Shown: piece by piece, positions 1 through 64,000 of the stretch
Layout of the letters: each line of letters starts with the position of its first letter
How positions within the stretch are numbered: position 1 is the stretch's first letter
Position numbers and translations under genes: made by a program
The notes under the pieces: model-generated
Told to the model about the DNA's origin: nothing
Databases searched by the model: none
Seen by the model: only the letters and a program-made list of their open reading frames with translations
DNA from: Bacillota bacterium
GTDB lineage: Bacteria; Bacillota; Sulfobacillia; Sulfobacillales; Sulfobacillaceae
Reading direction: 5' to 3'
DNA length: 64,000 bases
Assembly (NCBI GenBank): GCA_021841025.1
Contig: JAKBWA010000010.1
Coordinates: forward strand, 1 to 64,000

Positions 1-91
1 TCCATATCCCGTTTTCGATGAATACATTTCCCCTCCGGGCCTTCCATTTGGCTAGGAATTCTTGTCCTGATTTCTTCCACCATTGTTTCAC
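1..91 (-). CDS. Unidentified protein, N-terminal fragment cut by the window edge
   Basis: A GTG codon at 91-89 is preceded by a perfect AAGGAGG ribosome site (complement of 99-105) with 7 nt spacing, and the frame stays open for 30 codons to the window edge. The visible start reads MKQWWKKSGQEFLAKW, which is basic and amphipathic with no recognisable domain. The 3' part lies outside the window, so no function is proposed. It is divergent from the rhodanese gene at 444. Confidence 0.55.
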   Translation of the reverse strand, partial: MKQWWKKSGQEFLAKWKARRGNVFIENGIW

Positions 92-443
92 CCTAAGTCC
101 TCCTTATGGCCGCACTTCATGTTGCGGCAATCGAAGAATAACAGGAAGTATTTGGAGAGTGCCTACCGAATTTGTTTACCCGATGTTCATGTGGATGTAT
201 CGTCCTGGATTCTGAGATAAGTACGACTATCGTCTTCCCCAAGCACGACATGGGTTTGTTGACTTTCGCCTTTTTGACCACACTTCTCGAGATTACGAAC
301 ATTCTAGCTAGCGATTTAGCCCTCATTACAGTTGACAACGTCCAGATTTTCTTCAAAATATACCCTATGCGGTATGTTGTTCCTGACACGGACCCACAGT
401 CAGAGTTCAACAAATCACTAATATGTCGAGGAGTTGATGAGTT
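92..443. other. Divergent intergenic region, 352 nt
   Basis: No convincing gene here. It separates the truncated leftward gene from the rightward rhodanese gene. A TTGACA hexamer lies at 332-337, with a poor -10 (AAAATA, 355-360) 17 nt downstream; this is a weak promoter candidate for the rhodanese gene. GAGGAG at 428-433 is the rhodanese ribosome site. Open frames across the region overlap on both strands and look random. Confidence 0.4.
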
Positions 444-1064
444 GTGGCTATTTTGACAGCAGAAGCATTCGTTACGCAGGTTCAGCAAGGTGTCGCGTTA
501 TTTCTCGACATTAATCCGCCTCAGATCTACAGTAAAGGTCATGCAGCTGGCACGTATAACTTTCCCTATCACCGGGGCCAATGGGGCGAAGAACTCAAGC
601 GGGCTCTAAATGGACAAAATCCGCCGGTTGGTCTTTTTGCCAATGATCCATCCATCATCCAAGCGGCGGTTGGCGATGCAGAACATGCTGGACTCTCAGT
701 GGTATTTACGTGGGATAAAGGACTTCAATCGTGGCAAGACTCCGGGCTGCCCATTGAACGCGTAGTCGATATCACCGTTGATGAACTGCATCAAAATCTC
801 CATGACTTCGTCGTCATTGACGTTCGGGAAGCTTACGAATTACGCGCAGGCACAGTACCGGGAGCTCTTCACATCCCGATGGGACAAATTCAGTCCCGTG
901 TTCAGGAACTGGATAAGGACCGGAAGTACGCCATTATCTGTCAGTCAGGGTCCCGCAGTGCATCGGTGGCGGGCTGGATGTCCCAACAAGGTTTTGACGT
1001 CAATAACGTCGTTGGAGGCATGTCGTTGTGGTTGGGAGCAAGACATCCGGTAGAACGTCCGTAA
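444..1064 (+). CDS. Two-domain rhodanese-family sulfurtransferase
   Basis: This 206-residue protein has two rhodanese-like halves. The N-terminal half (about 1-100) has lost an active cysteine loop; the residues where the loop should be read LFANDPS. The C-terminal half (about 108-203) carries DVREAYE and the active loop CQSGSRS, with the likely persulfide cysteine at C166. This fits thiosulfate or persulfide sulfur transfer in the cytoplasm; the in vivo donor and acceptor cannot be read from sequence. The GTG start at 444 is fixed by an in-frame TGA at 438-440 and GAGGAG at 428-433. It is monocistronic and ends at a shared hairpin facing kdpC. Confidence 0.85.
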   Translation: MAILTAEAFVTQVQQGVALFLDINPPQIYSKGHAAGTYNFPYHRGQWGEELKRALNGQNPPVGLFANDPSIIQAAVGDAEHAGLSVVFTWDKGLQSWQDSGLPIERVVDITVDELHQNLHDFVVIDVREAYELRAGTVPGALHIPMGQIQSRVQELDKDRKYAIICQSGSRSASVAGWMSQQGFDVNNVVGGMSLWLGARHPVERP

Positions 1065-1119
1065 TTTCATCTCAAAAGGAAATAGTGGCCATATTGGTGC
1101 TCTCCAAGAAGGTGCCAAA

Positions 1120-1151
1120 CAACCCGGTTAGACACAAATCTAACCGGGTTG
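1120..1151. terminator. Hairpin between convergent rhodanese gene and kdpC
   Basis: A perfect 13-bp stem (1120-1132 with 1139-1151) closes a 6-nt loop between two convergent genes. Flanking T-tracts are short on both sides, so it is probably a bidirectional terminator. Confidence 0.7.
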
Positions 1152-1182
1152 TATATAATCAGAATCCAGAATCAGGACAGTC

Positions 1183-1764
1183 TCAGGCATGGGGATGCAA
1201 CGCTCGATATACAGCCAGATTCAATTCCATCACATTAATCCGGTTTCGGCCAAAAACACCAAATTGAGGACCTAAAACATGCTCATCAACCAGTCGTGTC
1301 AAAAATCCGCGGCTAAGCCCTGTAGCATGGGAAACTCGGGGAATTTGAATTAGAGCGGATTGAACGCTAATGTCAGGATCTAATCCAGAGCCCGAACTCT
1401 CAACCAAACTCACCGGGATTTGTGAGACTTTAAGACCAGGAATACTATCCTGCAAAGTTTTAATGCGGGATTTTACATGGTCTAGTAGCAATTTGTTCGT
1501 CGGTCCCAAATTACTTGGTGTTGAGGCCAGGGAATTGTAAGGCGGAGTTGTAGCCGAGGGCCGTCCCCAAAAGTATTGCGGCTGATGGTAATATTGTCCC
1601 ACGTGACGAGAAGCCACAACTCGCCCCCCCAACTTTACGGCAGATCCATTGGCCTGATAGGGAAACAGCACTTGACTGATTCCTGTCATTACCAAGGGAT
1701 AGCCAAGGCCAACAAGGAGCCATGTACCCAGTGTAACTCCAAGAATGGAACGCAACCATTTCAT
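1183..1764 (-). CDS. kdpC: Potassium-transporting ATPase subunit C
   Basis: KdpC, 193 residues, is the single-span chaperone-like subunit that helps KdpB bind ATP in the high-affinity K+ pump KdpFABC. One membrane segment lies at about 6-28, followed by a periplasm-side domain with family motifs such as YFWGRPSAT, GLDPDIS and a C-terminal NVMELN. Length is normal. It is the last gene of kdpFABC, 34 nt after kdpB, and ends 31 nt before the shared hairpin at 1120-1151. Confidence 0.95.
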   Translation of the reverse strand: MKWLRSILGVTLGTWLLVGLGYPLVMTGISQVLFPYQANGSAVKLGGRVVASRHVGQYYHQPQYFWGRPSATTPPYNSLASTPSNLGPTNKLLLDHVKSRIKTLQDSIPGLKVSQIPVSLVESSGSGLDPDISVQSALIQIPRVSHATGLSRGFLTRLVDEHVLGPQFGVFGRNRINVMELNLAVYRALHPHA

Positions 1765-1798
1765 AGATTTTACCCCCTTCGTTTAGATTGACTCCCTA

Positions 1799-3811
1799 TC
1801 AGGCCAAACCAAATAAGCCTAACACATGGTCGATAGCCCAAATTCCCACAAACGGAATAATGACGCCCAAAACTCCCCAATTAAAAATGTTGCGGGCTAA
1901 CATACGATCAGCAGTTTCAGCCCGGTATTTTACTCCTTTTATAGCAAATGGGATCAAGGCCGGAATAACCAGCGCATTAAATATCAAGGCAGACAGAATA
2001 GCACCATGAGGCGTTTTCAAATTCATAATATTGAGTGCCCGCAGTCCGGAGAGTTCAGGAATAACGGAAAACATGGCAGGAATAATTGCGAAATATTTGG
2101 CCACATCGTTCGCAATGGAGAAAGTGGTCAAAGAACCGCGAGTAATCAACAATTGCTTCCCCACCATCACCACGTCCAAAAGCTTGGTTGGATTGGATTC
2201 AAGGTCAATCATATTTCCGGCTTCTTTGGCTGCCATCGTGCCGCTATTCATAGCCAGCCCAACATCAGCCTGAGCCAACGCTGGGGCATCATTGGTCCCA
2301 TCACCAGTCATGGCTACCAGTTTGCCTTCTCCTTGCTCTTTCTTGATCAGAGTGATCTTATCCTCTGGTTTGGCTTCAGCGATAAAATCATCGACTCCAG
2401 CTTCCTGAGCAATGACGGCGGCGGTAATTCGGTTGTCTCCTGTTGCCATCACAGTACGGATACCCATGGCGCGAAAATCGGCAAACCTCTCTTTCAATCC
2501 AGTTTTCACAATGTCCTTTAACCGAATAATGCCCAAAGCCCGTGAATCCACTTCCACAGCTAGAGGTGTGCCGCCATCCTTGGCTACAAGTTCCGCATTA
2601 GCCTCCAGTTCCGCAGGCGGATCCTGTACGATGTCCCGGATCGCACTAACAGCTCCTTTTCTCACTTGTCGTCCATCCGCCAAGTCGATTCCGCTCATGC
2701 GAGTGTGCGCTGAAAAGGGTACGGGGTCGCCCTCATAAGACGGAAGAACATCCAGATCGAGTAATTTCTGGGCAAGTTCCACCACAGAGCGTCCTTCTGG
2801 TGTCGTATCGGCCAATGACGATATCAATGAAGCTTCGGCCAATTCCTCAACGGATACACCAGGCACTGGAAGGAATTCAGTGGCCATGCGATTACCAATG
2901 GTAATGGTGCCTGTTTTGTCCAGAATAATCGTATCAATGTCTCCCGCCGCCTCCACAGCTCGCCCGCTTTTCGCGACAACATTAACCATGGATACCCTGT
3001 TCATTCCTGCTATGCCGATAGCCGACAACAAAGCACCAATCGTTGTCGGAATCAAACAAACCAGCAAGGCTACCATCGTGGTAATGTTCGCCGCATGAGG
3101 CCCGTAATACCTGACCAACGGCACAAGAGTGACCACAACCAGCACAAAAATCAATGTCAGCACACCCAACAAGGCGGACAAGGCAATTTCGTTGGGTGTC
3201 TTCTGCCGTTCCGCACCTTCGACCAATGCAATCATACGGTCCAAAAAGGTCTCTCCGGGGTTGACCGTAATTTCCACAATTAGCTTATCGGATAAGAGCA
3301 CAGTGCCCCCGGTCACTCCATCGTCTTTGGCTTTGACCACAGGCGCTGACTCCCCCGTGATGGCTGACTCGTCGACGGTTCCTACCCCTTCGATAACCAC
3401 CCCGTCTCCGGGTATGACATCACCCGCCTCGACCACGACTTTGGTTCCGCGAGACAATTTGGAGGACTCCACCGTGACTGTGCTGCCATCGGCCTGCAGC
3501 ATCTTAGCCTGAGTTGAAGATTTTGTCCTTCTGAGAAAATCTGCTTGAGCACGCCCACGGGCTTCAGCATAGGCTTCGGCAAAGGTGGCAAATAATATTG
3601 TGACAAACAAAATGACGGCTACAATGGTATCGTAAGCCTTGGCTTGAGATGTCTTGTCGACAATAGCGAGCCATATTACGACAGCTGTTCCTACCTCAAC
3701 CACAAACATAACAGGATTATGGATCATTTCACGCGGATCCAATTTGCGGAATGTGTCTTTTAACACCGAGCCCATATAGTTGTGTGATGTATGAGCTTCT
3801 TGTACTGCCAA
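1799..3811 (-). CDS. kdpB: Potassium-transporting P-type ATPase subunit B
   Basis: KdpB, 670 residues, is the ATP-hydrolysing subunit of the KdpFABC pump (P1A-type ATPase). Visible hallmarks are the TGES actuator loop (ITGESAPV), the phosphorylation motif DKTGT, the nucleotide-binding KGAVSAI region, and the hinge TGDGTNDAPAL, with hydrophobic spans at about 30-75, 215-275 and in the last 120 residues. The start is TTG at 3811, preceded by GAGAGGAG about 9 nt away. It lies between kdpA (38 nt upstream) and kdpC. All catalytic motifs are intact. Confidence 0.96.
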   Translation of the reverse strand: MAVQEAHTSHNYMGSVLKDTFRKLDPREMIHNPVMFVVEVGTAVVIWLAIVDKTSQAKAYDTIVAVILFVTILFATFAEAYAEARGRAQADFLRRTKSSTQAKMLQADGSTVTVESSKLSRGTKVVVEAGDVIPGDGVVIEGVGTVDESAITGESAPVVKAKDDGVTGGTVLLSDKLIVEITVNPGETFLDRMIALVEGAERQKTPNEIALSALLGVLTLIFVLVVVTLVPLVRYYGPHAANITTMVALLVCLIPTTIGALLSAIGIAGMNRVSMVNVVAKSGRAVEAAGDIDTIILDKTGTITIGNRMATEFLPVPGVSVEELAEASLISSLADTTPEGRSVVELAQKLLDLDVLPSYEGDPVPFSAHTRMSGIDLADGRQVRKGAVSAIRDIVQDPPAELEANAELVAKDGGTPLAVEVDSRALGIIRLKDIVKTGLKERFADFRAMGIRTVMATGDNRITAAVIAQEAGVDDFIAEAKPEDKITLIKKEQGEGKLVAMTGDGTNDAPALAQADVGLAMNSGTMAAKEAGNMIDLESNPTKLLDVVMVGKQLLITRGSLTTFSIANDVAKYFAIIPAMFSVIPELSGLRALNIMNLKTPHGAILSALIFNALVIPALIPFAIKGVKYRAETADRMLARNIFNWGVLGVIIPFVGIWAIDHVLGLFGLA

Positions 3812-3849
3812 AGTATCTAGCTCCTCTCGTTAACCGCGTTTACAATCAC

Positions 3850-5544
3850 TTAGAACAAATGGTGAGCCATCATCAAATACTGCTCGGCAATGGGACCTAT
3901 GGCCATTATGGGAAAGAACGTCAAAGCATTGAGAATCACGATGGATCCCCACAAGATTCCCCCAAACAAAAACGTGTCGGTTCTCATCGTGCCTGAAGTT
4001 TCAGGAACCGAGCGCTTATTAAGCAAAGATTCACCGATAAACAGCATGGCCACGATCGATCCATAGCGTCCGATAATCACAACGATTCCGAGGGCTACTT
4101 CGTAAAATGGCAGTGCTGCTCCCAGCCCTCCAAACGCCGAACCATTATTGGCTGCGGCGGAACTGAAACCATAAAGAATTTCGCCCAGTCCTTGAGGACC
4201 GGGATTAAATATTCCTTGAAGGCCTAGAGGTGAGGCTACCGCAATCGCGCTTCCGACTAAAATAAGCAAGGGATGAATGAGAAAAGCAATTGAGGCCAGC
4301 GTCACCTCTTTTGTTTCAATCTTCTTGCCCAAAAACTCGGGAGTGCGCCCAACCATTAAGCCCATAAGAAAAATCGTAATGATCACAAACATGAGCAAAT
4401 TTAACAACCCAACGCCCTTACCTCCGAACACCATGTTAAGAAACATGCCCAGAAAGAAGCTGAGAGAAGAGAGCGGGAGATAGCTATCGTGCGCACTGGC
4501 TACCGATCCAGTCGTAAAAGACATCGTCGAGGTTTCAAATATGCTTGTTCCTCCCACACCAAAGCGCAATTCCTTCCCTACCATGTTGGCGTGGGTATGC
4601 AGTCCCAGAGCATTGATAATCGGGTTCCCGGCTGCTTCTGGAAAATAAATCAAGGCCAGCATACCAACAAAAATCGTGCCCGCTACTCCCACAAACGTCC
4701 ATGCAGTCTTCTTGCGGCCGGTCATTACCCCAAAAGCGTAAAAGAAGGCTACTGGCAAAATTCCCATCGACACGGTTTCGATAATATTGGAAAAAGCCGT
4801 CGGATTTTCCAGGGGATTGGCACTATTCGCATTGGTGTACCCGCCGCCATTTTGCCCCAAATGTTCGATGGCCTCAAAAGAGGCAATGGGTCCACGAGGT
4901 AAGACCTGAGCCTGTCCAGTGATGCTGCGAAGGTGCAAATAAGGCGCTAACGTCTCGGGAACGCCCTGACCCACCAAGATGATCGTCACCACGACCGCCA
5001 AAGGCAACAAAAGACGCGTGACCATTAAAGTAAGGTCCACGAAGAAATTGCCGATTTTCTTGCCACTAACCATTCTCAAAAAGGCAACTGCCGCCGCACC
5101 GCCAGTTGCCGGGGTGACGAACTGAAGGTACGAGAGCACGGCAAACTGAGAGAAATACGACATGGTACTGCCACCGGCATAAGCCTGCCAATTGGTGTTA
5201 GTAGTAAAGCTAGTTGCCGTGTTAAAGGCCAGTAACGGACTAATATCGGGAAAATGTTGCGGATTGAACGGCAAAGCTCCTTGCAGACGCAATAAAATGT
5301 AGGCGCCAAGAGCCCATGCCATATTAGTTAACAGCAAAGCCAAGGCATATGTTTTTGCATTCATGGTATCGTCCCGGCTAACCCCAACAACACGGAAAAT
5401 ACCATTTTCCACAGGCCTTAGAACTCTATCCAAAAATGTCGGCTGAAATGTGAAAACTCGCACAATGTAAGTGCCAATCGGTTTGATGGTTAAAGCAAAT
5501 ACAGCGAAAACAACGACCCAGGTGATAATCGTTTGAATTGACAC
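3850..5544 (-). CDS. kdpA: Potassium-binding channel-like subunit A
   Basis: KdpA, 564 residues, is the polytopic subunit that selects and conducts K+ in KdpFABC. The four selectivity-filter-like loops are visible: TNTNWQAYAGG, NGGGYTNANSA, the TTGSVASAHDS region, and AAANNGSAFGG. About ten hydrophobic spans cover the length. The GTG start at 5544 follows AGGGAGGG. It is the first large gene of the operon, 59 nt after kdpF. Confidence 0.96.
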   Translation of the reverse strand: MSIQTIITWVVVFAVFALTIKPIGTYIVRVFTFQPTFLDRVLRPVENGIFRVVGVSRDDTMNAKTYALALLLTNMAWALGAYILLRLQGALPFNPQHFPDISPLLAFNTATSFTTNTNWQAYAGGSTMSYFSQFAVLSYLQFVTPATGGAAAVAFLRMVSGKKIGNFFVDLTLMVTRLLLPLAVVVTIILVGQGVPETLAPYLHLRSITGQAQVLPRGPIASFEAIEHLGQNGGGYTNANSANPLENPTAFSNIIETVSMGILPVAFFYAFGVMTGRKKTAWTFVGVAGTIFVGMLALIYFPEAAGNPIINALGLHTHANMVGKELRFGVGGTSIFETSTMSFTTGSVASAHDSYLPLSSLSFFLGMFLNMVFGGKGVGLLNLLMFVIITIFLMGLMVGRTPEFLGKKIETKEVTLASIAFLIHPLLILVGSAIAVASPLGLQGIFNPGPQGLGEILYGFSSAAANNGSAFGGLGAALPFYEVALGIVVIIGRYGSIVAMLFIGESLLNKRSVPETSGTMRTDTFLFGGILWGSIVILNALTFFPIMAIGPIAEQYLMMAHHLF

Positions 5545-5603
5545 CCGCTACCCTCCCTAGACCTGCTTATTTCTCGGAGAAATATCGACAAAAAGCAGAA
5601 CCC

Positions 5604-5684
5604 TCAAAATTTCTCCGGACGAATTATCACATATAGCAAGTAAACCATGATTGCCACGGAAATTCCTAATAAAATCCAGTCCAC
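5604..5684 (-). CDS. kdpF: KdpF, small stabilising subunit of the potassium pump
   Basis: A 26-residue open frame begins at GTG 5684 after GGGGGAAAG and encodes one hydrophobic span followed by YVIIRPEKF. This matches the KdpF pattern of a short transmembrane helix ending in an RPE(K/R)F-type tail. KdpF packs between KdpA and KdpB and stabilises the complex. It is 59 nt upstream of kdpA. It is too short for most gene finders, so it would normally go unannotated. Confidence 0.88.
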   Translation of the reverse strand: MDWILLGISVAIMVYLLYVIIRPEKF

Positions 5685-5708
5685 AATTCTTTCCCCCACT
5701 TCCACATT

Positions 5709-5792
5709 TCACAATCTGCTCAACAACTCCGTAAAATATAAGAGTCCCGCAAACACCAGGACTATCAGACAAAACATTTCCGCGTCCAACAT
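5709..5792 (-). CDS. 27-residue membrane peptide leading the kdp operon
   Basis: This frame starts at ATG 5792, 6 nt after a strong GGAGGT, and encodes MLDAEMFCLIVLVFAGLLYF plus the tail TELLSRL. It is a single transmembrane helix with an acidic N-terminus and a short C-terminal tail. It ends 24 nt before kdpF and would be the first translated product of the operon. Small one-helix proteins in this position occur in other bacterial kdp operons, but I cannot name this one. It may be an accessory subunit or a leader peptide. Strong SD spacing supports translation. Confidence 0.65.
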   Translation of the reverse strand: MLDAEMFCLIVLVFAGLLYFTELLSRL

Positions 5793-6011
5793 CGCTCTAC
5801 CTCCGTGGGATATTTTCACTTTCACTCGCATCACGGGTCACATGGAGTCACATGTTTTTTTATTTTAACAGTCTCCTTTCAAGCATATCCATAAAATGGA
5901 CAGCATATTTATAAATTCCCTAAAAGTTGCAGTACTTAAAATGAAATGACCGACTATGCTAAAATATTTACAGAACTTATAAAATACTGTTCAGAATAAC
6001 GAGGTTTTTTA
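5793..6011. promoter_or_regulatory. Divergent control region between kdp operon and sensor kinase, with tandem GTCACATG
   Basis: A 219-nt AT-rich spacer separates the leftward kdp operon from the rightward kinase gene. Two identical 8-mers, GTCACATG at 5837-5844 and 5847-5854, repeat with a 10-bp period, one helical turn, just upstream of the kdp leader ORF. This geometry suits a dimeric response regulator. I cannot pick confident -35/-10 pairs on either strand. GCATAT also occurs twice around 5883-5908. Confidence 0.5.
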
Positions 6012-7382
6012 ATGGCTGGTTCAGCGCGTCAACGCCATAATATACCCTTACCTTGGTCGTGGCGACTCACCGCGACTCTATTGCCCATGGTAGGAGTTAT
6101 ACTCACGGTATTGTTCTTCCAGATTTATATTGCCCCGCACATTGCACGAGGGTGGCGATATCCATTTTTAACGGCTATGCTGCTCATTGGCACCGGCCTC
6201 TTTTCGTGGGTCGTTTTCGGTATTTTGTCCCAGCAACAAACAGCGATTTTGTCTGCCAACCAACGCTTAGAAAACCAGCGGGATGGTCTTAACGCCTTAC
6301 GGGAAGCCTCTTATGCTATGACCACCGTTGGCGTATGGACAGATATCGTCCAAAACGTTGTGGACGTAGCCAGACGGCTCACAGGAGCCAGGTATGCGGC
6401 TTTGGCTGTGCTTGGAGACGATGATAGTTACACCATACATCAGTTTTTCACTTCAGGACTGAGTTCAGAACAAATCGGCAAAATTGGAAACTACCCTACG
6501 GGTCAAGGCCTTTTAGGCGAAGTCATTCGCCACAGACGCCCCATCCGGTTGCAACGTCTACAAGATCATCCTTCATCTATCGGATTTCCTCCCAATCATC
6601 CCAAAATGGAAAGTTTTCTTGGCCTGCCTTTGTTATACCAAGCACAGGTCATGGGCCATCTGTATCTTACCGAAAAAGAGGGAGGGTTTACCGCCGACGA
6701 CCAAGCCATTGTCGAACTCTTTGCCCGTCAAGCCGCTGCAGTCATTGCGACCGCACGGTTTTATCAGGAACGCGAAGTGTTTGCTACAGTAAAAGAACGC
6801 GAACGCATTGGGCGCGATTTGCATGACGGCGTTTTGCAAACACTTTACGGCATCACCTTGTCTTTGGACAATCTGGTTGACAGTCACGACTCTTTGGACC
6901 AGGAAACAAAAAAAGAGCTGACGCGCGTCAGCGAAACGCTGGGACTGCTTATGACAGAAATCCGTTTCTTCATTCAGAGCCTGGAATCCTCTGCCATTGA
7001 TCTGCGTATTGCGCTGACCGACATGCTGCGCCGCCTTGGCCCCATGGATGACGTTTCCATGACATTCCACGATGAAAGATACCTAGAACTTCATCCTGAG
7101 AGAATACACGATCTCCTATTAAGTATCCAGGAGATTGTGTCTAATGCCCGCGTTCATGGCCACGCCAAGGACATCGTAATCGAATGGGCGAGCACTGACG
7201 AATATTATCAAGTTAAAGTGCAAGATGATGGGATAGGATTTGTGTATAATCCTGATACCACGCACACACATTTCGGAATCCGAAATATGACAAAGCGCAT
7301 CGAACGGTGGAAGGGCGACGTGCGAATTGACAGTCAACGCCAGCAGGGAACCACTGTTACATTAACCATCCCATGGCTATAA
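6012..7382 (+). CDS. GAF-domain sensor histidine kinase, NarL-partner (HisKA_3) type
   Basis: This 456-residue membrane kinase has two N-terminal hydrophobic spans (about 15-80), a short coiled linker, a GAF domain (about 105-245), a HisKA_3 dimerisation helix with the phospho-acceptor in RDLHDGVLQT (H271), and a HATPase_c domain with N-box VSNARVHGHA, G1 VQDDGIGF and G2 HFGIRNM. It pairs with the response regulator 46 nt downstream. It lies divergent from kdp but lacks the KdpD/USP sensor domains, so it is not a classical KdpD. A role in K+ or turgor control is inferred from position only. Confidence 0.9.
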   Translation: MAGSARQRHNIPLPWSWRLTATLLPMVGVILTVLFFQIYIAPHIARGWRYPFLTAMLLIGTGLFSWVVFGILSQQQTAILSANQRLENQRDGLNALREASYAMTTVGVWTDIVQNVVDVARRLTGARYAALAVLGDDDSYTIHQFFTSGLSSEQIGKIGNYPTGQGLLGEVIRHRRPIRLQRLQDHPSSIGFPPNHPKMESFLGLPLLYQAQVMGHLYLTEKEGGFTADDQAIVELFARQAAAVIATARFYQEREVFATVKERERIGRDLHDGVLQTLYGITLSLDNLVDSHDSLDQETKKELTRVSETLGLLMTEIRFFIQSLESSAIDLRIALTDMLRRLGPMDDVSMTFHDERYLELHPERIHDLLLSIQEIVSNARVHGHAKDIVIEWASTDEYYQVKVQDDGIGFVYNPDTTHTHFGIRNMTKRIERWKGDVRIDSQRQQGTTVTLTIPWL

Positions 7383-7428
7383 TGATGTTAGGTTCTTTGT
7401 CATAGTCGATTAAGGGGGCTTTATAGGT

Positions 7429-8097
7429 ATGCCCAATGATAATCCAATCCGTGTGGCCATTGTGGATGACCATGAAGTGGTTCGAATAGGACTGCGCAAC
7501 ATGATAGATCGCCAGGAAGACATGAAATTAGTACAAGAATGGGATTTGGGCAAAACAGCAATCGATCAAATTCCCAGCCATGTCGATGTGGTAGTGCTGG
7601 ATGTCAGGCTGCCTGACGTCAATGGACTTGAGGTTTGCCGTATTTTAAAGTCCAAAGATCCCCATCTTCAAATCATTATGCTTACGTCATTCGGAGGCCA
7701 AGACCTGGTGGTCGATGCGGTAAATGCGGGCGCCTCAGGGTATCTGCTCAAGGAATCGCGCGGACGCGCTGTAATTGACGGCATTCGCACGGTCGCCCAA
7801 GGAGGAGCACTATTTGGTCCTGAGGTCACTTCACAATTGTTGGATCGGCTGAGAAATCCACAGACCACGATGGACCCGGTAGCCACTCTCACCGCTCAGG
7901 AACAAAAAGTACTCGAACTGATTGCGCAGGGACGGACAAATAAGGAAATTGGCCAATTGGTTTTTCTCAGCGACAAAACGGTAAAACATTATGTCAGCAA
8001 CATTCTTAGTAAATTGGGATACACTCGTCGTTCAGAAGCTGCCGCACACTATGCTAGATATGTCGCTCAGGAAAACTCGGAACAAAATCCCAATTAA
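7429..8097 (+). CDS. NarL/LuxR-family response regulator
   Basis: This 222-residue protein has a receiver domain (about 8-122) with acidic pocket VDDHE, phospho-acceptor D58 in VLDVRLPD, and a switch lysine in LLKESRG. A LuxR-type helix-turn-helix follows (about 155-212) with LTAQEQKVLELIAQGRTNKEI and KTVKHYVSNIL. It is the cognate partner of the kinase just upstream, in one transcript. Its targets are unknown; the tandem GTCACATG boxes at 5837-5854 are an obvious candidate site. Confidence 0.93.
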   Translation: MPNDNPIRVAIVDDHEVVRIGLRNMIDRQEDMKLVQEWDLGKTAIDQIPSHVDVVVLDVRLPDVNGLEVCRILKSKDPHLQIIMLTSFGGQDLVVDAVNAGASGYLLKESRGRAVIDGIRTVAQGGALFGPEVTSQLLDRLRNPQTTMDPVATLTAQEQKVLELIAQGRTNKEIGQLVFLSDKTVKHYVSNILSKLGYTRRSEAAAHYARYVAQENSEQNPN

Positions 8098-8147
8098 TCT
8101 TGACGAACTTATTCATATTTCTTATTGTTACATTAATAATTTAGATA

Positions 8148-8251
8148 CCTCTTATGGAGAGTGGCGGAGGGACTGGCCCGATGATGCCCGGCAACCAGCT
8201 CGTAATGGTTACGGTGCCAATTCCTGCAGCTTTAAGCTGAGAGATGAGAGG
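8148..8251 (+). ncRNA. S-box (SAM-I) riboswitch
   Basis: The conserved SAM-I core is plain: GAGGGACTGGCCCGATGA, CCCGGCAACC, GGTGCCAATTCCTGC and GAGAGATGAGAG appear in order. P1 forms between CCTCTTAT (8148-8155) and ATGAGAGG (8244-8251) with one G-U pair. It binds S-adenosylmethionine and turns off methionine genes, here by a terminator 18 nt downstream. The nearest downstream gene is metY, but its start is 655 nt away, which is unusually far. Confidence 0.95.
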
Positions 8252-8268
8252 CCGACACACTTGTACAT

Positions 8269-8292
8269 GCCGGCTATGCTGGCTATTTTTTT
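8269..8292 (+). terminator. Riboswitch-controlled intrinsic terminator
   Basis: A GC-rich stem (8269-8274 with 8278-8283, one G-U) is followed by seven T (8286-8292). It sits just after the SAM-I aptamer, as expected for transcription attenuation. Confidence 0.7.
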
Positions 8293-8608
8293 GCTTGGAA
8301 TATTGTCCTTGAAGATCGCCCTTGTGATTTGTCACGTGGCATTGAGCTAAAGATAGCCAAGCACTATATGCCATTCGCACATGGCACAAAGTTATGCGAG
8401 AAGCGGATGAAAGAAGTGCCAGCCTAGACGAGGGGGGACAGGCTCTGACACAACCGGACGCTTGTCTGTGTGGGTTATTTCACTGCTCACCGTTGACACA
8501 AAATCAGTTAGATCAAATTCATTTCGTTTCCTTCACTGCCATTGCCCAGAAGAGATTTCGGTGATACCGCTTTTGCTCTTGTGTGTATCCCTAGGTCTAT
8601 AAGCAAAA

Positions 8609-8687
8609 CACCATAAGCGTGTGACTTCTTGCAACCAGGCTTAGATTTTCTGACACGACAGGCTGAATAAATCTACGTCTTATGGTG
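8609..8687. repeat. 79-nt inverted-repeat element
   Basis: CACCATAAG (8609-8617) pairs with CTTATGGTG (8679-8687), and the adjacent CGT/ACG extend the stem past a one-base bulge. An alternative inner stem pairs TAGATTT with AAATCTA. No clear target-site duplication flanks it. It could be a folded leader RNA or a small MITE-like element. Confidence 0.5.
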
Positions 8688-8746
8688 CAGAAAGGGCACA
8701 AGCGCATTTCCGGAGGCGATCAGAGGGCTAAATGAGCAATACCGTT

Positions 8747-8768
8747 TTGAATCATCATGATGATTCAA
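8747..8768. repeat. Perfect 22-bp palindrome
   Basis: TTGAATCATCATGATGATTCAA reads identically on both strands; its two centred halves have no spacer. It lies about 140 nt upstream of metY in non-coding DNA. A dimeric repressor site is the simplest reading. Confidence 0.75.
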
Positions 8769-8785
8769 TGCAAGACACGTGACCC

Positions 8786-8799
8786 ACGCGATATCGCGT
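8786..8799. repeat. Perfect 14-bp palindrome
   Basis: ACGCGATATCGCGT, 17 nt after the 22-bp palindrome and 5 nt after CACGTG. It is part of a dense group of self-complementary sites upstream of metY. Confidence 0.65.
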
Positions 8800-8869
8800 T
8801 AGTGAACGAATCGACCATAGATGCGAACATATCAATGTCCGTAGTACAGCACTAGACCAGAAAATTAAA

Positions 8870-8883
8870 CATGTGTACACATG
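8870..8883. repeat. Perfect 14-bp palindrome next to the metY ribosome site
   Basis: CATGTGTACACATG lies 23 nt before the metY start codon, overlapping the region a repressor would need to cover. Confidence 0.65.
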
Positions 8884-8906
8884 CTTAGAAAGGCAGGACC
8901 TCAAAG

Positions 8907-10190
8907 ATGGATAACAAATGGGCCATGGAAACCTTATCAATTCGTGCAGGCTATGACCCCGACCCCAATACATCAGCTATTGCGGCCCCCATTTATCAAA
9001 CTGTGGGGTACGCTTTTCAAGATGCTGCTCACGCAGCACGACTCTTTAACCTGGATGAACCGGGAAACATTTACACGCGGATCATGAATCCAACAACAGA
9101 TATCCTCGAAAAGCGTATCGCGGCCATGGAAGGAGGTATCGGTGCCGTTGCATTCTCCTCCGGGATGGCCGCGATTACAGCCGCAGTGCTGAATCTTTGC
9201 CGGGCCGGCGATGAATTGATAGCCTCGACAGCGTTGTACGGCGGCACATGGACTCTATTCACGTCGACTATCCGTGATTTTGGGGTAACCGTGCACTTTA
9301 TCACCGAAGAGCAACTGGGTCAAGCCCACACATTAGTCAATGACCATACACGCGGAGTGTTCGTAGAATCCATTGGCAATCCTGCTATAAATGTCACGGA
9401 CATTCAAGCATGGGCCGATTTCGCTCATCAGCACCACCTCCCCTTACTAGTGGACAACACCTTTTCCACGCCATATCTGGAACGCCCGTTAGATTATGGT
9501 GCCGACATTGTCATTCATTCCATGACAAAGTGGATTGGCGGTCATGGCACATCCTTAGGCGGAATCGTGGTGGATAGTGGCCGTTTTGACTATAACACGG
9601 ATAAGTTTCCGCAATTCTCCAAACCCGACCAAAGCTACCATGGTCTTGTTTTTGGAGAGCAAACAGGGAGTTATGCTTTGCGTCTTCGAGTTAAGCTGCT
9701 GCGCGATACCGGAGCGGCTCTGGCACCGCTTAATGCCTTCCTGATGCTCATAGGGCTAGAAACCCTTCCGGTTCGTATGAAGGCAGCCTGTGAATCAGCC
9801 TTGTTTTTGGCCAAGAAACTGCAACAACATCCGAAAGTCAATTGGGTCAGTTATCCCGGCCTTGAACAAAGCCCCAGCCATGACTTGGCCCGAACTTATC
9901 TGCGGTCAGGATACTTCGGAACCATGCTGAATTTCGGTGTTATTGGTGGAAAGAACACTGCCGAACAGCTCATCAATCGGCTGACTTTGTGGCTTCTTGT
10001 CGCGAATGTGGGGGATGTGAGGTCCATGGCCATTCATCCTGCTTCTACCACACACCAACAATTGTCACCCGACGAGTTGCAATTAGCAGGGGCCAATGGC
10101 GAATTAATCCGCTTGTCGGTGGGTCTTGAAAATGCCCACGATTTGTGGAACGACTTGGAACAAGCCCTCGATTCGATTGACATGGCTTGA
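8907..10190 (+). CDS. metY: O-acetylhomoserine sulfhydrylase (PLP enzyme)
   Basis: This 427-residue protein belongs to the Cys/Met metabolism PLP family. METLSIRAGYDPDP, the GNIYTRIMNPTT substrate loop, FSSGMAAITAA, and the PLP lysine in SMTKWIGGHGTSLGG match the O-acetylhomoserine (thiol)-lyase branch, which makes homocysteine (or methionine) from O-acetylhomoserine and sulfide (or methanethiol). The long form (about 425 residues) separates it from shorter cystathionine synthases/lyases. The ATG at 8907 has a modest AGG-type site. The upstream SAM riboswitch fits a methionine gene, though a 0.6 kb gap intervenes. Confidence 0.9.
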   Translation: MDNKWAMETLSIRAGYDPDPNTSAIAAPIYQTVGYAFQDAAHAARLFNLDEPGNIYTRIMNPTTDILEKRIAAMEGGIGAVAFSSGMAAITAAVLNLCRAGDELIASTALYGGTWTLFTSTIRDFGVTVHFITEEQLGQAHTLVNDHTRGVFVESIGNPAINVTDIQAWADFAHQHHLPLLVDNTFSTPYLERPLDYGADIVIHSMTKWIGGHGTSLGGIVVDSGRFDYNTDKFPQFSKPDQSYHGLVFGEQTGSYALRLRVKLLRDTGAALAPLNAFLMLIGLETLPVRMKAACESALFLAKKLQQHPKVNWVSYPGLEQSPSHDLARTYLRSGYFGTMLNFGVIGGKNTAEQLINRLTLWLLVANVGDVRSMAIHPASTTHQQLSPDELQLAGANGELIRLSVGLENAHDLWNDLEQALDSIDMA

Positions 10191-10259
10191 CTTGAGTAGA
10201 CTTTATTCTTCGCCAATAAGCCGATAACCCGGAATTCCGTAAATTTTAAAGGCGCTCAT

Positions 10260-10309
10260 TCCCGGTGTGGCATGTTTGCAACAGTCGGCAAACTAAAAGC
10301 ACACCGGGA
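10260..10309. repeat. Two-step dyad (long hairpin) downstream of metY
   Basis: TCCCGGTGTG (10260-10269) pairs with CACACCGGGA (10300-10309), and inside it GTTTGC (10274-10279) pairs with GCAAAC (10288-10293) around an 8-nt loop. There is no T-tract, so it is not a textbook intrinsic terminator, yet it sits between convergent genes. It may end both transcripts or protect 3' ends. Confidence 0.6.
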
Positions 10310-10428
10310 CACATGGGTCTATAGGATACTTCGCAAGGCTTCACACAGAGAGTCAAGGATTTTCCCAGGTTCTTCGCTCACCTAAAACCGCCAACTCATG
10401 GAAACCCGCAGAGTTCTAGACGAATTTC

Positions 10429-11382
10429 TCACAGCAGTTGGGCTAATTTGGCAACGGGATTGGGCAGAGGTTTGGAATATCTTTTGAGAGATGTTCTTAA
10501 AGGCTGAAGAACCACCATAGTGAGATGACCTCGCTGGCTTATATGAAGTATCTTCCAGTGGGATTTCACGGCAATGACTTTCAGCTCGCGCAAGGAATAC
10601 AGATGGCCGTTAGTCACAGTCATATGAACTTCCAGAGAAAACAAACTCGCCAGGGTGCCGACCTTCTTTTCTGTTATCACTACCACCAATCGACCCTGGG
10701 GATGAATCTGCGGCTTTATTTTCTTGAATATTGCAACCATTGTCTCCACCGGAAAGTTTTCAATTAACCGCACCAAACTCACCACGTCAAACGGCCCTTT
10801 CGGTAGTTGACTCCTTATGTCCCCACCGACAAGCTTTACAAACGGATGGTGCAAAATTCCTGAAACCTTGTCGATAGTGTCGGGCGTGTCGATCATAGTG
10901 ACCTCAATTCCTTGATCAGCCAATGCCAACGCCAGGGTGCCGCTTGCTCCTCCCACGTCCAGCCAAGTCCGGGGTTTTGAACAAGACAATGTATCTAATA
11001 TCCACTGATTTAACTGGCGACTGGACTCCCGCAATCTTTCCTCTTCTGAGGATTGAATTGCACCGCTTAGACAAGGGCTTTCATCTTGACTCGAATGACT
11101 TATATTCAGCCATCTTCGCATAATGTCCATGCCGTGCAAGCTTCGAGCGGCCGGTGGTTCTGCGTTCCATCGCCACCCTGTGCCTTCTTGTTCAACATAT
11201 CCCAAGTCGACCAGCGCCTCAATTAAAATCTGCCATGGCACCCCAAGGACGCCTTGAAGAGTGTCCAAATCCTTTTTGCTGGCTCCCTGTACCAACTGAG
11301 CATACATCCCAGAATTCACCGCGGCATAAAGAACTGCTTGAATATAAAACTCCTGATCCAGTAAGGCCCATTCTAGGGTCAT
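10429..11382 (-). CDS. SAM-dependent O-methyltransferase-like protein
   Basis: This 317-residue protein has a winged-helix dimerisation domain (about 10-75) followed by a class I methyltransferase fold with motif I WLDVGGASG (141-148), an acidic strand end VTMID, GDIRSQLPKGPFDVV, and LIENFP in the place where small-molecule O-methyltransferases have their catalytic-helix region. This order matches the AdoMet O-methyltransferase (Methyltransf_2-like) family. The usual catalytic His-Asp pair is not obvious. The C-terminal 40 residues are basic. GGAGGGGG precedes the ATG at 11382. It is monocistronic; substrate unknown. Confidence 0.7.
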   Translation of the reverse strand: MTLEWALLDQEFYIQAVLYAAVNSGMYAQLVQGASKKDLDTLQGVLGVPWQILIEALVDLGYVEQEGTGWRWNAEPPAARSLHGMDIMRRWLNISHSSQDESPCLSGAIQSSEEERLRESSRQLNQWILDTLSCSKPRTWLDVGGASGTLALALADQGIEVTMIDTPDTIDKVSGILHHPFVKLVGGDIRSQLPKGPFDVVSLVRLIENFPVETMVAIFKKIKPQIHPQGRLVVVITEKKVGTLASLFSLEVHMTVTNGHLYSLRELKVIAVKSHWKILHISQRGHLTMVVLQPLRTSLKRYSKPLPNPVAKLAQLL

Positions 11383-11744
11383 CCATATCCCCCTCCTCTG
11401 GCTGTGTATTTACATATACGACGCCACCCTTAACAAATGTGCACGGCCAATGAAATTTAACACTCACTGATGAAACAGGACTCAATTTGCCAATAGCTGT
11501 CCAACCCTTGACACAAAAAACGAACCTAAACTGGTTCAGGTTCGCTTTCTGCCTTATTGTTGGCTTTATTGTTATTGTTCGCGATCCTTTCGAAACCACG
11601 ATTTTTCCGCAACCAATCCATTCAAAATGGTGGCTGTGCCATGCTCTTTTCACCACTGGTTCCGAGCATTTTTTCTATGGTTTTACTTTTGAGATGGGTT
11701 TCGCGCAGTTTGTCATCCACAATTTCCTAATCTGACTAAAGCTT
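11383..11744. other. Intergenic region, 362 nt
   Basis: Apart from the leftward terminator at 11515-11544, nothing persuasive is seen. Small open frames on both strands overlap each other and lack ribosome sites. Confidence 0.4.
11515..11544 (-). terminator. Intrinsic terminator of the tad-like operon
   Basis: On the minus strand CGAACCT (11544-11538) and AGGTTCG (11527-11521) form a 7-bp stem followed by six T (11520-11515). It lies about 200 nt after the tadC-like stop. Confidence 0.75.
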
Positions 11745-12407
11745 TTACCGTCCCATCACCAACAAATTTTTCATTGCCATAAGTCCCATTGGAGCAATAA
11801 ACATAATCAATACGTTAAGAAGCAAAAGTGCAGGTAGTATGGTTAGTAGAAGAGGATCCGACTGCTTTTTCAAAGCATCTTCAAGAGTCAATTGTTCTTC
11901 CATATCCCACGCCTGAGTGATGGCATCCTCAGCTTGTAACCCGTTTTGATAACCGTAAATCATCATGGTCGTTACCAAATCTGACTCGGGGCCAGGATAT
12001 TGTGTTCGAAAGCGAGTAAAAGCCCCTGAGTCAGAGTGATTTGTTCCTATAACTTTTGCGAGAGTCTCTATATCTACCCCAATCTCGGGAACGGCCACGA
12101 CAGCCTGATCCATGGCTTGCCAAAACGTCATTCCTGCACTCAAAAAGAACGCCATTGTTCTCCAAAATTTCACAATTGACCAGCGCTTTTTGCGTATCTG
12201 TTTACGACTTAAAGGACGGTTCCACAGCCCCATAACGCCGACGAGAATAGTCACACTTAACAACAAACCGCTTAACGGATGCGGCTGCCAAAACCACAAT
12301 GGCATCAACGCTATTCCGACCCAAAGCAGATTGTCTAAACGAAAACGAGATCCTCTAATGGAACTTGCGAATATGCCCGAGCATAGAGCCGCGATCATCG
12401 TATTCAT
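11745..12407 (-). CDS. TadC-like inner-membrane platform protein
   Basis: This 220-residue membrane protein has an N-terminal hydrophobic pair (about 1-65), a cytoplasmic helical T2SS-F-like domain (about 85-180: FLSAGMTFWQAMDQA, VTTMMIYGYQNG, ITQAWDMEEQ) and a C-terminal hydrophobic hairpin. The arrangement matches the second of the paired TadB/TadC platform proteins of Tad or archaellum-like pilus motors. Its ATG overlaps the tadB-like stop (ATGA, 12404-12407), so the two are translationally coupled. Confidence 0.72.
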   Translation of the reverse strand: MNTMIAALCSGIFASSIRGSRFRLDNLLWVGIALMPLWFWQPHPLSGLLLSVTILVGVMGLWNRPLSRKQIRKKRWSIVKFWRTMAFFLSAGMTFWQAMDQAVVAVPEIGVDIETLAKVIGTNHSDSGAFTRFRTQYPGPESDLVTTMMIYGYQNGLQAEDAITQAWDMEEQLTLEDALKKQSDPLLLTILPALLLLNVLIMFIAPMGLMAMKNLLVMGR

Positions 12408-13111
12408 GAAGAACTCTCGCCTCGGATGTGGGCAGAAAAAATTTGGAGCACAACAAAACTTACCAGAGCAATGAATGCCAGAACCAAATGGCCCAAGCCC
12501 GTGGTGGTCAATACCTGGTAAAATCCAGGAAGAGTAAAGGCAAACAAAAATAAGACAACATAAGGAGCAATCGCCAAAATGAGAACAGTCGATTCCAGAG
12601 CCATTTCATCGAGTCGCCGCTGAAATCGCCAACGCCGGGACAGCGCCATGTGTTTAACAACATGATCAATAATATCGTCCAATGCTCCTCCATACCGAGT
12701 GGTCAAGCGGGCCGATTGTGCAACCACATTCATAGCATCGGTATGCCACTTTGTTGCTAATTCATCGAGAACCAACTGCGGATCTGCATGAAGACGGATA
12801 CGAGAATCGGAGCGAACCACCTCCTCCAATGCAAAAGCCAGACTGCCTCTGGCTTTCAGCATACGTCTTAGACGTTGCAGGAACAATTCGGTTTCCTGGT
12901 CATCCAGTTCCGATTGTTGGCGTCTTAAGCGACTCGTCCAAAACGTATCCAATCCCCAAATGGTGATGAGAAATGCTATGGTAATACTGGGACTGGGAAT
13001 CAAAAAGGATCCCATGCTGGCCCACGGCAAAAACAAGGGCCGATGGGATGACAAAATGCTATTCACGCTGAATCCTAGTAGCCCGGCGCCTAAAATAACT
13101 GAACTATGCAT
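12404..13111 (-). CDS. TadB-like inner-membrane platform protein
   Basis: This protein of about 235 residues has N-terminal hydrophobic segments, a cytoplasmic T2SS-F domain (LKARGSLAFALEEVV, RYGGALDDIIDHV, RRWRFQRRLDEMALES) and two C-terminal membrane spans. It partners the CpaF ATPase and TadC-like protein in a pilus-type motor. I use the ATG at 13111: GGTGGGAG precedes it at proper spacing and it overlaps the cpaF stop by 8 nt (ATGCATAG). A longer in-frame form could begin at 13132. Confidence 0.75.
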   Translation of the reverse strand: MHSSVILGAGLLGFSVNSILSSHRPLFLPWASMGSFLIPSPSITIAFLITIWGLDTFWTSRLRRQQSELDDQETELFLQRLRRMLKARGSLAFALEEVVRSDSRIRLHADPQLVLDELATKWHTDAMNVVAQSARLTTRYGGALDDIIDHVVKHMALSRRWRFQRRLDEMALESTVLILAIAPYVVLFLFAFTLPGFYQVLTTTGLGHLVLAFIALVSFVVLQIFSAHIRGESSS

Positions 13112-14318
13112 CGAATTCTCCCACCTTAACAAATGCAGGTGCTTGGTCAGCTTGGTACTGCCAAATCACGTTCATATTGTTCCGAAACGGTTGCTGAATC
13201 GATTCGATCCGACGAACACCATCAGGATAACGACGAACATAGATAATGATATCGAGGGTTTCCTGGATTTGTGCAACAAGCTGGTCAAAAGGAATTCCCA
13301 GCTGGCGTCGAGAACACATCCGCGCCAGCCGAGAAATTGTATCCACACCCCCCGATTGGCTATGAACTGTCGAAAGGCTGCCTGGATGGCCCGTGGACAT
13401 CGCCTCAATTAATTCCATGGCCTCCTCACCCCGCACTTCGCCAACAATGATCCGATCCGGACGCATACGCAGGGCATTAATCACCAAATCATGAATCGAA
13501 TAATGCCGATGGGCCTCCAAGCTGACCGTGTTAGCATGATGCAGATTCAATTCCCGTACGTCTTCGATGGTAATCAAGCGTTCATCCGCACCAATCTCAG
13601 ACGTCAGAAGGCGAAGCAGCGACGTTTTTCCCGACCCCGCGCCGCCTGCGACCAAAATGTTACGCCTCTCGGCGATGAAAGTGGTGAGATCCTCCCACAA
13701 ATCCATACTGAAGGATCCGTGCAGCAAGTAATCGTCGAGACTGAGTGGCGCGTGCCGGGCCCTTCTGATAGTAATTGTCGGTTGCTCCGCCACCGGTGGC
13801 AAAACACAATGGATACGAGAACCGTCGACGAGTTGGGCATCACACACCGGCGATTCGGTATTCAGAACCCGGCCTGCTCGACTTGCCAGACGTTGAGCCA
13901 GAAGGGCAACTTCGTCGGGATTCTCAAAATTTTGTTTCACCTGATCAATGTGTCCATCTCGCTCGCAGAAAATGTGATCCGGACCGTTGACCATAATTTC
14001 AGTCACCCGGTTATCAGTGAGTAATCCATCCAAAGGCCCGAGACCTGTGAGCCGGTTGAGCAGCGAACGGCGGTATAACGTCATGGCGGCCACGTCCAAT
14101 CCTTCTTCCCCTATCACCTGGTTAATGGCTTCTTCCAATTTGTTCAGTCGTTCGCGATCCCACACCAAATGTCGCAATAATTCCGGATACTGGGATTGTA
14201 CAGTCTCTTGCCAGCGGTCTACGTACTGCCCCATGACCGTGCTTTCTTCTTGCGCATACCGCCCCCATACCGTGTCAGTCGTCTGGACATCATCGGGCTT
14301 CCAAGAATATTTGTTCAT
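13104..14318 (-). CDS. cpaF: CpaF/TadA-type secretion ATPase
   Basis: This protein of about 404 residues is a VirB11/CpaF family hexameric ATPase that powers Tad-type pili. It shows Walker [10 protein letters not shown] (about residue 225), Asp box IEDVRELNL, Walker [15 protein letters not shown], and the conserved [13 protein letters not shown]. The frame is open upstream to TTG 14426, but the ATG at 14318 has GAGGAGG 8 nt ahead, and residues read from the earlier start belong to a decayed DUF5615 toxin. The real protein therefore starts [10 protein letters not shown]. No pilin, prepilin peptidase or secretin gene is adjacent. Confidence 0.88.
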
Positions 14319-14354
14319 GACGTCGACCTCCTCATTCAGAGTGTCTTCATCATA

Positions 14355-14577
14355 CTGGAGGATTGTGCCACACAACCTGTCAGGACTGCTGCCATGGGGA
14401 TCAGGATCAAGATTCAGGGTCATCAAGATCCGCTATTTCGATTGACAAACACCCAGGAGAGTGTCATCAGCAATCCCGGCAATTAGATTCAGTATAGACC
14501 GTGTCTACATCGTAGCCAGCCTGATTCAACGTGCGCACCAGACTTACCGGCATATTCTCATTGAATTTGAAGAGCAT
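14355..14577 (-). pseudogene. Decayed DUF5615 (PIN-like, VapC45-type) toxin
   Basis: ATG 14577, one base after the DUF433 stop, begins MLFKFNENMPVSLVRTLNQA, the usual DUF5615 N-terminus except that the catalytic Asp of the x-D-E-N motif is Asn. This frame stops at 14467-14469. A one-base shift near 14490 restores LIAGIADDTLLGVCQSK, then a TAG, then RILMTLNLD and SPDRLCGTIL, which is the family's C-terminal half. So the gene has one frameshift, one nonsense codon, a lost catalytic residue and a missing 3' end where cpaF begins. It was once the toxin partner of the DUF433 antitoxin. Confidence 0.8.
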
Positions 14578-14578
14578 T

Positions 14579-14818
14579 TTAGTAACCCTCGATGGGCGAC
14601 GCCGGCATGAACAGATCCCGAGCTATCCATGCACCATAGGTGATGGCCACATAGATATCCTCAACAGTGAGTGTGGGATATTCCGTAAGAATCTCCTCAA
14701 CCGAGTACCCTTCTACCAATGCATCAAAAACAACAGAAACCATAATGCGAGTGCCCTTGAGGCATGCGGCACCATGACAGATCGTGGGGTCTGTCTGAAT
14801 ACGATCGAGTAAACGCAC
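14579..14818 (-). CDS. DUF433 antitoxin (VapB45-like)
   Basis: This 79-residue protein is a typical DUF433 domain: RIQTDPTICHGAACLKGTRI, then VVFDALVEGYSVEEILTEYP and LTVEDIYVAI. DUF433 proteins are winged-helix antitoxins paired with DUF5615 PIN-like toxins. The start is GTG 14818 after GAGGAGAGAAGG. The gene looks intact, but its toxin partner just downstream is broken, so it is an orphan antitoxin that may persist by drift or by regulating other sites. Confidence 0.88.
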   Translation of the reverse strand: MRLLDRIQTDPTICHGAACLKGTRIMVSVVFDALVEGYSVEEILTEYPTLTVEDIYVAITYGAWIARDLFMPASPIEGY

Positions 14819-15131
14819 GGTCCTTCTCTCCTCATCTTTTCAATCGGGAGGGCCGGATAGACCCTATTACACGACGGCGTTAATACGTCATCATCAAGAG
14901 AAACATTTGTGTGATGAAAAAATGGCGCTATTTCCCTTATTCTGGAACGTGATTTTAGGAATAAGGGGTCTACGTTGGGTGGACGGCTTCATCCTGGACC
15001 AGCATCACCAGCGGCACGCCGCAGTGATGCGTCGATTGAGTGCCAAAGAACAGCAAATCTTGGAGCCTCTGGCCCACAGGGTGGTCCCGACCGATCGACT
15101 GTCCAACAGACACAACAGTGTGAAAGGATGA
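14819..15131. other. 313-nt spacer between two decayed toxin-antitoxin modules
   Basis: A rightward frame (14907-15131, 74 codons) and a leftward one overlap here. Neither has a good ribosome site or a recognisable domain. The rightward frame reads LSAKEQQILEPLAHRVV and may be a fragment of another lost gene. I see no function. Confidence 0.35.
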
Positions 15132-15494
15132 TTACGGCCCGTCGCGCGATCTGTCTGAGACCTTCGACAGAAGATGTTGAAATGGTGTGTGGATCCGGGA
15201 AATGTCCTCAGTGGCACTCACCCACACAATTTCAATGTCGACCTCATCGTACCCATGAATGAGCACATTGTGCAGGCTTTCCATGACATGACAGTCCTTG
15301 GCAGGACATCCGCAAGATCACGTAGGAATTCCGGCGTCATCCGGCCGGTGGCTTCACCGATAATTTCAAGCTGGCGCATGATCGCGGCTTGCCGGAGTTC
15401 ATCATCCAGGAAGTCTTCATGAGAGACCCTTGCATCCAGCATTCAATGCGTTGGACAGCCTGCTAAATATGTGTCAATGTGCTAAAGTTGTCAC
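15132..15494 (-). pseudogene. hepT: Decayed HepT-like toxin (HEPN/DUF86)
   Basis: Reading leftward, three frames must be joined. The first reads LTHI, a TAG (15463-15465) and then QAVQRIECWMQG. The second (from about 15430) reads VSHEDFLDDELRQAAIMRQL and EIIGEATGRMTPEF. The third reads SLHNVLIHGYDEVDIEIVW, ending at TAA 15132-15134. Together they give a normal HepT RNase-like toxin. The RX4-6H active motif is degraded (the Arg position is His in HNVLIH). At least two frameshifts and one nonsense codon make it non-functional. GTG at 15494 would have overlapped the mntA stop. Confidence 0.82.
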
Positions 15495-15801
15495 GTTTCA
15501 GCATAAATCACGCGCTGTGTAGATAGGATTTCCTCCCGCAATACGGGGTAGATCCGTGGCTTGTTGGCCACATCAACACGACATCCCAGCAGCTCCTCCA
15601 GGCCACTCACCAAACGCCAAAAAGCGATCGGAAGGATGATGCGGGTCCCACTTCGAAGAGAACATCGACATCGCTCTCGGAGGTAAAATCGTCACGCAAA
15701 ACCGAACCGAAAAGCGCCAACTCTCGGATCTCATAAAGACGATAAATACCGACCAATCGGTCCGGATCGATTCGAATCGGCAAGCGTTCAGGAAGACTCA
15801 C
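15491..15801 (-). pseudogene. mntA: Decayed MntA-like antitoxin (minimal nucleotidyltransferase)
   Basis: From GTG 15801 the frame encodes RELALFGSVLRDDFTSESDVDVLFEV, the GSx10DxD nucleotidyltransferase signature of MntA, which AMPylates HepT to silence it. The frame then stops (TGA just after LFGVW, about 15607). A one-base shift restores RLVSGLEELLGCRVDVANKP through VIYAET, ending at TGA 15491-15493, the expected C-terminus. A single frameshift therefore breaks an otherwise well preserved antitoxin gene, whose hepT partner is also broken. Confidence 0.82.
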
Positions 15802-16005
15802 ACGCTGCGGTTAGCGGGTAGCCCCCTCCTTATAATATGACACACACATGACAAATCAAGGTGCTTCTCATATGTTCTCAGATTATTTGCACCAAGATCG
15901 ACCACTGAATCTCTTACCAGAATTTCTCATCCAATGTGGAAGATTCCACATCAGCCAACTCACAGTCGTGTAGCTTATCAGCATCGCCCAATCGCCAAAG
16001 CCCAT

Positions 16006-17142
16006 TCATATCTGGGCTATGACCTGGCCAGACGCATCGATTAAATATACGACCACTTCTATGCCTTGACGCAACTTCGAAAGAAGATGGTACTGGGCCT
16101 CCTGAACCAAACTAGTGAGAAACAATGGGAATTGACGGGCTTGTTGTATAGCCGCGGCGGCTGTCGTAGCTTTCCGCATGTCATTCAAGACCTTGGAAGG
16201 CACACCATTTTTCAGGGCCAAACCAATCAAAGCTTCCATATCTGCTCTGGATTCCATGGCATGCAGATCCATAGCCCCTTGTGCCACTTTAGTCAGCTTT
16301 CCGGGCATGGCCACCAAGATGACCCGTCTCACTTTAGGTCGTATATTGACAACATGTAGAGCATAACCCAGAAACCGTGCAACTTCCACCACAGATTCCA
16401 CAGGAGATGATGCAAAATGAGCATCTGCCCATTGCCTTGTCCGTGAGCCAGTGACTAAAATCACTTGTGAGCTACTCTCACACGCCATCTTGGTGGCTAA
16501 CACCACCGAGGCCTTCCACGATGACAAAGAATATGGGCGTACCAACCCAGTAGTGCCCAGAATCGATATGCCCCCAACAATACCCAGCCGCGGATTGTCA
16601 GTTTTTTGAGCAATCTTCTCCCCGTCTTGTACACTCACTACGATTTTTAATCCCGCTGATAAGAAGCGAAATGCCGGGTTTCGAGTACTGGTAGTGAAAT
16701 TTCGAGCCTCTTGAATAATCATCTTTTGGGGAACTCGATTAATAGCCGCCGCTCCTTCGGGTAATCCCAATCCCGGACGAGTTACCCGTCCTACCCCTTG
16801 CCCTCCATCAAGAATAATACCCGGTGAAGGCAAGAATTGAACCGTGACAGTAATCAAGGCGCCATGAGTTGCATCGGGGTCATCCCCTCCGTCTTTTTGG
16901 ATTGTGCAGCTGGCCTCAATACCAGGTTTTAACGACGATCGGTGTACAGGCAAATGAGCTCTTTTTCCAATGGGAAGGGTTACGGCAATTTCAGGGCCGA
17001 TCTTGTTCTCGCTGAGCAACATCAAAGCCCCTAAAGTACCTGCCTGAGCACAGGTCCCTGTAGTAAAACCCAGGCGCAATCGCTTCAGCTCACCGTCTAC
17101 CATCACATCTTCGTACATGGACCCCAGATACAGATCTTCCAA
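16006..17142 (-). CDS. cbiD: Cobalt-precorrin-5B C1-methyltransferase
   Basis: CbiD, 378 residues, methylates C1 of cobalt-precorrin-5B in the anaerobic (early cobalt insertion) B12 route. Diagnostic motifs are LRLGFTTGTCAQA near residue 24, DPDATHGALI, GxGVGRVTRPGL and GGISILGTTG. Length is as usual for the family. It is the last gene of the cob operon, 35 nt after the cbiH/cbiJ fusion. CbiD is specific for the anaerobic route, so it argues for oxygen-independent ring contraction here. Confidence 0.95.
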   Translation of the reverse strand: MEDLYLGSMYEDVMVDGELKRLRLGFTTGTCAQAGTLGALMLLSENKIGPEIAVTLPIGKRAHLPVHRSSLKPGIEASCTIQKDGGDDPDATHGALITVTVQFLPSPGIILDGGQGVGRVTRPGLGLPEGAAAINRVPQKMIIQEARNFTTSTRNPAFRFLSAGLKIVVSVQDGEKIAQKTDNPRLGIVGGISILGTTGLVRPYSLSSWKASVVLATKMACESSSQVILVTGSRTRQWADAHFASSPVESVVEVARFLGYALHVVNIRPKVRRVILVAMPGKLTKVAQGAMDLHAMESRADMEALIGLALKNGVPSKVLNDMRKATTAAAAIQQARQFPLFLTSLVQEAQYHLLSKLRQGIEVVVYLIDASGQVIAQI

Positions 17143-17177
17143 AAATGACCGACCTCCTTACTGGTCATCTTGAGCAC

Positions 17178-18719
17178 TCATGACTCACGGCCAAGGCCGA
17201 GACGTTTTTCAACGTCGTCAAGCGAATAGACCGTCTCATCCGTCGGTTGTTCTCTATTCTGAGAAGGCGAATGGTTTACAATCACAATCGAAATTTTTCT
17301 CTCCAAAGCCGGAATAACCTTGTCGAGCAAGTCATAACTCCCCGCTTTTACAATAATCAGTCTTGGCGAATAGCGGTCATACAGAACACCATTGAAGTCT
17401 CGGGAATAGGGGCCCAACATGGCTATTATCTGCCGAGAGGAGAATCCCAAAGCTTCCGCTTTTCGAACCGATTCCGAGGTTGGCAAGACCCGGGCCACGC
17501 AAAACAGATCCTGATTACCCAAAAGGCGGGAAGCGTACACAGAAAGAAATTTTGTGCCAATCAATAACATCACCGTACCACGCATAGTTCCTGCTAGCGT
17601 CGCAGCCTCTTCGTGAGTATTAACCATGGTGATCAAAGTATTTTCAGAAATCTCATGACGCCGTTGGTAACGCATATACCGGATGCCAAGATCCTTGCTC
17701 ACTCGTCTGGCCGTCTGTTGCATCTGCCGGGAATCGGGGTGTGTCATATCCACGATATCACTTACGTGATGTTCCGCAACAAAGGATCTCAAACTTTCAA
17801 AATCCCAAGACCCCCACCGGCTCTGAACTCCTTCAACCTCAGTGTTAATACCAGGCTTCTGATAGGACAAAATGACAGGAAGATTATGAGCTGCAAGACG
17901 CTCAGCGATGAGTCGACCTTCAATCGTCCCCCCTAAAACCAGGATATGGCGAGACGATGAATCTAAATCTCTCGGGTAGTATCCGCGTGGCGTAAGGAAA
18001 CGTCCGTTCCAATTTGTACTTTGAGAATTTCCAACAATAACCGTAGAAAACATGTCGACAGGGTGGTCCAAAAAATGCCGAAGATCAGAAAGAACTACGG
18101 ATTCTCCGGGCCTATAAGCATTACGAACCACCGCAACAGGAGTTTTTGCATCCCGATATCCGAGTAAGATATCCCGGCATTCCGCAATCTGATGTTGCCG
18201 TCTTGCGCTTCTGGGATTGTACAGCCCTACCACAAAATCGCCTTGGGCGGCATGATGAACGCGCTTGACAATTGTCGGCCATGGCGTGAGCAAATCACTC
18301 AGGCTTATCACGGCAAAATCATGCATAATAGGAGCCCCCACCCGTGCAGCAGCAGCTTGAATAGCCGAGATTCCCGGCACCATTTCAATGGGTGGCACCA
18401 CAGACCAAGGGTTTTTCTGCAGCCATTCGAAAATCACGCCGGCCATACCATATATCCCCGCATCTCCGCTCGATACCACGGCAACGTCCTGTCCTTGGCG
18501 GGTGTATTGAACAGCCAGGGCTGCCCTTTGGGTTTCCTGAGACAGCTCCCGGCCTTCAATGATTTGCCGTTTGCCATTCAATAACGGCTCTAGTAGTTTT
18601 ATATAACCATCGTAGCCGACGACCACACCAACTTGTTGCAAAATCCGTAGAGCCAACGGCGTGAGCAATTCTGGATCCCCGGGACCTATTCCTACTATGT
18701 ATAGCGTTCCTGTCATCAA
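17178..18719 (-). CDS. cbiHJ: CbiH-CbiJ fusion: C17-methyltransferase and precorrin-6A reductase
   Basis: This 513-residue protein joins two enzymes. Residues 1-245 are CbiH/CobJ (GIGPGDPELLT, SSGDAGIYGMAG, VPGISAIQAAAARVGAP, VGLYNPRSARR), the ring-contracting C17-methyltransferase. Residues about 258-510 are CbiJ/CobK (ILVLGGTIEGRLIAERL, WGSWDFESL, DMTHPDS), the NAD(P)H-dependent reductase. The start overlaps the cbiX stop (ATGA at 18716-18719). No frameshift is needed, so the fusion is genuine in this sequence. Confidence 0.9.
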   Translation of the reverse strand: MMTGTLYIVGIGPGDPELLTPLALRILQQVGVVVGYDGYIKLLEPLLNGKRQIIEGRELSQETQRAALAVQYTRQGQDVAVVSSGDAGIYGMAGVIFEWLQKNPWSVVPPIEMVPGISAIQAAAARVGAPIMHDFAVISLSDLLTPWPTIVKRVHHAAQGDFVVGLYNPRSARRQHQIAECRDILLGYRDAKTPVAVVRNAYRPGESVVLSDLRHFLDHPVDMFSTVIVGNSQSTNWNGRFLTPRGYYPRDLDSSSRHILVLGGTIEGRLIAERLAAHNLPVILSYQKPGINTEVEGVQSRWGSWDFESLRSFVAEHHVSDIVDMTHPDSRQMQQTARRVSKDLGIRYMRYQRRHEISENTLITMVNTHEEAATLAGTMRGTVMLLIGTKFLSVYASRLLGNQDLFCVARVLPTSESVRKAEALGFSSRQIIAMLGPYSRDFNGVLYDRYSPRLIIVKAGSYDLLDKVIPALERKISIVIVNHSPSQNREQPTDETVYSLDDVEKRLGLGRES

Positions 18720-19594
18720 TTTTTCTCCTGAGGGCTCCCTGTGTGAGAATGACTGTGAGCACCATGGTGATGCGAAAAAGGATAACGATGCTCAGCTCTG
18801 CTTCTCATCCATTCCACATCATAAGCCGTATGCTCACCTTGCATCGCTTCACGAATGCGCCTGACGACCAATTCTACGACGGCGTCCTCCAGGCCAAAAT
18901 AGTGCGTCACATGCACGGTGAGGTTCTTATGTTGCTCAGCAAAGCTATAAGAAATCTGTTCAATTTTCTTAAACAAAGCCCCCGTAAATAGGAAATAGGG
19001 GACAACGACAATTCGTTGAACTCCTAATCCATGCATTCGTCGGAGCCCCTCAGGCAAGTCAGGTTGGGTAATGCCAATAAAAGCATTCTCAACCCACGAA
19101 TATTGACTCGCTTCCCAAAACATACGGGACATTTGATAAAAGTGAGCATTTGCCACCGGATCCGAACTTCCTCTGCCCACGAGCAAAATCCCCGTTCTCG
19201 GATCCGGAGCAAATGGCGCTGTTCGCCTCATCAGAAGATTCATGAGATCGGGGTGAAATCCTAAATGATCTCCGTAGAGAATGTCCACTCCCGGATGGGT
19301 TTTGGCCGCTTCAGAGAGTGCATGGGGAATGTCGTGCATTTTGTGTCCCGCATCCAATAGCATAACCGGAATCGCCACCACTTTGCGTATACCCTGGGTT
19401 GCCAATCTGGCCATGGTATCGGCAATTCTGGGAGAAGCAAACTCCAAAAACGCACTATATATAGGCACGGACCAAGAAGGAGGCAATTGGCTCGAAACCC
19501 TTCCTACCATTTCCTCAAATTCCGCCACGCCTTCCTCGTCCCGGCTGCCGTGTCCAATAAGCAAAATTCCATCGACCGATCCCAACATTTGCAC
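18716..19594 (-). CDS. cbiX: Sirohydrochlorin cobaltochelatase, two-domain, with His-rich tail
   Basis: This 292-residue long-form CbiX inserts Co2+ into sirohydrochlorin, the first committed step of the anaerobic route. The N-terminal domain has GHGSRDEEGVAEF and LLDAGHKMHDIPHAL with metal-site histidines. The second domain has GRGSSDPVANAHF, with the usual GHGS histidine changed to Arg, so domain two may be structural. The C-terminus is His-rich (HHHGAHSHSH), a likely cobalt-binding tail as in long CbiX proteins. It lies 35 nt after cbiG and overlaps cbiHJ. Confidence 0.92.
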   Translation of the reverse strand: MQMLGSVDGILLIGHGSRDEEGVAEFEEMVGRVSSQLPPSWSVPIYSAFLEFASPRIADTMARLATQGIRKVVAIPVMLLDAGHKMHDIPHALSEAAKTHPGVDILYGDHLGFHPDLMNLLMRRTAPFAPDPRTGILLVGRGSSDPVANAHFYQMSRMFWEASQYSWVENAFIGITQPDLPEGLRRMHGLGVQRIVVVPYFLFTGALFKKIEQISYSFAEQHKNLTVHVTHYFGLEDAVVELVVRRIREAMQGEHTAYDVEWMRSRAEHRYPFSHHHGAHSHSHTGSPQEKN

Positions 19595-19629
19595 TCCTCT
19601 TTTCCCGGATAATTTGTAAAAGACCCGTG

Positions 19630-20739
19630 TTATAATGAGTTCAGATTATCTGTTTGTTTAAGGGCGATTGCCACGGTCACACACTTTGATTTGCACTTCG
19701 GGACTAATAATGAGCCTCCGCCCGCTCCTAAAATAGCGGCTGGTTCGGCGACAGCATAGGCTCCTGTGGCCTCAAAAACACTAGGATTGAATTGAGAAGG
19801 GCTCTTTGAGCCGATACTGTTTAATTCTGATGCAGACGCGTAGCGAATCCGCCATTTACGGTGAGCTGCCCATTTTTCTAGCTCTTGGTCATTTCGCTTC
19901 ACGCTGGTGGTCACGATCCAATCTACGCTGTGGGCCGAAAGAGAATTTTCCGCCAACACCCTAAGGATCAGCCGATCGAGATCATCTTCTCTGGCACAAC
20001 GGCTAAAACCGATGCCAAGGGACAGAACTTTGGGCCGATAAATCAAGACCGGCGTCTGTCCAATCTCCTTGGGCAACGATGTAAGCCGATGGGTAATCCA
20101 TAACCAGCCGCGAATTTCTCGAAAAGCCGACAAAGGAACATGTTCCCAACTGTCATAGATGCAGCTAAACGCATCCCGGTGCCGCCAATCAGGTGACCCG
20201 CTTTCCTGTATGACCCCGACTTTCTCCTGCTCCAGCATCATGCGCGAGATCGGGGCTATCATCCTGGGATTTTCCAAATGCCAATGCCACTCGTGACCAA
20301 TGAATTCCAATGCCGGTAGGCCTAAGCTGTCAGTGGCGGTGGTAATAACCGGAGTGGCTTGCAATATTTGAGCCACTTGCCGGGTAACGGCATTGCCCCT
20401 TCCCCAGTGGCACGAGAGGAGACAAACGGCATAACGTCCGGCATCGTCGACCACCGTAACACTCGGATCTGTGCGTTTGTCCCGAATAAGGGGAGCAATA
20501 AGCCGGGTTGCCAAGCTCACCGGCATAACCAATATCCAGTGGCGATAGTCGTGAAAAACCTCTGCTATCCACTCACCAAGAGGCTTGGCAAAATAATGCA
20601 CGCTTACCCGAGGCAAATCCACTCCCATTAAGCGTTCAGGCAACCACACCGTCATGGGTTCGTGCTGCGAGAGCAAACGCACTGGGTTGTATCCCGGACG
20701 GGAAATCGCCACCGTGGCCCACATCTCTTCCGTTTTCAT
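19630..20739 (-). CDS. cbiG: Cobalt-precorrin-5A hydrolase
   Basis: CbiG, 369 residues, opens the delta-lactone of cobalt-precorrin-5A and releases acetaldehyde. The N-terminal half (about 40-150) has the CbiG N and middle motifs VTVVDDAGRYAVCLLSCHWGRGNAVT and TATDSLGLPAL. The C-terminal domain has LGIGFSRCAREDDL, TTSVKRNDQELEKWA, the conserved Ser/Pro-Ser stretch and GAYAVAEPAA. Its start overlaps the cbiF stop (ATGA, 20736-20739). It is specific to the anaerobic pathway. Confidence 0.92.
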   Translation of the reverse strand: MKTEEMWATVAISRPGYNPVRLLSQHEPMTVWLPERLMGVDLPRVSVHYFAKPLGEWIAEVFHDYRHWILVMPVSLATRLIAPLIRDKRTDPSVTVVDDAGRYAVCLLSCHWGRGNAVTRQVAQILQATPVITTATDSLGLPALEFIGHEWHWHLENPRMIAPISRMMLEQEKVGVIQESGSPDWRHRDAFSCIYDSWEHVPLSAFREIRGWLWITHRLTSLPKEIGQTPVLIYRPKVLSLGIGFSRCAREDDLDRLILRVLAENSLSAHSVDWIVTTSVKRNDQELEKWAAHRKWRIRYASASELNSIGSKSPSQFNPSVFEATGAYAVAEPAAILGAGGGSLLVPKCKSKCVTVAIALKQTDNLNSL

Positions 20740-21533
20740 GGCCCGCCATCCTGTAAATCATGCCGAAACAAGTGAGAGAACTCAGGGTCATACAAACGGG
20801 AACGCGTATCCCGAAGAGTTGGCTCTATAGCTTGTCCCGCTAGAATCAAGGCATGGCGGTAGATCTTGTGGCGGCGCAAATCTTGCGCTAGATTCTTGAC
20901 GGTAGTCTCGATGATTTTTTCATCAGACCAACCCACTTTATACGCCACAATCAAAAGATCGGACTCTTCATAACCGGCTTCCAGAAGCTCCCGGGTCACC
21001 TTATTGGCCAACGCTGCACTCAAGAATATTACCAATGTGGCGGGATGGCGAGCCAGTTCCGACAGCGATCCTCCCTTTGGCACAGGGCTGGCCCTGCCCT
21101 CAACCCGGGTCAAAATCACCGTCTGCGACACACCAGGTACCGTTAATTCGCGTTGGATACGCCCAGCTGCGGCATTCACTGAACTGACCCCAGGAATAAT
21201 TTCAAAAGGGATGTTGCACATTTGCAGTCTGCGCATTTGTTCCGTAATAGCCCCATAGACAGCTGGATCCCCGGAATGAACCCGTGCCACCACATGATCT
21301 TCCTGAATGGCAGCAACGATTAGCGAAATAATTTCATCTAAATTCCGGTCGCTGCTCGTCCATAATCTTGCTTCAGGACGACAATACTCTAAAATCTCGC
21401 TATTCACTAATGAATCCGCATAGACCACCGTGTCCGCACTCTTCAAAACTTGCATTCCCCTGATGGTCAATAACTCCGGGTCTCCCGGTCCCGCTCCTAT
21501 GATATACGCCCATCCCGGCTGAATTTTGCGCAC
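20736..21533 (-). CDS. cbiF: Cobalt-precorrin-4 C11-methyltransferase
   Basis: This 265-residue SAM-dependent tetrapyrrole methylase has the family N-terminus YIIGAGPGDPELLTIRG, ARVHSGDPAVYGAITEQ, VPGVSSVNAAAG and the C-terminal HALILAGQAI. This pattern is CbiF/CobM, which methylates C11. Spacing to cbiL is 49 nt. Length and motifs are intact. Confidence 0.93.
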   Translation of the reverse strand: MRKIQPGWAYIIGAGPGDPELLTIRGMQVLKSADTVVYADSLVNSEILEYCRPEARLWTSSDRNLDEIISLIVAAIQEDHVVARVHSGDPAVYGAITEQMRRLQMCNIPFEIIPGVSSVNAAAGRIQRELTVPGVSQTVILTRVEGRASPVPKGGSLSELARHPATLVIFLSAALANKVTRELLEAGYEESDLLIVAYKVGWSDEKIIETTVKNLAQDLRRHKIYRHALILAGQAIEPTLRDTRSRLYDPEFSHLFRHDLQDGGP

Positions 21534-21582
21534 ATCCTGCCTCCTTTCGAATTAACCCGCAACTTCGAGAACACACCGACAA

Positions 21583-22311
21583 TCAGCGATGAAGTTCTTG
21601 CCGCACCACAAGCAAGGACATATAGGGCAGGATTTCTTGCTTTAACGCCTGCCAATCGGTCCGAATTTCCTGTTGAGAAGTGCCAATCTGAGCCAAGTAA
21701 ACCGTATATGGCAAAAGATGGTGGGAATCCAACAAGTCATAAATGCGATGAAAGTTTCCGGAAATTTTGAGAATCACTACCGTATCGCAGCTGTTCAGCG
21801 CTAGAGTCAGCCGATCCAGATCATCATGTCCAGGCACCACCGCAAGAGATTTTTCACCCATGACCAGACTTTCTCCGAGCTGTGCTGATGCCGCACTCAC
21901 TGACGAAATACCAGGAACAATCTCCACAGCAACATGCGGAGATTTGCTAAGGACAGCCTCAGCCAGATAAGAAAATGTTGAATACAAAGAGGGATCCCCC
22001 TCACTTACAAAAGCGACATCCAGGCCCTGGGTTAAATATGACAACACCTGTTCCGCCGCATCATCCCATGCCTGCTCCAACCACTCCTTATCCCGGGTCA
22101 TTGGAAACACCAGGCGCAACACATGTTTTTCTGGTTTAAAGTAGGCTTGAACAATTTTCTCGGATCGTCCTGTTCCTGTGGCAACCCCGCGAGGCAGGGC
22201 AATCACCGGAGCATCTTTTAGAATCCGGTCCGCCTGAAGTGTCAGCCACTGGGGATTCCCCGGGCCGGCTCCCAATCCAAATAAGCGACCATAAAATTGA
22301 GTCATCGTCAA
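21583..22311 (-). CDS. cbiL: Cobalt-precorrin-2 C20-methyltransferase
   Basis: This 242-residue tetrapyrrole methylase has GLGAGPGNPQWLTLQA, FVSEGDPSLYSTFSYLAE and VPGISSVSAASAQLG. The SEGDPSLYSTF segment is characteristic of CbiL/CobI, which methylates C20. It sits 8 nt after the cbiET stop. The start is ATG 22311; a second ATG two codons later is equally plausible. Confidence 0.93.
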   Translation of the reverse strand: MTMTQFYGRLFGLGAGPGNPQWLTLQADRILKDAPVIALPRGVATGTGRSEKIVQAYFKPEKHVLRLVFPMTRDKEWLEQAWDDAAEQVLSYLTQGLDVAFVSEGDPSLYSTFSYLAEAVLSKSPHVAVEIVPGISSVSAASAQLGESLVMGEKSLAVVPGHDDLDRLTLALNSCDTVVILKISGNFHRIYDLLDSHHLLPYTVYLAQIGTSQQEIRTDWQALKQEILPYMSLLVVRQELHR

Positions 22312-22319
22312 TCATATCC

Positions 22320-23531
22320 TTAAGGTTTTTTCACACTCACCACGAATACCGGGTTATCCGGAACAAATCGCGGCACAGTCATTTTCCAGTCCATGAGTGA
22401 TGTTTGTATCAACCGCACATCCCAAGGATAGTCGGGGGGAAGTAATTCGCGAATACCCGCAACTTTATCGAAGCGTATCAGATTAAGGACCACTTTGCCG
22501 CCTGGCCGAAGCCGTCTAAAGATTTCTTTCACCAGCTCTGGAAAACGGCCGCCTGCCCCACCAATAAACACGGCATCGGGATCCGGCAATTTTTCCAGAA
22601 CTTCAGGCGCTTCTCCCAGAATCGGCGTGACCCAGGCCTGATGATGCTGAATGTTAGAACATAAAATGTCAAAAGCACCAGAGTTGCGTTCAACGGCAAA
22701 GACTTTCCCTTCCGGACCGATAATACGGCTGCCGTCAATCCCCACGGACCCGGTTCCGGCTCCAATATCCCACAAAACACTGCCGGGGTTCAAAGACAAC
22801 TGGCCGATGGCCACAGCACGTACTGATTTCTTGGTAATCATCCCCGGTTGACCTTTCGGACGCTCGAAATCTTCATCATTTAGACCAAAAGGGCTGGAGT
22901 GCCTTAGACGGTGTAAAACGACGACCACTGTATATCCGCCCGTTTGCCAATGCTGAACCTCGAGGGCCCGGGCTTCCGCAATGTTTTCGGTTTCCATGCC
23001 TAAATTTTCGCAAACGAACATCTGGGCTTCACCCAGCCCATGAGCGACAAGAATTTGAGCAATTTTTTGGGCATTATGGCTAGGGTCCGTCAAAATGGCG
23101 ACCTTCTCATGATGGAGAACCCAAAAGGCAACGTGCTCCATCCCTCGCCCGTGCACAGAACCGAAATAGGCGTCATGCCATGACATTTTGATTTTAGCGA
23201 ATGCCCATTGTATAGAAGACAGTTGGGGAATCACTTGGACCGCATCGCGACCCAAGGTCCGGTAGAGAAATTCCGCGATACCAAAAAAATTTGGATCGCC
23301 TGTGGCCAGCACCACACGTTTTTCCCTCGCATGGCCTTTCAAGTGTTCCGCTAACGGCGCGAGTGGCGAGCAAATAGGATGTTTTCGGAGCACATGGGGA
23401 ATCTCGCGCAAGATGTCTTCGCGGGCATAGACAATATCGGCCGTATGCAAAATAGCATGTTCCCTCTCCGGAAGATCCCTAATCCCTTGAGGAGACAAGC
23501 CTAAGACATAAACAGGATTGTCATTTACCAT
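22320..23531 (-). CDS. cbiET: CbiE-CbiT fusion: C5,15-methyltransferase and C12-decarboxylase
   Basis: This 403-residue protein corresponds to CobL. Residues 1-205 are CbiE (VLGLSPQGIRDLPE, LATGDPNFFGIAEFL, SSIQWAFAKI), and residues about 215-400 are CbiT, a class I methyltransferase with WDIGAGTGSVGIDGS and DAVFIGGAGGRFPELV. It overlaps the cbiC stop by 7 nt (23525-23531). A single polypeptide carries both activities, which are separate proteins in many Firmicutes. Confidence 0.92.
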   Translation of the reverse strand: MVNDNPVYVLGLSPQGIRDLPEREHAILHTADIVYAREDILREIPHVLRKHPICSPLAPLAEHLKGHAREKRVVLATGDPNFFGIAEFLYRTLGRDAVQVIPQLSSIQWAFAKIKMSWHDAYFGSVHGRGMEHVAFWVLHHEKVAILTDPSHNAQKIAQILVAHGLGEAQMFVCENLGMETENIAEARALEVQHWQTGGYTVVVVLHRLRHSSPFGLNDEDFERPKGQPGMITKKSVRAVAIGQLSLNPGSVLWDIGAGTGSVGIDGSRIIGPEGKVFAVERNSGAFDILCSNIQHHQAWVTPILGEAPEVLEKLPDPDAVFIGGAGGRFPELVKEIFRRLRPGGKVVLNLIRFDKVAGIRELLPPDYPWDVRLIQTSLMDWKMTVPRFVPDNPVFVVSVKKP

Positions 23532-24151
23532 GCCTTGCCTTTCGCCAGAAGCAACAATGCATTCATGATGGCCGCTCCCACCGGACTCCCTCCTTTATCG
23601 GACAAATTCGTAATATAGGGTATGTGATGTTGCTGGGCCAGCCTCTCCTTGGATTCTTTGGCCATAACAAAACCCACCGGAACGCCAATAATCAAGTGAG
23701 GCTGCCAGCCCTCTTGCACCAATTGGAGAGTTTCCAACAGTGCCGTCGGGGCGTTGGCTATGACAACGATCACGCTATTACCGTGTACTTGAGCTGCTTT
23801 GTCAATTCCCCAGGCTGAACGGGTCATTGTTCTGTGAGACGCCATAGTATGGGCCTGGGGATCGTCCACATAGCACCAGGACTGAATCCCCGTTTGTTCC
23901 ATTAAATTGCGGTTAAAACCCGCCTGAACCATCGCCACATCTGTCACGATCGCCGCTTTGACCCGAATAGCCTCCATAGCGGTACTCACGGCCTGAGGAT
24001 GAATTCTCACCGTGTCCCGATATTCCCAGTCAGCCGTGGCATGAATGATACGTTCAACAATTGAGCGTTCAAGCGAATTGGCCACGGTTAGACCCTGACG
24101 GATCTGATGAAAGCTTTGTCGGTAAATCTCATCAGGTGTCATCTGGCTCAT
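23525..24151 (-). CDS. cbiC: Cobalt-precorrin-8 methylmutase
   Basis: CbiC/CobH, 208 residues, moves the methyl group from C11 to C12. Motifs are the N-terminal ERSIVERIIHATADWEY, the catalytic histidine in ASHRTMTRSAWGID, and the C-terminal IGVPVGFVMAKESKE and GGSPVGAAIMNALL. It overlaps chlID upstream and cbiET downstream by a few bases, indicating tight translational coupling. Confidence 0.95.
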   Translation of the reverse strand: MSQMTPDEIYRQSFHQIRQGLTVANSLERSIVERIIHATADWEYRDTVRIHPQAVSTAMEAIRVKAAIVTDVAMVQAGFNRNLMEQTGIQSWCYVDDPQAHTMASHRTMTRSAWGIDKAAQVHGNSVIVVIANAPTALLETLQLVQEGWQPHLIIGVPVGFVMAKESKERLAQQHHIPYITNLSDKGGSPVGAAIMNALLLLAKGKAW

Positions 24152-26136
24152 CCTATAATCTCCCGCCCATCCAGCCTCTCATAGGAGGCATCCAAAATTT
24201 TGGCGATCTTGTAGGCCCAAAACAAGGGAATACGACTGGTGTCCGCATCAATCACCTTAAGACTCATGGGATTGACCTGCAACTGACTGAGGCATTTTCG
24301 CGCCATCGAAACATGGGCGTCCCAATCGGTCGTCAAACCAGGAAGCTTTCCGTCAGTCATTAAGTAAAGTTGGAAAAACCACGGTGTTCGCTGACGCCAC
24401 CCTTTCAACAGATGGGCCGTTTGCCATAATCCGTCCCATAAAGGCGTATCGCCCCGCGCGGGCAATTTTTCCAAAATAGCGCCTAGCCGGTCCAATTTAT
24501 TGCTAGGATAAAGCAACGTCTTCACTTGACCATGTCCGAAAGTCAATAGTGCGAAGTGGATTCGTTTCTGATAAGCCTTTTGAGCGATCGTCAGGATCCG
24601 GCGTTTTACCGTGCCGAGCCGTTTAAGGCTTCCCATCGATGCACTCGTGTCCACCACAAAAACAATCACCACGGGGCTTTCGTGTTTGGATTCCCGGAAT
24701 ATCAAATCACTAAGACGCCAATTCGAAAAAAACCTGGCACTAAGATGCTGGCGCTTGGTTCTGGCCAATAGCGTCTTAGGCCAGTCGATGAAAGCATCAT
24801 CCCTTTTTGCAGGCAATTTCCGGTTCCGGCCCCGCAAATACGTCGCAGAAGACTGGCCAACCTTGCGGGAAATATAGACGGGATTCATATTGGACCGCTG
24901 TAGCCTCCCCCATTGCCTGCCCCAAGGACCCGCCACTGAACTCAGGTTAGTCTCTTGATGGGAATTAACCGGAACTACACGGTCATCCGGTCCATTACCA
25001 TGGCCCTTTGGCCGAGACACTCCATCCCAGTCTGAATTCTTAGGATGACTTGTGCTTTCGTTCAGTGGCGGAGATAAGTGGGGATCGGTGCGAATGCCTC
25101 GATTCCCGCCGGCTGAATCGTGACCCTTATCAGGACGAGAGTGGCCATCATCATGAGAAGTTTTTGGTGCAGGCGGCGTAGGAGGTGTCGGCCGCCGGCG
25201 GTGCGAGAGCACTAAGGGTGCAATCGCGTCCACATCCTGCCGGACCACTTCCTGTCTGCCGCACAAAGCGGCATAAGCCCTGGAAGCCTCCGCCATAACA
25301 ATATCCGCTCTCAACCCCTCAACATGGGCCTGGACTGCGGTTTCGGCAATATAACGCAGGATATCGGAGCCGATTTCCACATCACGTAGACGTAGACGGG
25401 CCTCCAAGAGCCTTTTGCGTCGGCTTTGTATACTGTCTTCCCACCTTTCCAGAAATTTGGCCGGTTCACGGTCGAATTCGAGACGCCTTTGGGTAATCAT
25501 GGCCCTTTGTTCAATGTTTTCAGGAGTGGCAATTTGTACAGACAATCCGAACCGATCAAGCAATTGCGGACGAATTTCGCCTTCATCCGGGTTCATAGTC
25601 CCTACCAGCACGAATCGTGCGGGATATGATAACGAAAATCCCTCTCGTTCGACAAAGGCTTGTCCGGAACTCGCCGCATCTAACAGCAAATCAATAGCTT
25701 GGTCGTCCAGTAGATTAACCTCGTCAATATAAAGAACGCCACGGTGCGCTTTAGCCAAAAGGCCGGGAACAAAACGACTATGGGAGGATTTGAGCACCTC
25801 TTCCAAATCCAAATGGCCTAAAATCCGATCTTCCGTTGCCCCGAGCGGCAGTTCCACAAAAGGTGCTGAGCGGGATACCACAGGCGATGTTCCTTCTTGG
25901 CAGACGGGACAAAAAGCTAGGGGATGATTCGGATCGCAGTGATAAGAACATCCTTCTCGTGTATAAATTTCAGGCAAAATGTGGGCGAAAGACCGAACCG
26001 TTGTCGATTTGGCATTACCTCTTTCTCCTTGAATCAACACCCCTCCCACCCCAGGAGACAAGGCGGTCAGAGTCAGTGCCAGTTTTAATTGCTCTTGTCC
26101 GACAATCGCGTCAATCGGCATAACATATTTATTCAT
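24148..26136 (-). CDS. ChlI-ChlD type AAA+/VWA chelatase subunit (partner of CobN)
   Basis: This 662-residue protein fuses an AAA+ ChlI-like motor to a ChlD-like integrin domain. The P-loop is GERGNAKSTTVRS (about 37-49), preceded by a membrane-free N-terminus and followed by a Cys-rich insert (CSYHC and CPVC), Walker B VLYIDEVNLLD and sensor NPDEGEIRPQLLDRFG. A Pro/charged linker (about 330-410) leads to a VWA domain with MIDAS DTSASMGS and TDGKLPG. Such proteins supply ATP-driven remodelling to Mg- or CobN-type chelatases. It overlaps cobN by 8 nt, so CobN is its likely partner. Confidence 0.88.
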   Translation of the reverse strand: MNKYVMPIDAIVGQEQLKLALTLTALSPGVGGVLIQGERGNAKSTTVRSFAHILPEIYTREGCSYHCDPNHPLAFCPVCQEGTSPVVSRSAPFVELPLGATEDRILGHLDLEEVLKSSHSRFVPGLLAKAHRGVLYIDEVNLLDDQAIDLLLDAASSGQAFVEREGFSLSYPARFVLVGTMNPDEGEIRPQLLDRFGLSVQIATPENIEQRAMITQRRLEFDREPAKFLERWEDSIQSRRKRLLEARLRLRDVEIGSDILRYIAETAVQAHVEGLRADIVMAEASRAYAALCGRQEVVRQDVDAIAPLVLSHRRRPTPPTPPAPKTSHDDGHSRPDKGHDSAGGNRGIRTDPHLSPPLNESTSHPKNSDWDGVSRPKGHGNGPDDRVVPVNSHQETNLSSVAGPWGRQWGRLQRSNMNPVYISRKVGQSSATYLRGRNRKLPAKRDDAFIDWPKTLLARTKRQHLSARFFSNWRLSDLIFRESKHESPVVIVFVVDTSASMGSLKRLGTVKRRILTIAQKAYQKRIHFALLTFGHGQVKTLLYPSNKLDRLGAILEKLPARGDTPLWDGLWQTAHLLKGWRQRTPWFFQLYLMTDGKLPGLTTDWDAHVSMARKCLSQLQVNPMSLKVIDADTSRIPLFWAYKIAKILDASYERLDGREIIG

Positions 26137-29100
26137 CGTCGTCTCCCCACTCCTCTAATGCAGCCTCCGTTTCCAATAACGCATCGACCACCTCGTTATA
26201 TACCTGGTCATCCGGATGCTCCCACATACCGCGTTGGTGTGCTTCAATCAACCGTTCTGCAATATCTTTCAAGGCCCAGGGATTGGATTGTTGAAAAAAT
26301 TGTCGCACACGCTCATCCGCTACATAAGCTCGCGCCACCTCATCGTACATCCAATCCTCCATTAAATTGGCCGTGGCATCGTAACCAAACAAAAAATCCA
26401 TCGTATTGGCCATCTCCAAAGCCCCTTTATAATGGTGCCGCATTGCGGCTTCAATCCATTTCGGATTAACCACGCGGCTGCGAAATACCCGGTAAGCCTC
26501 ACTTTGCAATGACAGCACGCGGGATTTTTCCGGATTGGAAGAATCACCAAAATACAATTCCGGTAAAGATCCCGTCAAAGACTGGATGCTTGCAGCCATT
26601 CCGCCATGATCCTGGAGATAGTCATCACTGTCAAAAATGTCGTGCTCCCGGTTATCCTGGTTTTTAGTGGCAATTTGTACTCCCTTAAGCCGTTCTTGAA
26701 ATTCTTGAAAAGCAGGAGTGCCATAATCTCTATCGCTGTATGCATAACTGGACCATGTTAAATACACTCTGGCCAAGTCCTCAGGGCTTTTCCATTCACC
26801 TGAGTTCAGAACCGGAAGAATGCCGGACCCGTAACTGCCAGGTTTGCTTCCAAAAACCCGCCAGAGACTTTCATGTCGCGCCTTTTCCAGGGACTGTCCC
26901 TCCTTAATCCTCTTTTGAGTCTCCTTAAGCCACACCTGGCGCACAGGATTCCAATCCAGCGGTTCGTCAGCTGTTGCCACCATTTCCACGGCGCGATGAA
27001 TGAGATCAATAAGATTTCGAAACGCATCTCGAAAGAATCCTGAAATCCGGACCGTAACATCCACCCTCGGACGCCCTAATTCCTCAAGCGCTATGAGTTC
27101 CAATCCCAAAATCCGTCCGTTGGCAGTTTCCCAAACCGGCCGAACCCCTAATAGCGCCAAAATTTCTGCGATGTCATCTCCCCCCGTTCGCATGGCCGCA
27201 GTTCCCCACACGACAATTCCCACGGATTTAGGCAGTTGCTGATGTGACTCTTGGTATTTCTTAAGGAGTTCCTGAGCCAAATCCTGTCCTACTTTCCACG
27301 CCGGCATGGAAGGAATGCCGCGAGGATCCACAGAAAAAAAGTTGCGGCCAGTAGGCAGCACGTCCACCATACCCCGAGTTGGGGCTCCGCTTGGGCCCGG
27401 AAGCACGAAACCTCCATCTAGGCCATGCAATAAAGCAGCCGTTTCATAACTGAGATCGCGAAGATGCGGCACGATCCGTCTATGCACTTCATCAATGACA
27501 GCCGTGCTCTCTAACAGTTCGTCGAACCGTTCATCGTTGAGAACGCTTCGGGCCAAAAGATCCTTAGCCAAACGTTCCACAGCACCCTTGATCTCTCCTT
27601 GAGTGAGATGGACTCTTGGGGACAGATGCCGAGTTAAGAGTTCAGGAACCAGACCCGTGTAAGGCGATCCCAAGTCTTTTTGCAAATCCTCCCACGTCAG
27701 ATTCAAGTCAGAGCACAACGCATCCGGCATGGATTTTGCGCCTGGGGAGAGGGGAAGCCGCGACATCGCATAGAGCAACTCTCCCCAGTTCTCGAAACTT
27801 TCAGGACCTTTTCCTAAAATGTGTAATCCGTCGCGTATTTGTCGTGCTTCTAATTCGCAAAGATATCCATCGATATCCAGAAGGTATTGCGGAAAATCGT
27901 GAGGCCGTTGACCTTGATTCAGATCCCGGTTCAAATGAATAGACTCAGCCAAATTCCAAATGGCATCTTGAATAATAGGCAGTTTCGCGGGATCCAGGGT
28001 TTCGGCTTGATAATACTGATCAAGCAGTTGTTGCATCTGCACCAGTTCGTCATAAAGGCCGGCAACACTCACCGGCGGCACCATATGGTCCACCAAAACA
28101 GCATGACTGCGTCTCTTGGCTTGAGTGCCCTCTCCCGGATCATCTACGATAAAGGGATAAAAATTGGGCAAATCGTCTAAGACGATGTCGGGAAAACATT
28201 CTGCCGAAAGACCAATCCCTTTTCCTGGCAGCCATTCTAGAGTTCCGTGTTTTCCCACATGAACAATAGCATGAGCTTTGAACCCGTTCCGAATCCACGC
28301 ATAGTAAGCATGGTAATGATGAGAAGGAGGCAGTTCGGGACTGTGATAAATTCCTACTTCATCTTCCCCGTTGCCGCGAGGCGGCTGAATGCCGATAAAG
28401 AGATTGCCCAGGACACACCCCGGAACCACCATTTTCTGGTACGATATCCATTTATCTCCTGGGGCTGGCCCCCAGTGTGTCTCCATCCGCCTTCGGCTTC
28501 CCACAGGTTTTTGTTCATAATCTTTCATATAATGGGACACAGACAAGTACTCCATGGTATCGATCTGTTCTTCTGTCACGTATTCTTCATCGTGCGTCCC
28601 TGCTGCGATGAGTTTCTTCATCAAATCATCACTGGTGGCGGGCAATTCATGCAACGGACCCACATTATAGCCTTGCTTTGCCATCATCCGAATTAGTCCA
28701 AGCAGTGACGCGGGCGTGTCCAAACCCACCGCGTTTCCGATCCGGGAATTTTTGGAGGGGTAGTTGGTCAAAACAAAAGCAACGCGTCTTTCGGAAGCAG
28801 GCGTCCGTCTCAACCGGATCGATTGCTCAACCAAACCACACAGCCGATTAATGCGATTAGGAACGGGAACGTATCGACGGGCCGCAATGGATTTGCTCAT
28901 GACAGGCAACTCCTCGCGAAACGAAACCGGAATGGTAATAATTCGCCCGTCAAATTCAGGAATTGCCACATTCATAGCTGTTTCCAAGGGACCCAGGCCG
29001 AGCTGACTGTCGCGCCACTTCTTTTCCGCCCCCAAGGAAATGACAGCTTGAAAGACCGGAACGTCCCATTGTTCCAACAGAGAGGGGCCTGGATGGAATT

Positions 29101-29860
29101 CCTCTCCATTCTCCGAAAATATGGCCTTTTGTCCACTTATGGCAAAACTCATCGTGATAATGACCGCATCAGCCTTCTGCACCCACTTCTCTATGGCTGT
29201 ATCGGTCTTCAAGGACTGGGAAAAGATGGGGAGCGGGCAAAGCGAGCGATTGATCAATTCCGCAATAATAGCATCCACAAAAGACAAATTACCGGCCAGC
29301 CAATGGGCTCGATAAAAAAGAATGGCGACTCTCGGCCAATTCTGATAATCCAAAGTTAGCCTTTGCCAGTCATCGAAATTCAAAGCGTCTTGGTGAGATG
29401 GCCAGTAGATCCCTGACCATGCTTCTTCTCGAGGAGGTTCAAACCCCAGTGCAGTGCCAAGAAAGTGGTCAGACAAATAGCGCATGAGGTGATAAAAGTT
29501 TCTTTCGCCACCTATTGCTGCATAGCGCATGGCCTCTTGAGACACCAGCAAATCCGCAGTGGTCGCTCTCTGAAGCTCCTCGCTCGGTTCCATATCTCCC
29601 GGCCACGCGAGTACCGGAATTTCCTTAACGCGGCACAATTCGATTATCCGGTCGAAAAGGTCGGGACATGCCTTGCGCCCTCCTAAAAATCTCATGACCA
29701 CAACCTGAGCGTTTTCAGCTATTTCATTCAAGACCTCGTCATTGTTCACAGATTCAGTGACATTGATCCCCATCACTGCCCACTGATGAGACGTGTCTCT
29801 TTCATAAGCACGTGATAAGCTTAATAAGTCCGTCTCTGCCGTAGTTAAGTAACAAATCAT
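26129..29860 (-). CDS. cobN: CobN-type cobaltochelatase large subunit
   Basis: This protein of about 1243 residues is the BchH/CobN family catalytic subunit that binds the tetrapyrrole and metal. Typical segments include GNAVGLDTPASLLGLI, HVGKHGTLEWLPGKG, the DPRGIPSMPAWKVG block, VVWGTAAMRTGGDDIAEIL and SSYAYSDRDYG. I start at ATG 29860, preceded by GGGAGGGG and matching the family start (ICYLTTAETDLLSLS). The frame is open to 29935. CobN normally belongs to the aerobic, late-cobalt route, yet the neighbours are anaerobic CbiX/D/G. Confidence 0.92.
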   Translation of the reverse strand: MICYLTTAETDLLSLSRAYERDTSHQWAVMGINVTESVNNDEVLNEIAENAQVVVMRFLGGRKACPDLFDRIIELCRVKEIPVLAWPGDMEPSEELQRATTADLLVSQEAMRYAAIGGERNFYHLMRYLSDHFLGTALGFEPPREEAWSGIYWPSHQDALNFDDWQRLTLDYQNWPRVAILFYRAHWLAGNLSFVDAIIAELINRSLCPLPIFSQSLKTDTAIEKWVQKADAVIITMSFAISGQKAIFSENGEEFHPGPSLLEQWDVPVFQAVISLGAEKKWRDSQLGLGPLETAMNVAIPEFDGRIITIPVSFREELPVMSKSIAARRYVPVPNRINRLCGLVEQSIRLRRTPASERRVAFVLTNYPSKNSRIGNAVGLDTPASLLGLIRMMAKQGYNVGPLHELPATSDDLMKKLIAAGTHDEEYVTEEQIDTMEYLSVSHYMKDYEQKPVGSRRRMETHWGPAPGDKWISYQKMVVPGCVLGNLFIGIQPPRGNGEDEVGIYHSPELPPSHHYHAYYAWIRNGFKAHAIVHVGKHGTLEWLPGKGIGLSAECFPDIVLDDLPNFYPFIVDDPGEGTQAKRRSHAVLVDHMVPPVSVAGLYDELVQMQQLLDQYYQAETLDPAKLPIIQDAIWNLAESIHLNRDLNQGQRPHDFPQYLLDIDGYLCELEARQIRDGLHILGKGPESFENWGELLYAMSRLPLSPGAKSMPDALCSDLNLTWEDLQKDLGSPYTGLVPELLTRHLSPRVHLTQGEIKGAVERLAKDLLARSVLNDERFDELLESTAVIDEVHRRIVPHLRDLSYETAALLHGLDGGFVLPGPSGAPTRGMVDVLPTGRNFFSVDPRGIPSMPAWKVGQDLAQELLKKYQESHQQLPKSVGIVVWGTAAMRTGGDDIAEILALLGVRPVWETANGRILGLELIALEELGRPRVDVTVRISGFFRDAFRNLIDLIHRAVEMVATADEPLDWNPVRQVWLKETQKRIKEGQSLEKARHESLWRVFGSKPGSYGSGILPVLNSGEWKSPEDLARVYLTWSSYAYSDRDYGTPAFQEFQERLKGVQIATKNQDNREHDIFDSDDYLQDHGGMAASIQSLTGSLPELYFGDSSNPEKSRVLSLQSEAYRVFRSRVVNPKWIEAAMRHHYKGALEMANTMDFLFGYDATANLMEDWMYDEVARAYVADERVRQFFQQSNPWALKDIAERLIEAHQRGMWEHPDDQVYNEVVDALLETEAALEEWGDDDE

Positions 29861-29944
29861 TAAATCCCCATCCCCTCCCATTTCCACAACAAGACCAGAT
29901 ATTCGTGGGCAAGTTTGGCTCTTAGTGTGAACCACAAAAACCCG

Positions 29945-31258
29945 TTATTCCTTTGAAAGGATGACTTTGTCAGCCATAACCAGGCTTTCTCCATACCATT
30001 TTTCTCCTGCTGGCGACACCAATACCGCGGCATCAAATTTTCGAGACAAGTGATAATCCCATAGGGGATCTGGTTTTCTAATTCGGGCAGGTTTCGTCCA
30101 CGGGTCAACGTATTGCTGTACAGCTTCGGGCAAATCCCGACATTCCTCAAATGTTGCATAAATCCCCTGTATCTTGTGACCCAGTTCTCTTTCAAGACTC
30201 TCAACCGTGGACGCGGCCCGGACTCGGCTAAAGCCCTTCAGGGCAACCGCACGCAGTTGAGACTCTGGAACATATAAATTGGGAAAATCCCGTAGATCGC
30301 GGCCAAGAGTTGTCCATGCTTGCACTATGGTATTTAAGAGAGAGGCTTCTTCGATAAAAAGGTGGGCATGAGAAGACATTCGGGCCACAACATCTGGGTC
30401 TGCCGCCGGAGAAAGGTAGCGCGACCAGTTAAACACCTCCGCCCCGTCTTCTCGAAATTCGTCCAAGATTGACCACTCTGCCGGATAGCGGCTGACGACG
30501 ATAACACGCTGACCGTGCAAAGGTTTGGCGTCCCACCATGACAACGCTTCTGATATGGCCACGTTCTCTCCAAACACCAACACACACGGTGATTCAAGAG
30601 CCTGATCCCTCACTTGGTCTGGTAAACGGGTCAAAGTGGTCCGAACAATCCTTTGCTGGCCCCAGGTTCCCCATTCAATGGCGCATGCGGGAAGATCGGC
30701 TGGAAATCCATTATCCAAAGCCCGGGCCACAACTTCATTCACATGTTCTAAGCCCATCAACACAATCCAGGCATGGTTGTCTTGCCACGCATAAGACGAG
30801 TGTCCCGGGAATCCCCCCACAATGCTAAGCCCCTGGACAAGTTTACGGTGCGTCATAGGAATACCGGCATAGCTTAAAGAAGCCATAGATGAGCTCAATC
30901 CCGGAATAATTTCAAAAGGGATTTGAGAAGACTGCAAGACGCTCGCTTCTTCTCCTCCACGGCCAAACAAAAGAGGATCGCCGCCCTTAAGCCTTACTAC
31001 GGTTTTTCCTGATTGCGCCTGTTCCACCAAAAGGCGATTAATAATATCTTGGCTGACAGATACTTTGCCATGTTCTTTTCCCACGTAAATGCGCTCAGCA
31101 TATGATGGAGTCAAATCTAAAATATTAGGATGAATGAGCCGGTCGTAGACCACCGCATCTGCCCCGGCAAGCCGCTTCATTGCATAGTGTGTCAACAACC
31201 GGGGATCTCCCGGACCCGCTCCCACCAAATACACCGTACCTGTTGCCCTTTTGCCCAC
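29945..31258 (-). CDS. cobA-hemD: Uroporphyrinogen-III C-methyltransferase fused to a HemD-like domain
   Basis: This 437-residue protein has a SUMT domain at about 1-245 (YLVGAGPGDPRLLT, VYDRLIHP, VVRLKGGDPLLFGRGGEE, GLSSSMASLSYAGIPMTHR), which makes precorrin-2 from uroporphyrinogen III. The C-terminal part (about 250-430) has the HemD-like pattern (RVIVVSRYPAE, AVALKGFSRVRAASTVESL), but weak motifs, so its synthase activity is uncertain. It lies 34 nt downstream of the dehydrogenase gene and 84 nt before cobN. Confidence 0.85.
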   Translation of the reverse strand: MGKRATGTVYLVGAGPGDPRLLTHYAMKRLAGADAVVYDRLIHPNILDLTPSYAERIYVGKEHGKVSVSQDIINRLLVEQAQSGKTVVRLKGGDPLLFGRGGEEASVLQSSQIPFEIIPGLSSSMASLSYAGIPMTHRKLVQGLSIVGGFPGHSSYAWQDNHAWIVLMGLEHVNEVVARALDNGFPADLPACAIEWGTWGQQRIVRTTLTRLPDQVRDQALESPCVLVFGENVAISEALSWWDAKPLHGQRVIVVSRYPAEWSILDEFREDGAEVFNWSRYLSPAADPDVVARMSSHAHLFIEEASLLNTIVQAWTTLGRDLRDFPNLYVPESQLRAVALKGFSRVRAASTVESLERELGHKIQGIYATFEECRDLPEAVQQYVDPWTKPARIRKPDPLWDYHLSRKFDAAVLVSPAGEKWYGESLVMADKVILSKE

Positions 31259-31292
31259 CGAATTCCTCCTCGCCCCAATAGTCTTGCTTGGA

Positions 31293-31943
31293 CTACTCTT
31301 GCCATCTATCCAGGGCGCGTCTCAGGTTTGTTTCCCACTCGTCGTCATTCCAATCTTGATCATCAATGCTGGCGAGCCACGCCTGAAAAGGAAAGGTCTT
31401 AAGCTGTTTCCACATTTCGGATCGTTCCGTAAAGGAAGTGGCGCCCGCTATCTCTTGTCTGAAGCGGTGCACCCACGAAATAACCCGCGGCCACTTGGGA
31501 TTCATCGACGACGAGATATCCTGCAATATCGCCGGAGATAGCAATGGAGCCTGCCCTTTAGTGGAAACACCGACAATCAGGGATTGCTGTTTGGTATAAG
31601 CCATCATTTGCAGGTTTCTAGGACCCTCAAAAGATATGTTGCCGGCAAGAATTCCCTTATCCTTGGCCTCTTGAACAACTTGGCGGTTCACTTTGGCGTT
31701 ATCAGTACAAGCCATAACCACTTGCATATGGTCCAAATCATCAGGACGGTATTGGCGTGCAACCCATTGAACCCGGCCGGCATCCAGGTAAGGCCTTATA
31801 CCTTCATTCAATGTGGGGCTGACAATACGAACGAGGGCGCCATTTTCGACAAAATGCCTCATCTTATTTGCCGCCTGCCTGCCTGCGCCAACAAACAATA
31901 TTCTCAAATTCTCCAGATCCAATAGTACCGGCACATATCCCAC
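31293..31943 (-). CDS. Precorrin-2 dehydrogenase (CysG N-terminal/Met8 type)
   Basis: This 216-residue protein has a Rossmann fold with VPVLLDLENLRILFVGAGRQAANKM at its N-terminus (VGAGRQA in place of the family's V-G-G-G-x-V-A), VVMACTDNAKVNRQVV, and STKGQAPLLSPAIL. It oxidises precorrin-2 to sirohydrochlorin, the substrate of CbiX. It is the first gene of the cob operon. The GTG start at 31943 follows GGGAG at 8 nt spacing. The controlling B12 riboswitch and terminator lie directly upstream. Confidence 0.9.
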   Translation of the reverse strand: MGYVPVLLDLENLRILFVGAGRQAANKMRHFVENGALVRIVSPTLNEGIRPYLDAGRVQWVARQYRPDDLDHMQVVMACTDNAKVNRQVVQEAKDKGILAGNISFEGPRNLQMMAYTKQQSLIVGVSTKGQAPLLSPAILQDISSSMNPKWPRVISWVHRFRQEIAGATSFTERSEMWKQLKTFPFQAWLASIDDQDWNDDEWETNLRRALDRWQE

Positions 31944-31960
31944 GTTAAATTTCTCCCAAT

Positions 31961-31988
31961 AAAAAATCCTCTCATGAACACGAGAGGA
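31961..31988 (-). terminator. Riboswitch-controlled terminator of the cob operon
   Basis: On the minus strand TCCTCTC (31988-31982) pairs with GAGAGGA (31973-31967), followed by six T (31966-31961). It lies between the B12 aptamer and the first gene, so B12 binding should favour this hairpin. Confidence 0.85.
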
Positions 31989-32051
31989 CGGCCATCCAAA
32001 AATAGCAACTGGATTTCCATCTCCCGTTTCCGCGAACAGAAGGATGTGGTC

Positions 32052-32182
32052 CTCAAAGGCAGGTCTCCTGACTTTTCCGCTGTGAAGAGTAAATCCACAG
32101 CAAAATTACAGTGGCGGGACCGCTCAGGATTTTCACCTGATTCCCTATTCTCTTGCCGAATGCAAGCACCTTTGTGGTTAGA
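32052..32182 (-). ncRNA. Cobalamin (B12) riboswitch
   Basis: Read on the minus strand, the conserved elements occur in order: AAAGGTGCTTGC, GGGAATCAGGTGAAAATCCTG, AGCGGTCCCGCCACTGTAA (the B12 box), and AGTCAGGAGACCTGCC. It controls the twelve-gene corrin operon on its 3' side through the terminator at 31961-31988. A TATGAT -10 with an upstream TG (minus strand, 32213-32208) could be its promoter, but no good -35 is seen. Confidence 0.95.
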
Positions 32183-32320
32183 TTAAATATTTCGTACCGT
32201 TTGACCCATCATACCACGCTTTATAGGAAAGAGCAGCGTAGACTCAGACAAAAATTTAGATCCGGAACAAGAGGGGTCCGCCAACATGCGGACAAACAGT
32301 TTACCGCGTGACATTGCAAT

Positions 32321-32752
32321 TTATTCCCGGGTCTCCATCTCATCTGATTGATGACGCCCTAACCGGACATTGACCCATTGCCGAGTGAGTATTAACCCCA
32401 GATAAGCTGAGAATAGTCCCGTGAACAAAGTTGAGAACAAATAAACAAGTGCCAGGGGTGGATTTCCCAGCCAAAGTTTATGCACTCCTAACATGAACGT
32501 CGAAAAGGTCGTAAATCCTCCGAGAAAGCCCACACCCCAGAACAACCGCCAGCGGTCTTGGAGAATTCCCATTTCAGCGCTCAATGCCATCACCATCCCA
32601 ATGAAGAAACTTCCCGAAACATTAATAACGAAAAAGTTTACAGGAAAATGGTGATAGTTGCCTAAAAGAGACACGGCATTGCGGGTTAAGGCGCCAAGAC
32701 CTCCCCCAATCCCAATCCACAGCCAGTTTTGCCGTATCACGGCTTGACTCAC
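32321..32752 (-). CDS. crcB: CrcB/FluC fluoride channel, second copy
   Basis: This 143-residue protein has four hydrophobic spans. The family motifs are GGGLGALTRNAVS, FFVINVSGSFFIG and GFLGGFTTFSTFM. FluC works as an antiparallel dimer that exports F-. It overlaps the upstream crcB by 4 nt (ATGA, 32749-32752), suggesting co-translation and possibly a heterodimer. The C-terminal tail is longer and charged. Confidence 0.92.
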   Translation of the reverse strand: MSQAVIRQNWLWIGIGGGLGALTRNAVSLLGNYHHFPVNFFVINVSGSFFIGMVMALSAEMGILQDRWRLFWGVGFLGGFTTFSTFMLGVHKLWLGNPPLALVYLFSTLFTGLFSAYLGLILTRQWVNVRLGRHQSDEMETRE

Positions 32753-33102
32753 AACCTTCCTAACAAGATTCCTGCTTCAACTCCCGTAAGTCCCAGTCCT
32801 ATATTCAATACAATGCTAAGAAGCGCTAAAGACATCAGCTTTTCTTCCAGAAGCCGCCAAGTTTCATAGCTAAAGGTTGAGAATGTGGTAAAAGCCGCGG
32901 TAAATCCAATGTCTAAGAAATTATATAAGCTTCCAGGCGCCACCCGAGTCGCAACCAGTCCGATCACCACGCAACCGGAGGCATTGATAAGAAGTGTGCC
33001 GAAAGGAAATTCTCCGCTCGTGCGCTGCCCAACCCATCGCCCCACTAGAAACCGTGTAATGGCCCCCAAAAATCCGCCAAGAAAAATAATCAGCTCGTTC
33101 AG
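32749..33102 (-). CDS. crcB: CrcB/FluC fluoride channel, first copy, probable CTG start
   Basis: Motifs are GGFLGAITRF, TLLINASGCVVIG and GFTAAFTTFSTFS, with four spans. Starting at the first usual start codon (TTG 33069) would delete most of the conserved GGxxGAxxR segment. The frame continues upstream through NELIIFLGGF to a CTG at 33102, which has AGAAAGGAG about 9 nt ahead and no ATG/GTG/TTG alternative, giving 117 residues. I therefore propose a CTG start. No fluoride riboswitch was recognised upstream. Confidence 0.85.
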   Translation of the reverse strand: MNELIIFLGGFLGAITRFLVGRWVGQRTSGEFPFGTLLINASGCVVIGLVATRVAPGSLYNFLDIGFTAAFTTFSTFSYETWRLLEEKLMSLALLSIVLNIGLGLTGVEAGILLGRL

Positions 33103-33367
33103 CGCACTTCGCTCCTTTCTTTCACATCTTTTTATATCATATTAGAGAAAAAATATCGGTATCGAGTACCCCGTGGGGTTGATATAGAGTATATACTGAC
33201 TATTGCACTATAGTTACTATTGTTGTATGATGCATTTGCGATTGTGCCCGGGACATCATGTTGAGGCTGCTTCTTAACAAGGGACGCTGAAAGCAATTCA
33301 TAATATGGCCCGAAATTGCGCATCCCATGAACAGTGTACACAACTTTTTCAGATAAGGAGAATTTTC

Positions 33368-34039
33368 ATGCAACCAGCCACTTTCTCAGAAGCCAGAGAG
33401 GAACTCGTAAAGGCAACTCATTATTTAGCATCGCACAATCTCCTCTTTCGCGGCAACCATGCCAATTTATCCGCTCGAATTGTGGATGACAGAATCGTCA
33501 TGACCAAAGGTGGCAATATCGCCAATCTCAACGTTGACGACTTCGCGTTGCTGAGTGGAACAGGTGAAATCCTTGAGGGAGACATGGATCCCGTTATGGC
33601 GGAAATAGTGAATATGCATGTGAGTATTTATCAGGTTAGGCCATCTTGCGGCGCAGTTATTCATACCCATGCGGCCCATGTTACAGCTTTTGCCGTCGCT
33701 CAAAAATCTATCCCGCTGGTTTATGAACCTTTGCTCCGGCTTGGTCTCACCGAACCCGTGCCTGTGATACCGTGGGCTCCCCGGGGTTCCAAAGCGTCAG
33801 TCGATCAAATCCGTGATGTCGCCCAACACCATCCAGGCCTTTCAGCCGTATTAATGGCCAACCACGGTATTTTAGTATTTGGGAAAGACGCCATGAATAC
33901 CGCGACAATACTGGGCACAATTGAAGAAGCCGCCGATCTTTATATCATGGCGCAATCATTAGGTGGAGCCAAATTACTGCCAGAACGAGCCGTCCAAGAA
34001 GTCACGGAGCGCATGCAGGCTTTTGGCAGTACGCATTGA
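33368..34039 (+). CDS. Class II aldolase/adducin-family protein
   Basis: This 223-residue protein belongs to the zinc-dependent class II aldolase/L-ribulose-5-phosphate 4-epimerase family. It shows GNHANLSARI near residue 29 (substrate loop), zinc histidines in VIHTHAAHVTAFA and ANHGILVFG, and an acidic pair PVMAEIVNMHVSIY. It could cleave sugar phosphates such as fuculose-1-phosphate or act as epimerase or decarboxylase; substrate unknown. ATG 33368 is chosen for its AAGGAG site; the frame is open to 33305. It is followed closely by a CMD-like gene. Confidence 0.85.
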   Translation: MQPATFSEAREELVKATHYLASHNLLFRGNHANLSARIVDDRIVMTKGGNIANLNVDDFALLSGTGEILEGDMDPVMAEIVNMHVSIYQVRPSCGAVIHTHAAHVTAFAVAQKSIPLVYEPLLRLGLTEPVPVIPWAPRGSKASVDQIRDVAQHHPGLSAVLMANHGILVFGKDAMNTATILGTIEEAADLYIMAQSLGGAKLLPERAVQEVTERMQAFGSTH

Positions 34040-34068
34040 AACATAATGCCACTTTAGGAGGCATCACC

Positions 34069-34446
34069 GTGAATCAAGAAAAAAAACGCCGCATTTTGGA
34101 ACAATTGAAGCAAGAAGAAACAAGATTAGGACGTCCCATGAAGCTCAGACGGTACCTGGCTGAAGTCAATCCCAACATCGTGGAGGCCCAAGCTGCGGTT
34201 GGGAAGCTCTATAGTGAGGACAACCCTCTCGATGCAAAAACCATTGCCATTGTCAATCTCGCAGCCGCTTTGGTAACGCGTGCTCCTATGTGCATCCGCA
34301 ATAATATGCAAGCGGCCGTCAAAGCCGGCTTAAGCCACGAGGAAATCGGAGCGGTTATGGCCCACGCCCAGTTCATTGCGGGAACAGCCGTATTTTCCGC
34401 TTCGTTGGAAGGACTCGAATCCATTTTGCAAAAAGAAGAAGTGTAA
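34069..34446 (+). CDS. Carboxymuconolactone decarboxylase-like protein
   Basis: This 125-residue all-helical protein matches the CMD/AhpD fold: LDAKTIAIVNLAAALVTRAP, CIRNNMQAAVKAGLSHEEIG and VMAHAQFIAGTAVFSAS. AhpD-type thioredoxin-like members carry a CxxC pair; here only a single cysteine remains at that helix, so a decarboxylase or oxidoreductase-partner role is more likely than disulfide chemistry. GTG 34069 is preferred because AGGAGG (34056-34061) precedes it; the frame is open to 34036. It sits 29 nt after the aldolase gene and is probably co-transcribed. Confidence 0.78.
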   Translation: MNQEKKRRILEQLKQEETRLGRPMKLRRYLAEVNPNIVEAQAAVGKLYSEDNPLDAKTIAIVNLAAALVTRAPMCIRNNMQAAVKAGLSHEEIGAVMAHAQFIAGTAVFSASLEGLESILQKEEV

Positions 34447-34455
34447 AGTCCAAGT

Positions 34456-34492
34456 GAGAAGGAGCGGCTATTAACCGCCTCCTTCTCTTTTT
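34456..34492 (+). terminator. Intrinsic terminator after the aldolase/CMD pair
   Basis: GAGAAGGAG-CGG pairs with CCG-(C)-CTCCTTCTC around a 7-nt loop, followed by TTTTT. It is a strong rightward terminator. Confidence 0.9.
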
Positions 34493-34519
34493 GTTATCAA
34501 GTTTGAGGAGGGAGAACTG

Positions 34520-34909
34520 ATGCCCAAATATCAAACCGGCAAACATTTAGAGGCTTTTGTGCTGCTGCTTTTAACTCAACACCCCGATCACGGAGGCCAC
34601 CTTTTGTTGCGTCTATCTCAGGTCTTGCCCAAAGAATGGGCCCTTGATAGCGGCCGCATTTACCGCTTGTTACGAGAATTAGAAGATGCTGGATGCCTCG
34701 TTTCGGCATGGATGCAACAAAATGACACCGCTCCTGTTCGTCAGTATCAAATCACCCCGCAAGGCGCATCAAGGCTGGACCACTGGGCAGAGGAACTGGC
34801 CATTAAACAAAAATTGCTGTCCCAGTTTTTCACTTTATATCAAGACATCACGGCTTCATCTTCAACGGGCGAGTCATCCAACGCTTCCAAGACCCCCAAG
34901 ATGGGGTAG
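34520..34909 (+). CDS. PadR-like winged-helix transcription regulator
   Basis: This 129-residue protein has a PadR-type winged helix: FVLLLLTQHPDHGGHLLLRL, SGRIYRLLRELEDAGCLVS and RQYQITPQGASRLDHWAEEL. The C-terminal helix would form the dimer interface, and a Ser/Thr-rich tail follows. ATG 34520 has GAGGAGGGAG upstream. Its 3' end overlaps the convergent CpaE-like gene by 62 nt (34848-34909), so the tail is read on both strands. Target genes are unknown. Confidence 0.82.
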   Translation: MPKYQTGKHLEAFVLLLLTQHPDHGGHLLLRLSQVLPKEWALDSGRIYRLLRELEDAGCLVSAWMQQNDTAPVRQYQITPQGASRLDHWAEELAIKQKLLSQFFTLYQDITASSSTGESSNASKTPKMG

Positions 34910-35810
34910 GCGGGAAAGTCTCCGTTGAAAGGGTCAGTACAGGCAGTCCTAAGCGTCCAGCCACGGATGCTGCAGACTCTCCCAAAAGCCACAAGTCACA
35001 ACGAGGATTAAAATCCTTAATTAATGCCAAACCTCTTCGAATAATTTCGTCATTTCCTTCCTCTTCAACATAAACGATCCCAGCAGATAAAGCGGTAATA
35101 ATCAGAGCGGACACCGGATGACGAATATTGAGACCCAAATCCCAAACCATCCAGTTGGCTTTATGCGCCAAAGTTTCTTTCACATCTGCCATTTCGGGTT
35201 CATACAAGATGGGCATCCATGGCATGGGCGCGGGTATCACCCATCCCCATGGCGCTGTTTTGAGAACAAGTTTTGCAAACAGGTAATTGCTGTCCCGGAT
35301 GCCATGTCCCCATAACCTGGTCACTAATGCTTGATCCCAGTCAAAGTCAACCACCACCCCTTTTTGATAGCGAGACTGCATGTTCTTTATGAGTGATTGC
35401 CACATGATTAACCGGCGGCTGGTTCCCGACGCAGACCACATAAACCAGCGTGAAGGCATGCTGTCAGGAATCAAAGTTTGAATGGGTTTGAGCCAGTGGC
35501 GCAAATCATCCGGCCCCATTTCTCTATTCCATACCTCGGCATTTTTTGTCAGCATACTCCCCCATTTTTCTTCTGTGGTCCAAAAAATCCAGCGACATTC
35601 ACTGTGGCTTTTTACCGTCTCGACAATTCTTTCCATAGGAACATGACGCGTAATCCGTTCTCCTAACAGAATTTTGCGAGCGGTCCGTGCTAAATCCTCT
35701 ACTTCTTCCCAAGAATGCACAATGCTGACGGATTCCATTTCCGCATCCTGAGACACATGGTCTCGAATGAAATCCTCAATACCCTTATGTTCGACCGCGA
35801 CGACAATCAT
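34848..35810 (-). CDS. CpaE/MinD-like protein with a degenerate P-loop
   Basis: This 320-residue protein resembles CpaE: a receiver-like N-terminal domain (about 1-115) followed by a MinD/ParA-like domain. Where Walker A (SxxGGxGKTT) should be, it reads SASGTSRRLIMW, so the P-loop Gly-Lys-Thr is lost. Later ParA-like landmarks remain (VVVDFDW, WMVWDLGL). It is the last gene of the T4SS-like operon, overlapping the SAF gene by 4 nt. Localisation or scaffolding without ATP hydrolysis is inferred. Identification is by order and architecture, not strong motifs. Confidence 0.55.
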   Translation of the reverse strand: MIVVAVEHKGIEDFIRDHVSQDAEMESVSIVHSWEEVEDLARTARKILLGERITRHVPMERIVETVKSHSECRWIFWTTEEKWGSMLTKNAEVWNREMGPDDLRHWLKPIQTLIPDSMPSRWFMWSASGTSRRLIMWQSLIKNMQSRYQKGVVVDFDWDQALVTRLWGHGIRDSNYLFAKLVLKTAPWGWVIPAPMPWMPILYEPEMADVKETLAHKANWMVWDLGLNIRHPVSALIITALSAGIVYVEEEGNDEIIRRGLALIKDFNPRCDLWLLGESAASVAGRLGLPVLTLSTETFPPTPSWGSWKRWMTRPLKMKP

Positions 35811-36343
35811 GATCGAATCCCCACCAGGGACACCCTTCCGTGTATACTTAGCCTCTCAAAAGTCATGGCCTGGGTCCACGACATCGCGACGATGAGAGGC
35901 CCGCCTGATCCTGTAAGACCTGATGGAGAAGGTGTGGAAACCACACTAACCGGCCCCGAAGCCCAAATATGTCCCGAGGACGGAATCACCAAAACGTGAA
36001 CCTTTTGGCCAACATGGGCCACGGCTGTCGCCTCGGGAATTGCCACTAAGACTCCTTTTGCCGCCGACAGTTTGTGACGTACAAGCAACCCCGACAAGAG
36101 TGTTTGCCCTTTGCTCACGCCAAGGCGCAGATAACCCGGATGCCAGTTTTTGGCTTGAGAAGACGTCAGAGGAACCCAATTGACATCACCACGACTCACA
36201 TAACTTCCCGCTGCGAGGGATTTTTTCACGACCGGCACCTTCGGATCCGGATGTAACAGCGGCAAAACGCTCAATATTGTGTAAACAACACCAGCCACTA
36301 GCATCCCCCATACGGCGGATGTTTGCAGTTTCAATGATTTCAC
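35807..36343 (-). CDS. CpaB-like SAF-domain membrane protein
   Basis: This 178-residue protein has one N-terminal span (about 10-32) and a SAF domain (about 38-100: VPVVKKSLAAGSYVSRGDV, LGVSKGQTLLSGLLVR). This layout is that of CpaB/RcpC, the Tad-pilus assembly protein facing the cell exterior. It lies 60 nt after the VirB4-like gene and overlaps the CpaE-like gene. Finding a CpaB-like protein inside a VirB operon is unusual. Confidence 0.72.
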   Translation of the reverse strand: MKSLKLQTSAVWGMLVAGVVYTILSVLPLLHPDPKVPVVKKSLAAGSYVSRGDVNWVPLTSSQAKNWHPGYLRLGVSKGQTLLSGLLVRHKLSAAKGVLVAIPEATAVAHVGQKVHVLVIPSSGHIWASGPVSVVSTPSPSGLTGSGGPLIVAMSWTQAMTFERLSIHGRVSLVGIRS

Positions 36344-36403
36344 CCTGATCGCCCTTCTTCCCTTGTTCTCTCCTGACTGATCGAAAAATAGCTTTCTTTG
36401 CTG

Positions 36404-38089
36404 CTAAGAACCTATATTCGCAGACATCTGACTGAGAAGTCTGTCTTCCTCGGGGGAAGCCACCACGCGCAAAGGCACATGCTCGTCCCCAACCATGAGC
36501 AATCCTTCCCCTATATGCGCTTGCGCGATTTGCCTAACTTCCCCCTCATGAAGACGCAAGTGCTCCTGGATTTGATGGATACTTTCGGGATGTTGCTTGA
36601 GCAGCATCACAATCGGTGCATTTCTCAGACACACTTCTGCAGCTTGGGAACGGACAAAATCATTCATGTCCTGAGTCAGCAGTGACAATGCGGTTCCCCA
36701 TTTACGAGCTCGTCTAAATAGCGATTCAAGGTATTGGGCAGACTCATTGTCCGTTAACAAATGCCATGCCTCGTCAAAAATTATCAGCCGCCGCAATCCC
36801 TGTTTCGTCTCCCTGGTCAGCCACTCGCTCAGCGCCAGATAAGCCGCGTTTTTCATGGTGGTGGTTAAATGGCTCAAGTCAAAGACCTGAAAATGAGGAT
36901 TGGCAGAAGTGTCCCTAGTATTTCCGGTGATCATGCGCCATCTGCTGATCACCATCCTCAATTGCTCGGCCAACTCAGGGTCTCGCGCATTGATATCACT
37001 CAAAACATCTTCGATGTCGAGAAATTTAGGCTCAACCTGCCATCTGTCGTTCTGATTAGTTTTCCATTTAGTCCATAAAACAGGAGGCAGCACCATTTTC
37101 AAGCGGTGTTCATATTCCGGAATTAGCCTGGCCAAAAAGCGGATTAAAAAATCACTGTCGTGTTCCCAGTCTCGAGTGTCCATCATCATTTTCAAAGGAT
37201 CATAGGGAAATGAACCATTAAGCTGTCCAACCGCCCAAATGTGCGCACCGATTTTTTCTAGACCTTTGTACTCCCCTTCGGGATCAATAATGTACACCGG
37301 TAACTCGCTGTAGCGTGATCGCAGTGCTTCCAATTTGGCTGCATAGCTTTTGCCCGCACCAGACCAGGCTATAGTAATCGAGTGCGGCGAGGGCATAACA
37401 AACCGGTTGACCAGCACAAGCGAGCGATTTTGAGGATTGATACCCCATAAAATCCCTTGCGGATGAATAATCTCTTCCGACACTACGGGAAATAATGTGG
37501 CCCACGTGTCACTTTCCATCTCCCTAACTCTCCCGGGAGACTCACCGAAAGGAAGCGTCCATTTCAACCCATCTATGTGCTGAAAATGCAATGGTCTTAG
37601 ACTGATCAACAGACTTTCACAAACGTTCTGCAGCATGTCCGTCGCATCATTTAACTCCGCCAAAGTTGAGGCCCATAACGTCATGTGCAAACTCGTTTCC
37701 AGCATTCTGGCATCGCCTCGGGTTAGTTTCTGCCGGATACGCTCGGCATCCTCAATAGCTGTTTCCATCCTTGGATCGGCCAATCCTCCCTGAGCTTTGA
37801 TAGCATTATCCAGCCCCCGGTTCCATAAAAGATGCCGCTTCATCGAACGCAAAACGACTTGAGGCGGAAGCGGCCCCTGATAAAAAGCGATGGTCAAGGG
37901 ATAAGGAAACCGCAACAGTGAATCAAACCATCCGGGGTAAACTTGGCGGGGATAACCAACCACCATGAAAGAACGTGTCCACCGATTGCCGACCTGCAGT
38001 TGTCTGGGTTGAACGTCGATATAATCCGGCCAAATCACATCAACATTGTGAAGAAGCCGCCGCTGTTTGAGATGTCTCCTTAAACCCAA
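36404..38089 (-). CDS. VirB4/TraE-like conjugation-type ATPase
   Basis: This 561-residue ATPase has an N-terminal VirB4 region (SFMVVGYPRQVYPGWFDSLL, typical of Gram-positive VirB4) and a C-terminal RecA-like core with Walker A WSGAGKSYAA (about 242-251), IIDPEGEYKGL, Walker B LIIFDEAWHLL (about 435-445) and LTQDMNDFV. VirB4 energises pilin extraction and substrate transfer in type IV secretion. It overlaps the TraC-like gene by 10 nt. All core motifs are intact. Confidence 0.88.
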   Translation of the reverse strand: MGLRRHLKQRRLLHNVDVIWPDYIDVQPRQLQVGNRWTRSFMVVGYPRQVYPGWFDSLLRFPYPLTIAFYQGPLPPQVVLRSMKRHLLWNRGLDNAIKAQGGLADPRMETAIEDAERIRQKLTRGDARMLETSLHMTLWASTLAELNDATDMLQNVCESLLISLRPLHFQHIDGLKWTLPFGESPGRVREMESDTWATLFPVVSEEIIHPQGILWGINPQNRSLVLVNRFVMPSPHSITIAWSGAGKSYAAKLEALRSRYSELPVYIIDPEGEYKGLEKIGAHIWAVGQLNGSFPYDPLKMMMDTRDWEHDSDFLIRFLARLIPEYEHRLKMVLPPVLWTKWKTNQNDRWQVEPKFLDIEDVLSDINARDPELAEQLRMVISRWRMITGNTRDTSANPHFQVFDLSHLTTTMKNAAYLALSEWLTRETKQGLRRLIIFDEAWHLLTDNESAQYLESLFRRARKWGTALSLLTQDMNDFVRSQAAEVCLRNAPIVMLLKQHPESIHQIQEHLRLHEGEVRQIAQAHIGEGLLMVGDEHVPLRVVASPEEDRLLSQMSANIGS

Positions 38090-38670
38090 TCCACTTTCCC
38101 CCCTGGGACGCCTCCTTGGTCTTGTGCAAAACTCGCCTGCAAGAACTTGCGCGTGGCGTTTTCATCTAGAGTGCGGACTTGTATTCCCAACCCCTTTAAT
38201 CCCTGAGTCAAAATATCCACACGCCGCATAAGTTCTGACTCCGCCTCATCCCACATTAATTTTCGCGTCTGCTTATGTTTTCTTGTTTGAACACTGCGCC
38301 AGAACATGACAATATAAAATCGCCGTTTCACCAGGCGATTGACGCTCACGGTGTTGCGCAAAAACTGAATATAATCGCCCAAGGAGGGTCGCAAATGCGC
38401 TTCAATTGATTCTTCATGACTCTTAAGATCAGCCAGATATTCGTCCACGCGCAAAAAATCCGATCGCACCAATAATTGCACGGGAAAATTCAAGCCGTTG
38501 AGAAAGTTGGCATAGCCATTGATTAACTGTTCTTGTTCTTTGGGCGACCGTAAGGCAAAATTTATTGGCTGTGCTTCCAACATTCCCACCACGTAACGGT
38601 CTTTGTCCACGAGGCAAATACCCGGACCAATCTCGTGAATGGGAAACAGCTTATTCATATAGACGTCCAC
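38080..38670 (-). CDS. TraC-like accessory protein upstream of VirB4
   Basis: This protein of about 197 residues is soluble-looking. It shows PIHEIGPGICLVDKDRYVVG, NGYANFLNGLNFPVQLLVRS and RRFYIVMFW, a pattern I associate with the small protein encoded between PrgI and VirB4 in Gram-positive T4SS loci, similar to an N-terminal piece of TraC. GTG 38670 (VDVYMNKL) follows GAGAGGAG; the frame stays open to 38748. It overlaps the VirB4-like gene by 10 nt. Confidence 0.6.
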   Translation of the reverse strand: MDVYMNKLFPIHEIGPGICLVDKDRYVVGMLEAQPINFALRSPKEQEQLINGYANFLNGLNFPVQLLVRSDFLRVDEYLADLKSHEESIEAHLRPSLGDYIQFLRNTVSVNRLVKRRFYIVMFWRSVQTRKHKQTRKLMWDEAESELMRRVDILTQGLKGLGIQVRTLDENATRKFLQASFAQDQGGVPGGKVDWV

Positions 38671-38693
38671 TACACTTATCTCCTCTCTCGACT

Positions 38694-39086
38694 TTAGGGT
38701 AAATAGCGCCGGGGCCGAAAAATAAATCCTACAATGATTCCCGCCCACTGGGGCAAGGTTCGAGATTCAATCCGCACTGCGGCCAAGACAAATCCGGCGA
38801 TCAAAATGACTGCACACAAGGTATATACCGCAGACACAGACCAGTCTTTTTGGTGCCAGATGACTATATCGAGACCAACAGCCGCCGCTGGCCATATCAA
38901 ATCCTGAATGCGCATGCCGCCTAATATCGGGGGATCCGTGTCCAGAGGAACAGCCACAACCTTATACGTATCGTGAAATTTCGTCGTCTCCCTCACCTCC
39001 TCATGAACTTTGTCAAACCTCAAAAGCCCAGGCATCTCGCTGTTCGCTTGCTTTCGCCACCCCTCAGGGCCCAACGGCACCAACAA
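38694..39086 (-). CDS. PrgI/VirB3-like membrane protein
   Basis: This protein of up to 130 residues has VPLDTDPPILGGMRIQDLIW followed by two hydrophobic spans (about 68-115), the layout of PrgI/VirB3 proteins that anchor VirB4. The start is uncertain: the frame opens at 39086 inside the VirB6-like gene, ATG 39035 is an alternative, and GAGGAGG near 38998 suggests a shorter form. It lies directly before the TraC-like gene, as PrgI does elsewhere. Confidence 0.65.
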   Translation of the reverse strand: MLVPLGPEGWRKQANSEMPGLLRFDKVHEEVRETTKFHDTYKVVAVPLDTDPPILGGMRIQDLIWPAAAVGLDIVIWHQKDWSVSAVYTLCAVILIAGFVLAAVRIESRTLPQWAGIIVGFIFRPRRYLP

Positions 39087-39864
39087 TACGCCTTAATTGC
39101 CCTGGCAGTTTGACGAGGTAATATAAAAGCCCGATTTCTTCGATTTGACTCATGATACTGCCGGAATCCTGATTGCCGAGCATGTGGATAAAGAGATAAA
39201 ACGCCATGGCTTGAACGCTTTGAATGAAGATCGCGATCAAAAGCTCCTTGAGAATCCGCAATAAGGCAGGGGACCTTTGACTTTGAGTCATCCAAAACAA
39301 AGCAAACCAAGGAATGAGCGATAAAAGCACAACGATTTCGACATCCCTGACCACGTAGTAAACACCAAGGATTGCTACCAATACCACAATCGTCACCGTG
39401 AGCACAATGTCCGTAATAGGATCTGTCAACAAGGCCAGATGGGAAGCGAAGTGAAAAATTTGGGGAGATGTCGTTAATAAAGCGGCCACGACTTGATTAT
39501 TAAACAGCAAAAGTCCTTGGACCAAAGGCAGCGAAAACAAGGCCCAAATAACCTGAATTAAGGCACGATGCAAAATGTGAATTGGCGAAAAGCCCCATCC
39601 TTGCACGTTTAATTCCGGTAATTGAGCCTGAATCACCGCAATGATAAAAAATACAGTGGTTGCGGCAATAGCCAAATTTCTGCTGAAATCGAACAGAAGG
39701 TAGGCTTGAGACGGCAACTGAAACGGATAGAAGACCGTATGCTTTAAGATCTCTTTGCTAAAGCCAATCAGCGCCTCGTTCAGTCCTGCACCCAACCACG
39801 ACAGAACACTGTGTAGGGGATTCAATCCGAAAACCGTCGAATGGGAAATACTAGCTTGCCGCAT
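39064..39864 (-). CDS. VirB6/TrbL-like polytopic membrane protein
   Basis: This 266-residue protein has six or more hydrophobic spans, including FFIIAVIQA, DIVLTVTIVVLVAILGVYY and VVLLSLIPWFALFW, with an N-terminal region resembling TrbL. VirB6/TrbL forms the inner-membrane channel. It overlaps the VirB2-like gene by 14 nt and the PrgI-like gene by 23 nt. The family call is from topology and order. Confidence 0.65.
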   Translation of the reverse strand: MRQASISHSTVFGLNPLHSVLSWLGAGLNEALIGFSKEILKHTVFYPFQLPSQAYLLFDFSRNLAIAATTVFFIIAVIQAQLPELNVQGWGFSPIHILHRALIQVIWALFSLPLVQGLLLFNNQVVAALLTTSPQIFHFASHLALLTDPITDIVLTVTIVVLVAILGVYYVVRDVEIVVLLSLIPWFALFWMTQSQRSPALLRILKELLIAIFIQSVQAMAFYLFIHMLGNQDSGSIMSQIEEIGLLYYLVKLPGQLRRIVGAVGP

Positions 39865-40084
39865 ATTGGAGAACCTGACGGATCACATCCACTAGCAAAA
39901 TCAAAACCAAACCCGTTGCTGCGCGAATCATAAGTTCTTTCGCTGCTTGAACACTGCGCGGGCTTTGTGCAATCATTAACCGAATGCCTCCATAAACCAT
40001 GATCAGAGAAAACAAACCGCCGGCAATATCCACCAAGAGTGCGGTCAGTTTGGTTATCAACGACAAGACATGTGCGGTTGGCAT
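39851..40084 (-). CDS. VirB2/TrbC-like small membrane protein (pilin-like)
   Basis: This 77-residue protein has two hydrophobic spans (about 8-33 and 55-72) separated by a basic loop (QSPRSVQAAKELMIRA), the hairpin topology of VirB2/TrbC pilins and of Gram-positive VirB2-like subunits. No long signal peptide is present. ATG 40084 follows AAAGGACAC. It is the first gene of the operon. Confidence 0.62.
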   Translation of the reverse strand: MPTAHVLSLITKLTALLVDIAGGLFSLIMVYGGIRLMIAQSPRSVQAAKELMIRAATGLVLILLVDVIRQVLQYAAS

Positions 40085-40140
40085 AAAGTGTCCTTTCGTT
40101 CAATGTATTCAGAAAACATGGGATCCCCCGGATCTATCTG

Positions 40141-40233
40141 AAACGCTGGCAGGCCCATTAGCAGTCATCTCCCCAAAAGAAAAGCCTGTCAGTTTGCTAA
40201 TTCTACCTCGGAACTTGCTGGCTTGCTGCGTTT
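40141..40233 (-). ncRNA. Possible structured leader of the T4SS-like operon (interlocking stems)
   Basis: Reading the minus strand, AAACGC (40233-40228) is complementary to GCGTTT (40146-40141). Inside, TTAGCA (40200-40195) matches TGCTAA (40163-40158), and CTGACAGGC (40192-40184) matches GCCTGCCAG (40154-40146) with one mismatch. The order a-b-a'-b' would form a pseudoknot closed by the outer stem. It lies 56 nt upstream of the first gene. It does not match a riboswitch class I can name. Confidence 0.35.
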
Positions 40234-40318
40234 GTCTCATGTCAAGCCCAAGCGCCGGATATATCATAGCGAAGAATTTTGTCAGGCTTCCTGTCGAATT
40301 TCTAGGGATTTGAGCGTC

Positions 40319-40351
40319 AAAAAAAGACCATGGCCTTGAGGCCCATGGTCT
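40319..40351 (-). terminator. Terminator of the thioesterase gene
   Basis: On the minus strand AGACCATGG and CCATGGTCT pair over 9 bp with an inner GGC/GCC extension, and seven T follow (40325-40319). Confidence 0.88.
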
Positions 40352-40381
40352 CTCTTCTTGGCATTGCCCATTTGCAAGACG

Positions 40382-40855
40382 CTATAGTTTGTGACGATGC
40401 GCCAGCCGTAATTTTCTGCGCTGCTCAGCCTGATGAAACCTCGCAATTTCGTCTTCCGTTTCCAAAATGAGTCGAGGCACCGGTATGGGCTCGCCATCGT
40501 CATTCAAAGCCACAAAAGTTAAGTAAGCCGTACTGGTTTTTTTAACGTCATTCGCTGGCAAATCTTCACGGTAGACATCCACGCCAATCTCCATGGATGT
40601 ACGGCCAACCCAGTTGACTTGCGCAATCAATCTCACAACCTGTCCAACCTTAACCGGATGCAAAAATTCCAGGGAGTCCATTGAAGCGGTCACAGAAACA
40701 TGTCCTGCATGCCGAGCCGCTGTAATCGCTGCCGCCAGATCAATCCAGTGCATGAGGCGTCCGCCCAAAATATTGCCGAGCTGATTGGAGTCACCAGGCA
40801 CCACCAGTTCGGTCATTTCTGTGCGCGAAAAAGCTGGCGTGTGTCCATTCTCCAC
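40382..40855 (-). CDS. Hotdog-fold acyl-CoA thioesterase
   Basis: This protein of about 158 residues has the YkhA/acyl-CoA thioesterase pattern: VVPGDSNQLGNILGGRLMHWIDL, VTASMDSLEFLHPVKVGQVV and SMEIGVDVY. The Asn/Asp-Gly-Gly region of the active site is present. It hydrolyses acyl-CoA in the cytoplasm. I choose GTG 40855 (VENGHTPAFS), preceded by AAAGGAAAG; the frame is open to 40912. It is monocistronic and divergent from the permease. Confidence 0.88.
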   Translation of the reverse strand: MENGHTPAFSRTEMTELVVPGDSNQLGNILGGRLMHWIDLAAAITAARHAGHVSVTASMDSLEFLHPVKVGQVVRLIAQVNWVGRTSMEIGVDVYREDLPANDVKKTSTAYLTFVALNDDGEPIPVPRLILETEDEIARFHQAEQRRKLRLAHRHKL

Positions 40856-40953
40856 GTTGCGTTCTTTCCTTTCCGCATAATGATGATGTTGTTGGTATAA
40901 GTGTATCCCCAATCCAACATCCTAACATCAACGCTATCCAGGAGGGAAATTGT

Positions 40954-42372
40954 GTGAGTATTAAGTCCAGTCGATTCCGCTTGCATCACTCATCGCCAAC
41001 GCATCACGGATTTCAAAAGGATCTGGGAACATTCAGTTTAACGCTCTTGACGTTGGGCGGAATCATGGGCTCAGGGCTGTTTATGGCCAGTGGGTTGGTC
41101 ATAAAGCGAGCTGGACCTAGCGCCTTGATTTTGTATGTTGTGGGGGCATGGGCCATGTACTTGGAGATCTCCGCGCTGGGAGAAATGTCCATTGCGGCTC
41201 CGACTCCAGGCTCGTTTCTTAATTACACCCGTGTGGTATTGGGGCCGGGCTGGACATTTGTCGCCGGATGGATTTTCTGGTTTTCCAGTGTACTCACGAT
41301 GTCTAGTGAGGTAACGGCAGCAAGTTTGTTTTCGCGCCTGTGGTTTCCCCAAATTCCTTTGTGGATTTGGTCACTAGCCTATTCTATCTTCATCATTTCA
41401 GTTAATTTTGTTAGTGTGCGCGGGTTCGGCACCGTTGAAGACATCATGGCCGGTGTCAAATCCATTGCCGTGCTGCTATTTATTCTCACAGGAATTTTGG
41501 CTGTTACCCACTTCTTGCCTGGCACTCCGCATTCGGTTGCCGCATCTGGCTTTCGTACCTTGTTAAGCCATGGAGGATGGTTTCCTTCCGGCTGGTTGGG
41601 TTCGTTGCCAGCCTTCCTGCTGGTATTGTTTGCTTACGCCGGGACAGGCGTAATTGGTCTCGCCGCGGCGGAAACCAAAAATCCAAAGAAAACCATTGCT
41701 GCCAGTATCAGGTGGACAACAGGACTCATTACCGTGATGTACATCGGATCGATTCTCCTGATTTTGGATCTAGTCCCGTGGAACCACATGTCCTCATCCG
41801 TCTCCCCGTTCGTTCTTGCCGTTAAGGCGAGTCATTTGCCTTATGGCGGATCGATTATGAACTTAGTCTTGCTCTTTGCCGTGCTCTCGACAATGAATGC
41901 GGCCTTGTATTCCAACGTACGTGTGCTCTATGGATTAGCCCGCGCAAATCAGGCTCCCGCGGCACTAGGAAAACTCAACGCCAAAGGCGTTCCCGGCAAC
42001 GCGATATGGATGAGTGCAGGTTTGTTGGCCCTAACCATCATCCTGGCCTTCGTCCTGCCTCACAAAGCTTACGGCTATCTGGTAACAGCAACGGGGTTTC
42101 AAGCCATGTTTATTTGGTTGATGGTTCTCTTGACCCAGATTTACTATCGCCCATACCTCTTGCGCCATCATCCCGATCGCTTAATTTACCGATTGTGGGG
42201 ATTCCCTTATACCACCTATCTGGTTATGGCGATTGTGATCATAGGGATTATAGCATCTCCTTTGGCAAAAGCTGAGGCGGCGGGTGCTATTGTCGGCTTT
42301 GCCGGCATTGTCGTGGCCTGGCTGACATGGATATTCTTGCGCCGCCGTCTCTTGGCATCGGGTTCGGATTAA
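40954..42372 (+). CDS. APC-family amino acid permease
   Basis: This 472-residue protein has about twelve membrane spans. The first carries TLGGIMGSGLFMASGLVIKRAG, the discontinuous helix that binds the substrate alpha-amino group, and the core region has AAAETKNPKKTI. The layout fits the amino acid transporter (AAT) branch of APC. Substrate is not predictable. GTG 40954 follows GGAGGG (40941-40946). No partner genes are adjacent. Confidence 0.9.
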   Translation: MSIKSSRFRLHHSSPTHHGFQKDLGTFSLTLLTLGGIMGSGLFMASGLVIKRAGPSALILYVVGAWAMYLEISALGEMSIAAPTPGSFLNYTRVVLGPGWTFVAGWIFWFSSVLTMSSEVTAASLFSRLWFPQIPLWIWSLAYSIFIISVNFVSVRGFGTVEDIMAGVKSIAVLLFILTGILAVTHFLPGTPHSVAASGFRTLLSHGGWFPSGWLGSLPAFLLVLFAYAGTGVIGLAAAETKNPKKTIAASIRWTTGLITVMYIGSILLILDLVPWNHMSSSVSPFVLAVKASHLPYGGSIMNLVLLFAVLSTMNAALYSNVRVLYGLARANQAPAALGKLNAKGVPGNAIWMSAGLLALTIILAFVLPHKAYGYLVTATGFQAMFIWLMVLLTQIYYRPYLLRHHPDRLIYRLWGFPYTTYLVMAIVIIGIIASPLAKAEAAGAIVGFAGIVVAWLTWIFLRRRLLASGSD

Positions 42373-42527
42373 GAACTCGGTCAAAAAAGAACCGTTCCGT
42401 TCGGATCCGAATGTCCTGATAATCCCAAAAGTATGTGCGGGCCGAGAACAAGGCGGACCCAGTGCATCCGAAGAATTTTCCTTAAGACGATAGCTAGCAG
42501 ACGATTATTCGAAGTGGCAGAAGTATA

Positions 42528-43892
42528 TTATGGGGTCACACGTTTTCGTACAAACAGCGTCACTGCTTCCACGTGATCGGTTCGTGGAAACATGTCGATG
42601 GGAGTTATGCTGGACACATCGTAGGTTTCACCAAGAATCGCTGCATCTCGAGCCAAGGTGTCAGGATTGCAGCTGATGTAAATGATCCTCTGAGGGTTCA
42701 GTTCTCTTAAGGCCTCCAATACTTTTCCGTCTACTCCCTTGCGCGGAGGGTCCATTACCACGACCTGAGGCGGAGGCAAACGGCCTCCCGCCACCCAGTT
42801 TTCCGCGGTAGAGGTAATGATATACGCGTTCGTTATGCCGTTAAGTGCCAGGTTTTGCACGGCATCTTGAGTAGCCTGGGGATTGGCCTCAATAGCATAA
42901 ACCGAATCTGCGTGAGGGGCGAATAATGACGCCAAGGTACCAACTCCTGCGTATAGATCCCAAATTGTCTCGGCATGGCCGGAAAGCTGCTGCAGAGCTG
43001 TTTGATACAATGTCCCCACTTGCTCGGGGTTAACTTGAAAAAAGGATTCAAATGATGCGTAAAATGACATCCCTAAGATTTTGTCGGTAATAGTAGGTGA
43101 CCCTGCTAAAAGCTTGGTATGAGTTCCCAGAATTCGGTTAGTCCGTTCGGTGTTCACATTAATCCCTACCCCTCGAACCTTGGGATAGCGTTGGATCAGA
43201 TCCGAAGCCACTTGGGTGAGTCTTGGATCTGTTGATGTGGTCACGAAAAGAATCAGCATATCGGAATTCCATTTGGATGTGCGAATCAGGACATGACGTA
43301 AAAGCCCTGTGCCATCCTTTTCATTGTAAACAGATAAACCGTAGTGCTCCGCTAGTTGCGGCAATACCTGAAGCATTTGGCTCACGGCAGGATCTTGAAT
43401 AAGACAGGATGTCAGCGCTACCAATTCATGGCTGCGGGATTGATACAAACCTAAAACCGGACGATGGTCTTGATACCCCCAAGGAAACTGGCCCTTATTG
43501 CGGTAATGTGACGTTGCAGGCGCACCGATAATCGGACGCACGGGCGGGTTAGTGAATTTCCCGATGCGTCTAAACGCTTCTCGCACCCAATTTTCTTTAT
43601 ATCGCAACTCTGCGGAATATTGCCAGTGATGAAAGGCACACCCGCCACATTGTTGAAAATAGGGGCATGCAGAATTAATTCGCTCGAAGCTCGGCTCCAA
43701 AACTTTAGCGAGCGTGCCACGCGCATACCGTGATTTGACCTGGTCAATGCGAGCGTGAACGCTTTCACCAGGCAAAGTTTTATCCACAAAAAATATCCGG
43801 CCATCGGGCAAATATCCCACACCTTGACCCATTTGTCCCATTCGCTCAATCTTCACATCAACGACTTGGGCTTTTTCTTTTTCCATCACCAA
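42528..43892 (-). CDS. 23S rRNA (uracil-5-)-methyltransferase, RlmCD/RumA type
   Basis: This 454-residue protein has an N-terminal TRAM domain (VDVKIERMGQMGQGVGYLPDG), an iron-sulfur cluster motif CPYFQQCGGCAFHHW, a SAM-binding region DLYAGVGTLASLFA, VMDPPRKGV, and the catalytic cysteine in YISCNPDTLARD. It methylates U747/U1939-type positions of 23S rRNA. Which uridine it uses cannot be told. It lies 194 nt downstream of gatB on the same strand. Confidence 0.92.
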   Translation of the reverse strand: MVMEKEKAQVVDVKIERMGQMGQGVGYLPDGRIFFVDKTLPGESVHARIDQVKSRYARGTLAKVLEPSFERINSACPYFQQCGGCAFHHWQYSAELRYKENWVREAFRRIGKFTNPPVRPIIGAPATSHYRNKGQFPWGYQDHRPVLGLYQSRSHELVALTSCLIQDPAVSQMLQVLPQLAEHYGLSVYNEKDGTGLLRHVLIRTSKWNSDMLILFVTTSTDPRLTQVASDLIQRYPKVRGVGINVNTERTNRILGTHTKLLAGSPTITDKILGMSFYASFESFFQVNPEQVGTLYQTALQQLSGHAETIWDLYAGVGTLASLFAPHADSVYAIEANPQATQDAVQNLALNGITNAYIITSTAENWVAGGRLPPPQVVVMDPPRKGVDGKVLEALRELNPQRIIYISCNPDTLARDAAILGETYDVSSITPIDMFPRTDHVEAVTLFVRKRVTP

Positions 43893-44086
43893 TTAAAGGC
43901 AGCACCTCCGGCATCGAAGCCGACGAGTCAATGGAGATGCCGTGTCCCCCTTTCTATAAACCAAACAGACGAACCAAAAACCACCCCTACAACAGCCTCC
44001 CGGCTTCATAAACATTGGGCCGGAATGAACGGTAAGGAGTTCTGCACTCTTATTCTTTCCCAGGCTGTGCCGCAATCTCTTCCTGT

Positions 44087-45556
44087 TCAAATTTTTTCGG
44101 CGTATTCACGAATAACATCCTTCAGGATCTTGTTGACCACATCAGGCTTTGCCTGCCCTTTGGTTTTCTTCATAACTTGTCCGACAAGAAAACCCAAAGC
44201 CTTTTCTTTGCCGGAAAGATAATCTTCGACCACTGGGCGGTGAGAAGCCACAGTTTCTTCAACAACCTTTTTGATAGCATCCGCATCCGTGATCTGACTC
44301 ATGCCCAAATCTTTGACAATCTCTTCTGCCGACCTTTGTGTTTCATACATGTTGTCGAGAACCTCTTTGGCCATTCTTCCTGATAGCGTGCCGCGATGGA
44401 TCAAATTCAATAAGCCAACCAGCGCTTCGGGGGAAACCGGTGTGGTCGCAAAGCTATGACCGTGAGTATTAAGCAATCGGGACAAATCCGACAACATCCA
44501 ATTCGTGACCATTCGAGCATCGCCAAAGAGTGTCGTCGCTTGCCGCCAAAAGGCTAATGCACTGTGGTCCGCCAAAATGACTTCGACGTCTTTAGGCTGT
44601 ACTCCGGCCGTTCGTAATTCTTGACGAAGCGCCTGGGTGGACGGAGGCAACGTGTCCTTCACCTCTCGAACAAACACATCCGACAGGACAAGCGGGGGCA
44701 AATCAGGCTCAGGAAAGTAGCGATAGTCATTGGCTTCTTCCTTGCTTCGTTGGGAATACGTTCGCCCACTTTGGTCGTCAAAACCTCGAGTTTCCTTAAC
44801 AATACGTTCTCCATTCGCCAAAAACTCAGCTTGACGCGCTATTTCAAATTCAATTCCCCGCTGCACGTTGCGGATGGAATTCACATTCTTAATTTCAACT
44901 CGCGGCAAATCTTCGACTGACCCTGTATACCCACTAGGACGTAGGGAGACGTTAGCATCACAGCGCATTGATCCTTCTTCCATCCGTAAGTCAGAAATGT
45001 CGAGGTAACTTAAGATATTCCGAAGCTCCGTGAGATAAAGACGCGCTTCATCAGCGGAACTCATATCAGGTTCGGACACAATTTCAATCAAGGGTACACC
45101 GGCACGGTTCAAATCAACCAAGGATCCCTTGGCATCGCCCAAACGTTGACCCAGATGATTGAGCTTTCCCGCATCTTCCTCCAAATGGATCCGCCTCACC
45201 CCAACGGTCTTGACGACGGCACCGTCATTAAAGATGGGGACATGACCATGCTCCGCTAGAGGTTGGTCATACTGTGAAATTTGATAGGCCTTCGGGAGGT
45301 CCGGATAAAAATATTGTTTTCTATCAAATTTTGAATAGGAGTGAACCGTACACTCGAGCGCCAAAGCGGCCTTGATAGCATATACCACCGCCTGACGATT
45401 CAAAACCGGCAACACCCCGGGCATGCCCAGACAAACAGGGCAGGTATGGGTGTTGGGTTCCGCGCCAAACTCAGTAGAACAGCCACAGAACAGTTTCGCA
45501 CGTGTCTTCAATTCAACATGAACCTCTAAACCAATAATTACCTCATATTTTCTCAT
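44087..45556 (-). CDS. gatB: Aspartyl/glutamyl-tRNA amidotransferase subunit B
   Basis: GatB, 489 residues, contains the kinase domain that activates misacylated Glu-tRNAGln or Asp-tRNAAsn. Motifs are YEVIIGLEVHVELKT, FCGCSTEFGAEPNTHTCPVC (zinc-binding cysteines), SKFDRKQYFYPDLPKAYQIS and the C-terminal YqeY-like tail domain. ATG 45556 overlaps the gatA stop (ATGA) and follows GGGAGGCG; the frame is open to 45595, but that extension lacks support. Confidence 0.96.
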   Translation of the reverse strand: MRKYEVIIGLEVHVELKTRAKLFCGCSTEFGAEPNTHTCPVCLGMPGVLPVLNRQAVVYAIKAALALECTVHSYSKFDRKQYFYPDLPKAYQISQYDQPLAEHGHVPIFNDGAVVKTVGVRRIHLEEDAGKLNHLGQRLGDAKGSLVDLNRAGVPLIEIVSEPDMSSADEARLYLTELRNILSYLDISDLRMEEGSMRCDANVSLRPSGYTGSVEDLPRVEIKNVNSIRNVQRGIEFEIARQAEFLANGERIVKETRGFDDQSGRTYSQRSKEEANDYRYFPEPDLPPLVLSDVFVREVKDTLPPSTQALRQELRTAGVQPKDVEVILADHSALAFWRQATTLFGDARMVTNWMLSDLSRLLNTHGHSFATTPVSPEALVGLLNLIHRGTLSGRMAKEVLDNMYETQRSAEEIVKDLGMSQITDADAIKKVVEETVASHRPVVEDYLSGKEKALGFLVGQVMKKTKGQAKPDVVNKILKDVIREYAEKI

Positions 45557-47013
45557 AAGTCGCCTCCCACAGACGGCCATGGCACTGACGGCCACAATTG
45601 TTCAAAAGCTTGAGCTATTTGCAAAAGGCGCCCTTCCTGTAGCACCGGCCCCAGCCATTGTACTCCCACCGGAACATCACTTATCAATCCCGCCGGAGTA
45701 GAAATTCCCGGAATGCCTGCTAAGTTCGCCGTCACTGTAAACACATCAGATAAATACATCTGAAGCGGGTCCTGACTCTTTTCTCCAAATTTAAAAGCAA
45801 CTTCGGGCGTGGTCGGTGTCAAAATCACATCAACTTGATCAAAAGCGCGCTCGAAATCCTGACGAATGAGAGTCCGCACCTTTTGTGCCTTGAGGTAATA
45901 GGCATCATAATAACCGGACGACAAGGCGTGGGTGCCAAGAAGAATACGACGGGTCACTTCAGATCCAAATCCCTCGGTTCTAGTTGTCTCATACATGGAT
46001 AACAGATCAGCGGCTGGGTGGCGAAATCCGTACCGCACACCGTCAAATCTCGCCAAATTGCTCGAAGCCTCTGCCGGAGCGATAATGTAATATGCAGAAA
46101 TAGCATAACGAGTATGGGGCAGCGACAAATCAACCAATTGAGCTCCTTGATCCCTCAAAAACGCCAGAACCTCGTGATAACGCTCTTGCACTCGGGGATC
46201 GATGCCTTCTCCATCATATTCTTTCGGTACACCGATGCGAATGTCCCGCCAGTGTGGCAAAGGCCCCCGAGAAACGTCCAGCTCCCCCGGAAGAGACGTG
46301 GCATCCAATGGATCATGCCCCGCAATCACTTCGTACAACAACCGGGCATCCTCAACACTTCGAGTTAACGGCCCTATTTGGTCTAAACTGGAAGCAAACG
46401 CAATAAGACCATATCGGGAGATACGTCCAAAGGTCGGTTTAAATCCTGTCACGCCACAATAACTGGCAGGCTGCCGAATCGATCCCCCTGTATCGGATCC
46501 CAATGCAGCGGGAACCATCTGGGCAGCCACTGCTGCAGCTGAACCACCGCTCGATCCCCCCGGAACTCTCCGGATATCCCAAGGGTTGCAAGTAGTATGG
46601 TATGCAGAGTGCTCGGTTGATGAACCCATGGCAAACTCATCGAGATTGGTTTTTCCGACAATAATCGCTCCGGCAGCCTCTAAACGGTTTACCACGGTCG
46701 CATTATAGGGAGACATAAATCCCGACAGAATTTTTGATCCAGCTGTCGTAGGCATGGATACCGTTGTCATATTGTCCTTCACCGCAATGGGCACGCCAGC
46801 CAGAGGCAGGTTTTTTAATTCATCGGCCGGCAATTGGTCAATGACTTGGGCGCGCATGCGCGCATAGTCAGGATCGAGATGCAAGAACGCCTGGATAGTC
46901 GATTCGACGTTTTTTATACGCGTAAAAACTGCAGACACGGTTTCACTTGCGGATAATTCCCTGGCGCGAACCCGTTCCGCCAAGTCCTTCACTCCTAATT
47001 CATGAATAGCCAC
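45553..47013 (-). CDS. gatA: Aspartyl/glutamyl-tRNA amidotransferase subunit A
   Basis: GatA, 486 residues, is the amidase that releases ammonia from glutamine. The Ser-cisSer-Lys machinery is visible: GVPIAVKDNM, GGSSGGSAAAVAA and GSDTGGSIRQPASY. GTG 47013 follows the gatC stop directly (TAAGTG) with GGGGGAG upstream. Order gatC-gatA-gatB matches Bacillus. All motifs are intact. Confidence 0.97.
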   Translation of the reverse strand: MAIHELGVKDLAERVRARELSASETVSAVFTRIKNVESTIQAFLHLDPDYARMRAQVIDQLPADELKNLPLAGVPIAVKDNMTTVSMPTTAGSKILSGFMSPYNATVVNRLEAAGAIIVGKTNLDEFAMGSSTEHSAYHTTCNPWDIRRVPGGSSGGSAAAVAAQMVPAALGSDTGGSIRQPASYCGVTGFKPTFGRISRYGLIAFASSLDQIGPLTRSVEDARLLYEVIAGHDPLDATSLPGELDVSRGPLPHWRDIRIGVPKEYDGEGIDPRVQERYHEVLAFLRDQGAQLVDLSLPHTRYAISAYYIIAPAEASSNLARFDGVRYGFRHPAADLLSMYETTRTEGFGSEVTRRILLGTHALSSGYYDAYYLKAQKVRTLIRQDFERAFDQVDVILTPTTPEVAFKFGEKSQDPLQMYLSDVFTVTANLAGIPGISTPAGLISDVPVGVQWLGPVLQEGRLLQIAQAFEQLWPSVPWPSVGGDL

Positions 47014-47313
47014 TTAATGGTCTCCCCCGTCCATGATCCGCGGTACCCCGAACATATTGTCACGGGGATCCGGTGCATTTTTCAATGCTTCTTTCACCGA
47101 CAAAGACGGCCGCACTTCATCATCCCTTAAAGGCATATTCAACCCTATCACATGCATCGTGGGCTGTACATTATCCGTGTTTAACTCATTAAGTTGAGTC
47201 ATGTATTCCAAAACCGCATCCAAATGCACAGTCATCTGCGCAGCATCTTCGGGATCGAGTCGAATGCGTGCGAGACGTGCAACATGTTTCACTTGTTCTT
47301 CCGATAATGGCAC
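47014..47313 (-). CDS. gatC: Aspartyl/glutamyl-tRNA amidotransferase subunit C
   Basis: GatC, 99 residues, stabilises GatA within the complex. It shows EEQVKHVARLARIRL, LNELNTDNVQPTMHV, LRDDEVRPSLSVKEALKNAP and FGVPRIM. I use GTG 47313: the GGAGGG 7 nt ahead overlaps an earlier in-frame ATG at 47328, which is therefore unlikely as a start. It is first in the operon, 24 nt from a good promoter. Confidence 0.93.
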   Translation of the reverse strand: MPLSEEQVKHVARLARIRLDPEDAAQMTVHLDAVLEYMTQLNELNTDNVQPTMHVIGLNMPLRDDEVRPSLSVKEALKNAPDPRDNMFGVPRIMDGGDH

Positions 47314-47337
47314 TTTACATCCCTCCATAACTTAACA

Positions 47338-47366
47338 ATTATATCATGCCAAAAATCCACGTCTAA
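47338..47366 (-). promoter_or_regulatory. Sigma-A type promoter of gatCAB
   Basis: On the minus strand TTAGAC (47366-47361) and TATAAT (47343-47338) are separated by 17 nt, placed 24 nt upstream of the gatC start codon. It matches the consensus at 10 of 12 positions. Confidence 0.75.
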
Positions 47367-47667
47367 CAAATCCTCCAGGGTCGGAAGGCAACTTGGCTTA
47401 GCGGGATCTCCCCGTCAAACACCGTGAACGGCTTGTTCCCGTACTCCCTCGTTGTGTTAGATTTTGTGCGATGCTATTGGCTAATGTATATGCCGAGGGA
47501 CGTCCATCCTCTATCCTCATGCATTGCTCTGCATACTGACTTCCGATAAAGTAAACACAAGAGAAGAAAGCGACTTCAGGTAACCAAAGGCAAAAAACGG
47601 GACAATCGGCGAAAAACCGATTGTCTTCCATTTCCCATCATAAACCGGTTGAATAAGGTGGACAGCT

Positions 47668-48033
47668 GTGAGACGAAATCAAAAACGCACATACAGTTTG
47701 GTTGCTTTCATTATTATATTAGCCATACTAAGCGTTTTCCCGCAAAAAACGCAAGAATACCATATAACACAAAAAGGACCTATCGTTTTCATTGGGGAAG
47801 GATTCGATGGGGGTTTTAAAGAGATCAAAGTGGGCTCGACAATATTTGAAAATCCCGTCGTGCCGACTTCATCAAATTCTTATGTGTCATTGCCTCCTCA
47901 CCTTCATACCGGGGAAGAGGTCGTCGTATCGGGTGACTGGAGTGCCACACGTCCTTGGTGGATGTTTGGCTCGCCTACTCCTCCTCATGTCGTCAGATTA
48001 ACCCGCATTAGCGTCCTCTCCCCAAAAACATAA
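47668..48033 (+). CDS. Small membrane-anchored protein of unknown function
   Basis: This 121-residue protein begins with RRNQKRTYSLVAFIIILAILSV, a basic N-terminus and one hydrophobic segment (about 10-24) with no lipobox, so it is probably a type II membrane anchor or uncleaved signal. The rest is a beta-rich extracellular domain with no recognised motif (FIGEGFDGGFKEIKVGS, VSGDWSATRPWWMFG). GTG 47668 follows GGTGG. It is isolated between convergent or divergent neighbours. Function unknown. Confidence 0.65.
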   Translation: MRRNQKRTYSLVAFIIILAILSVFPQKTQEYHITQKGPIVFIGEGFDGGFKEIKVGSTIFENPVVPTSSNSYVSLPPHLHTGEEVVVSGDWSATRPWWMFGSPTPPHVVRLTRISVLSPKT

Positions 48034-48065
48034 CGAAAAGGACGGAAAAATCCCGTCCTTTTCGT
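48033..48065. terminator. Bidirectional terminator
   Basis: A perfect 13-bp stem (48033-48045 with 48053-48065) with a 7-nt loop lies between the small membrane protein gene and convergent oppF. A-rich and T-rich flanks are short. Confidence 0.75.
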
Positions 48066-48077
48066 GACAGACCTCTC

Positions 48078-49070
48078 TTACCGGTAGTGACAGGCGACCC
48101 AGTGTCCCGGACTCGACTCCTTCAAGATGGGACGATCCACCTTGCATCGGTCCTGGGCAATGGGGCAACGGGTGTGAAAGCGGCAGCCTGAAGGTGGATT
48201 AACCGGGCTGGGCACGTCTCCCTGAAGAATAATCCGTTCTCGCCTCATATCGGGATTAGGAATTGGAATAGCTGAAAACAGTGCCTCAGTATAAGGGTGC
48301 AATGGCTTATGATAGATCTCTTCAGAACTCGCAACCTCCGCCATAGCTCCCAAATACATCACACCAACTCGGTCGGAAATATGACGAATAACATTCAGTC
48401 CATGGGCAATAAACAAGTATGTCAAACCAAATTCCTGTTGCAGATCCTCCATTAAATTCAAGATCTGTGACTGAATCGACACATCGAGCGCTGAAACCGG
48501 TTCATCAGCAACAATCAATTTTGGATTGAGCGCTATGGCCCTGGCGATTCCGATGCGTTGACGCTGCCCCCCTGAAAATTCATGAGGATAACGCTTGACG
48601 TGATAGGACGCAAGTCCCACAACTTCGAGTAATTTTCTTACGCGATCTTCCCGCTCCTTCCGGCTACCAACGCGGTGGATCACTAACGGCTCCTCGACGA
48701 TCTCACCGACAGACATTCTCGGATTGAGTGAGCCAAAAGGATCTTGAAATATAATTTGCATTTCCTTGCGTAACGATCGCATCTCTTTTTTACCCAGCTT
48801 GGTAAGGTCCCGACCTTCAAACTTTATGGTTCCGGACGTCGGTTCAATCAATCGCAACACGGCACGGCCAGTAGTAGTTTTGCCGCAACCGGACTCACCC
48901 ACTAGCCCTAGGGTTTCGCCACGGTGAAGATCAAAGCTTACTCCGTCAACCGCCTTGACGTGGCCCACCACGCGGGAGAACAAGCCCCCTGTAATGGGAA
49001 AATATTTGGTCAGATCTTTGACTTCCATCAAAACGTCATTAGCCTTTTGTTCCTGCAACACGGCGCTCAT
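48078..49070 (-). CDS. Oligopeptide/dipeptide ABC transporter ATPase, OppF/DppF type
   Basis: This 330-residue ATPase has Walker [11 protein letters not shown]-loop [10 protein letters not shown], signature [14 protein letters not shown], Walker [14 protein letters not shown]-loop IAHGL and the peptide-family C-terminal oligo_HPY cysteine region ([14 protein letters not shown]). It pairs with the OppD-like ATPase with which it overlaps by 4 nt. No permease or binding-protein gene lies in this transcript, so the transporter must use subunits encoded elsewhere. Confidence 0.93.
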
Positions 49071-50077
49071 GAAGCGGCCTCCTTACCACTCGGTTGTTTC
49101 TGTGGGTCAACGTGAAGCCAGCAGCTCACTTTTCTTCCTTCAGAAACCTCGGTCAACATGGGTACCTTCTCTCGGCAAATGTCCATAACCCTTGGACAAC
49201 GAGGCGCAAAACTGCAACCCTTAGGAAGATTGAGAGGATTAGGCACGGTCCCCTCAATAACATGCAACTTGTCGTTGGTCGGCTGATCCAAGCGGGGAAT
49301 AGAGTCCAATAATCCTTGGGTGTAAGGGTGCAAGGGTTCTCGGAACAAATCCGCGGTAGTACTTTCTTCGACAATTTTGCCAGCATACATCACCGCAACA
49401 CGATCCGCCATCTCGGCCACGACGCCCAAATCGTGGGTAATCAGCATTATAGAAGTATGAAATTCCCGTTTTAATTTTCGCATTAAGTCTAATATCTGAG
49501 CCTGTATCGTCACGTCAAGCGCCGTAGTCGGTTCATCAGCAATCAATAATTGCGGATTGCAAGACATAGCCATAGCAATCATGACCCGTTGGCGCATCCC
49601 GCCAGACATTTGATGCGGATATTCGTGCGCCCTTTTCTCCGGTGCAGGAATTCCCACTTCTCGAAGCATATCTACCGCCCGTTTCCAGGCTTCTCTTCTA
49701 TCCACTTTTTGGTGCAGTACTACGGCTTCTGCAATTTGATCACCTACAGTGTAAACGGGATTGAGCGATGTCATAGGCTCTTGAAAAATCATCGCAATAT
49801 CATTTCCCCGAATTTTCCGCATTTCTTCGGGAGATTTGGTTAGCAAGTTCTCGCCACGAAAGACAATCTCTCCTCCCACAATCTTCCCCGGCGGGCTTGG
49901 AATCAATTGCATAATAGAGAGAGATGTCACGCTCTTTCCGCACCCTGATTCTCCCACGATTCCCAATGTTTCTTCGGAATTAATATAAAAGCTGATTTGA
50001 TCTACGGATTTCACGACTCCGTCTTCGGTGAAAAAGTGGGTGCTTAAATTTCTGACATCCAAAACCCTCTCAGTCAC
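49067..50077 (-). CDS. Oligopeptide/dipeptide ABC transporter ATPase, OppD/DppD type
   Basis: This 336-residue ATPase has Walker [13 protein letters not shown]-loop [11 protein letters not shown], signature [14 protein letters not shown], Walker [18 protein letters not shown] and the oligo_HPY region [15 protein letters not shown] start at GTG 50077 with AAGGAG nearby; the frame is open to 50140. It is first in a two-gene unit with its own promoter at 50157-50185. Confidence 0.93.
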
Positions 50078-50156
50078 GTCGTTTGCTCCTTCCTCGATCA
50101 CACCGACTGAAAAATAAATAATGATGACATAATCCGACAATTGACTAATCTTATAT

Positions 50157-50185
50157 ATTATAAAGTCTTACTCCAAGCCCTGCAA
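50157..50185 (-). promoter_or_regulatory. Promoter of the opp ATPase pair
   Basis: TTGCAG (minus strand, 50185-50180), 17-nt spacer, TATAAT (50162-50157), 79 nt upstream of the oppD-like start codon. Confidence 0.75.
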
Positions 50186-50241
50186 TGGGCGCTGTTTCCT
50201 GCCCTGAAGAATGAAGCCAATGGCCGTTTCCGTCGATCTCT

Positions 50242-54434
<4,193 letters not shown>

Positions 54435-54442
54435 AATAGCCT

Positions 54443-54476
54443 CCCGTGATGTCCTCACTCTTCATTATATCACGGG
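54443..54476. promoter_or_regulatory. Dyad overlapping the pcrA promoter -10
   Basis: CCCGTGAT (54443-54450) and ATCACGGG (54469-54476) form an 8-bp inverted repeat 18 nt apart. The minus-strand extended -10 TGATATAAT overlaps the second arm (54472-54464), 30 nt upstream of the pcrA start. It could be an operator or a 5' leader hairpin. Confidence 0.5.
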
Positions 54477-54633
54477 ACCGCATTTGGTTCTTGAACCTCT
54501 CGCGAGCCGACAATCCGGTGCCTTGGCTTGGCGGAATTTTTCGAAAGAGCCGTTACAGTGTTGCTTTGCTCAGTCCCATGTCGTCATAGCAAGAAGGAAC
54601 CGTCCCGCCACAAACGAATACTCGATTCTTAGT

Positions 54634-54942
54634 TTAGTGAACTCCTTCACTCAGATACCAATCTGGTTCCAATTCAGAAGGCCACGTAACAAAATGCACA
54701 TGAACGGTTGAGGCGTTCGCACCGGTATCCAAGATAAAATAACCCCGATCAGAAGCATTTTCCTCTTCGGCAAAGTGTTGCCGCAATAAGGATTTTGCCA
54801 ATTGCACCAGTTCCGCTTGGGCTAGATCCCTATTTGGAATATTGTACCATATAGCTACTACATGGTCGTCGAGTCGACAAAACCCTTTTGTTTTTCCTTG
54901 CCAATAAAACCCGGACTCCATCAGCAATCGGGATAAATTCAA
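54634..54942 (-). CDS. Small protein of unknown function near pcrA
   Basis: This 102-residue protein begins MNLSRLLMESGFYWQGKTKG. TTG 54942 has GGAGGTGAGGCG at good spacing. It has no signal peptide, span or known motif; acidic stretches (HFAEEENASDR) and a Trp-rich end are the only features. It lies 48 nt downstream of the yerC-like gene in the same direction and might be co-transcribed with it. Function unknown. Confidence 0.6.
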   Translation of the reverse strand: MNLSRLLMESGFYWQGKTKGFCRLDDHVVAIWYNIPNRDLAQAELVQLAKSLLRQHFAEEENASDRGYFILDTGANASTVHVHFVTWPSELEPDWYLSEGVH

Positions 54943-54990
54943 CGCCTCACCTCCATGCTGCGTTAGCGTACTAAAGCATGAAAGAAAAAA

Positions 54991-55287
54991 TCACCGCGGC
55001 TTCGGCGAAATTCTGTCTAGAACCGTCCGATAACCATCTGCGCCGAAAGCCAAGGCTCTTTTAACACGAGAAATAGTGGCTGAAGACGCACCCGTAATGC
55101 GAGCAATATCATCATAAGTCTGACCCTGATCCAACATCTGTGCCACCCATAGACGTTGCGCAATAGATTGGAGTTCCTGAACGGTAAGAATATCCTCAAA
55201 AAAAGCCAAACACTCCTCTGTGGTCTCCACAGACTGAAAAGCGCGGCATAACAATTCCGTTTCAGGCGTCCTCAGTTTAAAATTCAT
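54991..55287 (-). CDS. yerC: YerC/YecD-family TrpR-like DNA-binding protein
   Basis: This 98-residue helical protein has LLCRAFQSVETTEECLAFFEDI, LTVQELQSIAQRLWVAQML and a helix-turn-helix DDIARITGASSATISRVKRAL, the YerC/TrpR superfamily pattern. In Bacillus yerC lies next to pcrB-pcrA-ligA, matching this location. GAGGTG precedes the ATG at 55287. A role in transcription control is inferred from the fold. Confidence 0.9.
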   Translation of the reverse strand: MNFKLRTPETELLCRAFQSVETTEECLAFFEDILTVQELQSIAQRLWVAQMLDQGQTYDDIARITGASSATISRVKRALAFGADGYRTVLDRISPKPR

Positions 55288-55762
55288 TCAATTCACCTCA
55301 AGACGAGCCGTCTCTCATTTTGCGACTCTTTCCATATCCTCCAGATCCAACAACTCTCACTCTAAGCATCATGTGGCGTATGACTTTAACAGCCAAAAAT
55401 TAACCTCGTTGACATACCGCATCCGATGTTCTGTCATCCCTCATTCCCAGAGCAACCATCACACACCTTCATTATTGTTATTATAGAGGGATTGCTAAGG
55501 GGAGTGCAATTCCCTATTCTCCGCACTCCTTAGAATGGTAGCCAAAACTCATTCCCTCGCCAGTTGAGTAGAGTTCGCATGGAGGGTAGACATCACAGGA
55601 ATTGGGAGAAAACACTGTTTTCTCCCAGCCTAAGGTGCCCTCGGACTCATTCTTATGTCAGGTCATAAAATGCCAAAGCACCCCTCATTCCCCTTGAATA
55701 TGGTGAATGACAATGCGACAATGATAATGAAAATCACTATTATTCATTAAGGGAGAGATGAT
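55288..55762. other. 475-nt divergent region before the peroxiredoxin gene
   Basis: Non-coding. An imperfect hairpin pairs 55495-55507 with 55523-55533 (CTAAGG.GAGTGC). A near-perfect 11-bp hairpin with a 3-nt loop lies at 55603-55627 (TGGGAGAAAAC/GTTTTCTCCCA). For the peroxiredoxin, GCGACA (55715-55720), 17 nt, TATTAT (55738-55743) is the best promoter candidate, with a Fur/PerR-like box in the spacer. Nothing else is supported. Confidence 0.5.
55722..55736 (+). promoter_or_regulatory. Fur/PerR-like operator upstream of the peroxiredoxin
   Basis: TGATAATGAAAATCA matches the 7-1-7 consensus TGATAATnATTATCA with two mismatches and lies between a plausible -35 and -10. Repression by a Fur-family metal or peroxide sensor would suit a peroxiredoxin. 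The choice between Fur and PerR cannot be made. Confidence 0.6.
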
Positions 55763-56212
55763 ATGCGCTTAGGAGACATAGCACCGGAAATTCAGGTTCA
55801 GTCTACCAACGGCTCCACCTTTTCATCCCGTGAGCACACCACCAATGGACCACTCATCGTGGCCTTCTTCCCATTAGCCTTTACTCCCGGATGAATTCAA
55901 GAATTGTCCACTTGGAGAGGGGACTTCAAAAAAATCCAAACCGCTCATGCGTCTCTTATTGCCTTAAGTACTGACCAAACATATGCCCAGCGTGTGTTCA
56001 AAGAATCACTGGGAGGCTTGCCATATGAATTGGGATCCGATTGGATGCGAACGGTTGCCCAAGCTTATGGGGTATATGACGCCAAGGGAGGATTTGCTCA
56101 ACGCTCCGTTTTCGTCCTCGACCGGGAGCATCGGCTGATCTTTCAAAATACAACATTCCAGGCCGGAAACCGCGAGCATTATGACGAAGTGCTTAATGCT
56201 TTGGTGGGGTGA
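55763..56212 (+). CDS. Peroxiredoxin with selenocysteine (in-frame TGA) at the peroxidatic position
   Basis: A 149-residue frame (including the TGA codon) runs from ATG 55763 to TGA 56210-56212 with one internal TGA at 55892-55894, codon 44. The surrounding peptide is AFFPLAFTPG-U-IQELSTW, so the stop falls exactly on the peroxidatic Cys of the PxxxTxxC motif. The N-terminal half is a normal thioredoxin-fold start (LGDIAPEIQVQSTNG), and the C-terminal part reads SVFVLDREHRLIFQ. The most economical reading is selenocysteine: a thiol-peroxidase with Sec at the active site, reducing H2O2 or organic peroxides. Gene callers would split it or start at 55904. A nonsense mutation is the alternative, but no other lesion is seen. 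GGGAGAG lies 5 nt ahead of the ATG. Confidence 0.85.
55901..55927 (+). promoter_or_regulatory. Candidate bacterial SECIS hairpin
   Basis: Six bases after the in-frame TGA, GAA-tt-GTCC (55901-55909) pairs with GGACTTC (55921-55927), with an upper C-U/A-G pair leaving the loop UGG about 18 nt downstream of the TGA. Size, spacing and a G-containing apical loop are compatible with bacterial SECIS elements, which are weakly conserved. Confidence 0.5.
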
Positions 56213-56424
56213 TAGGTCCTTTTCATCAACAACATCCCCGTGAAGACCCCGTGACTGTGAATCCCGGCGTGGAGAATCAGTCCTCAGTAGCACTGTTTGA
56301 CAATCCAATTGCCGTCACGGATGGGGCTTATGGACATGTCTCCCAGCCCGTGACGGGTTTTGTGAAGGCTTCCGAGTATCTTCCTGACAGAAAAAATGCT
56401 CAGAATGTTGGCAAAAATTGCTAA
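56209..56424 (+). CDS. Small ORF coupled to the peroxiredoxin
   Basis: A 71-codon frame starts at GTG 56209, overlapping the peroxiredoxin stop (GTGA), and contains ENQSSVALFDNPIAVTDGAY. No transmembrane segment or known motif is visible. Translational coupling is the only support; the reverse strand is open across part of the same stretch, which weakens the call. Function unknown. Confidence 0.35.
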   Translation: MIGPFHQQHPREDPVTVNPGVENQSSVALFDNPIAVTDGAYGHVSQPVTGFVKASEYLPDRKNAQNVGKNC

Positions 56425-56513
56425 TCGTATCGAACGCGGGCAAAAAGCGGGCCACAGACAACTAACTCATGGTTGTCAAGAATTAGCCACGGATTAGTTG
56501 GCGAAAAAACTGG

Positions 56514-57143
56514 TTATCCGGCACTTCCACCCGATGAGCTAGAAGAGGGCTTAGATGAAGAAGACGAACCACCGGAAGAAGACGCCCCCCCTGACGAAGA
56601 AGAGGACTTCCCGGAACTGCTTGTAGATGATGACGATGACGCCATTTTGACCAGACTCATTTTCACTGCAGTATCAATCATGGTGGTAATTTGCGGTGAA
56701 CTTAAAGATTTTGTCACTTCAGTCTCCATTGTCTTTTGAAACGCAGGGCTACTCATCACTTGCATGACCGCCTTTCCCAGCTCTGACTGTCCAGCCGTCG
56801 TCATTAAGGCCTGTTGCAGCTGGCTCGTCGATATCGTCTCCGCGATGAGCCGCTGCATCCGGGGCGTTTCCATTTCATCGCGCACAGCCTTTTGTATTTC
56901 CATGGGAGGAGCCGAACCTGATGAGGAACCAGATGCTCCTCCGCCATTTGTTGACGAACCGCCCTGGGACGCTGAACCAGATCCGCCCTTGGACGACGTT
57001 GAATCCGAGCTCGACCCTCCACTTTTACCAGTGGATGCCGTGCTTGAGTGCTCAGGAGATGGGGCTCCCATCGTAAAACTGCAAGCGGGCGTCACCATCA
57101 CCATCACACTCATAAGAGTTACCCCCCAAAACTTCCACAACAT
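56514..57143 (-). CDS. Serine/glycine-rich lipoprotein resembling GerD
   Basis: This protein of about 209 residues has a signal peptide ending in VTPAC (lipobox-like), a Ser/Gly/Thr-rich linker, a helical core (about 75-170) with MQRLIAETISTSQLQQAL and MSSPAFQKTM, and a Ser-rich tail. The core pattern recalls GerD, the spore-germination lipoprotein scaffold. The low-complexity ends vary easily. I take ATG 57143, with GGAGGAGG upstream; the frame opens at 57170. It lies just downstream of purD on the same strand. Confidence 0.55.
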   Translation of the reverse strand: MLWKFWGVTLMSVMVMVTPACSFTMGAPSPEHSSTASTGKSGGSSSDSTSSKGGSGSASQGGSSTNGGGASGSSSGSAPPMEIQKAVRDEMETPRMQRLIAETISTSQLQQALMTTAGQSELGKAVMQVMSSPAFQKTMETEVTKSLSSPQITTMIDTAVKMSLVKMASSSSSTSSSGKSSSSSGGASSSGGSSSSSKPSSSSSGGSAG

Positions 57144-57214
57144 CACCCGTCGAATGCCTCCTCCGAACACAACATGATTGTGTATTCAGAGTGCCCTAAA
57201 CCGATGAAACTTAC

Positions 57215-58492
57215 TCAGTGGATCCCTTCTCGCGCAATGTCATCCCGGTATTGGCTTTGGGGAAAACGGATGGCTGCAACTTGCCGGTAACTTTGTTCCC
57301 GGGCAGCATCCAGCTGGGAGCCCACGCCCACTACGGTTAACACGCGACCCCCTTTGGCTTGCAAATGCCCGTTATCACGCACTGTAGCCCCGTGGAATAC
57401 TAACCCGCCGGGGGATGAATCGATGTCCACGAATTGACCGGTTACGGGCTGCCTGGGATATCCTTCGGATGCCATCACCACAGCTACGGCAGCTTTTTCT
57501 GGATCCGGCATACGCATCTCCAACAAATGTCCCTGGCCTAACGCCCACCACCACGCCGTCCAGGGAATGTTTAAAACAGGGATCATCACCTCAGTCTCGG
57601 GATCTCCCAAACGCACGTTAAATTCCAGCACTTTGGGTCCATCTGAAGTCATCATGAGTCCCACATACAAGATTCCCCGATAAAGCAAGCTTTCTTGCGC
57701 GATGGCTTGAACAACCGGTCTCAAAATCGTGTCGTCAATCTTTTTCCGTTCCTGGGAGCTCAACCAGTCGACGGGAGCATAAGCGCCCATACCCCCGGTA
57801 TTTGGACTATGAGGATCGGCGTTCAAACGTTTGTAGTCTTGCGCTAATGGCAACCAGACATAGTCCTTGCCATTGGTGAGAATATGCACAGACACTTCAC
57901 GCCCGACAAGGCATTCTTCGGCGAGGATCCCATCATCATAGACGTGCGGATCGCCACTCCACCGGGCAATCGCTTCCAACCCCTCGTCACGGTCCGTCGC
58001 AACCACAACGCCTTTACCTTGGGCCAGCCGGCTTTGTTTTAACACGAGTGGCCATATCTCGCGCGTCATAAGAAACTTCTGCAATTCGTCCGGATTATAA
58101 AAAATTTTCCATGAGGCCGTCGGAATCCCATAACGGTTCATAAACCGTTTCGCAAAGGTCTTGCTGCTCTCTAACCGGGCCGCTTGTTGTGAGGGGCCTA
58201 CGACGACATGTCCTTGACCGCGCAACATATCGGCCACACCTTGAGCCAATGGGTCTTCTGGGCCTACCACCACCAACAAACACCCTTTGTCTTCTGCCCA
58301 CCGGGCAATATCACTAGGAGTGTAAGCCGGGACACATATGGCGAAGTCCGCAATGCCGGCATTTCCAGGCGCCGCGTAAATAGGCCCAGATGGCGCATCT
58401 TGGGAAATGCCCCATAAGATGGCGTGTTCACGAGCCCCTTGGCCGATCACCAAAATTCCCGAAATCTTTGATTGCGGCAATAAACCCGTCAT
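57215..58492 (-). CDS. purD: Phosphoribosylamine-glycine ligase
   Basis: PurD, 425 residues, joins 5-phosphoribosylamine with glycine using ATP (second step of de novo purine synthesis). It is an ATP-grasp enzyme: ILVIGQGAREHAILW, VVVGPEDPLAQGVAD, SRLAQGKGVVVATD, NTGGMGAYAPVDW and EFNVRLGDPETEV. It is the last gene of the pur operon, 18 nt after purH. Motifs are intact. Confidence 0.95.
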   Translation of the reverse strand: MTGLLPQSKISGILVIGQGAREHAILWGISQDAPSGPIYAAPGNAGIADFAICVPAYTPSDIARWAEDKGCLLVVVGPEDPLAQGVADMLRGQGHVVVGPSQQAARLESSKTFAKRFMNRYGIPTASWKIFYNPDELQKFLMTREIWPLVLKQSRLAQGKGVVVATDRDEGLEAIARWSGDPHVYDDGILAEECLVGREVSVHILTNGKDYVWLPLAQDYKRLNADPHSPNTGGMGAYAPVDWLSSQERKKIDDTILRPVVQAIAQESLLYRGILYVGLMMTSDGPKVLEFNVRLGDPETEVMIPVLNIPWTAWWWALGQGHLLEMRMPDPEKAAVAVVMASEGYPRQPVTGQFVDIDSSPGGLVFHGATVRDNGHLQAKGGRVLTVVGVGSQLDAAREQSYRQVAAIRFPQSQYRDDIAREGIH

Positions 58493-58510
58493 TGTCTATT
58501 CCCTCCTCCC

Positions 58511-60040
58511 TTAGTGGCGAAAATGCCGCTCTCCCGTAAAGTAGAGTGGTATTTGATACAGATTGGCTTGTTCGATGGATTCGTTGTCCCGTAGCGATCC
58601 GCCCGGTTGAATTACCAAACCAATACGGTATTTCGCCGCTTCCTTCATAACATCCCCGAAGGGGAAAAACGCATCAGACGCAAGAACAGCTCCGGCAGCT
58701 TTCTCCTTAGCTTGTTCTAAAGCCTGACGGGCAGCATCGATTCGGTTGGTGTGCCCTCCCCCAATTCCCACAGTCATTCCGTCTTTCACGACAACAATCG
58801 CATTTGACTTGACAAATGCAACCGTCGTCCACGCCAACATGAGATCCGTCTTCCACGAGGCGAGATCCGTCTTAGGACCCCCGGCATGTTTCAGTATGTC
58901 AAATGGCAGCGTCACGACATCGCGCGTTTGAACTAAGAATCCGCCTTGAATAGTGCGGAGTTCTTCGGAATAGGCTGGTAACTCAAAGGGCATCGCAAGA
59001 ACTCGCAAATTTTTCTTTTTGGCCAAAACAGCGAGGGCATCCCGGGTGTAATCTTCAGCAATGACAACTTCCAGAAAGAGACTAATTAGACGCTGCGCCA
59101 GGTGTTCATCAACTGTTCCTTTCACAGCCACGATGCCTCCGAAAATCGACACCGGATCGCTTTCATAGGCCTTGATGTAAGCCTCTTCCAAAGTCGTGCC
59201 CAAGCCCACTCCTGAGGGAGTTTGGTGTTTGATTGCAACCGCATTCGGGGCGGGCAAGCTCGATGCAAGACGCCACGCAGTATCGGCATCAGCCAGATTA
59301 TTGTATGATAGCCCTTTCCCTTGATAAAGGGTGGCATTTTGAAATCCTGTTTGTCCAGCAACAGCATAGAAAGCGGCAGATTGATGAGGGTTTTCTCCAT
59401 AGCGCAATTCGCCCCATCGTTGTCCGGTAATTGTAAAGACTTCCTGGGTAACAGGCCTCACAGGCGGATCCGTCCATTGGCTCAAAGCGCCGGCAATCAC
59501 AGCATCATAGTGGGCAATATGAGAAAAAGCCTCTTGGGCACGGCTCAACCTGTCCGTGATAGACATTTCTGCCACCGGCACCCGTAATGCTTCCGGATAT
59601 TGCCGGGGGTCCACCAAAACCAAGGTGCGGACGTAATTTTTTGCCGCAGCACGGATCAGCGATACTCCTCCAATATCAATTTCCTCGATCAGTTGGTCCC
59701 TACTGGCGCCTTCTTGCCAACGGGTTTCGAAAGGATACAAATTCACAACCACCGCAGCAATCTTGGGTGCTCCGATGCTTTCACGATCCTTTGCATCGTC
59801 AGTGGTTTCGCGGGACAAAATACCTGCATAAATGCGGGGATGAAGCGTCTTTACCCGTCCCGACAAAATCTCGGAAAATCCGGTGAGGTCTTCCAAAGGC
59901 GTAACGTCAATGCCTTCATTTTGCAAAAATCGGTAGGTGCCTCCACTGGCTAAAAGTTTGATACCTTGGGCCAAAAACCCCCGTGCCAATTCCGCTAATC
60001 CCGTTTTGTCACTAACACTCAATATTGCCCATTGATCCAT
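58511..60040 (-). CDS. purH: AICAR transformylase/IMP cyclohydrolase
   Basis: PurH, about 509 residues, performs the last two steps to IMP. The N-terminal cyclohydrolase domain shows AILSVSDKTGLAELARGF and GRVKTLHPRIYAGIL; the transformylase domain shows RYGENPHQSAAF, NAVAIKHQTPSGVG and SNAIVVVKDGMTVGIG(G). ATG 60040 follows GGAAGGAG; the frame opens 18 nt earlier. It overlaps purN by 22 nt. Confidence 0.96.
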   Translation of the reverse strand: MDQWAILSVSDKTGLAELARGFLAQGIKLLASGGTYRFLQNEGIDVTPLEDLTGFSEILSGRVKTLHPRIYAGILSRETTDDAKDRESIGAPKIAAVVVNLYPFETRWQEGASRDQLIEEIDIGGVSLIRAAAKNYVRTLVLVDPRQYPEALRVPVAEMSITDRLSRAQEAFSHIAHYDAVIAGALSQWTDPPVRPVTQEVFTITGQRWGELRYGENPHQSAAFYAVAGQTGFQNATLYQGKGLSYNNLADADTAWRLASSLPAPNAVAIKHQTPSGVGLGTTLEEAYIKAYESDPVSIFGGIVAVKGTVDEHLAQRLISLFLEVVIAEDYTRDALAVLAKKKNLRVLAMPFELPAYSEELRTIQGGFLVQTRDVVTLPFDILKHAGGPKTDLASWKTDLMLAWTTVAFVKSNAIVVVKDGMTVGIGGGHTNRIDAARQALEQAKEKAAGAVLASDAFFPFGDVMKEAAKYRIGLVIQPGGSLRDNESIEQANLYQIPLYFTGERHFRH

Positions 60041-60630
60041 GATTTCGACTCCTTCCAAATTACCTGATTGCCTTCCAGCGCCACGAGTCCTAAGTCCACA
60101 GCATCTACGATCCGGGGATACAACTGATGTTCATGATAGTGAATTCGCATGCGCAGATCATCCACGGTATCCTCGCGGTAGCGCGGGACCGCCGCTTGGG
60201 CAATGATCGGACCCGTATCATGACCATTGTCAACAAAATGAACCGTCACACCCGTCCAAAATACTCCGTAATCAAACGCCTGTTCGATGGCATTGAGTCC
60301 GGGAAAGGCAGGGAGGAGTGCAGGGTGCAGATTAATGGCTCGTCCCAGGTAGTAATTGACGGTGGATGAATCCAACCATCGCAAATATCCTGCTAAAGCC
60401 AAAGCCTCGATTCCCTCGTCATTTAGAAGGTTAAGAAGCGCTTGGTCGTATGCTTGCCTTGTAGCAAAACTTTTGGGAAGAAGGGTTTTGCTGGGAATTC
60501 CGAATTTTTGAGCCACCTCGAGCGCACGAACATTCGCTTTGTGAGACACTACCAAAGAAATCGGATTTCCGTACTCCAGCATTGCTTCCAAATTACTGCC
60601 ATAACCTCCCACTAGCGCCGCCCACTTCAC
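60019..60630 (-). CDS. purN: GAR formyltransferase
   Basis: PurN, 203 residues, transfers formyl from 10-formyl-THF to GAR. It has ALVGGYGSNLEAMLEY (phosphate loop), LAGYLRWLDSS, NLHPALLPAFPGLNA and the catalytic TVHFVDNGHDTGPII with Asn/His/Asp. Its start overlaps the purM stop by 4 nt. Motifs are intact. Confidence 0.95.
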   Translation of the reverse strand: MKWAALVGGYGSNLEAMLEYGNPISLVVSHKANVRALEVAQKFGIPSKTLLPKSFATRQAYDQALLNLLNDEGIEALALAGYLRWLDSSTVNYYLGRAINLHPALLPAFPGLNAIEQAFDYGVFWTGVTVHFVDNGHDTGPIIAQAAVPRYREDTVDDLRMRIHYHEHQLYPRIVDAVDLGLVALEGNQVIWKESKSWINGQY

Positions 60631-61658
60631 GTCCAGATCACTCCTTGTTTCTCGCTGGTTTGAACAATCCGGCCAATGGCGTATGACTTAATGCCTTGGT
60701 CTTCCAAAACAGATTGCGCGGATTCGAGGTGCTTTGGAGCAATTACCACCGTGAACCCAATCCCGTCATTAAACGTTCGACGCCACTCATCATCATCCAC
60801 GGGACCTAATTTCTGTATCCATTGCATCAAGGCAGTGCGAGGCCACGAACGCGAATCAATCATTGCGGCAAATCCTTGAGGAAGTGTCCTGGGCACGTTC
60901 TCTGTCAGACCGCCCCCGGTAATGTGAGCCATGGCTTTAACAGACACCCGGGTCCACAGCGTTTGAACAGCCTGGACATAAATTTGAGTCGGAGTCAGAA
61001 AGCTCTCACCTAAGGTTGTGGGCTCTATTTCCGGATAACTTCGGTTCCAGTCCAACTGGTTATCCCGCACAATTTTCCGCAAGAGCGCATAGCCATTGGA
61101 ATGAAATCCACTAGAAGCCAGACCTAAAAGCACGTCCCCTTCCTCCACGGGTTCGGGTGGTGTATAAGCTTGACGTCCCACGCAAAATCCCGCCAAATCA
61201 AAATGAGTGGGCTGGTACAGATCAGGCAACTCCGCAGTTTCCCCGCCCAAAAGCGTACAATGTGCCCGCATACAGCCTTCGGCTACACCCTGGATAAGCT
61301 GTTCAATTGTGCTGGGAACAATTTCATGAGTAGCAATGTAATCTAAAAAGAATAAAGGTTCTCCACCTTGCGCCAAAATATCGTTAACATTCATAGCGAC
61401 AAGGTCTATACCGATAGTATCCACTTTGCTTAATTCTTGAGCAATCAGCAGTTTGGAACCCACACCGTCAGCACCGGCCAACAACACTCCGGATTGTTGC
61501 CATGCAAAGGAACCGGCAAACCCTCCGACCCCTACTACGACTTCAGGGCGATAGGTTTTAAGTGCCCAGGGCTGAATTCTTCGTACAGCTTCATTGCCCC
61601 GGTCAATATCGACGCCGGCGTCTTTATATCCCAATGACTTCCTGTTTCGACCTGTCAT
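60627..61658 (-). CDS. purM: AIR synthetase
   Basis: PurM, 343 residues from ATG 61658, closes FGAM to AIR. Motifs are KSLGYKDAGVDIDRGNEAVR, VGVGGFAGSF, GADGVGSKL, MNVNDILAQGGEPLFFLDY and HITGGGLTENVPR. Frame continues 61 codons further upstream inside purF, but the 343-residue form is the normal length and lies 4 nt after the purF stop with a GGCGG site. Confidence 0.95.
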   Translation of the reverse strand: MTGRNRKSLGYKDAGVDIDRGNEAVRRIQPWALKTYRPEVVVGVGGFAGSFAWQQSGVLLAGADGVGSKLLIAQELSKVDTIGIDLVAMNVNDILAQGGEPLFFLDYIATHEIVPSTIEQLIQGVAEGCMRAHCTLLGGETAELPDLYQPTHFDLAGFCVGRQAYTPPEPVEEGDVLLGLASSGFHSNGYALLRKIVRDNQLDWNRSYPEIEPTTLGESFLTPTQIYVQAVQTLWTRVSVKAMAHITGGGLTENVPRTLPQGFAAMIDSRSWPRTALMQWIQKLGPVDDDEWRRTFNDGIGFTVVIAPKHLESAQSVLEDQGIKSYAIGRIVQTSEKQGVIWT

Positions 61659-61662
61659 CTCA

Positions 61663-63066
61663 TTAATTGCCGCCTTTCGTGACACTGAGAGGAGTACTCG
61701 TTTCATCTTGTAAGGGCACGGGATAACCTGCTCCAAAACATGCCATGCACCAACCGCCTTGAGACAGCCCCGCTTTGAGGCCCCCCAAAGATAAATAGGC
61801 CAGGGAATCGGCGCCGACCGCCTTCCGAATCTGCTCAACATTCATATTACGCGCCGCCAACTCCGTAGCCCGGGATGTGTCTATGCCGTAATAACACGGA
61901 TCGGTGTAAGGAGGTGACGCGATTCGCATGTGCACCTCCTTGGCCCCGGCATGGCGCAGAATTTGAATTAAATGCCGCGATGTGGTTCCCCGCACCAAAC
62001 TGTCATCAACTAATACAATACGCTTCCCGTCGACAACTTCTTTGACAGCAGACAGTTTTAATTGCACACCGGCTTCTCGAAGAGCTTGATTCGGAGTAAT
62101 GAAAGTCCTGGCGACATAGCGGTTCTTGACCAACCCCATGTCAAATGGAAGATTACGGGCCTTAGCATATCCCATCGCGGCCGGGGTGCTAGAGTCTGGC
62201 ACCCCGATGACAACATCCGCATCGACGGGAGCCTCTTTCGCCAGTATTTCACCCAGCCGGCGTCGCACCATATGCGTGCTTTGGCCTTCCATACGCGAGT
62301 CTGGACGGGCAAAGTAGATCATTTCGAAACTGCATAGAGCACGGCCTGTCTCAAAACTTACAAACCGATCACTTTCAATGTGACTCTCCCGAATTGTGAT
62401 CAATTCCCCGGGCTCAATCTCCCGAACATAATGCGCGCGAATCGCATCGAAAGCACAAGATTCGGAAGCCAAAACATACGCACCTTCCTCGGTTCTGCCG
62501 AGAGCCAAGGGGCGAATGCCCCGGGGATCACGGGCACCATATAAAGCATCTTGCGTCAAAACAGTAAATGCAAATCCCCCTAGAAGTTTGGCCAAGGATT
62601 CCTTAAGCGCCTCGTAAAATGAGTCGCGCCCACTTCTGGCTATGAGATGAGCGAGCACCTCACTGTCTGTGGTTCCTTGAAAGATAGCTCCTTCTTTTTC
62701 CAGTTGTTGCCGAAGATTGGCACCATTCACCAGGTTGCCATTTTGACCCAGGGCTAGAAGGCCAAAACGCGTTTTCATCAACAGAGGTTGAGCATTCACA
62801 ATGGATGATTCCCCCGTCGTGGAATACCGGACATGGCCCATAGCAGCAAAGCCCAAACGCTGGCTTTCGGTCTCCACCTTAAGCGCTTCGGTTACAAGCC
62901 CCATCCCTTTATGGACCGTAATTTCCTCCTTATGCAAGACCGCCAGCCCCGCGCTCTCTTGCCCGCGATGCTGAAGGCTAAACGTACCCCAATACGACTT
63001 TAATGCCGCCTGGCTGTCCCCAAAGATCCCAAAAACCCCGCATTCATCATGCAACTCGTCTGCCAT
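61663..63066 (-). CDS. purF: Glutamine PRPP amidotransferase
   Basis: PurF, 467 residues, makes phosphoribosylamine from PRPP and glutamine. The Ntn catalytic Cys follows a short propeptide (MADELHDE-CGVFGIFG). The PRPP loop is IVLVDDSLVRGTTSRH, and C-terminal cysteines (GGWCMACFG) fit the Fe-S-containing Firmicutes type. It lies 2 nt after the partial purL. Motifs are intact. Confidence 0.96.
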   Translation of the reverse strand: MADELHDECGVFGIFGDSQAALKSYWGTFSLQHRGQESAGLAVLHKEEITVHKGMGLVTEALKVETESQRLGFAAMGHVRYSTTGESSIVNAQPLLMKTRFGLLALGQNGNLVNGANLRQQLEKEGAIFQGTTDSEVLAHLIARSGRDSFYEALKESLAKLLGGFAFTVLTQDALYGARDPRGIRPLALGRTEEGAYVLASESCAFDAIRAHYVREIEPGELITIRESHIESDRFVSFETGRALCSFEMIYFARPDSRMEGQSTHMVRRRLGEILAKEAPVDADVVIGVPDSSTPAAMGYAKARNLPFDMGLVKNRYVARTFITPNQALREAGVQLKLSAVKEVVDGKRIVLVDDSLVRGTTSRHLIQILRHAGAKEVHMRIASPPYTDPCYYGIDTSRATELAARNMNVEQIRKAVGADSLAYLSLGGLKAGLSQGGWCMACFGAGYPVPLQDETSTPLSVTKGGN

Positions 63067-63068
63067 GG

Positions 63069-64000
63069 CTACCCTCCATAACCGTCCCGAAATACTTTCT
63101 GCAGTGTTGTTCTCGCAAATCGATACGGACGTCTTGCGCGAATGATAAGCTCAGAATCAGGCACTACTTTCCCGATGACATCCGCTTGCGCAATAGATTT
63201 GACCGCCTCCGCCACCCCACTTGTAGTTGTGGGATCGCAAAACATCAGAAATTGTCCCGATGCCTCGCTAAACAATTGTCTTACCGCATCTTCTGCCGGC
63301 ACAGTAATTTCCATTCCCGAAGGCACTGACATATTCAAAAGAGATTTGGCCAACGCAACAAACAGCCCTCCCTGGCCAATCATACGAATCGCACAGGATG
63401 GCATTTTCTGTGTAACATCAGCTAACGCCTGATATAAGGCGTCAAGACGTTCGAGTTCAGGACGCGGATATGCGCTCAGTTTATGGAAGAGGAATTCAAA
63501 GACACTGCCGCCGAGGCTCCATTCCTCACCGAGATGGATATGCACCACATCCATCTCCTCTTGCCAAGGGGAATCAAGAACGGGGTGTAACGGATGAGGA
63601 TGACGTCCGACTGCTCCAATAACCACCGTGGGCCAGATTGACTCTCCGCGTGTTTCATTGTGCAACGATACGTTCCCGCCGGTCACCGGCACCTTAAAGG
63701 TTTTACTAGCGTCCGCTACACCCGCTATCAACCCGGTGAGATCCCGAAACACCTCATCCTTATCAGGGTTTCCCGCGTTAATGCCGTCTGTCAACCCCAA
63801 AACCTCTGCTCCTTGACTCGCCAGTAGTCCCACCACACGGCTGACTGCAGCGACCCCGCCGCTATAGGAGTCTACGGCTGCATAACGCCCAGGTCCCGAA
63901 ACCGCAATGGCCAGTCCCTCTTGCGATCCTTTTACGCGTAAAATCGCCAGATCATGGCTAGGTCCCCACACGGTATTGGTCAAAATCATAGAGTCATAGC
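63069..64000 (-). CDS. purL: FGAM synthase, large subunit (partial)
   Basis: The C-terminal part of PurL is visible; the 5' end is beyond the window. The frame is open to the right edge. Motifs include WGPSHDLAILRVKGS, GLTDGINAGNPDKDEVFRDL and VPVTGGNVSLHNETRG, as in the second half of the ATP-dependent amidoligase converting FGAR to FGAM. It is directly followed by purF in the same operon. Confidence 0.93.
   Translation of the reverse strand, partial: YDSMILTNTVWGPSHDLAILRVKGSQEGLAIAVSGPGRYAAVDSYSGGVAAVSRVVGLLASQGAEVLGLTDGINAGNPDKDEVFRDLTGLIAGVADASKTFKVPVTGGNVSLHNETRGESIWPTVVIGAVGRHPHPLHPVLDSPWQEEMDVVHIHLGEEWSLGGSVFEFLFHKLSAYPRPELERLDALYQALADVTQKMPSCAIRMIGQGGLFVALAKSLLNMSVPSGMEITVPAEDAVRQLFSEASGQFLMFCDPTTTSGVAEAVKSIAQADVIGKVVPDSELIIRARRPYRFARTTLQKVFRDGYGG

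What the first reader, a model, noticed from the sequence alone, without database searches (positions are those of the whole stretch)
34848..40084. Compact hybrid of type IV secretion and Tad-pilus parts
Seven overlapping genes encode VirB2-, VirB6-, PrgI/VirB3-, TraC- and VirB4-like proteins followed by a CpaB-like SAF protein and a CpaE-like protein. No relaxase, VirD4, peptidoglycan hydrolase or integrase is nearby, and the genes lie among housekeeping loci. This may be a chromosomal pilus or secretion machine rather than a conjugative element.
Basis: partly seen in the sequence, partly recalled or inferred. Interest (0 to 1): 0.72.

Follow-up and report, generated by a model that had tools for sequence, protein, structure and literature searches.

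The report
Chromosomal hybrid conjugation-Tad pilus machine
A Sulfobacillus-like bacterium and nearly all of its sampled relatives carry, as a fixed part of the chromosome, a machine built from conjugation-pilus parts joined to a Tad-pilus motor, and lineages with it have lost the standard DNA-uptake channel ComEC, so it may be how they exchange DNA.

Summary
The finding is larger than described. Elsewhere in the order CpaF (motor ATPase), TadB and TadC follow TadZ directly; in the window's genus they lie about 20 kb downstream on the same strand (11745-14426). The unit is therefore a ten-gene T4SS-Tad hybrid. It is no ICE: VirB4 is in 40 of 42 genomes of the order, in one clade, diverging in step with gatB, mostly in a conserved gatB-rlmD neighbourhood, under purifying selection. 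A VirD4-like coupling protein with a Replic_Relax partner is also chromosomal and order-wide, but unlinked. ComEC was found in none of the 67 genomes of the machine-bearing groups, against 80 of 87 other genomes of the class; DprA is mostly lost too. Several relatives encode an SSB beside VirB4. I infer a domesticated DNA-exchange pilus machine, like archaeal Ced/Ted in logic, that took over from ComEC-type competence. The architecture is well supported; the DNA function is inferred and untested. I found no published description.

The parts
39851..40084 (-). VirB2/CedA1-type pilin, 77 aa, two helices, no obvious signal peptide
   Evidence: PF18895 T4SS_pilin 1.6e-9; 57-99% identical across the order; AF2 helical hairpin pLDDT 90
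39064..39864 (-). VirB6/TrbL-like polytopic membrane protein, 266 aa
   Evidence: PF19597 TrbL_4 in 16/22 orthologues, best 6.4e-8
38694..39086 (-). VirB3/PrgI-like membrane protein (start codon uncertain)
   Evidence: PF12666 PrgI in 8/18 orthologues, best 4.5e-5
38080..38748 (-). TrsD-like protein (separate VirB4 N-terminal-like domain; start codon uncertain)
   Evidence: NF041427 TrsD 4.1e-6
36404..38089 (-). VirB4 ATPase, 561 aa, Walker A GAGKS and Walker B DEAW kept in the family
   Evidence: NF045971 CD1110-type VirB4 4.9e-62; invariant motif residues; 4ag5/4ag6 4e-36
35807..36343 (-). SAF-domain protein, CpaB/RcpC-like
   Evidence: PF08666 SAF in 15/21 orthologues, best 3.7e-7
34848..35810 (-). 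CpaE/TadZ-like protein: receiver-like domain plus ParA/MinD-like domain; P-loop lost here, GGVGTTT kept in family f2
   Evidence: AF2 pLDDT 85.5, top Foldseek hit 3fkq, ParA/MinD Z 13.8, alignment
13104..14426 (-). CpaF/TadA/VirB11-superfamily ATPase, 440 aa; first of the last three genes of the unit, displaced in this genus
   Evidence: PF00437 1.9e-44; orthologue directly after TadZ in most of the order
12404..13132 (-). TadB-like inner-membrane platform protein
   Evidence: follows CpaF in the same order across the order; no Pfam hit by itself
11745..12407 (-). TadC-like inner-membrane platform protein
   Evidence: PF00482 T2SSF 0.0044, below cut-off; conserved position after TadB

Best explanation
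The locus encodes a domesticated, vertically inherited T4SS-Tad hybrid. Shown: a T4SS core (pilin, VirB6, VirB3, TrsD, VirB4) is encoded in one conserved unit with a Tad module (SAF/CpaB, TadZ, CpaF, TadB, TadC), and the same genomes keep an unlinked VirD4-like coupling protein paired with a Replic_Relax protein. Inferred: TadZ positions the machine; CpaF with TadB/TadC, and VirB4 with VirB3/TrsD, drive extension and retraction of a filament made of the VirB2-type pilin, with SAF as its wall-spanning collar; VirB6 and VirB4, with the VirD4-like protein, pass single-stranded chromosomal DNA between neighbouring sibling cells. It would serve DNA exchange and repair, and has taken the place of ComEC-type transformation in these lineages. 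Direction (export, import or both) is open.
For: Architecture and conservation. Vertical inheritance: VirB4 in 40/42 genomes, one clade with support 100, CpaF likewise 99/99, distances follow gatB (rho 0.80, against 0.82 for rlmD with gatB), dN/dS 0.01-0.23 within the genus where dS is estimable, conserved gatB-rlmD flank. DNA link: VirD4-like protein plus Replic_Relax (PF13814 7.9e-5, just under cut-off), the pair kept together near pmm and a minC-like gene in the six genomes looked at, VirD4-like in 35/42. Relatives in four families (f21, f24, f34, f35) encode SSB beside or near VirB4. ComEC was found in 0/42, 0/17 and 0/8 genomes of the machine-bearing groups but in 80/87 others; VirB4 is in 65/67 against 7/87. 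DprA 12/67 against 78/87. Own genome has no further clear pilus ATPase besides its canonical Tad. Precedents: Ced/Ted (PMC9905601, PMC11868833), H. pylori ComB (review PMC12857230), tad-dependent transformation in Micrococcus luteus (PMC4322843).
Against: No experiment. The ComEC/VirB4 pattern may reflect only a few evolutionary events, since the relationships among families f1-3, f21-26 and f34-35 were not resolved. DprA, which handles incoming ssDNA in transformation, is mostly lost as well. SSB is not in the operon of this order. TadZ has lost its P-loop in this family, so it may be only a scaffold. T4SSs also secrete proteins or make adhesive pili. VirD4 is unlinked, so its partnership is inferred from co-occurrence alone.
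Confidence: 0.55

Rival explanations
1. An adhesion or aggregation pilus: T4SS pilin and Tad motor build a surface filament for attachment to minerals and to cells, with no DNA transport, like the proposed role of the Bartonella Trw T4SS.
For: The pilin is among the most conserved components (57-99%); Tad pili are adhesive; no relaxase of family PF03432 in the genome.
Against: A canonical Tad locus with an Flp-like pilin already exists; VirB4, VirB6 and TrsD are under constraint and an unlinked VirD4-like/Replic_Relax pair is kept; SSB lies beside VirB4 in relatives; this does not explain the ComEC pattern.
Confidence: 0.2
2. A protein secretion system that exports effectors to the medium or into other microbes, using the VirD4-like protein as receptor.
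For: A VirD4-like protein is conserved; many T4SSs export proteins; Patescibacteria use a related T4SS core in epibiotic growth (PMC12102498).
Against: No effector or immunity genes were seen in the conserved block; the VirD4-like gene is paired with Replic_Relax, a DNA-related family; SSB neighbours in relatives.
Confidence: 0.15
3. A decaying or still mobile ICE/plasmid remnant.
For: All T4SS parts derive ultimately from conjugation-type systems; family f3 genome G008 carries a second, broken tandem copy.
Against: Order-wide vertical inheritance, conserved housekeeping neighbours, purifying selection, no integrase or relaxase nearby.
Confidence: 0.03

Closest known systems
Ced (Sulfolobales) and Ted (Thermoproteales) DNA-exchange systems
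   Same: Chromosomal, relaxase-free, VirB2/VirB4/VirB6 homologues; CedA1 is unprocessed and the pilin here shows no obvious signal peptide; Ted loci include a ParA/MinD-family gene; Sulfolobales pair Ced with a separate type IV pilus system, Ups (PMC9905601, PMC11868833)
   Different: Bacterial; keeps VirB3/PrgI, TrsD and an unlinked VirD4-like protein; a Tad motor (CpaF, TadB, TadC) sits in the same unit; no HerA/Rad50 recognised next to it
Patescibacteria T4SS (MPF_FATA-related)
   Same: Chromosomal, mostly relaxase-free, VirB2-VirB3-TrsD-VirB4-VirB6 set with separate TrsD (PMC12102498)
   Different: Different VirB4 clade; the parts of the paper I read describe no Tad module in the T4SS locus
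Helicobacter pylori ComB
   Same: T4SS without relaxase used for DNA uptake (review PMC12857230)
   Different: ComB works together with ComEC and lacks VirD4; here ComEC is absent and a VirD4-like gene is present
Tad (Flp) pilus
   Same: SAF/CpaB-, TadZ-, CpaF-, TadB- and TadC-like proteins in that order
   Different: No Flp prepilin, prepilin peptidase or TadE/G recognised in the unit of this order; pilin is VirB2-type; a separate canonical Tad locus exists
MPF_FATA conjugative systems of Gram-positive plasmids and ICEs
   Same: PrgI, TrsD, CD1110-type VirB4
   Different: Have relaxase, linked T4CP and cell-wall hydrolase (for example pL15); generally lack a VirB2 pilin (PMC12102498)

Membership tests
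Type IV secretion system | VirB4 ATPase with VirB3 and VirB6 homologues encoded together | tested here: met
Type IV secretion system | VirD4/T4CP coupling protein | tested here: met
   unlinked, PF02534 3.7e-10 over cut-off; 35/42 genomes; that it works with this T4SS is not tested
Conjugative element (ICE or plasmid) | relaxase encoded with the T4SS | tested here: not met
   none recognised in the window by inspection; PF03432 absent from the genome; other relaxase families were not searched genome-wide
Conjugative element (ICE or plasmid) | integrase or mobility, patchy distribution | tested here: not met
   order-wide, largely syntenic, monophyletic
Tad pilus | CpaF-TadB-TadC motor with TadZ and a SAF protein | tested here: met
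   TadB and TadC by position and weak T2SSF similarity only
Tad pilus | Flp-type prepilin and prepilin peptidase in the locus | tested here: not met
   none recognised by inspection in the unit of this order; Flp-like pilin is at the separate Tad locus
Ced/Ted | chromosomal VirB2/VirB4/VirB6 set without relaxase, inherited vertically | tested here: met
Ced/Ted | shown to move chromosomal DNA between cells | not testable with these tools
   needs genetics

The most novel reading that the evidence does not exclude
In a large group of Bacillota, an ancient T4SS-Tad chimera took over genetic exchange from ComEC/DprA transformation and became part of the fixed chromosome: a bacterial counterpart of archaeal Ced that joins pilus motor and conjugation channel in one operon.
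Probability: 0.4. Interest if true: 0.9.

Novelty: new variant of a known kind. Interest (0 to 1): 0.77.

Why it matters
ComEC is found in most bacteria, and no general replacement is known to me. If lineages that lost it exchange DNA through a fixed conjugation-derived machine, then sex-like DNA exchange by a domesticated T4SS exists in bacteria as well as archaea. It would also show a T4SS pilin working with a Tad extension-retraction motor, bearing on how T4SS pili retract, and would give genetics to acidophiles used in biomining.

Tried and rejected
Pilin fold comparison: AF2 gives a confident helical hairpin, but Foldseek found nothing meaningful, so pilin identity rests on PF18895 and gene context. 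Sequence search of PDB with the TadZ family profile gave no convincing relative; VIA-align's best rows are all single ParA/MinD-type domains and do not include 3fkq. Plasmid search with the pilin found nothing. Plasmid VirB4 relatives: pL15 and Pontibacillus show no Tad module at the T4SS; an Embleya plasmid has a canonical Tad cluster about 10 kb from its T4SS, in what looks like a separate unit. Considered and dropped: ICE; a plain Tad pilus. A conserved promoter-like stretch (ACAGGAA...CTATGAT) upstream of the pilin in the genus was not developed. Literature searches found no description of such a hybrid; the library lacks most subscription journals. Laying the whole genome in the Python box was not available.

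Full report
Where it is. Synteny and named relatives (Sulfobacillus benefaciens, S. thermotolerans, S. harzensis) place the window in a Sulfobacillus-like genome. G000 has 3.39 Mb in 118 contigs, 97% complete. Relatives are unnamed handles, so I speak of families f1-f48 of its class.

The seven genes. Reading from 40084 down to 34848 they encode a 77-aa pilin, VirB6, VirB3/PrgI, TrsD, VirB4, a SAF protein and a TadZ-like protein. Single-sequence searches identify the pilin, TrsD and VirB4. Scanning orthologues identifies the rest: TrbL_4 in 16/22, PrgI in 8/18, SAF in 15/21. TadZ was settled by structure: Foldseek's best hit is 3fkq, aligned over the whole length, and the C-terminal part is a ParA/MinD fold. 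Its alignment shows GGVGTTT-type motifs in family f2 but a lost P-loop in f1, including the window.

Three more genes. The conserved neighbours after TadZ in other genera are CpaF, TadB and TadC. The window holds their orthologues at 14426-11745 on the same strand, separated from TadZ by about 20 kb of mainly cobalamin-type and other metabolic genes. Genus relatives have CpaF 24-32 kb from VirB4 in the same orientation, so the operon was probably split once in this genus. Thirty-nine of 42 genomes of the order have a CpaF match, and the hybrid CpaFs form one clade. The genome has a separate canonical Tad locus with an Flp-like pilin, CpaB, CpaE, CpaF, TadB and TadC, so the module is not that one.

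Not a mobile element. VirB4 is present in 40/42 genomes, identity falling with kinship; the two without it are G017 and an incomplete genome (G041, 71%). The seven genes keep their order. In most genomes gatB, rlmD and an APC transporter lie upstream. VirB4 distances track gatB as well as rlmD does. The order's VirB4s form one clade, while mobile VirB4s from the same genomes fall elsewhere. dN/dS is far below 1. No PF03432 relaxase was found in the genome.

A coupling protein elsewhere. PF02534 finds a VirD4-like protein of about 511 aa on contig C103, followed by a Replic_Relax-like protein. The pair stays together near pmm and a minC-like gene in the six genomes examined. The VirD4-like protein is in 35/42 genomes of the order, all 17 of f21-f26, both of f34 and two of six of f35, but only 3 of 80 ComEC-positive genomes.

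Wider distribution. Families f24 and f25 carry VirB4, SAF or TadZ, CpaF and TadB/TadC-like genes in the same order on the chromosome beside metG and ksgA (the SAF hit is seen in G091 and G097). In relatives of f21, f34 and f35 an SSB gene directly follows VirB4, and in f24 one lies nearby. Other T4SS loci in this class also carry CpaF near VirB4, so T4SS-Tad joining is broader than this order; the CpaF tree does not show that all such hybrids share one origin.

The ComEC pattern. The ComEC core (PF03772) was found in 0/42 genomes of the order, including near-complete assemblies of one to three contigs, 0/17 of f21-f26 and 0/8 of f34-f35, against 80/87 others. VirB4 is in 40/42, 17/17, 8/8 and 7/87. 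Of 12 families without any ComEC, 11 have VirB4; the twelfth is a single 70% complete genome. DprA is also rare in these groups: 12/67 against 78/87. These counts are not independent, as families may share one loss.

Function. The strongest pointers to DNA are the VirD4-like/Replic_Relax pair, SSB neighbours in relatives, and complementarity with ComEC. Archaeal Ced and Ted are relaxase-free chromosomal T4SS derivatives; Ced moves chromosomal DNA together with a type IV pilus system (PMC9905601, PMC11868833). M. luteus uses tad genes for transformation (PMC4322843). I therefore favour DNA exchange (0.55) over adhesion (0.2) and protein secretion (0.15). Shown here: gene content, order, inheritance, co-occurrence. 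Inferred: that the parts form one machine, that it makes a filament, and that it moves DNA.

Limits. Start codons come from ORF calls; TadB/TadC identity is partly positional; absence from draft genomes can be incompleteness; only one relaxase family was searched genome-wide; no expression or phenotype data.

Noticed in passing
L057 (G008:C1:1592000-1611999): A second tandem copy of the whole hybrid operon, with VirB4, TrsD and other genes broken into pieces, next to the intact copy in the family f3 genome.
   Followed up: partly
G000:C66:13229-13513: A 96-aa fragment 85% identical to the window's CpaF at a contig end: a second copy or admixture of a related strain.
   Followed up: no
L181 (G000:C13:67000-86000): Canonical Tad locus with Flp-like pilin; downstream lie a TadE-like protein and a second CpaE-like gene.
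   Followed up: partly
L166 (G083:C72), L165 (G130:C1), L195 (G098:C83): Apparently mobile T4SS loci in the class also carry CpaE/CpaF/Tad-like genes near VirB4: a wider association of Tad motors with T4SSs.
   Followed up: partly
window 40085-40380: Conserved stretch ACAGGAA...CTATGAT upstream of the pilin in several genus members, a possible shared promoter.
   Followed up: partly
L158 (G082:C232): VirB3, TrsD and VirB4 appear fused into one 903-aa ORF, followed by SSB, TadZ with an intact P-loop, CpaF and TadB-like genes.
   Followed up: partly

Follow-up and report, generated by a model that had tools for sequence, protein, structure and literature searches.

A peroxiredoxin gene of Sulfobacillaceae with an in-frame UGA almost certainly read as selenocysteine

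A reading frame interrupted at the active site

The window, the whole stretch of 64,000 nucleotides analysed here, contains a peroxiredoxin-like reading frame with a TGA in its interior, which raises the question of whether this codon ends translation or encodes selenocysteine (Sec). The features of the gene are as follows.

55763..56212, + strand: predicted Sec-peroxiredoxin gene, 149 residues, with its real stop TGA at 56210-56212
55892-55894, + strand: in-frame TGA, codon 44, at the peroxidatic Cys position of PLAFTPG-U; almost certainly read as selenocysteine
55906..55924, + strand: putative SECIS hairpin (RNA of the + strand), 7 base pairs with one bulged A

The ATG start is preceded by GGGAGAG, which resembles a ribosome-binding site. 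The sequence-only reading had proposed one open frame across the TGA with peroxiredoxin sequence on both sides. With the TGA translated as Cys for the database searches, the product matched the Pfam family AhpC-TSA over residues 4-125 (79.6 bits against a cut-off of 26, 2.4e-22) and the Redoxin domain (1.7e-13), which bears out the proposal. Codon 44 of the frame 55763-56212 is also, as claimed, exactly the catalytic position of the PxxxTxxC/U motif. The frame contains no further lesion, and the translated protein has no Cys. The expected truncation in standard annotation was found as well: the standard ORF list gives only 55904-56212, an ORF of 102 aa with a TTG start that falls after the active site. 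Gene callers without a model start at TTG 55904, and the protein is easily lost.

Conservation of the TGA among orthologues

Protein searches of the own genome and 60 relatives identified 22 orthologues in two families of the order, the window copy included; the others are 41-89% identical to it. Named close relatives such as S. benefaciens AMDSBA1, the orthologue of which shows 89% identity, would also indicate the genus of the window DNA. Every one of the 22 has exactly one in-frame TGA, located at the T-x-x-U codon. The alignment at codon 44 recommended by the sequence-only reading therefore returned TGA in 22 of 22 and the Cys form in none, and the close relatives, in which a Cys codon had been named as the contrary outcome, carry the same TGA. 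Most orthologues lack Cys altogether, and some have one Cys ~24-26 residues after Sec.

Comparison of the window copy with the orthologue L021 showed 16 synonymous and 7 nonsynonymous codon differences before the UGA and 37 and 9 after it. Against its two congeners, synonymous changes likewise prevail among the codons before and after the UGA. Judged from these codon changes, both halves of the gene are under constraint.

An orthologue with the UGA at the same codon is present on a plasmid of Planococcus lenghuensis (L116:1477-1962, 41.8% identical). Its CDS record (WP_332309485.1, named redoxin domain-containing protein) continues through the UGA, indicating that the NCBI pipeline already reads this gene through. 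Like the window gene, it has a hairpin in the same place, with a GGA loop. However, its host lies outside the acidophile order, and its placement within the Sec clade is weakly supported (82/27). The presence of a UGA orthologue on this plasmid suggests horizontal spread.

A nonsense mutation or sequencing error in an ordinary Cys-peroxiredoxin gene would account for the splitting of the gene by standard ORF calling and could be reconciled with the absence of selB from this assembly. However, the identical TGA in 22 orthologues and in the Planococcus plasmid gene, the constraint on both halves and a frame free of other lesions leave this explanation a negligible probability; the conservation of the TGA across families refutes it. 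The earlier argument that a chance hit on this very codon is improbable is strengthened accordingly, as the same codon is TGA in separate assemblies (22 orthologues with the own copy) and on the plasmid.

In a tree of 59 rows, the Sec sequences (22 rows, Planococcus included and one near-duplicate omitted) form a clade with a support of 99/92 and no Cys member. The Cys forms and a second Sec-peroxiredoxin group (WTPVU) are placed outside it. This second subfamily (YPLAWTPVU, with a Cys 31 residues later) was observed in other genomes of the family (L042-L044, L046-L049). The clade represents a distinct, mostly Cys-free, Sec-only subfamily, apparently one of aerobic acidophiles, a life style generally known for this group of bacteria.

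The downstream hairpin and the selenocysteine machinery

The hairpin that had been predicted just downstream of the TGA was located at 55906-55924, with the apical loop GGAG at 55914-55917. It is placed 14-32 nt from the UGA, and the spacing between the UGA and the loop is 19 nt. Bacterial SECIS elements are defined by a loop of 3-9 nt with a G in the first two loop positions, an upper stem of 4-16 bp, a UGA-loop spacing of 16-37 nt and an energy of at most -7.5 kcal/mol (PMC13188914). The hairpin of the window gene lies within these ranges (GGAG, 7 bp with one bulge, 19 nt), in energy only just (-7.5 kcal/mol over 48 nt from the UGA, -7.2 for the 27-nt hairpin alone). In the other orthologues, the stem occurs in the same place, shifted by one or two bases, and an invariant UGG codon supplies the GG of the loop.

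An Rfam search of 50000-62000 gave no match. RNAalifold on the ungapped 48-column alignment found no consensus pairs, and fixed-register pair counts on the whole set were weak, probably because the register of the stem shifts between clades. Synonymous recoding and clade-wise pair counts were used in their place. The real RNA was more stable than random synonymous recodings in 21 of 21 orthologues, which share ancestry and are not 21 independent tests. When the recoding test was slid along the gene, the mean z reached about -1.6 to -2.1 only where the window began 6-12 nt after the UGA; at 15 nt there was a shoulder of -1.2, and elsewhere the values lay between about -0.6 and +0.6. The recoding results indicate that the hairpin is selected beyond the protein sequence.

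The sequence-only reading had called for a search for selA, selB, selC and selD. This search succeeded for selA (539 bits), for selD, which has a UGA of its own (U in SGUGCK), and for the beginning of selC at the edge of a contig, and failed for selB; the genome without selenocysteine genes that had been named as counting against Sec is not what was found. Contig C22 of the own genome (G000) ends 16 nt inside selC (L085:1545-1560). The last 60 nt of this contig are 90% identical to the start of selC in a congener, and in both C22 and G005 selC is preceded by a cysteine synthase gene. Since the assembly breaks 16 nt into selC, annotation would report no tRNA-Sec, and the 118 contigs yielded no complete tRNA-Sec. 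The RF01852 matches in the own genome proved to be tRNA-Ser, tRNA-Leu and other tRNAs, none of them tRNA-Sec. Within the group, true tRNA-Sec(UCA), selA and selD do occur. A further Sec-peroxiredoxin candidate of the own genome, its third selenoprotein candidate, is Prx6/AhpC-like (L079:1002-1667, HPADFTPVU).

No selB was found in the 118-contig assembly; the selB model gave only matches under its cut-off there, whose sizes suggest EF-Tu, IF-2 and other translation GTPases. The 4.9 kb around selB in a congener likewise had no DNA match in the assembly, whereas selB was above the cut-off in seven of the seven congeners searched. It could be argued from the missing gene that the species has lost selB, which would turn the UGA into a stop and make the gene the very recent remnant of a working selenoprotein. 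However, selA, the UGA-containing selD and the start of selC are retained, the peroxiredoxin gene itself is without decay, and the neighbours of selB are missing too, as a gap would produce. Such a loss is thus very improbable, and the absence of selB and its neighbours fits an assembly gap.

The UGA might also be decoded as another amino acid, through reassignment to Trp or through a tRNA-Cys that reads UGA. Related genomes do contain long-arm tRNA-Cys genes of the selC* kind, and a UCA anticodon has been published for some selC* tRNA-Cys (PMC7609411). However, the long-arm tRNA-Cys examined here all have a GCA anticodon, tRNA-Sec(UCA), selA and selD exist in the group, and a SECIS-like hairpin is under selection. 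Reassignment to Trp was rejected, since the gene uses TGG for Trp and TGA as its own terminator. Overall, decoding as another amino acid is highly unlikely. The long-arm tRNA-Cys(GCA) genes, which resemble tRNA-Sec and are of the described selC* kind (PMC7609411), were seen in several genomes of the order (L118, L120, L121, L122, L123) and not in the own genome.

Sec insertion at codon 44 is strongly supported by these comparisons. The sel genes in the genome, the TGA kept in relatives and the hairpin selected beyond the protein sequence agree with the original proposal that the UGA specifies selenocysteine, and the in-frame UGA is almost certainly read in this way. We estimate a probability of roughly 95% that UGA 55892-55894 encodes the Sec of a 1-Sec peroxiredoxin, inserted through SelB and the downstream hairpin. 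At this codon, the hairpin would recruit SelB together with Sec-tRNA(Sec), and Sec would be inserted where translation would otherwise end.

The predicted enzyme and its setting

Among proteins of solved structure, the best sequence matches are archaeal Bcp-type proteins and AhpE of M. tuberculosis. An AlphaFold model built with 15 orthologues (pLDDT 96.4) has Bcp4, BcpB and AhpE as its nearest solved folds, with a TM of 0.91 to 3hjp, and the predicted structure has the thioredoxin-like fold of an AhpC/TSA peroxiredoxin. P37, T41, residue 44 and R114 are invariant (n=15 sequences). The 1-Cys peroxiredoxins of the AhpE/Bcp type (M. tuberculosis AhpE, BcpB; Sulfolobus Bcp4) are thus the best matches in both fold and sequence; the window protein retains their catalytic Pro, Thr and Arg, but has Sec in place of Cys and an identity of only 26-28%.

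The protein is likely an AhpE-like peroxidase of the 1-Sec type that depends on an external thiol for resolution. With P37, T41 and R114 as activating residues, the Sec selenolate would attack peroxides and be converted to a selenenic acid. Since the protein itself lacks cysteine, this selenenic acid would have to be resolved by an outside thiol, presumably a reductant of the thioredoxin, glutaredoxin or low-molecular-weight-thiol type. Both the peroxidase activity and the reductant are assigned from established peroxiredoxin chemistry.

Sec-peroxiredoxins (Prx, PF00578, TxxU) are an established selenoprotein kind (PMC13188914, PMC1794560), and the window gene is a true representative of this kind, though a poorly annotated one. 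PrxU of Eubacterium acidaminophilum and other bacterial Sec-peroxiredoxins share the AhpC/TSA fold, the PxxxTxxU motif and the peroxidatic Sec (PMC13188914, PMC1794560). However, the window protein scores 40.7 bits against the PrxU model NF040737 (cut-off 270), and its subfamily is shorter, usually Cys-free, a separate clade and apparently one of aerobic acidophiles. The thiol peroxidase Prx-SUH (NF045827) likewise contains selenium and has a peroxiredoxin fold, but the window protein scores only 35.7 bits where 298 are required. With the window protein, none of the NCBIfam models attains its cut-off.

A Sec-containing formate dehydrogenase has been reported in all Sulfobacillus genomes of one study (PMC4378227). 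A Sec-peroxiredoxin named PrxU is reportedly upregulated on ore in S. thermotolerans (PMC7409299), in a text from which its identity with the window gene is not deducible. No paper describing the Sec-only subfamily was found in the literature searched, which left most subscription journals outside. The subfamily adds a defined group for selenoprotein models and offers a clean 1-Sec enzyme for testing the advantage of Sec over Cys. Iron- and sulfur-oxidising acidophiles live under strong Fenton stress. Surveys tie the use of Sec more to anaerobic life (PMC1794560), and a Sec-only peroxiredoxin clade maintained in these oxidisers is a useful counter-example to this association.

One further feature lies upstream of the start:

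55723..55741, + strand: Fur-box-like site GATAATGAAAATCACTATT, 16/19 to the Fur consensus; presumptive function

Similar sites were found only in the two congeneric orthologues, and their presence hints at an iron-linked control of the Sec-peroxiredoxin in the genus of the window.

The Sec-peroxiredoxin copies of this genus stand alone. Elsewhere, the end of a cysteine-synthase-like gene falls from 4 nt inside to 80 nt ahead of the peroxiredoxin start in 11 orthologues, and nine are followed by a rhodanese-like gene downstream. It is conceivable, though we consider it unlikely, that the Sec-only, mostly Cys-free subfamily of aerobic extreme acidophiles, often in an operon with cysteine-synthase-like and rhodanese genes, has its selenenic acid resolved by sulfane sulfur or a cysteine-derived low-molecular-weight thiol, not by a resolving cysteine or thioredoxin. 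The cysteine-synthase-like gene is directly upstream of the Sec-peroxiredoxin in L023, L024 and L026-L034, with the rhodanese-like gene downstream in many of these loci.
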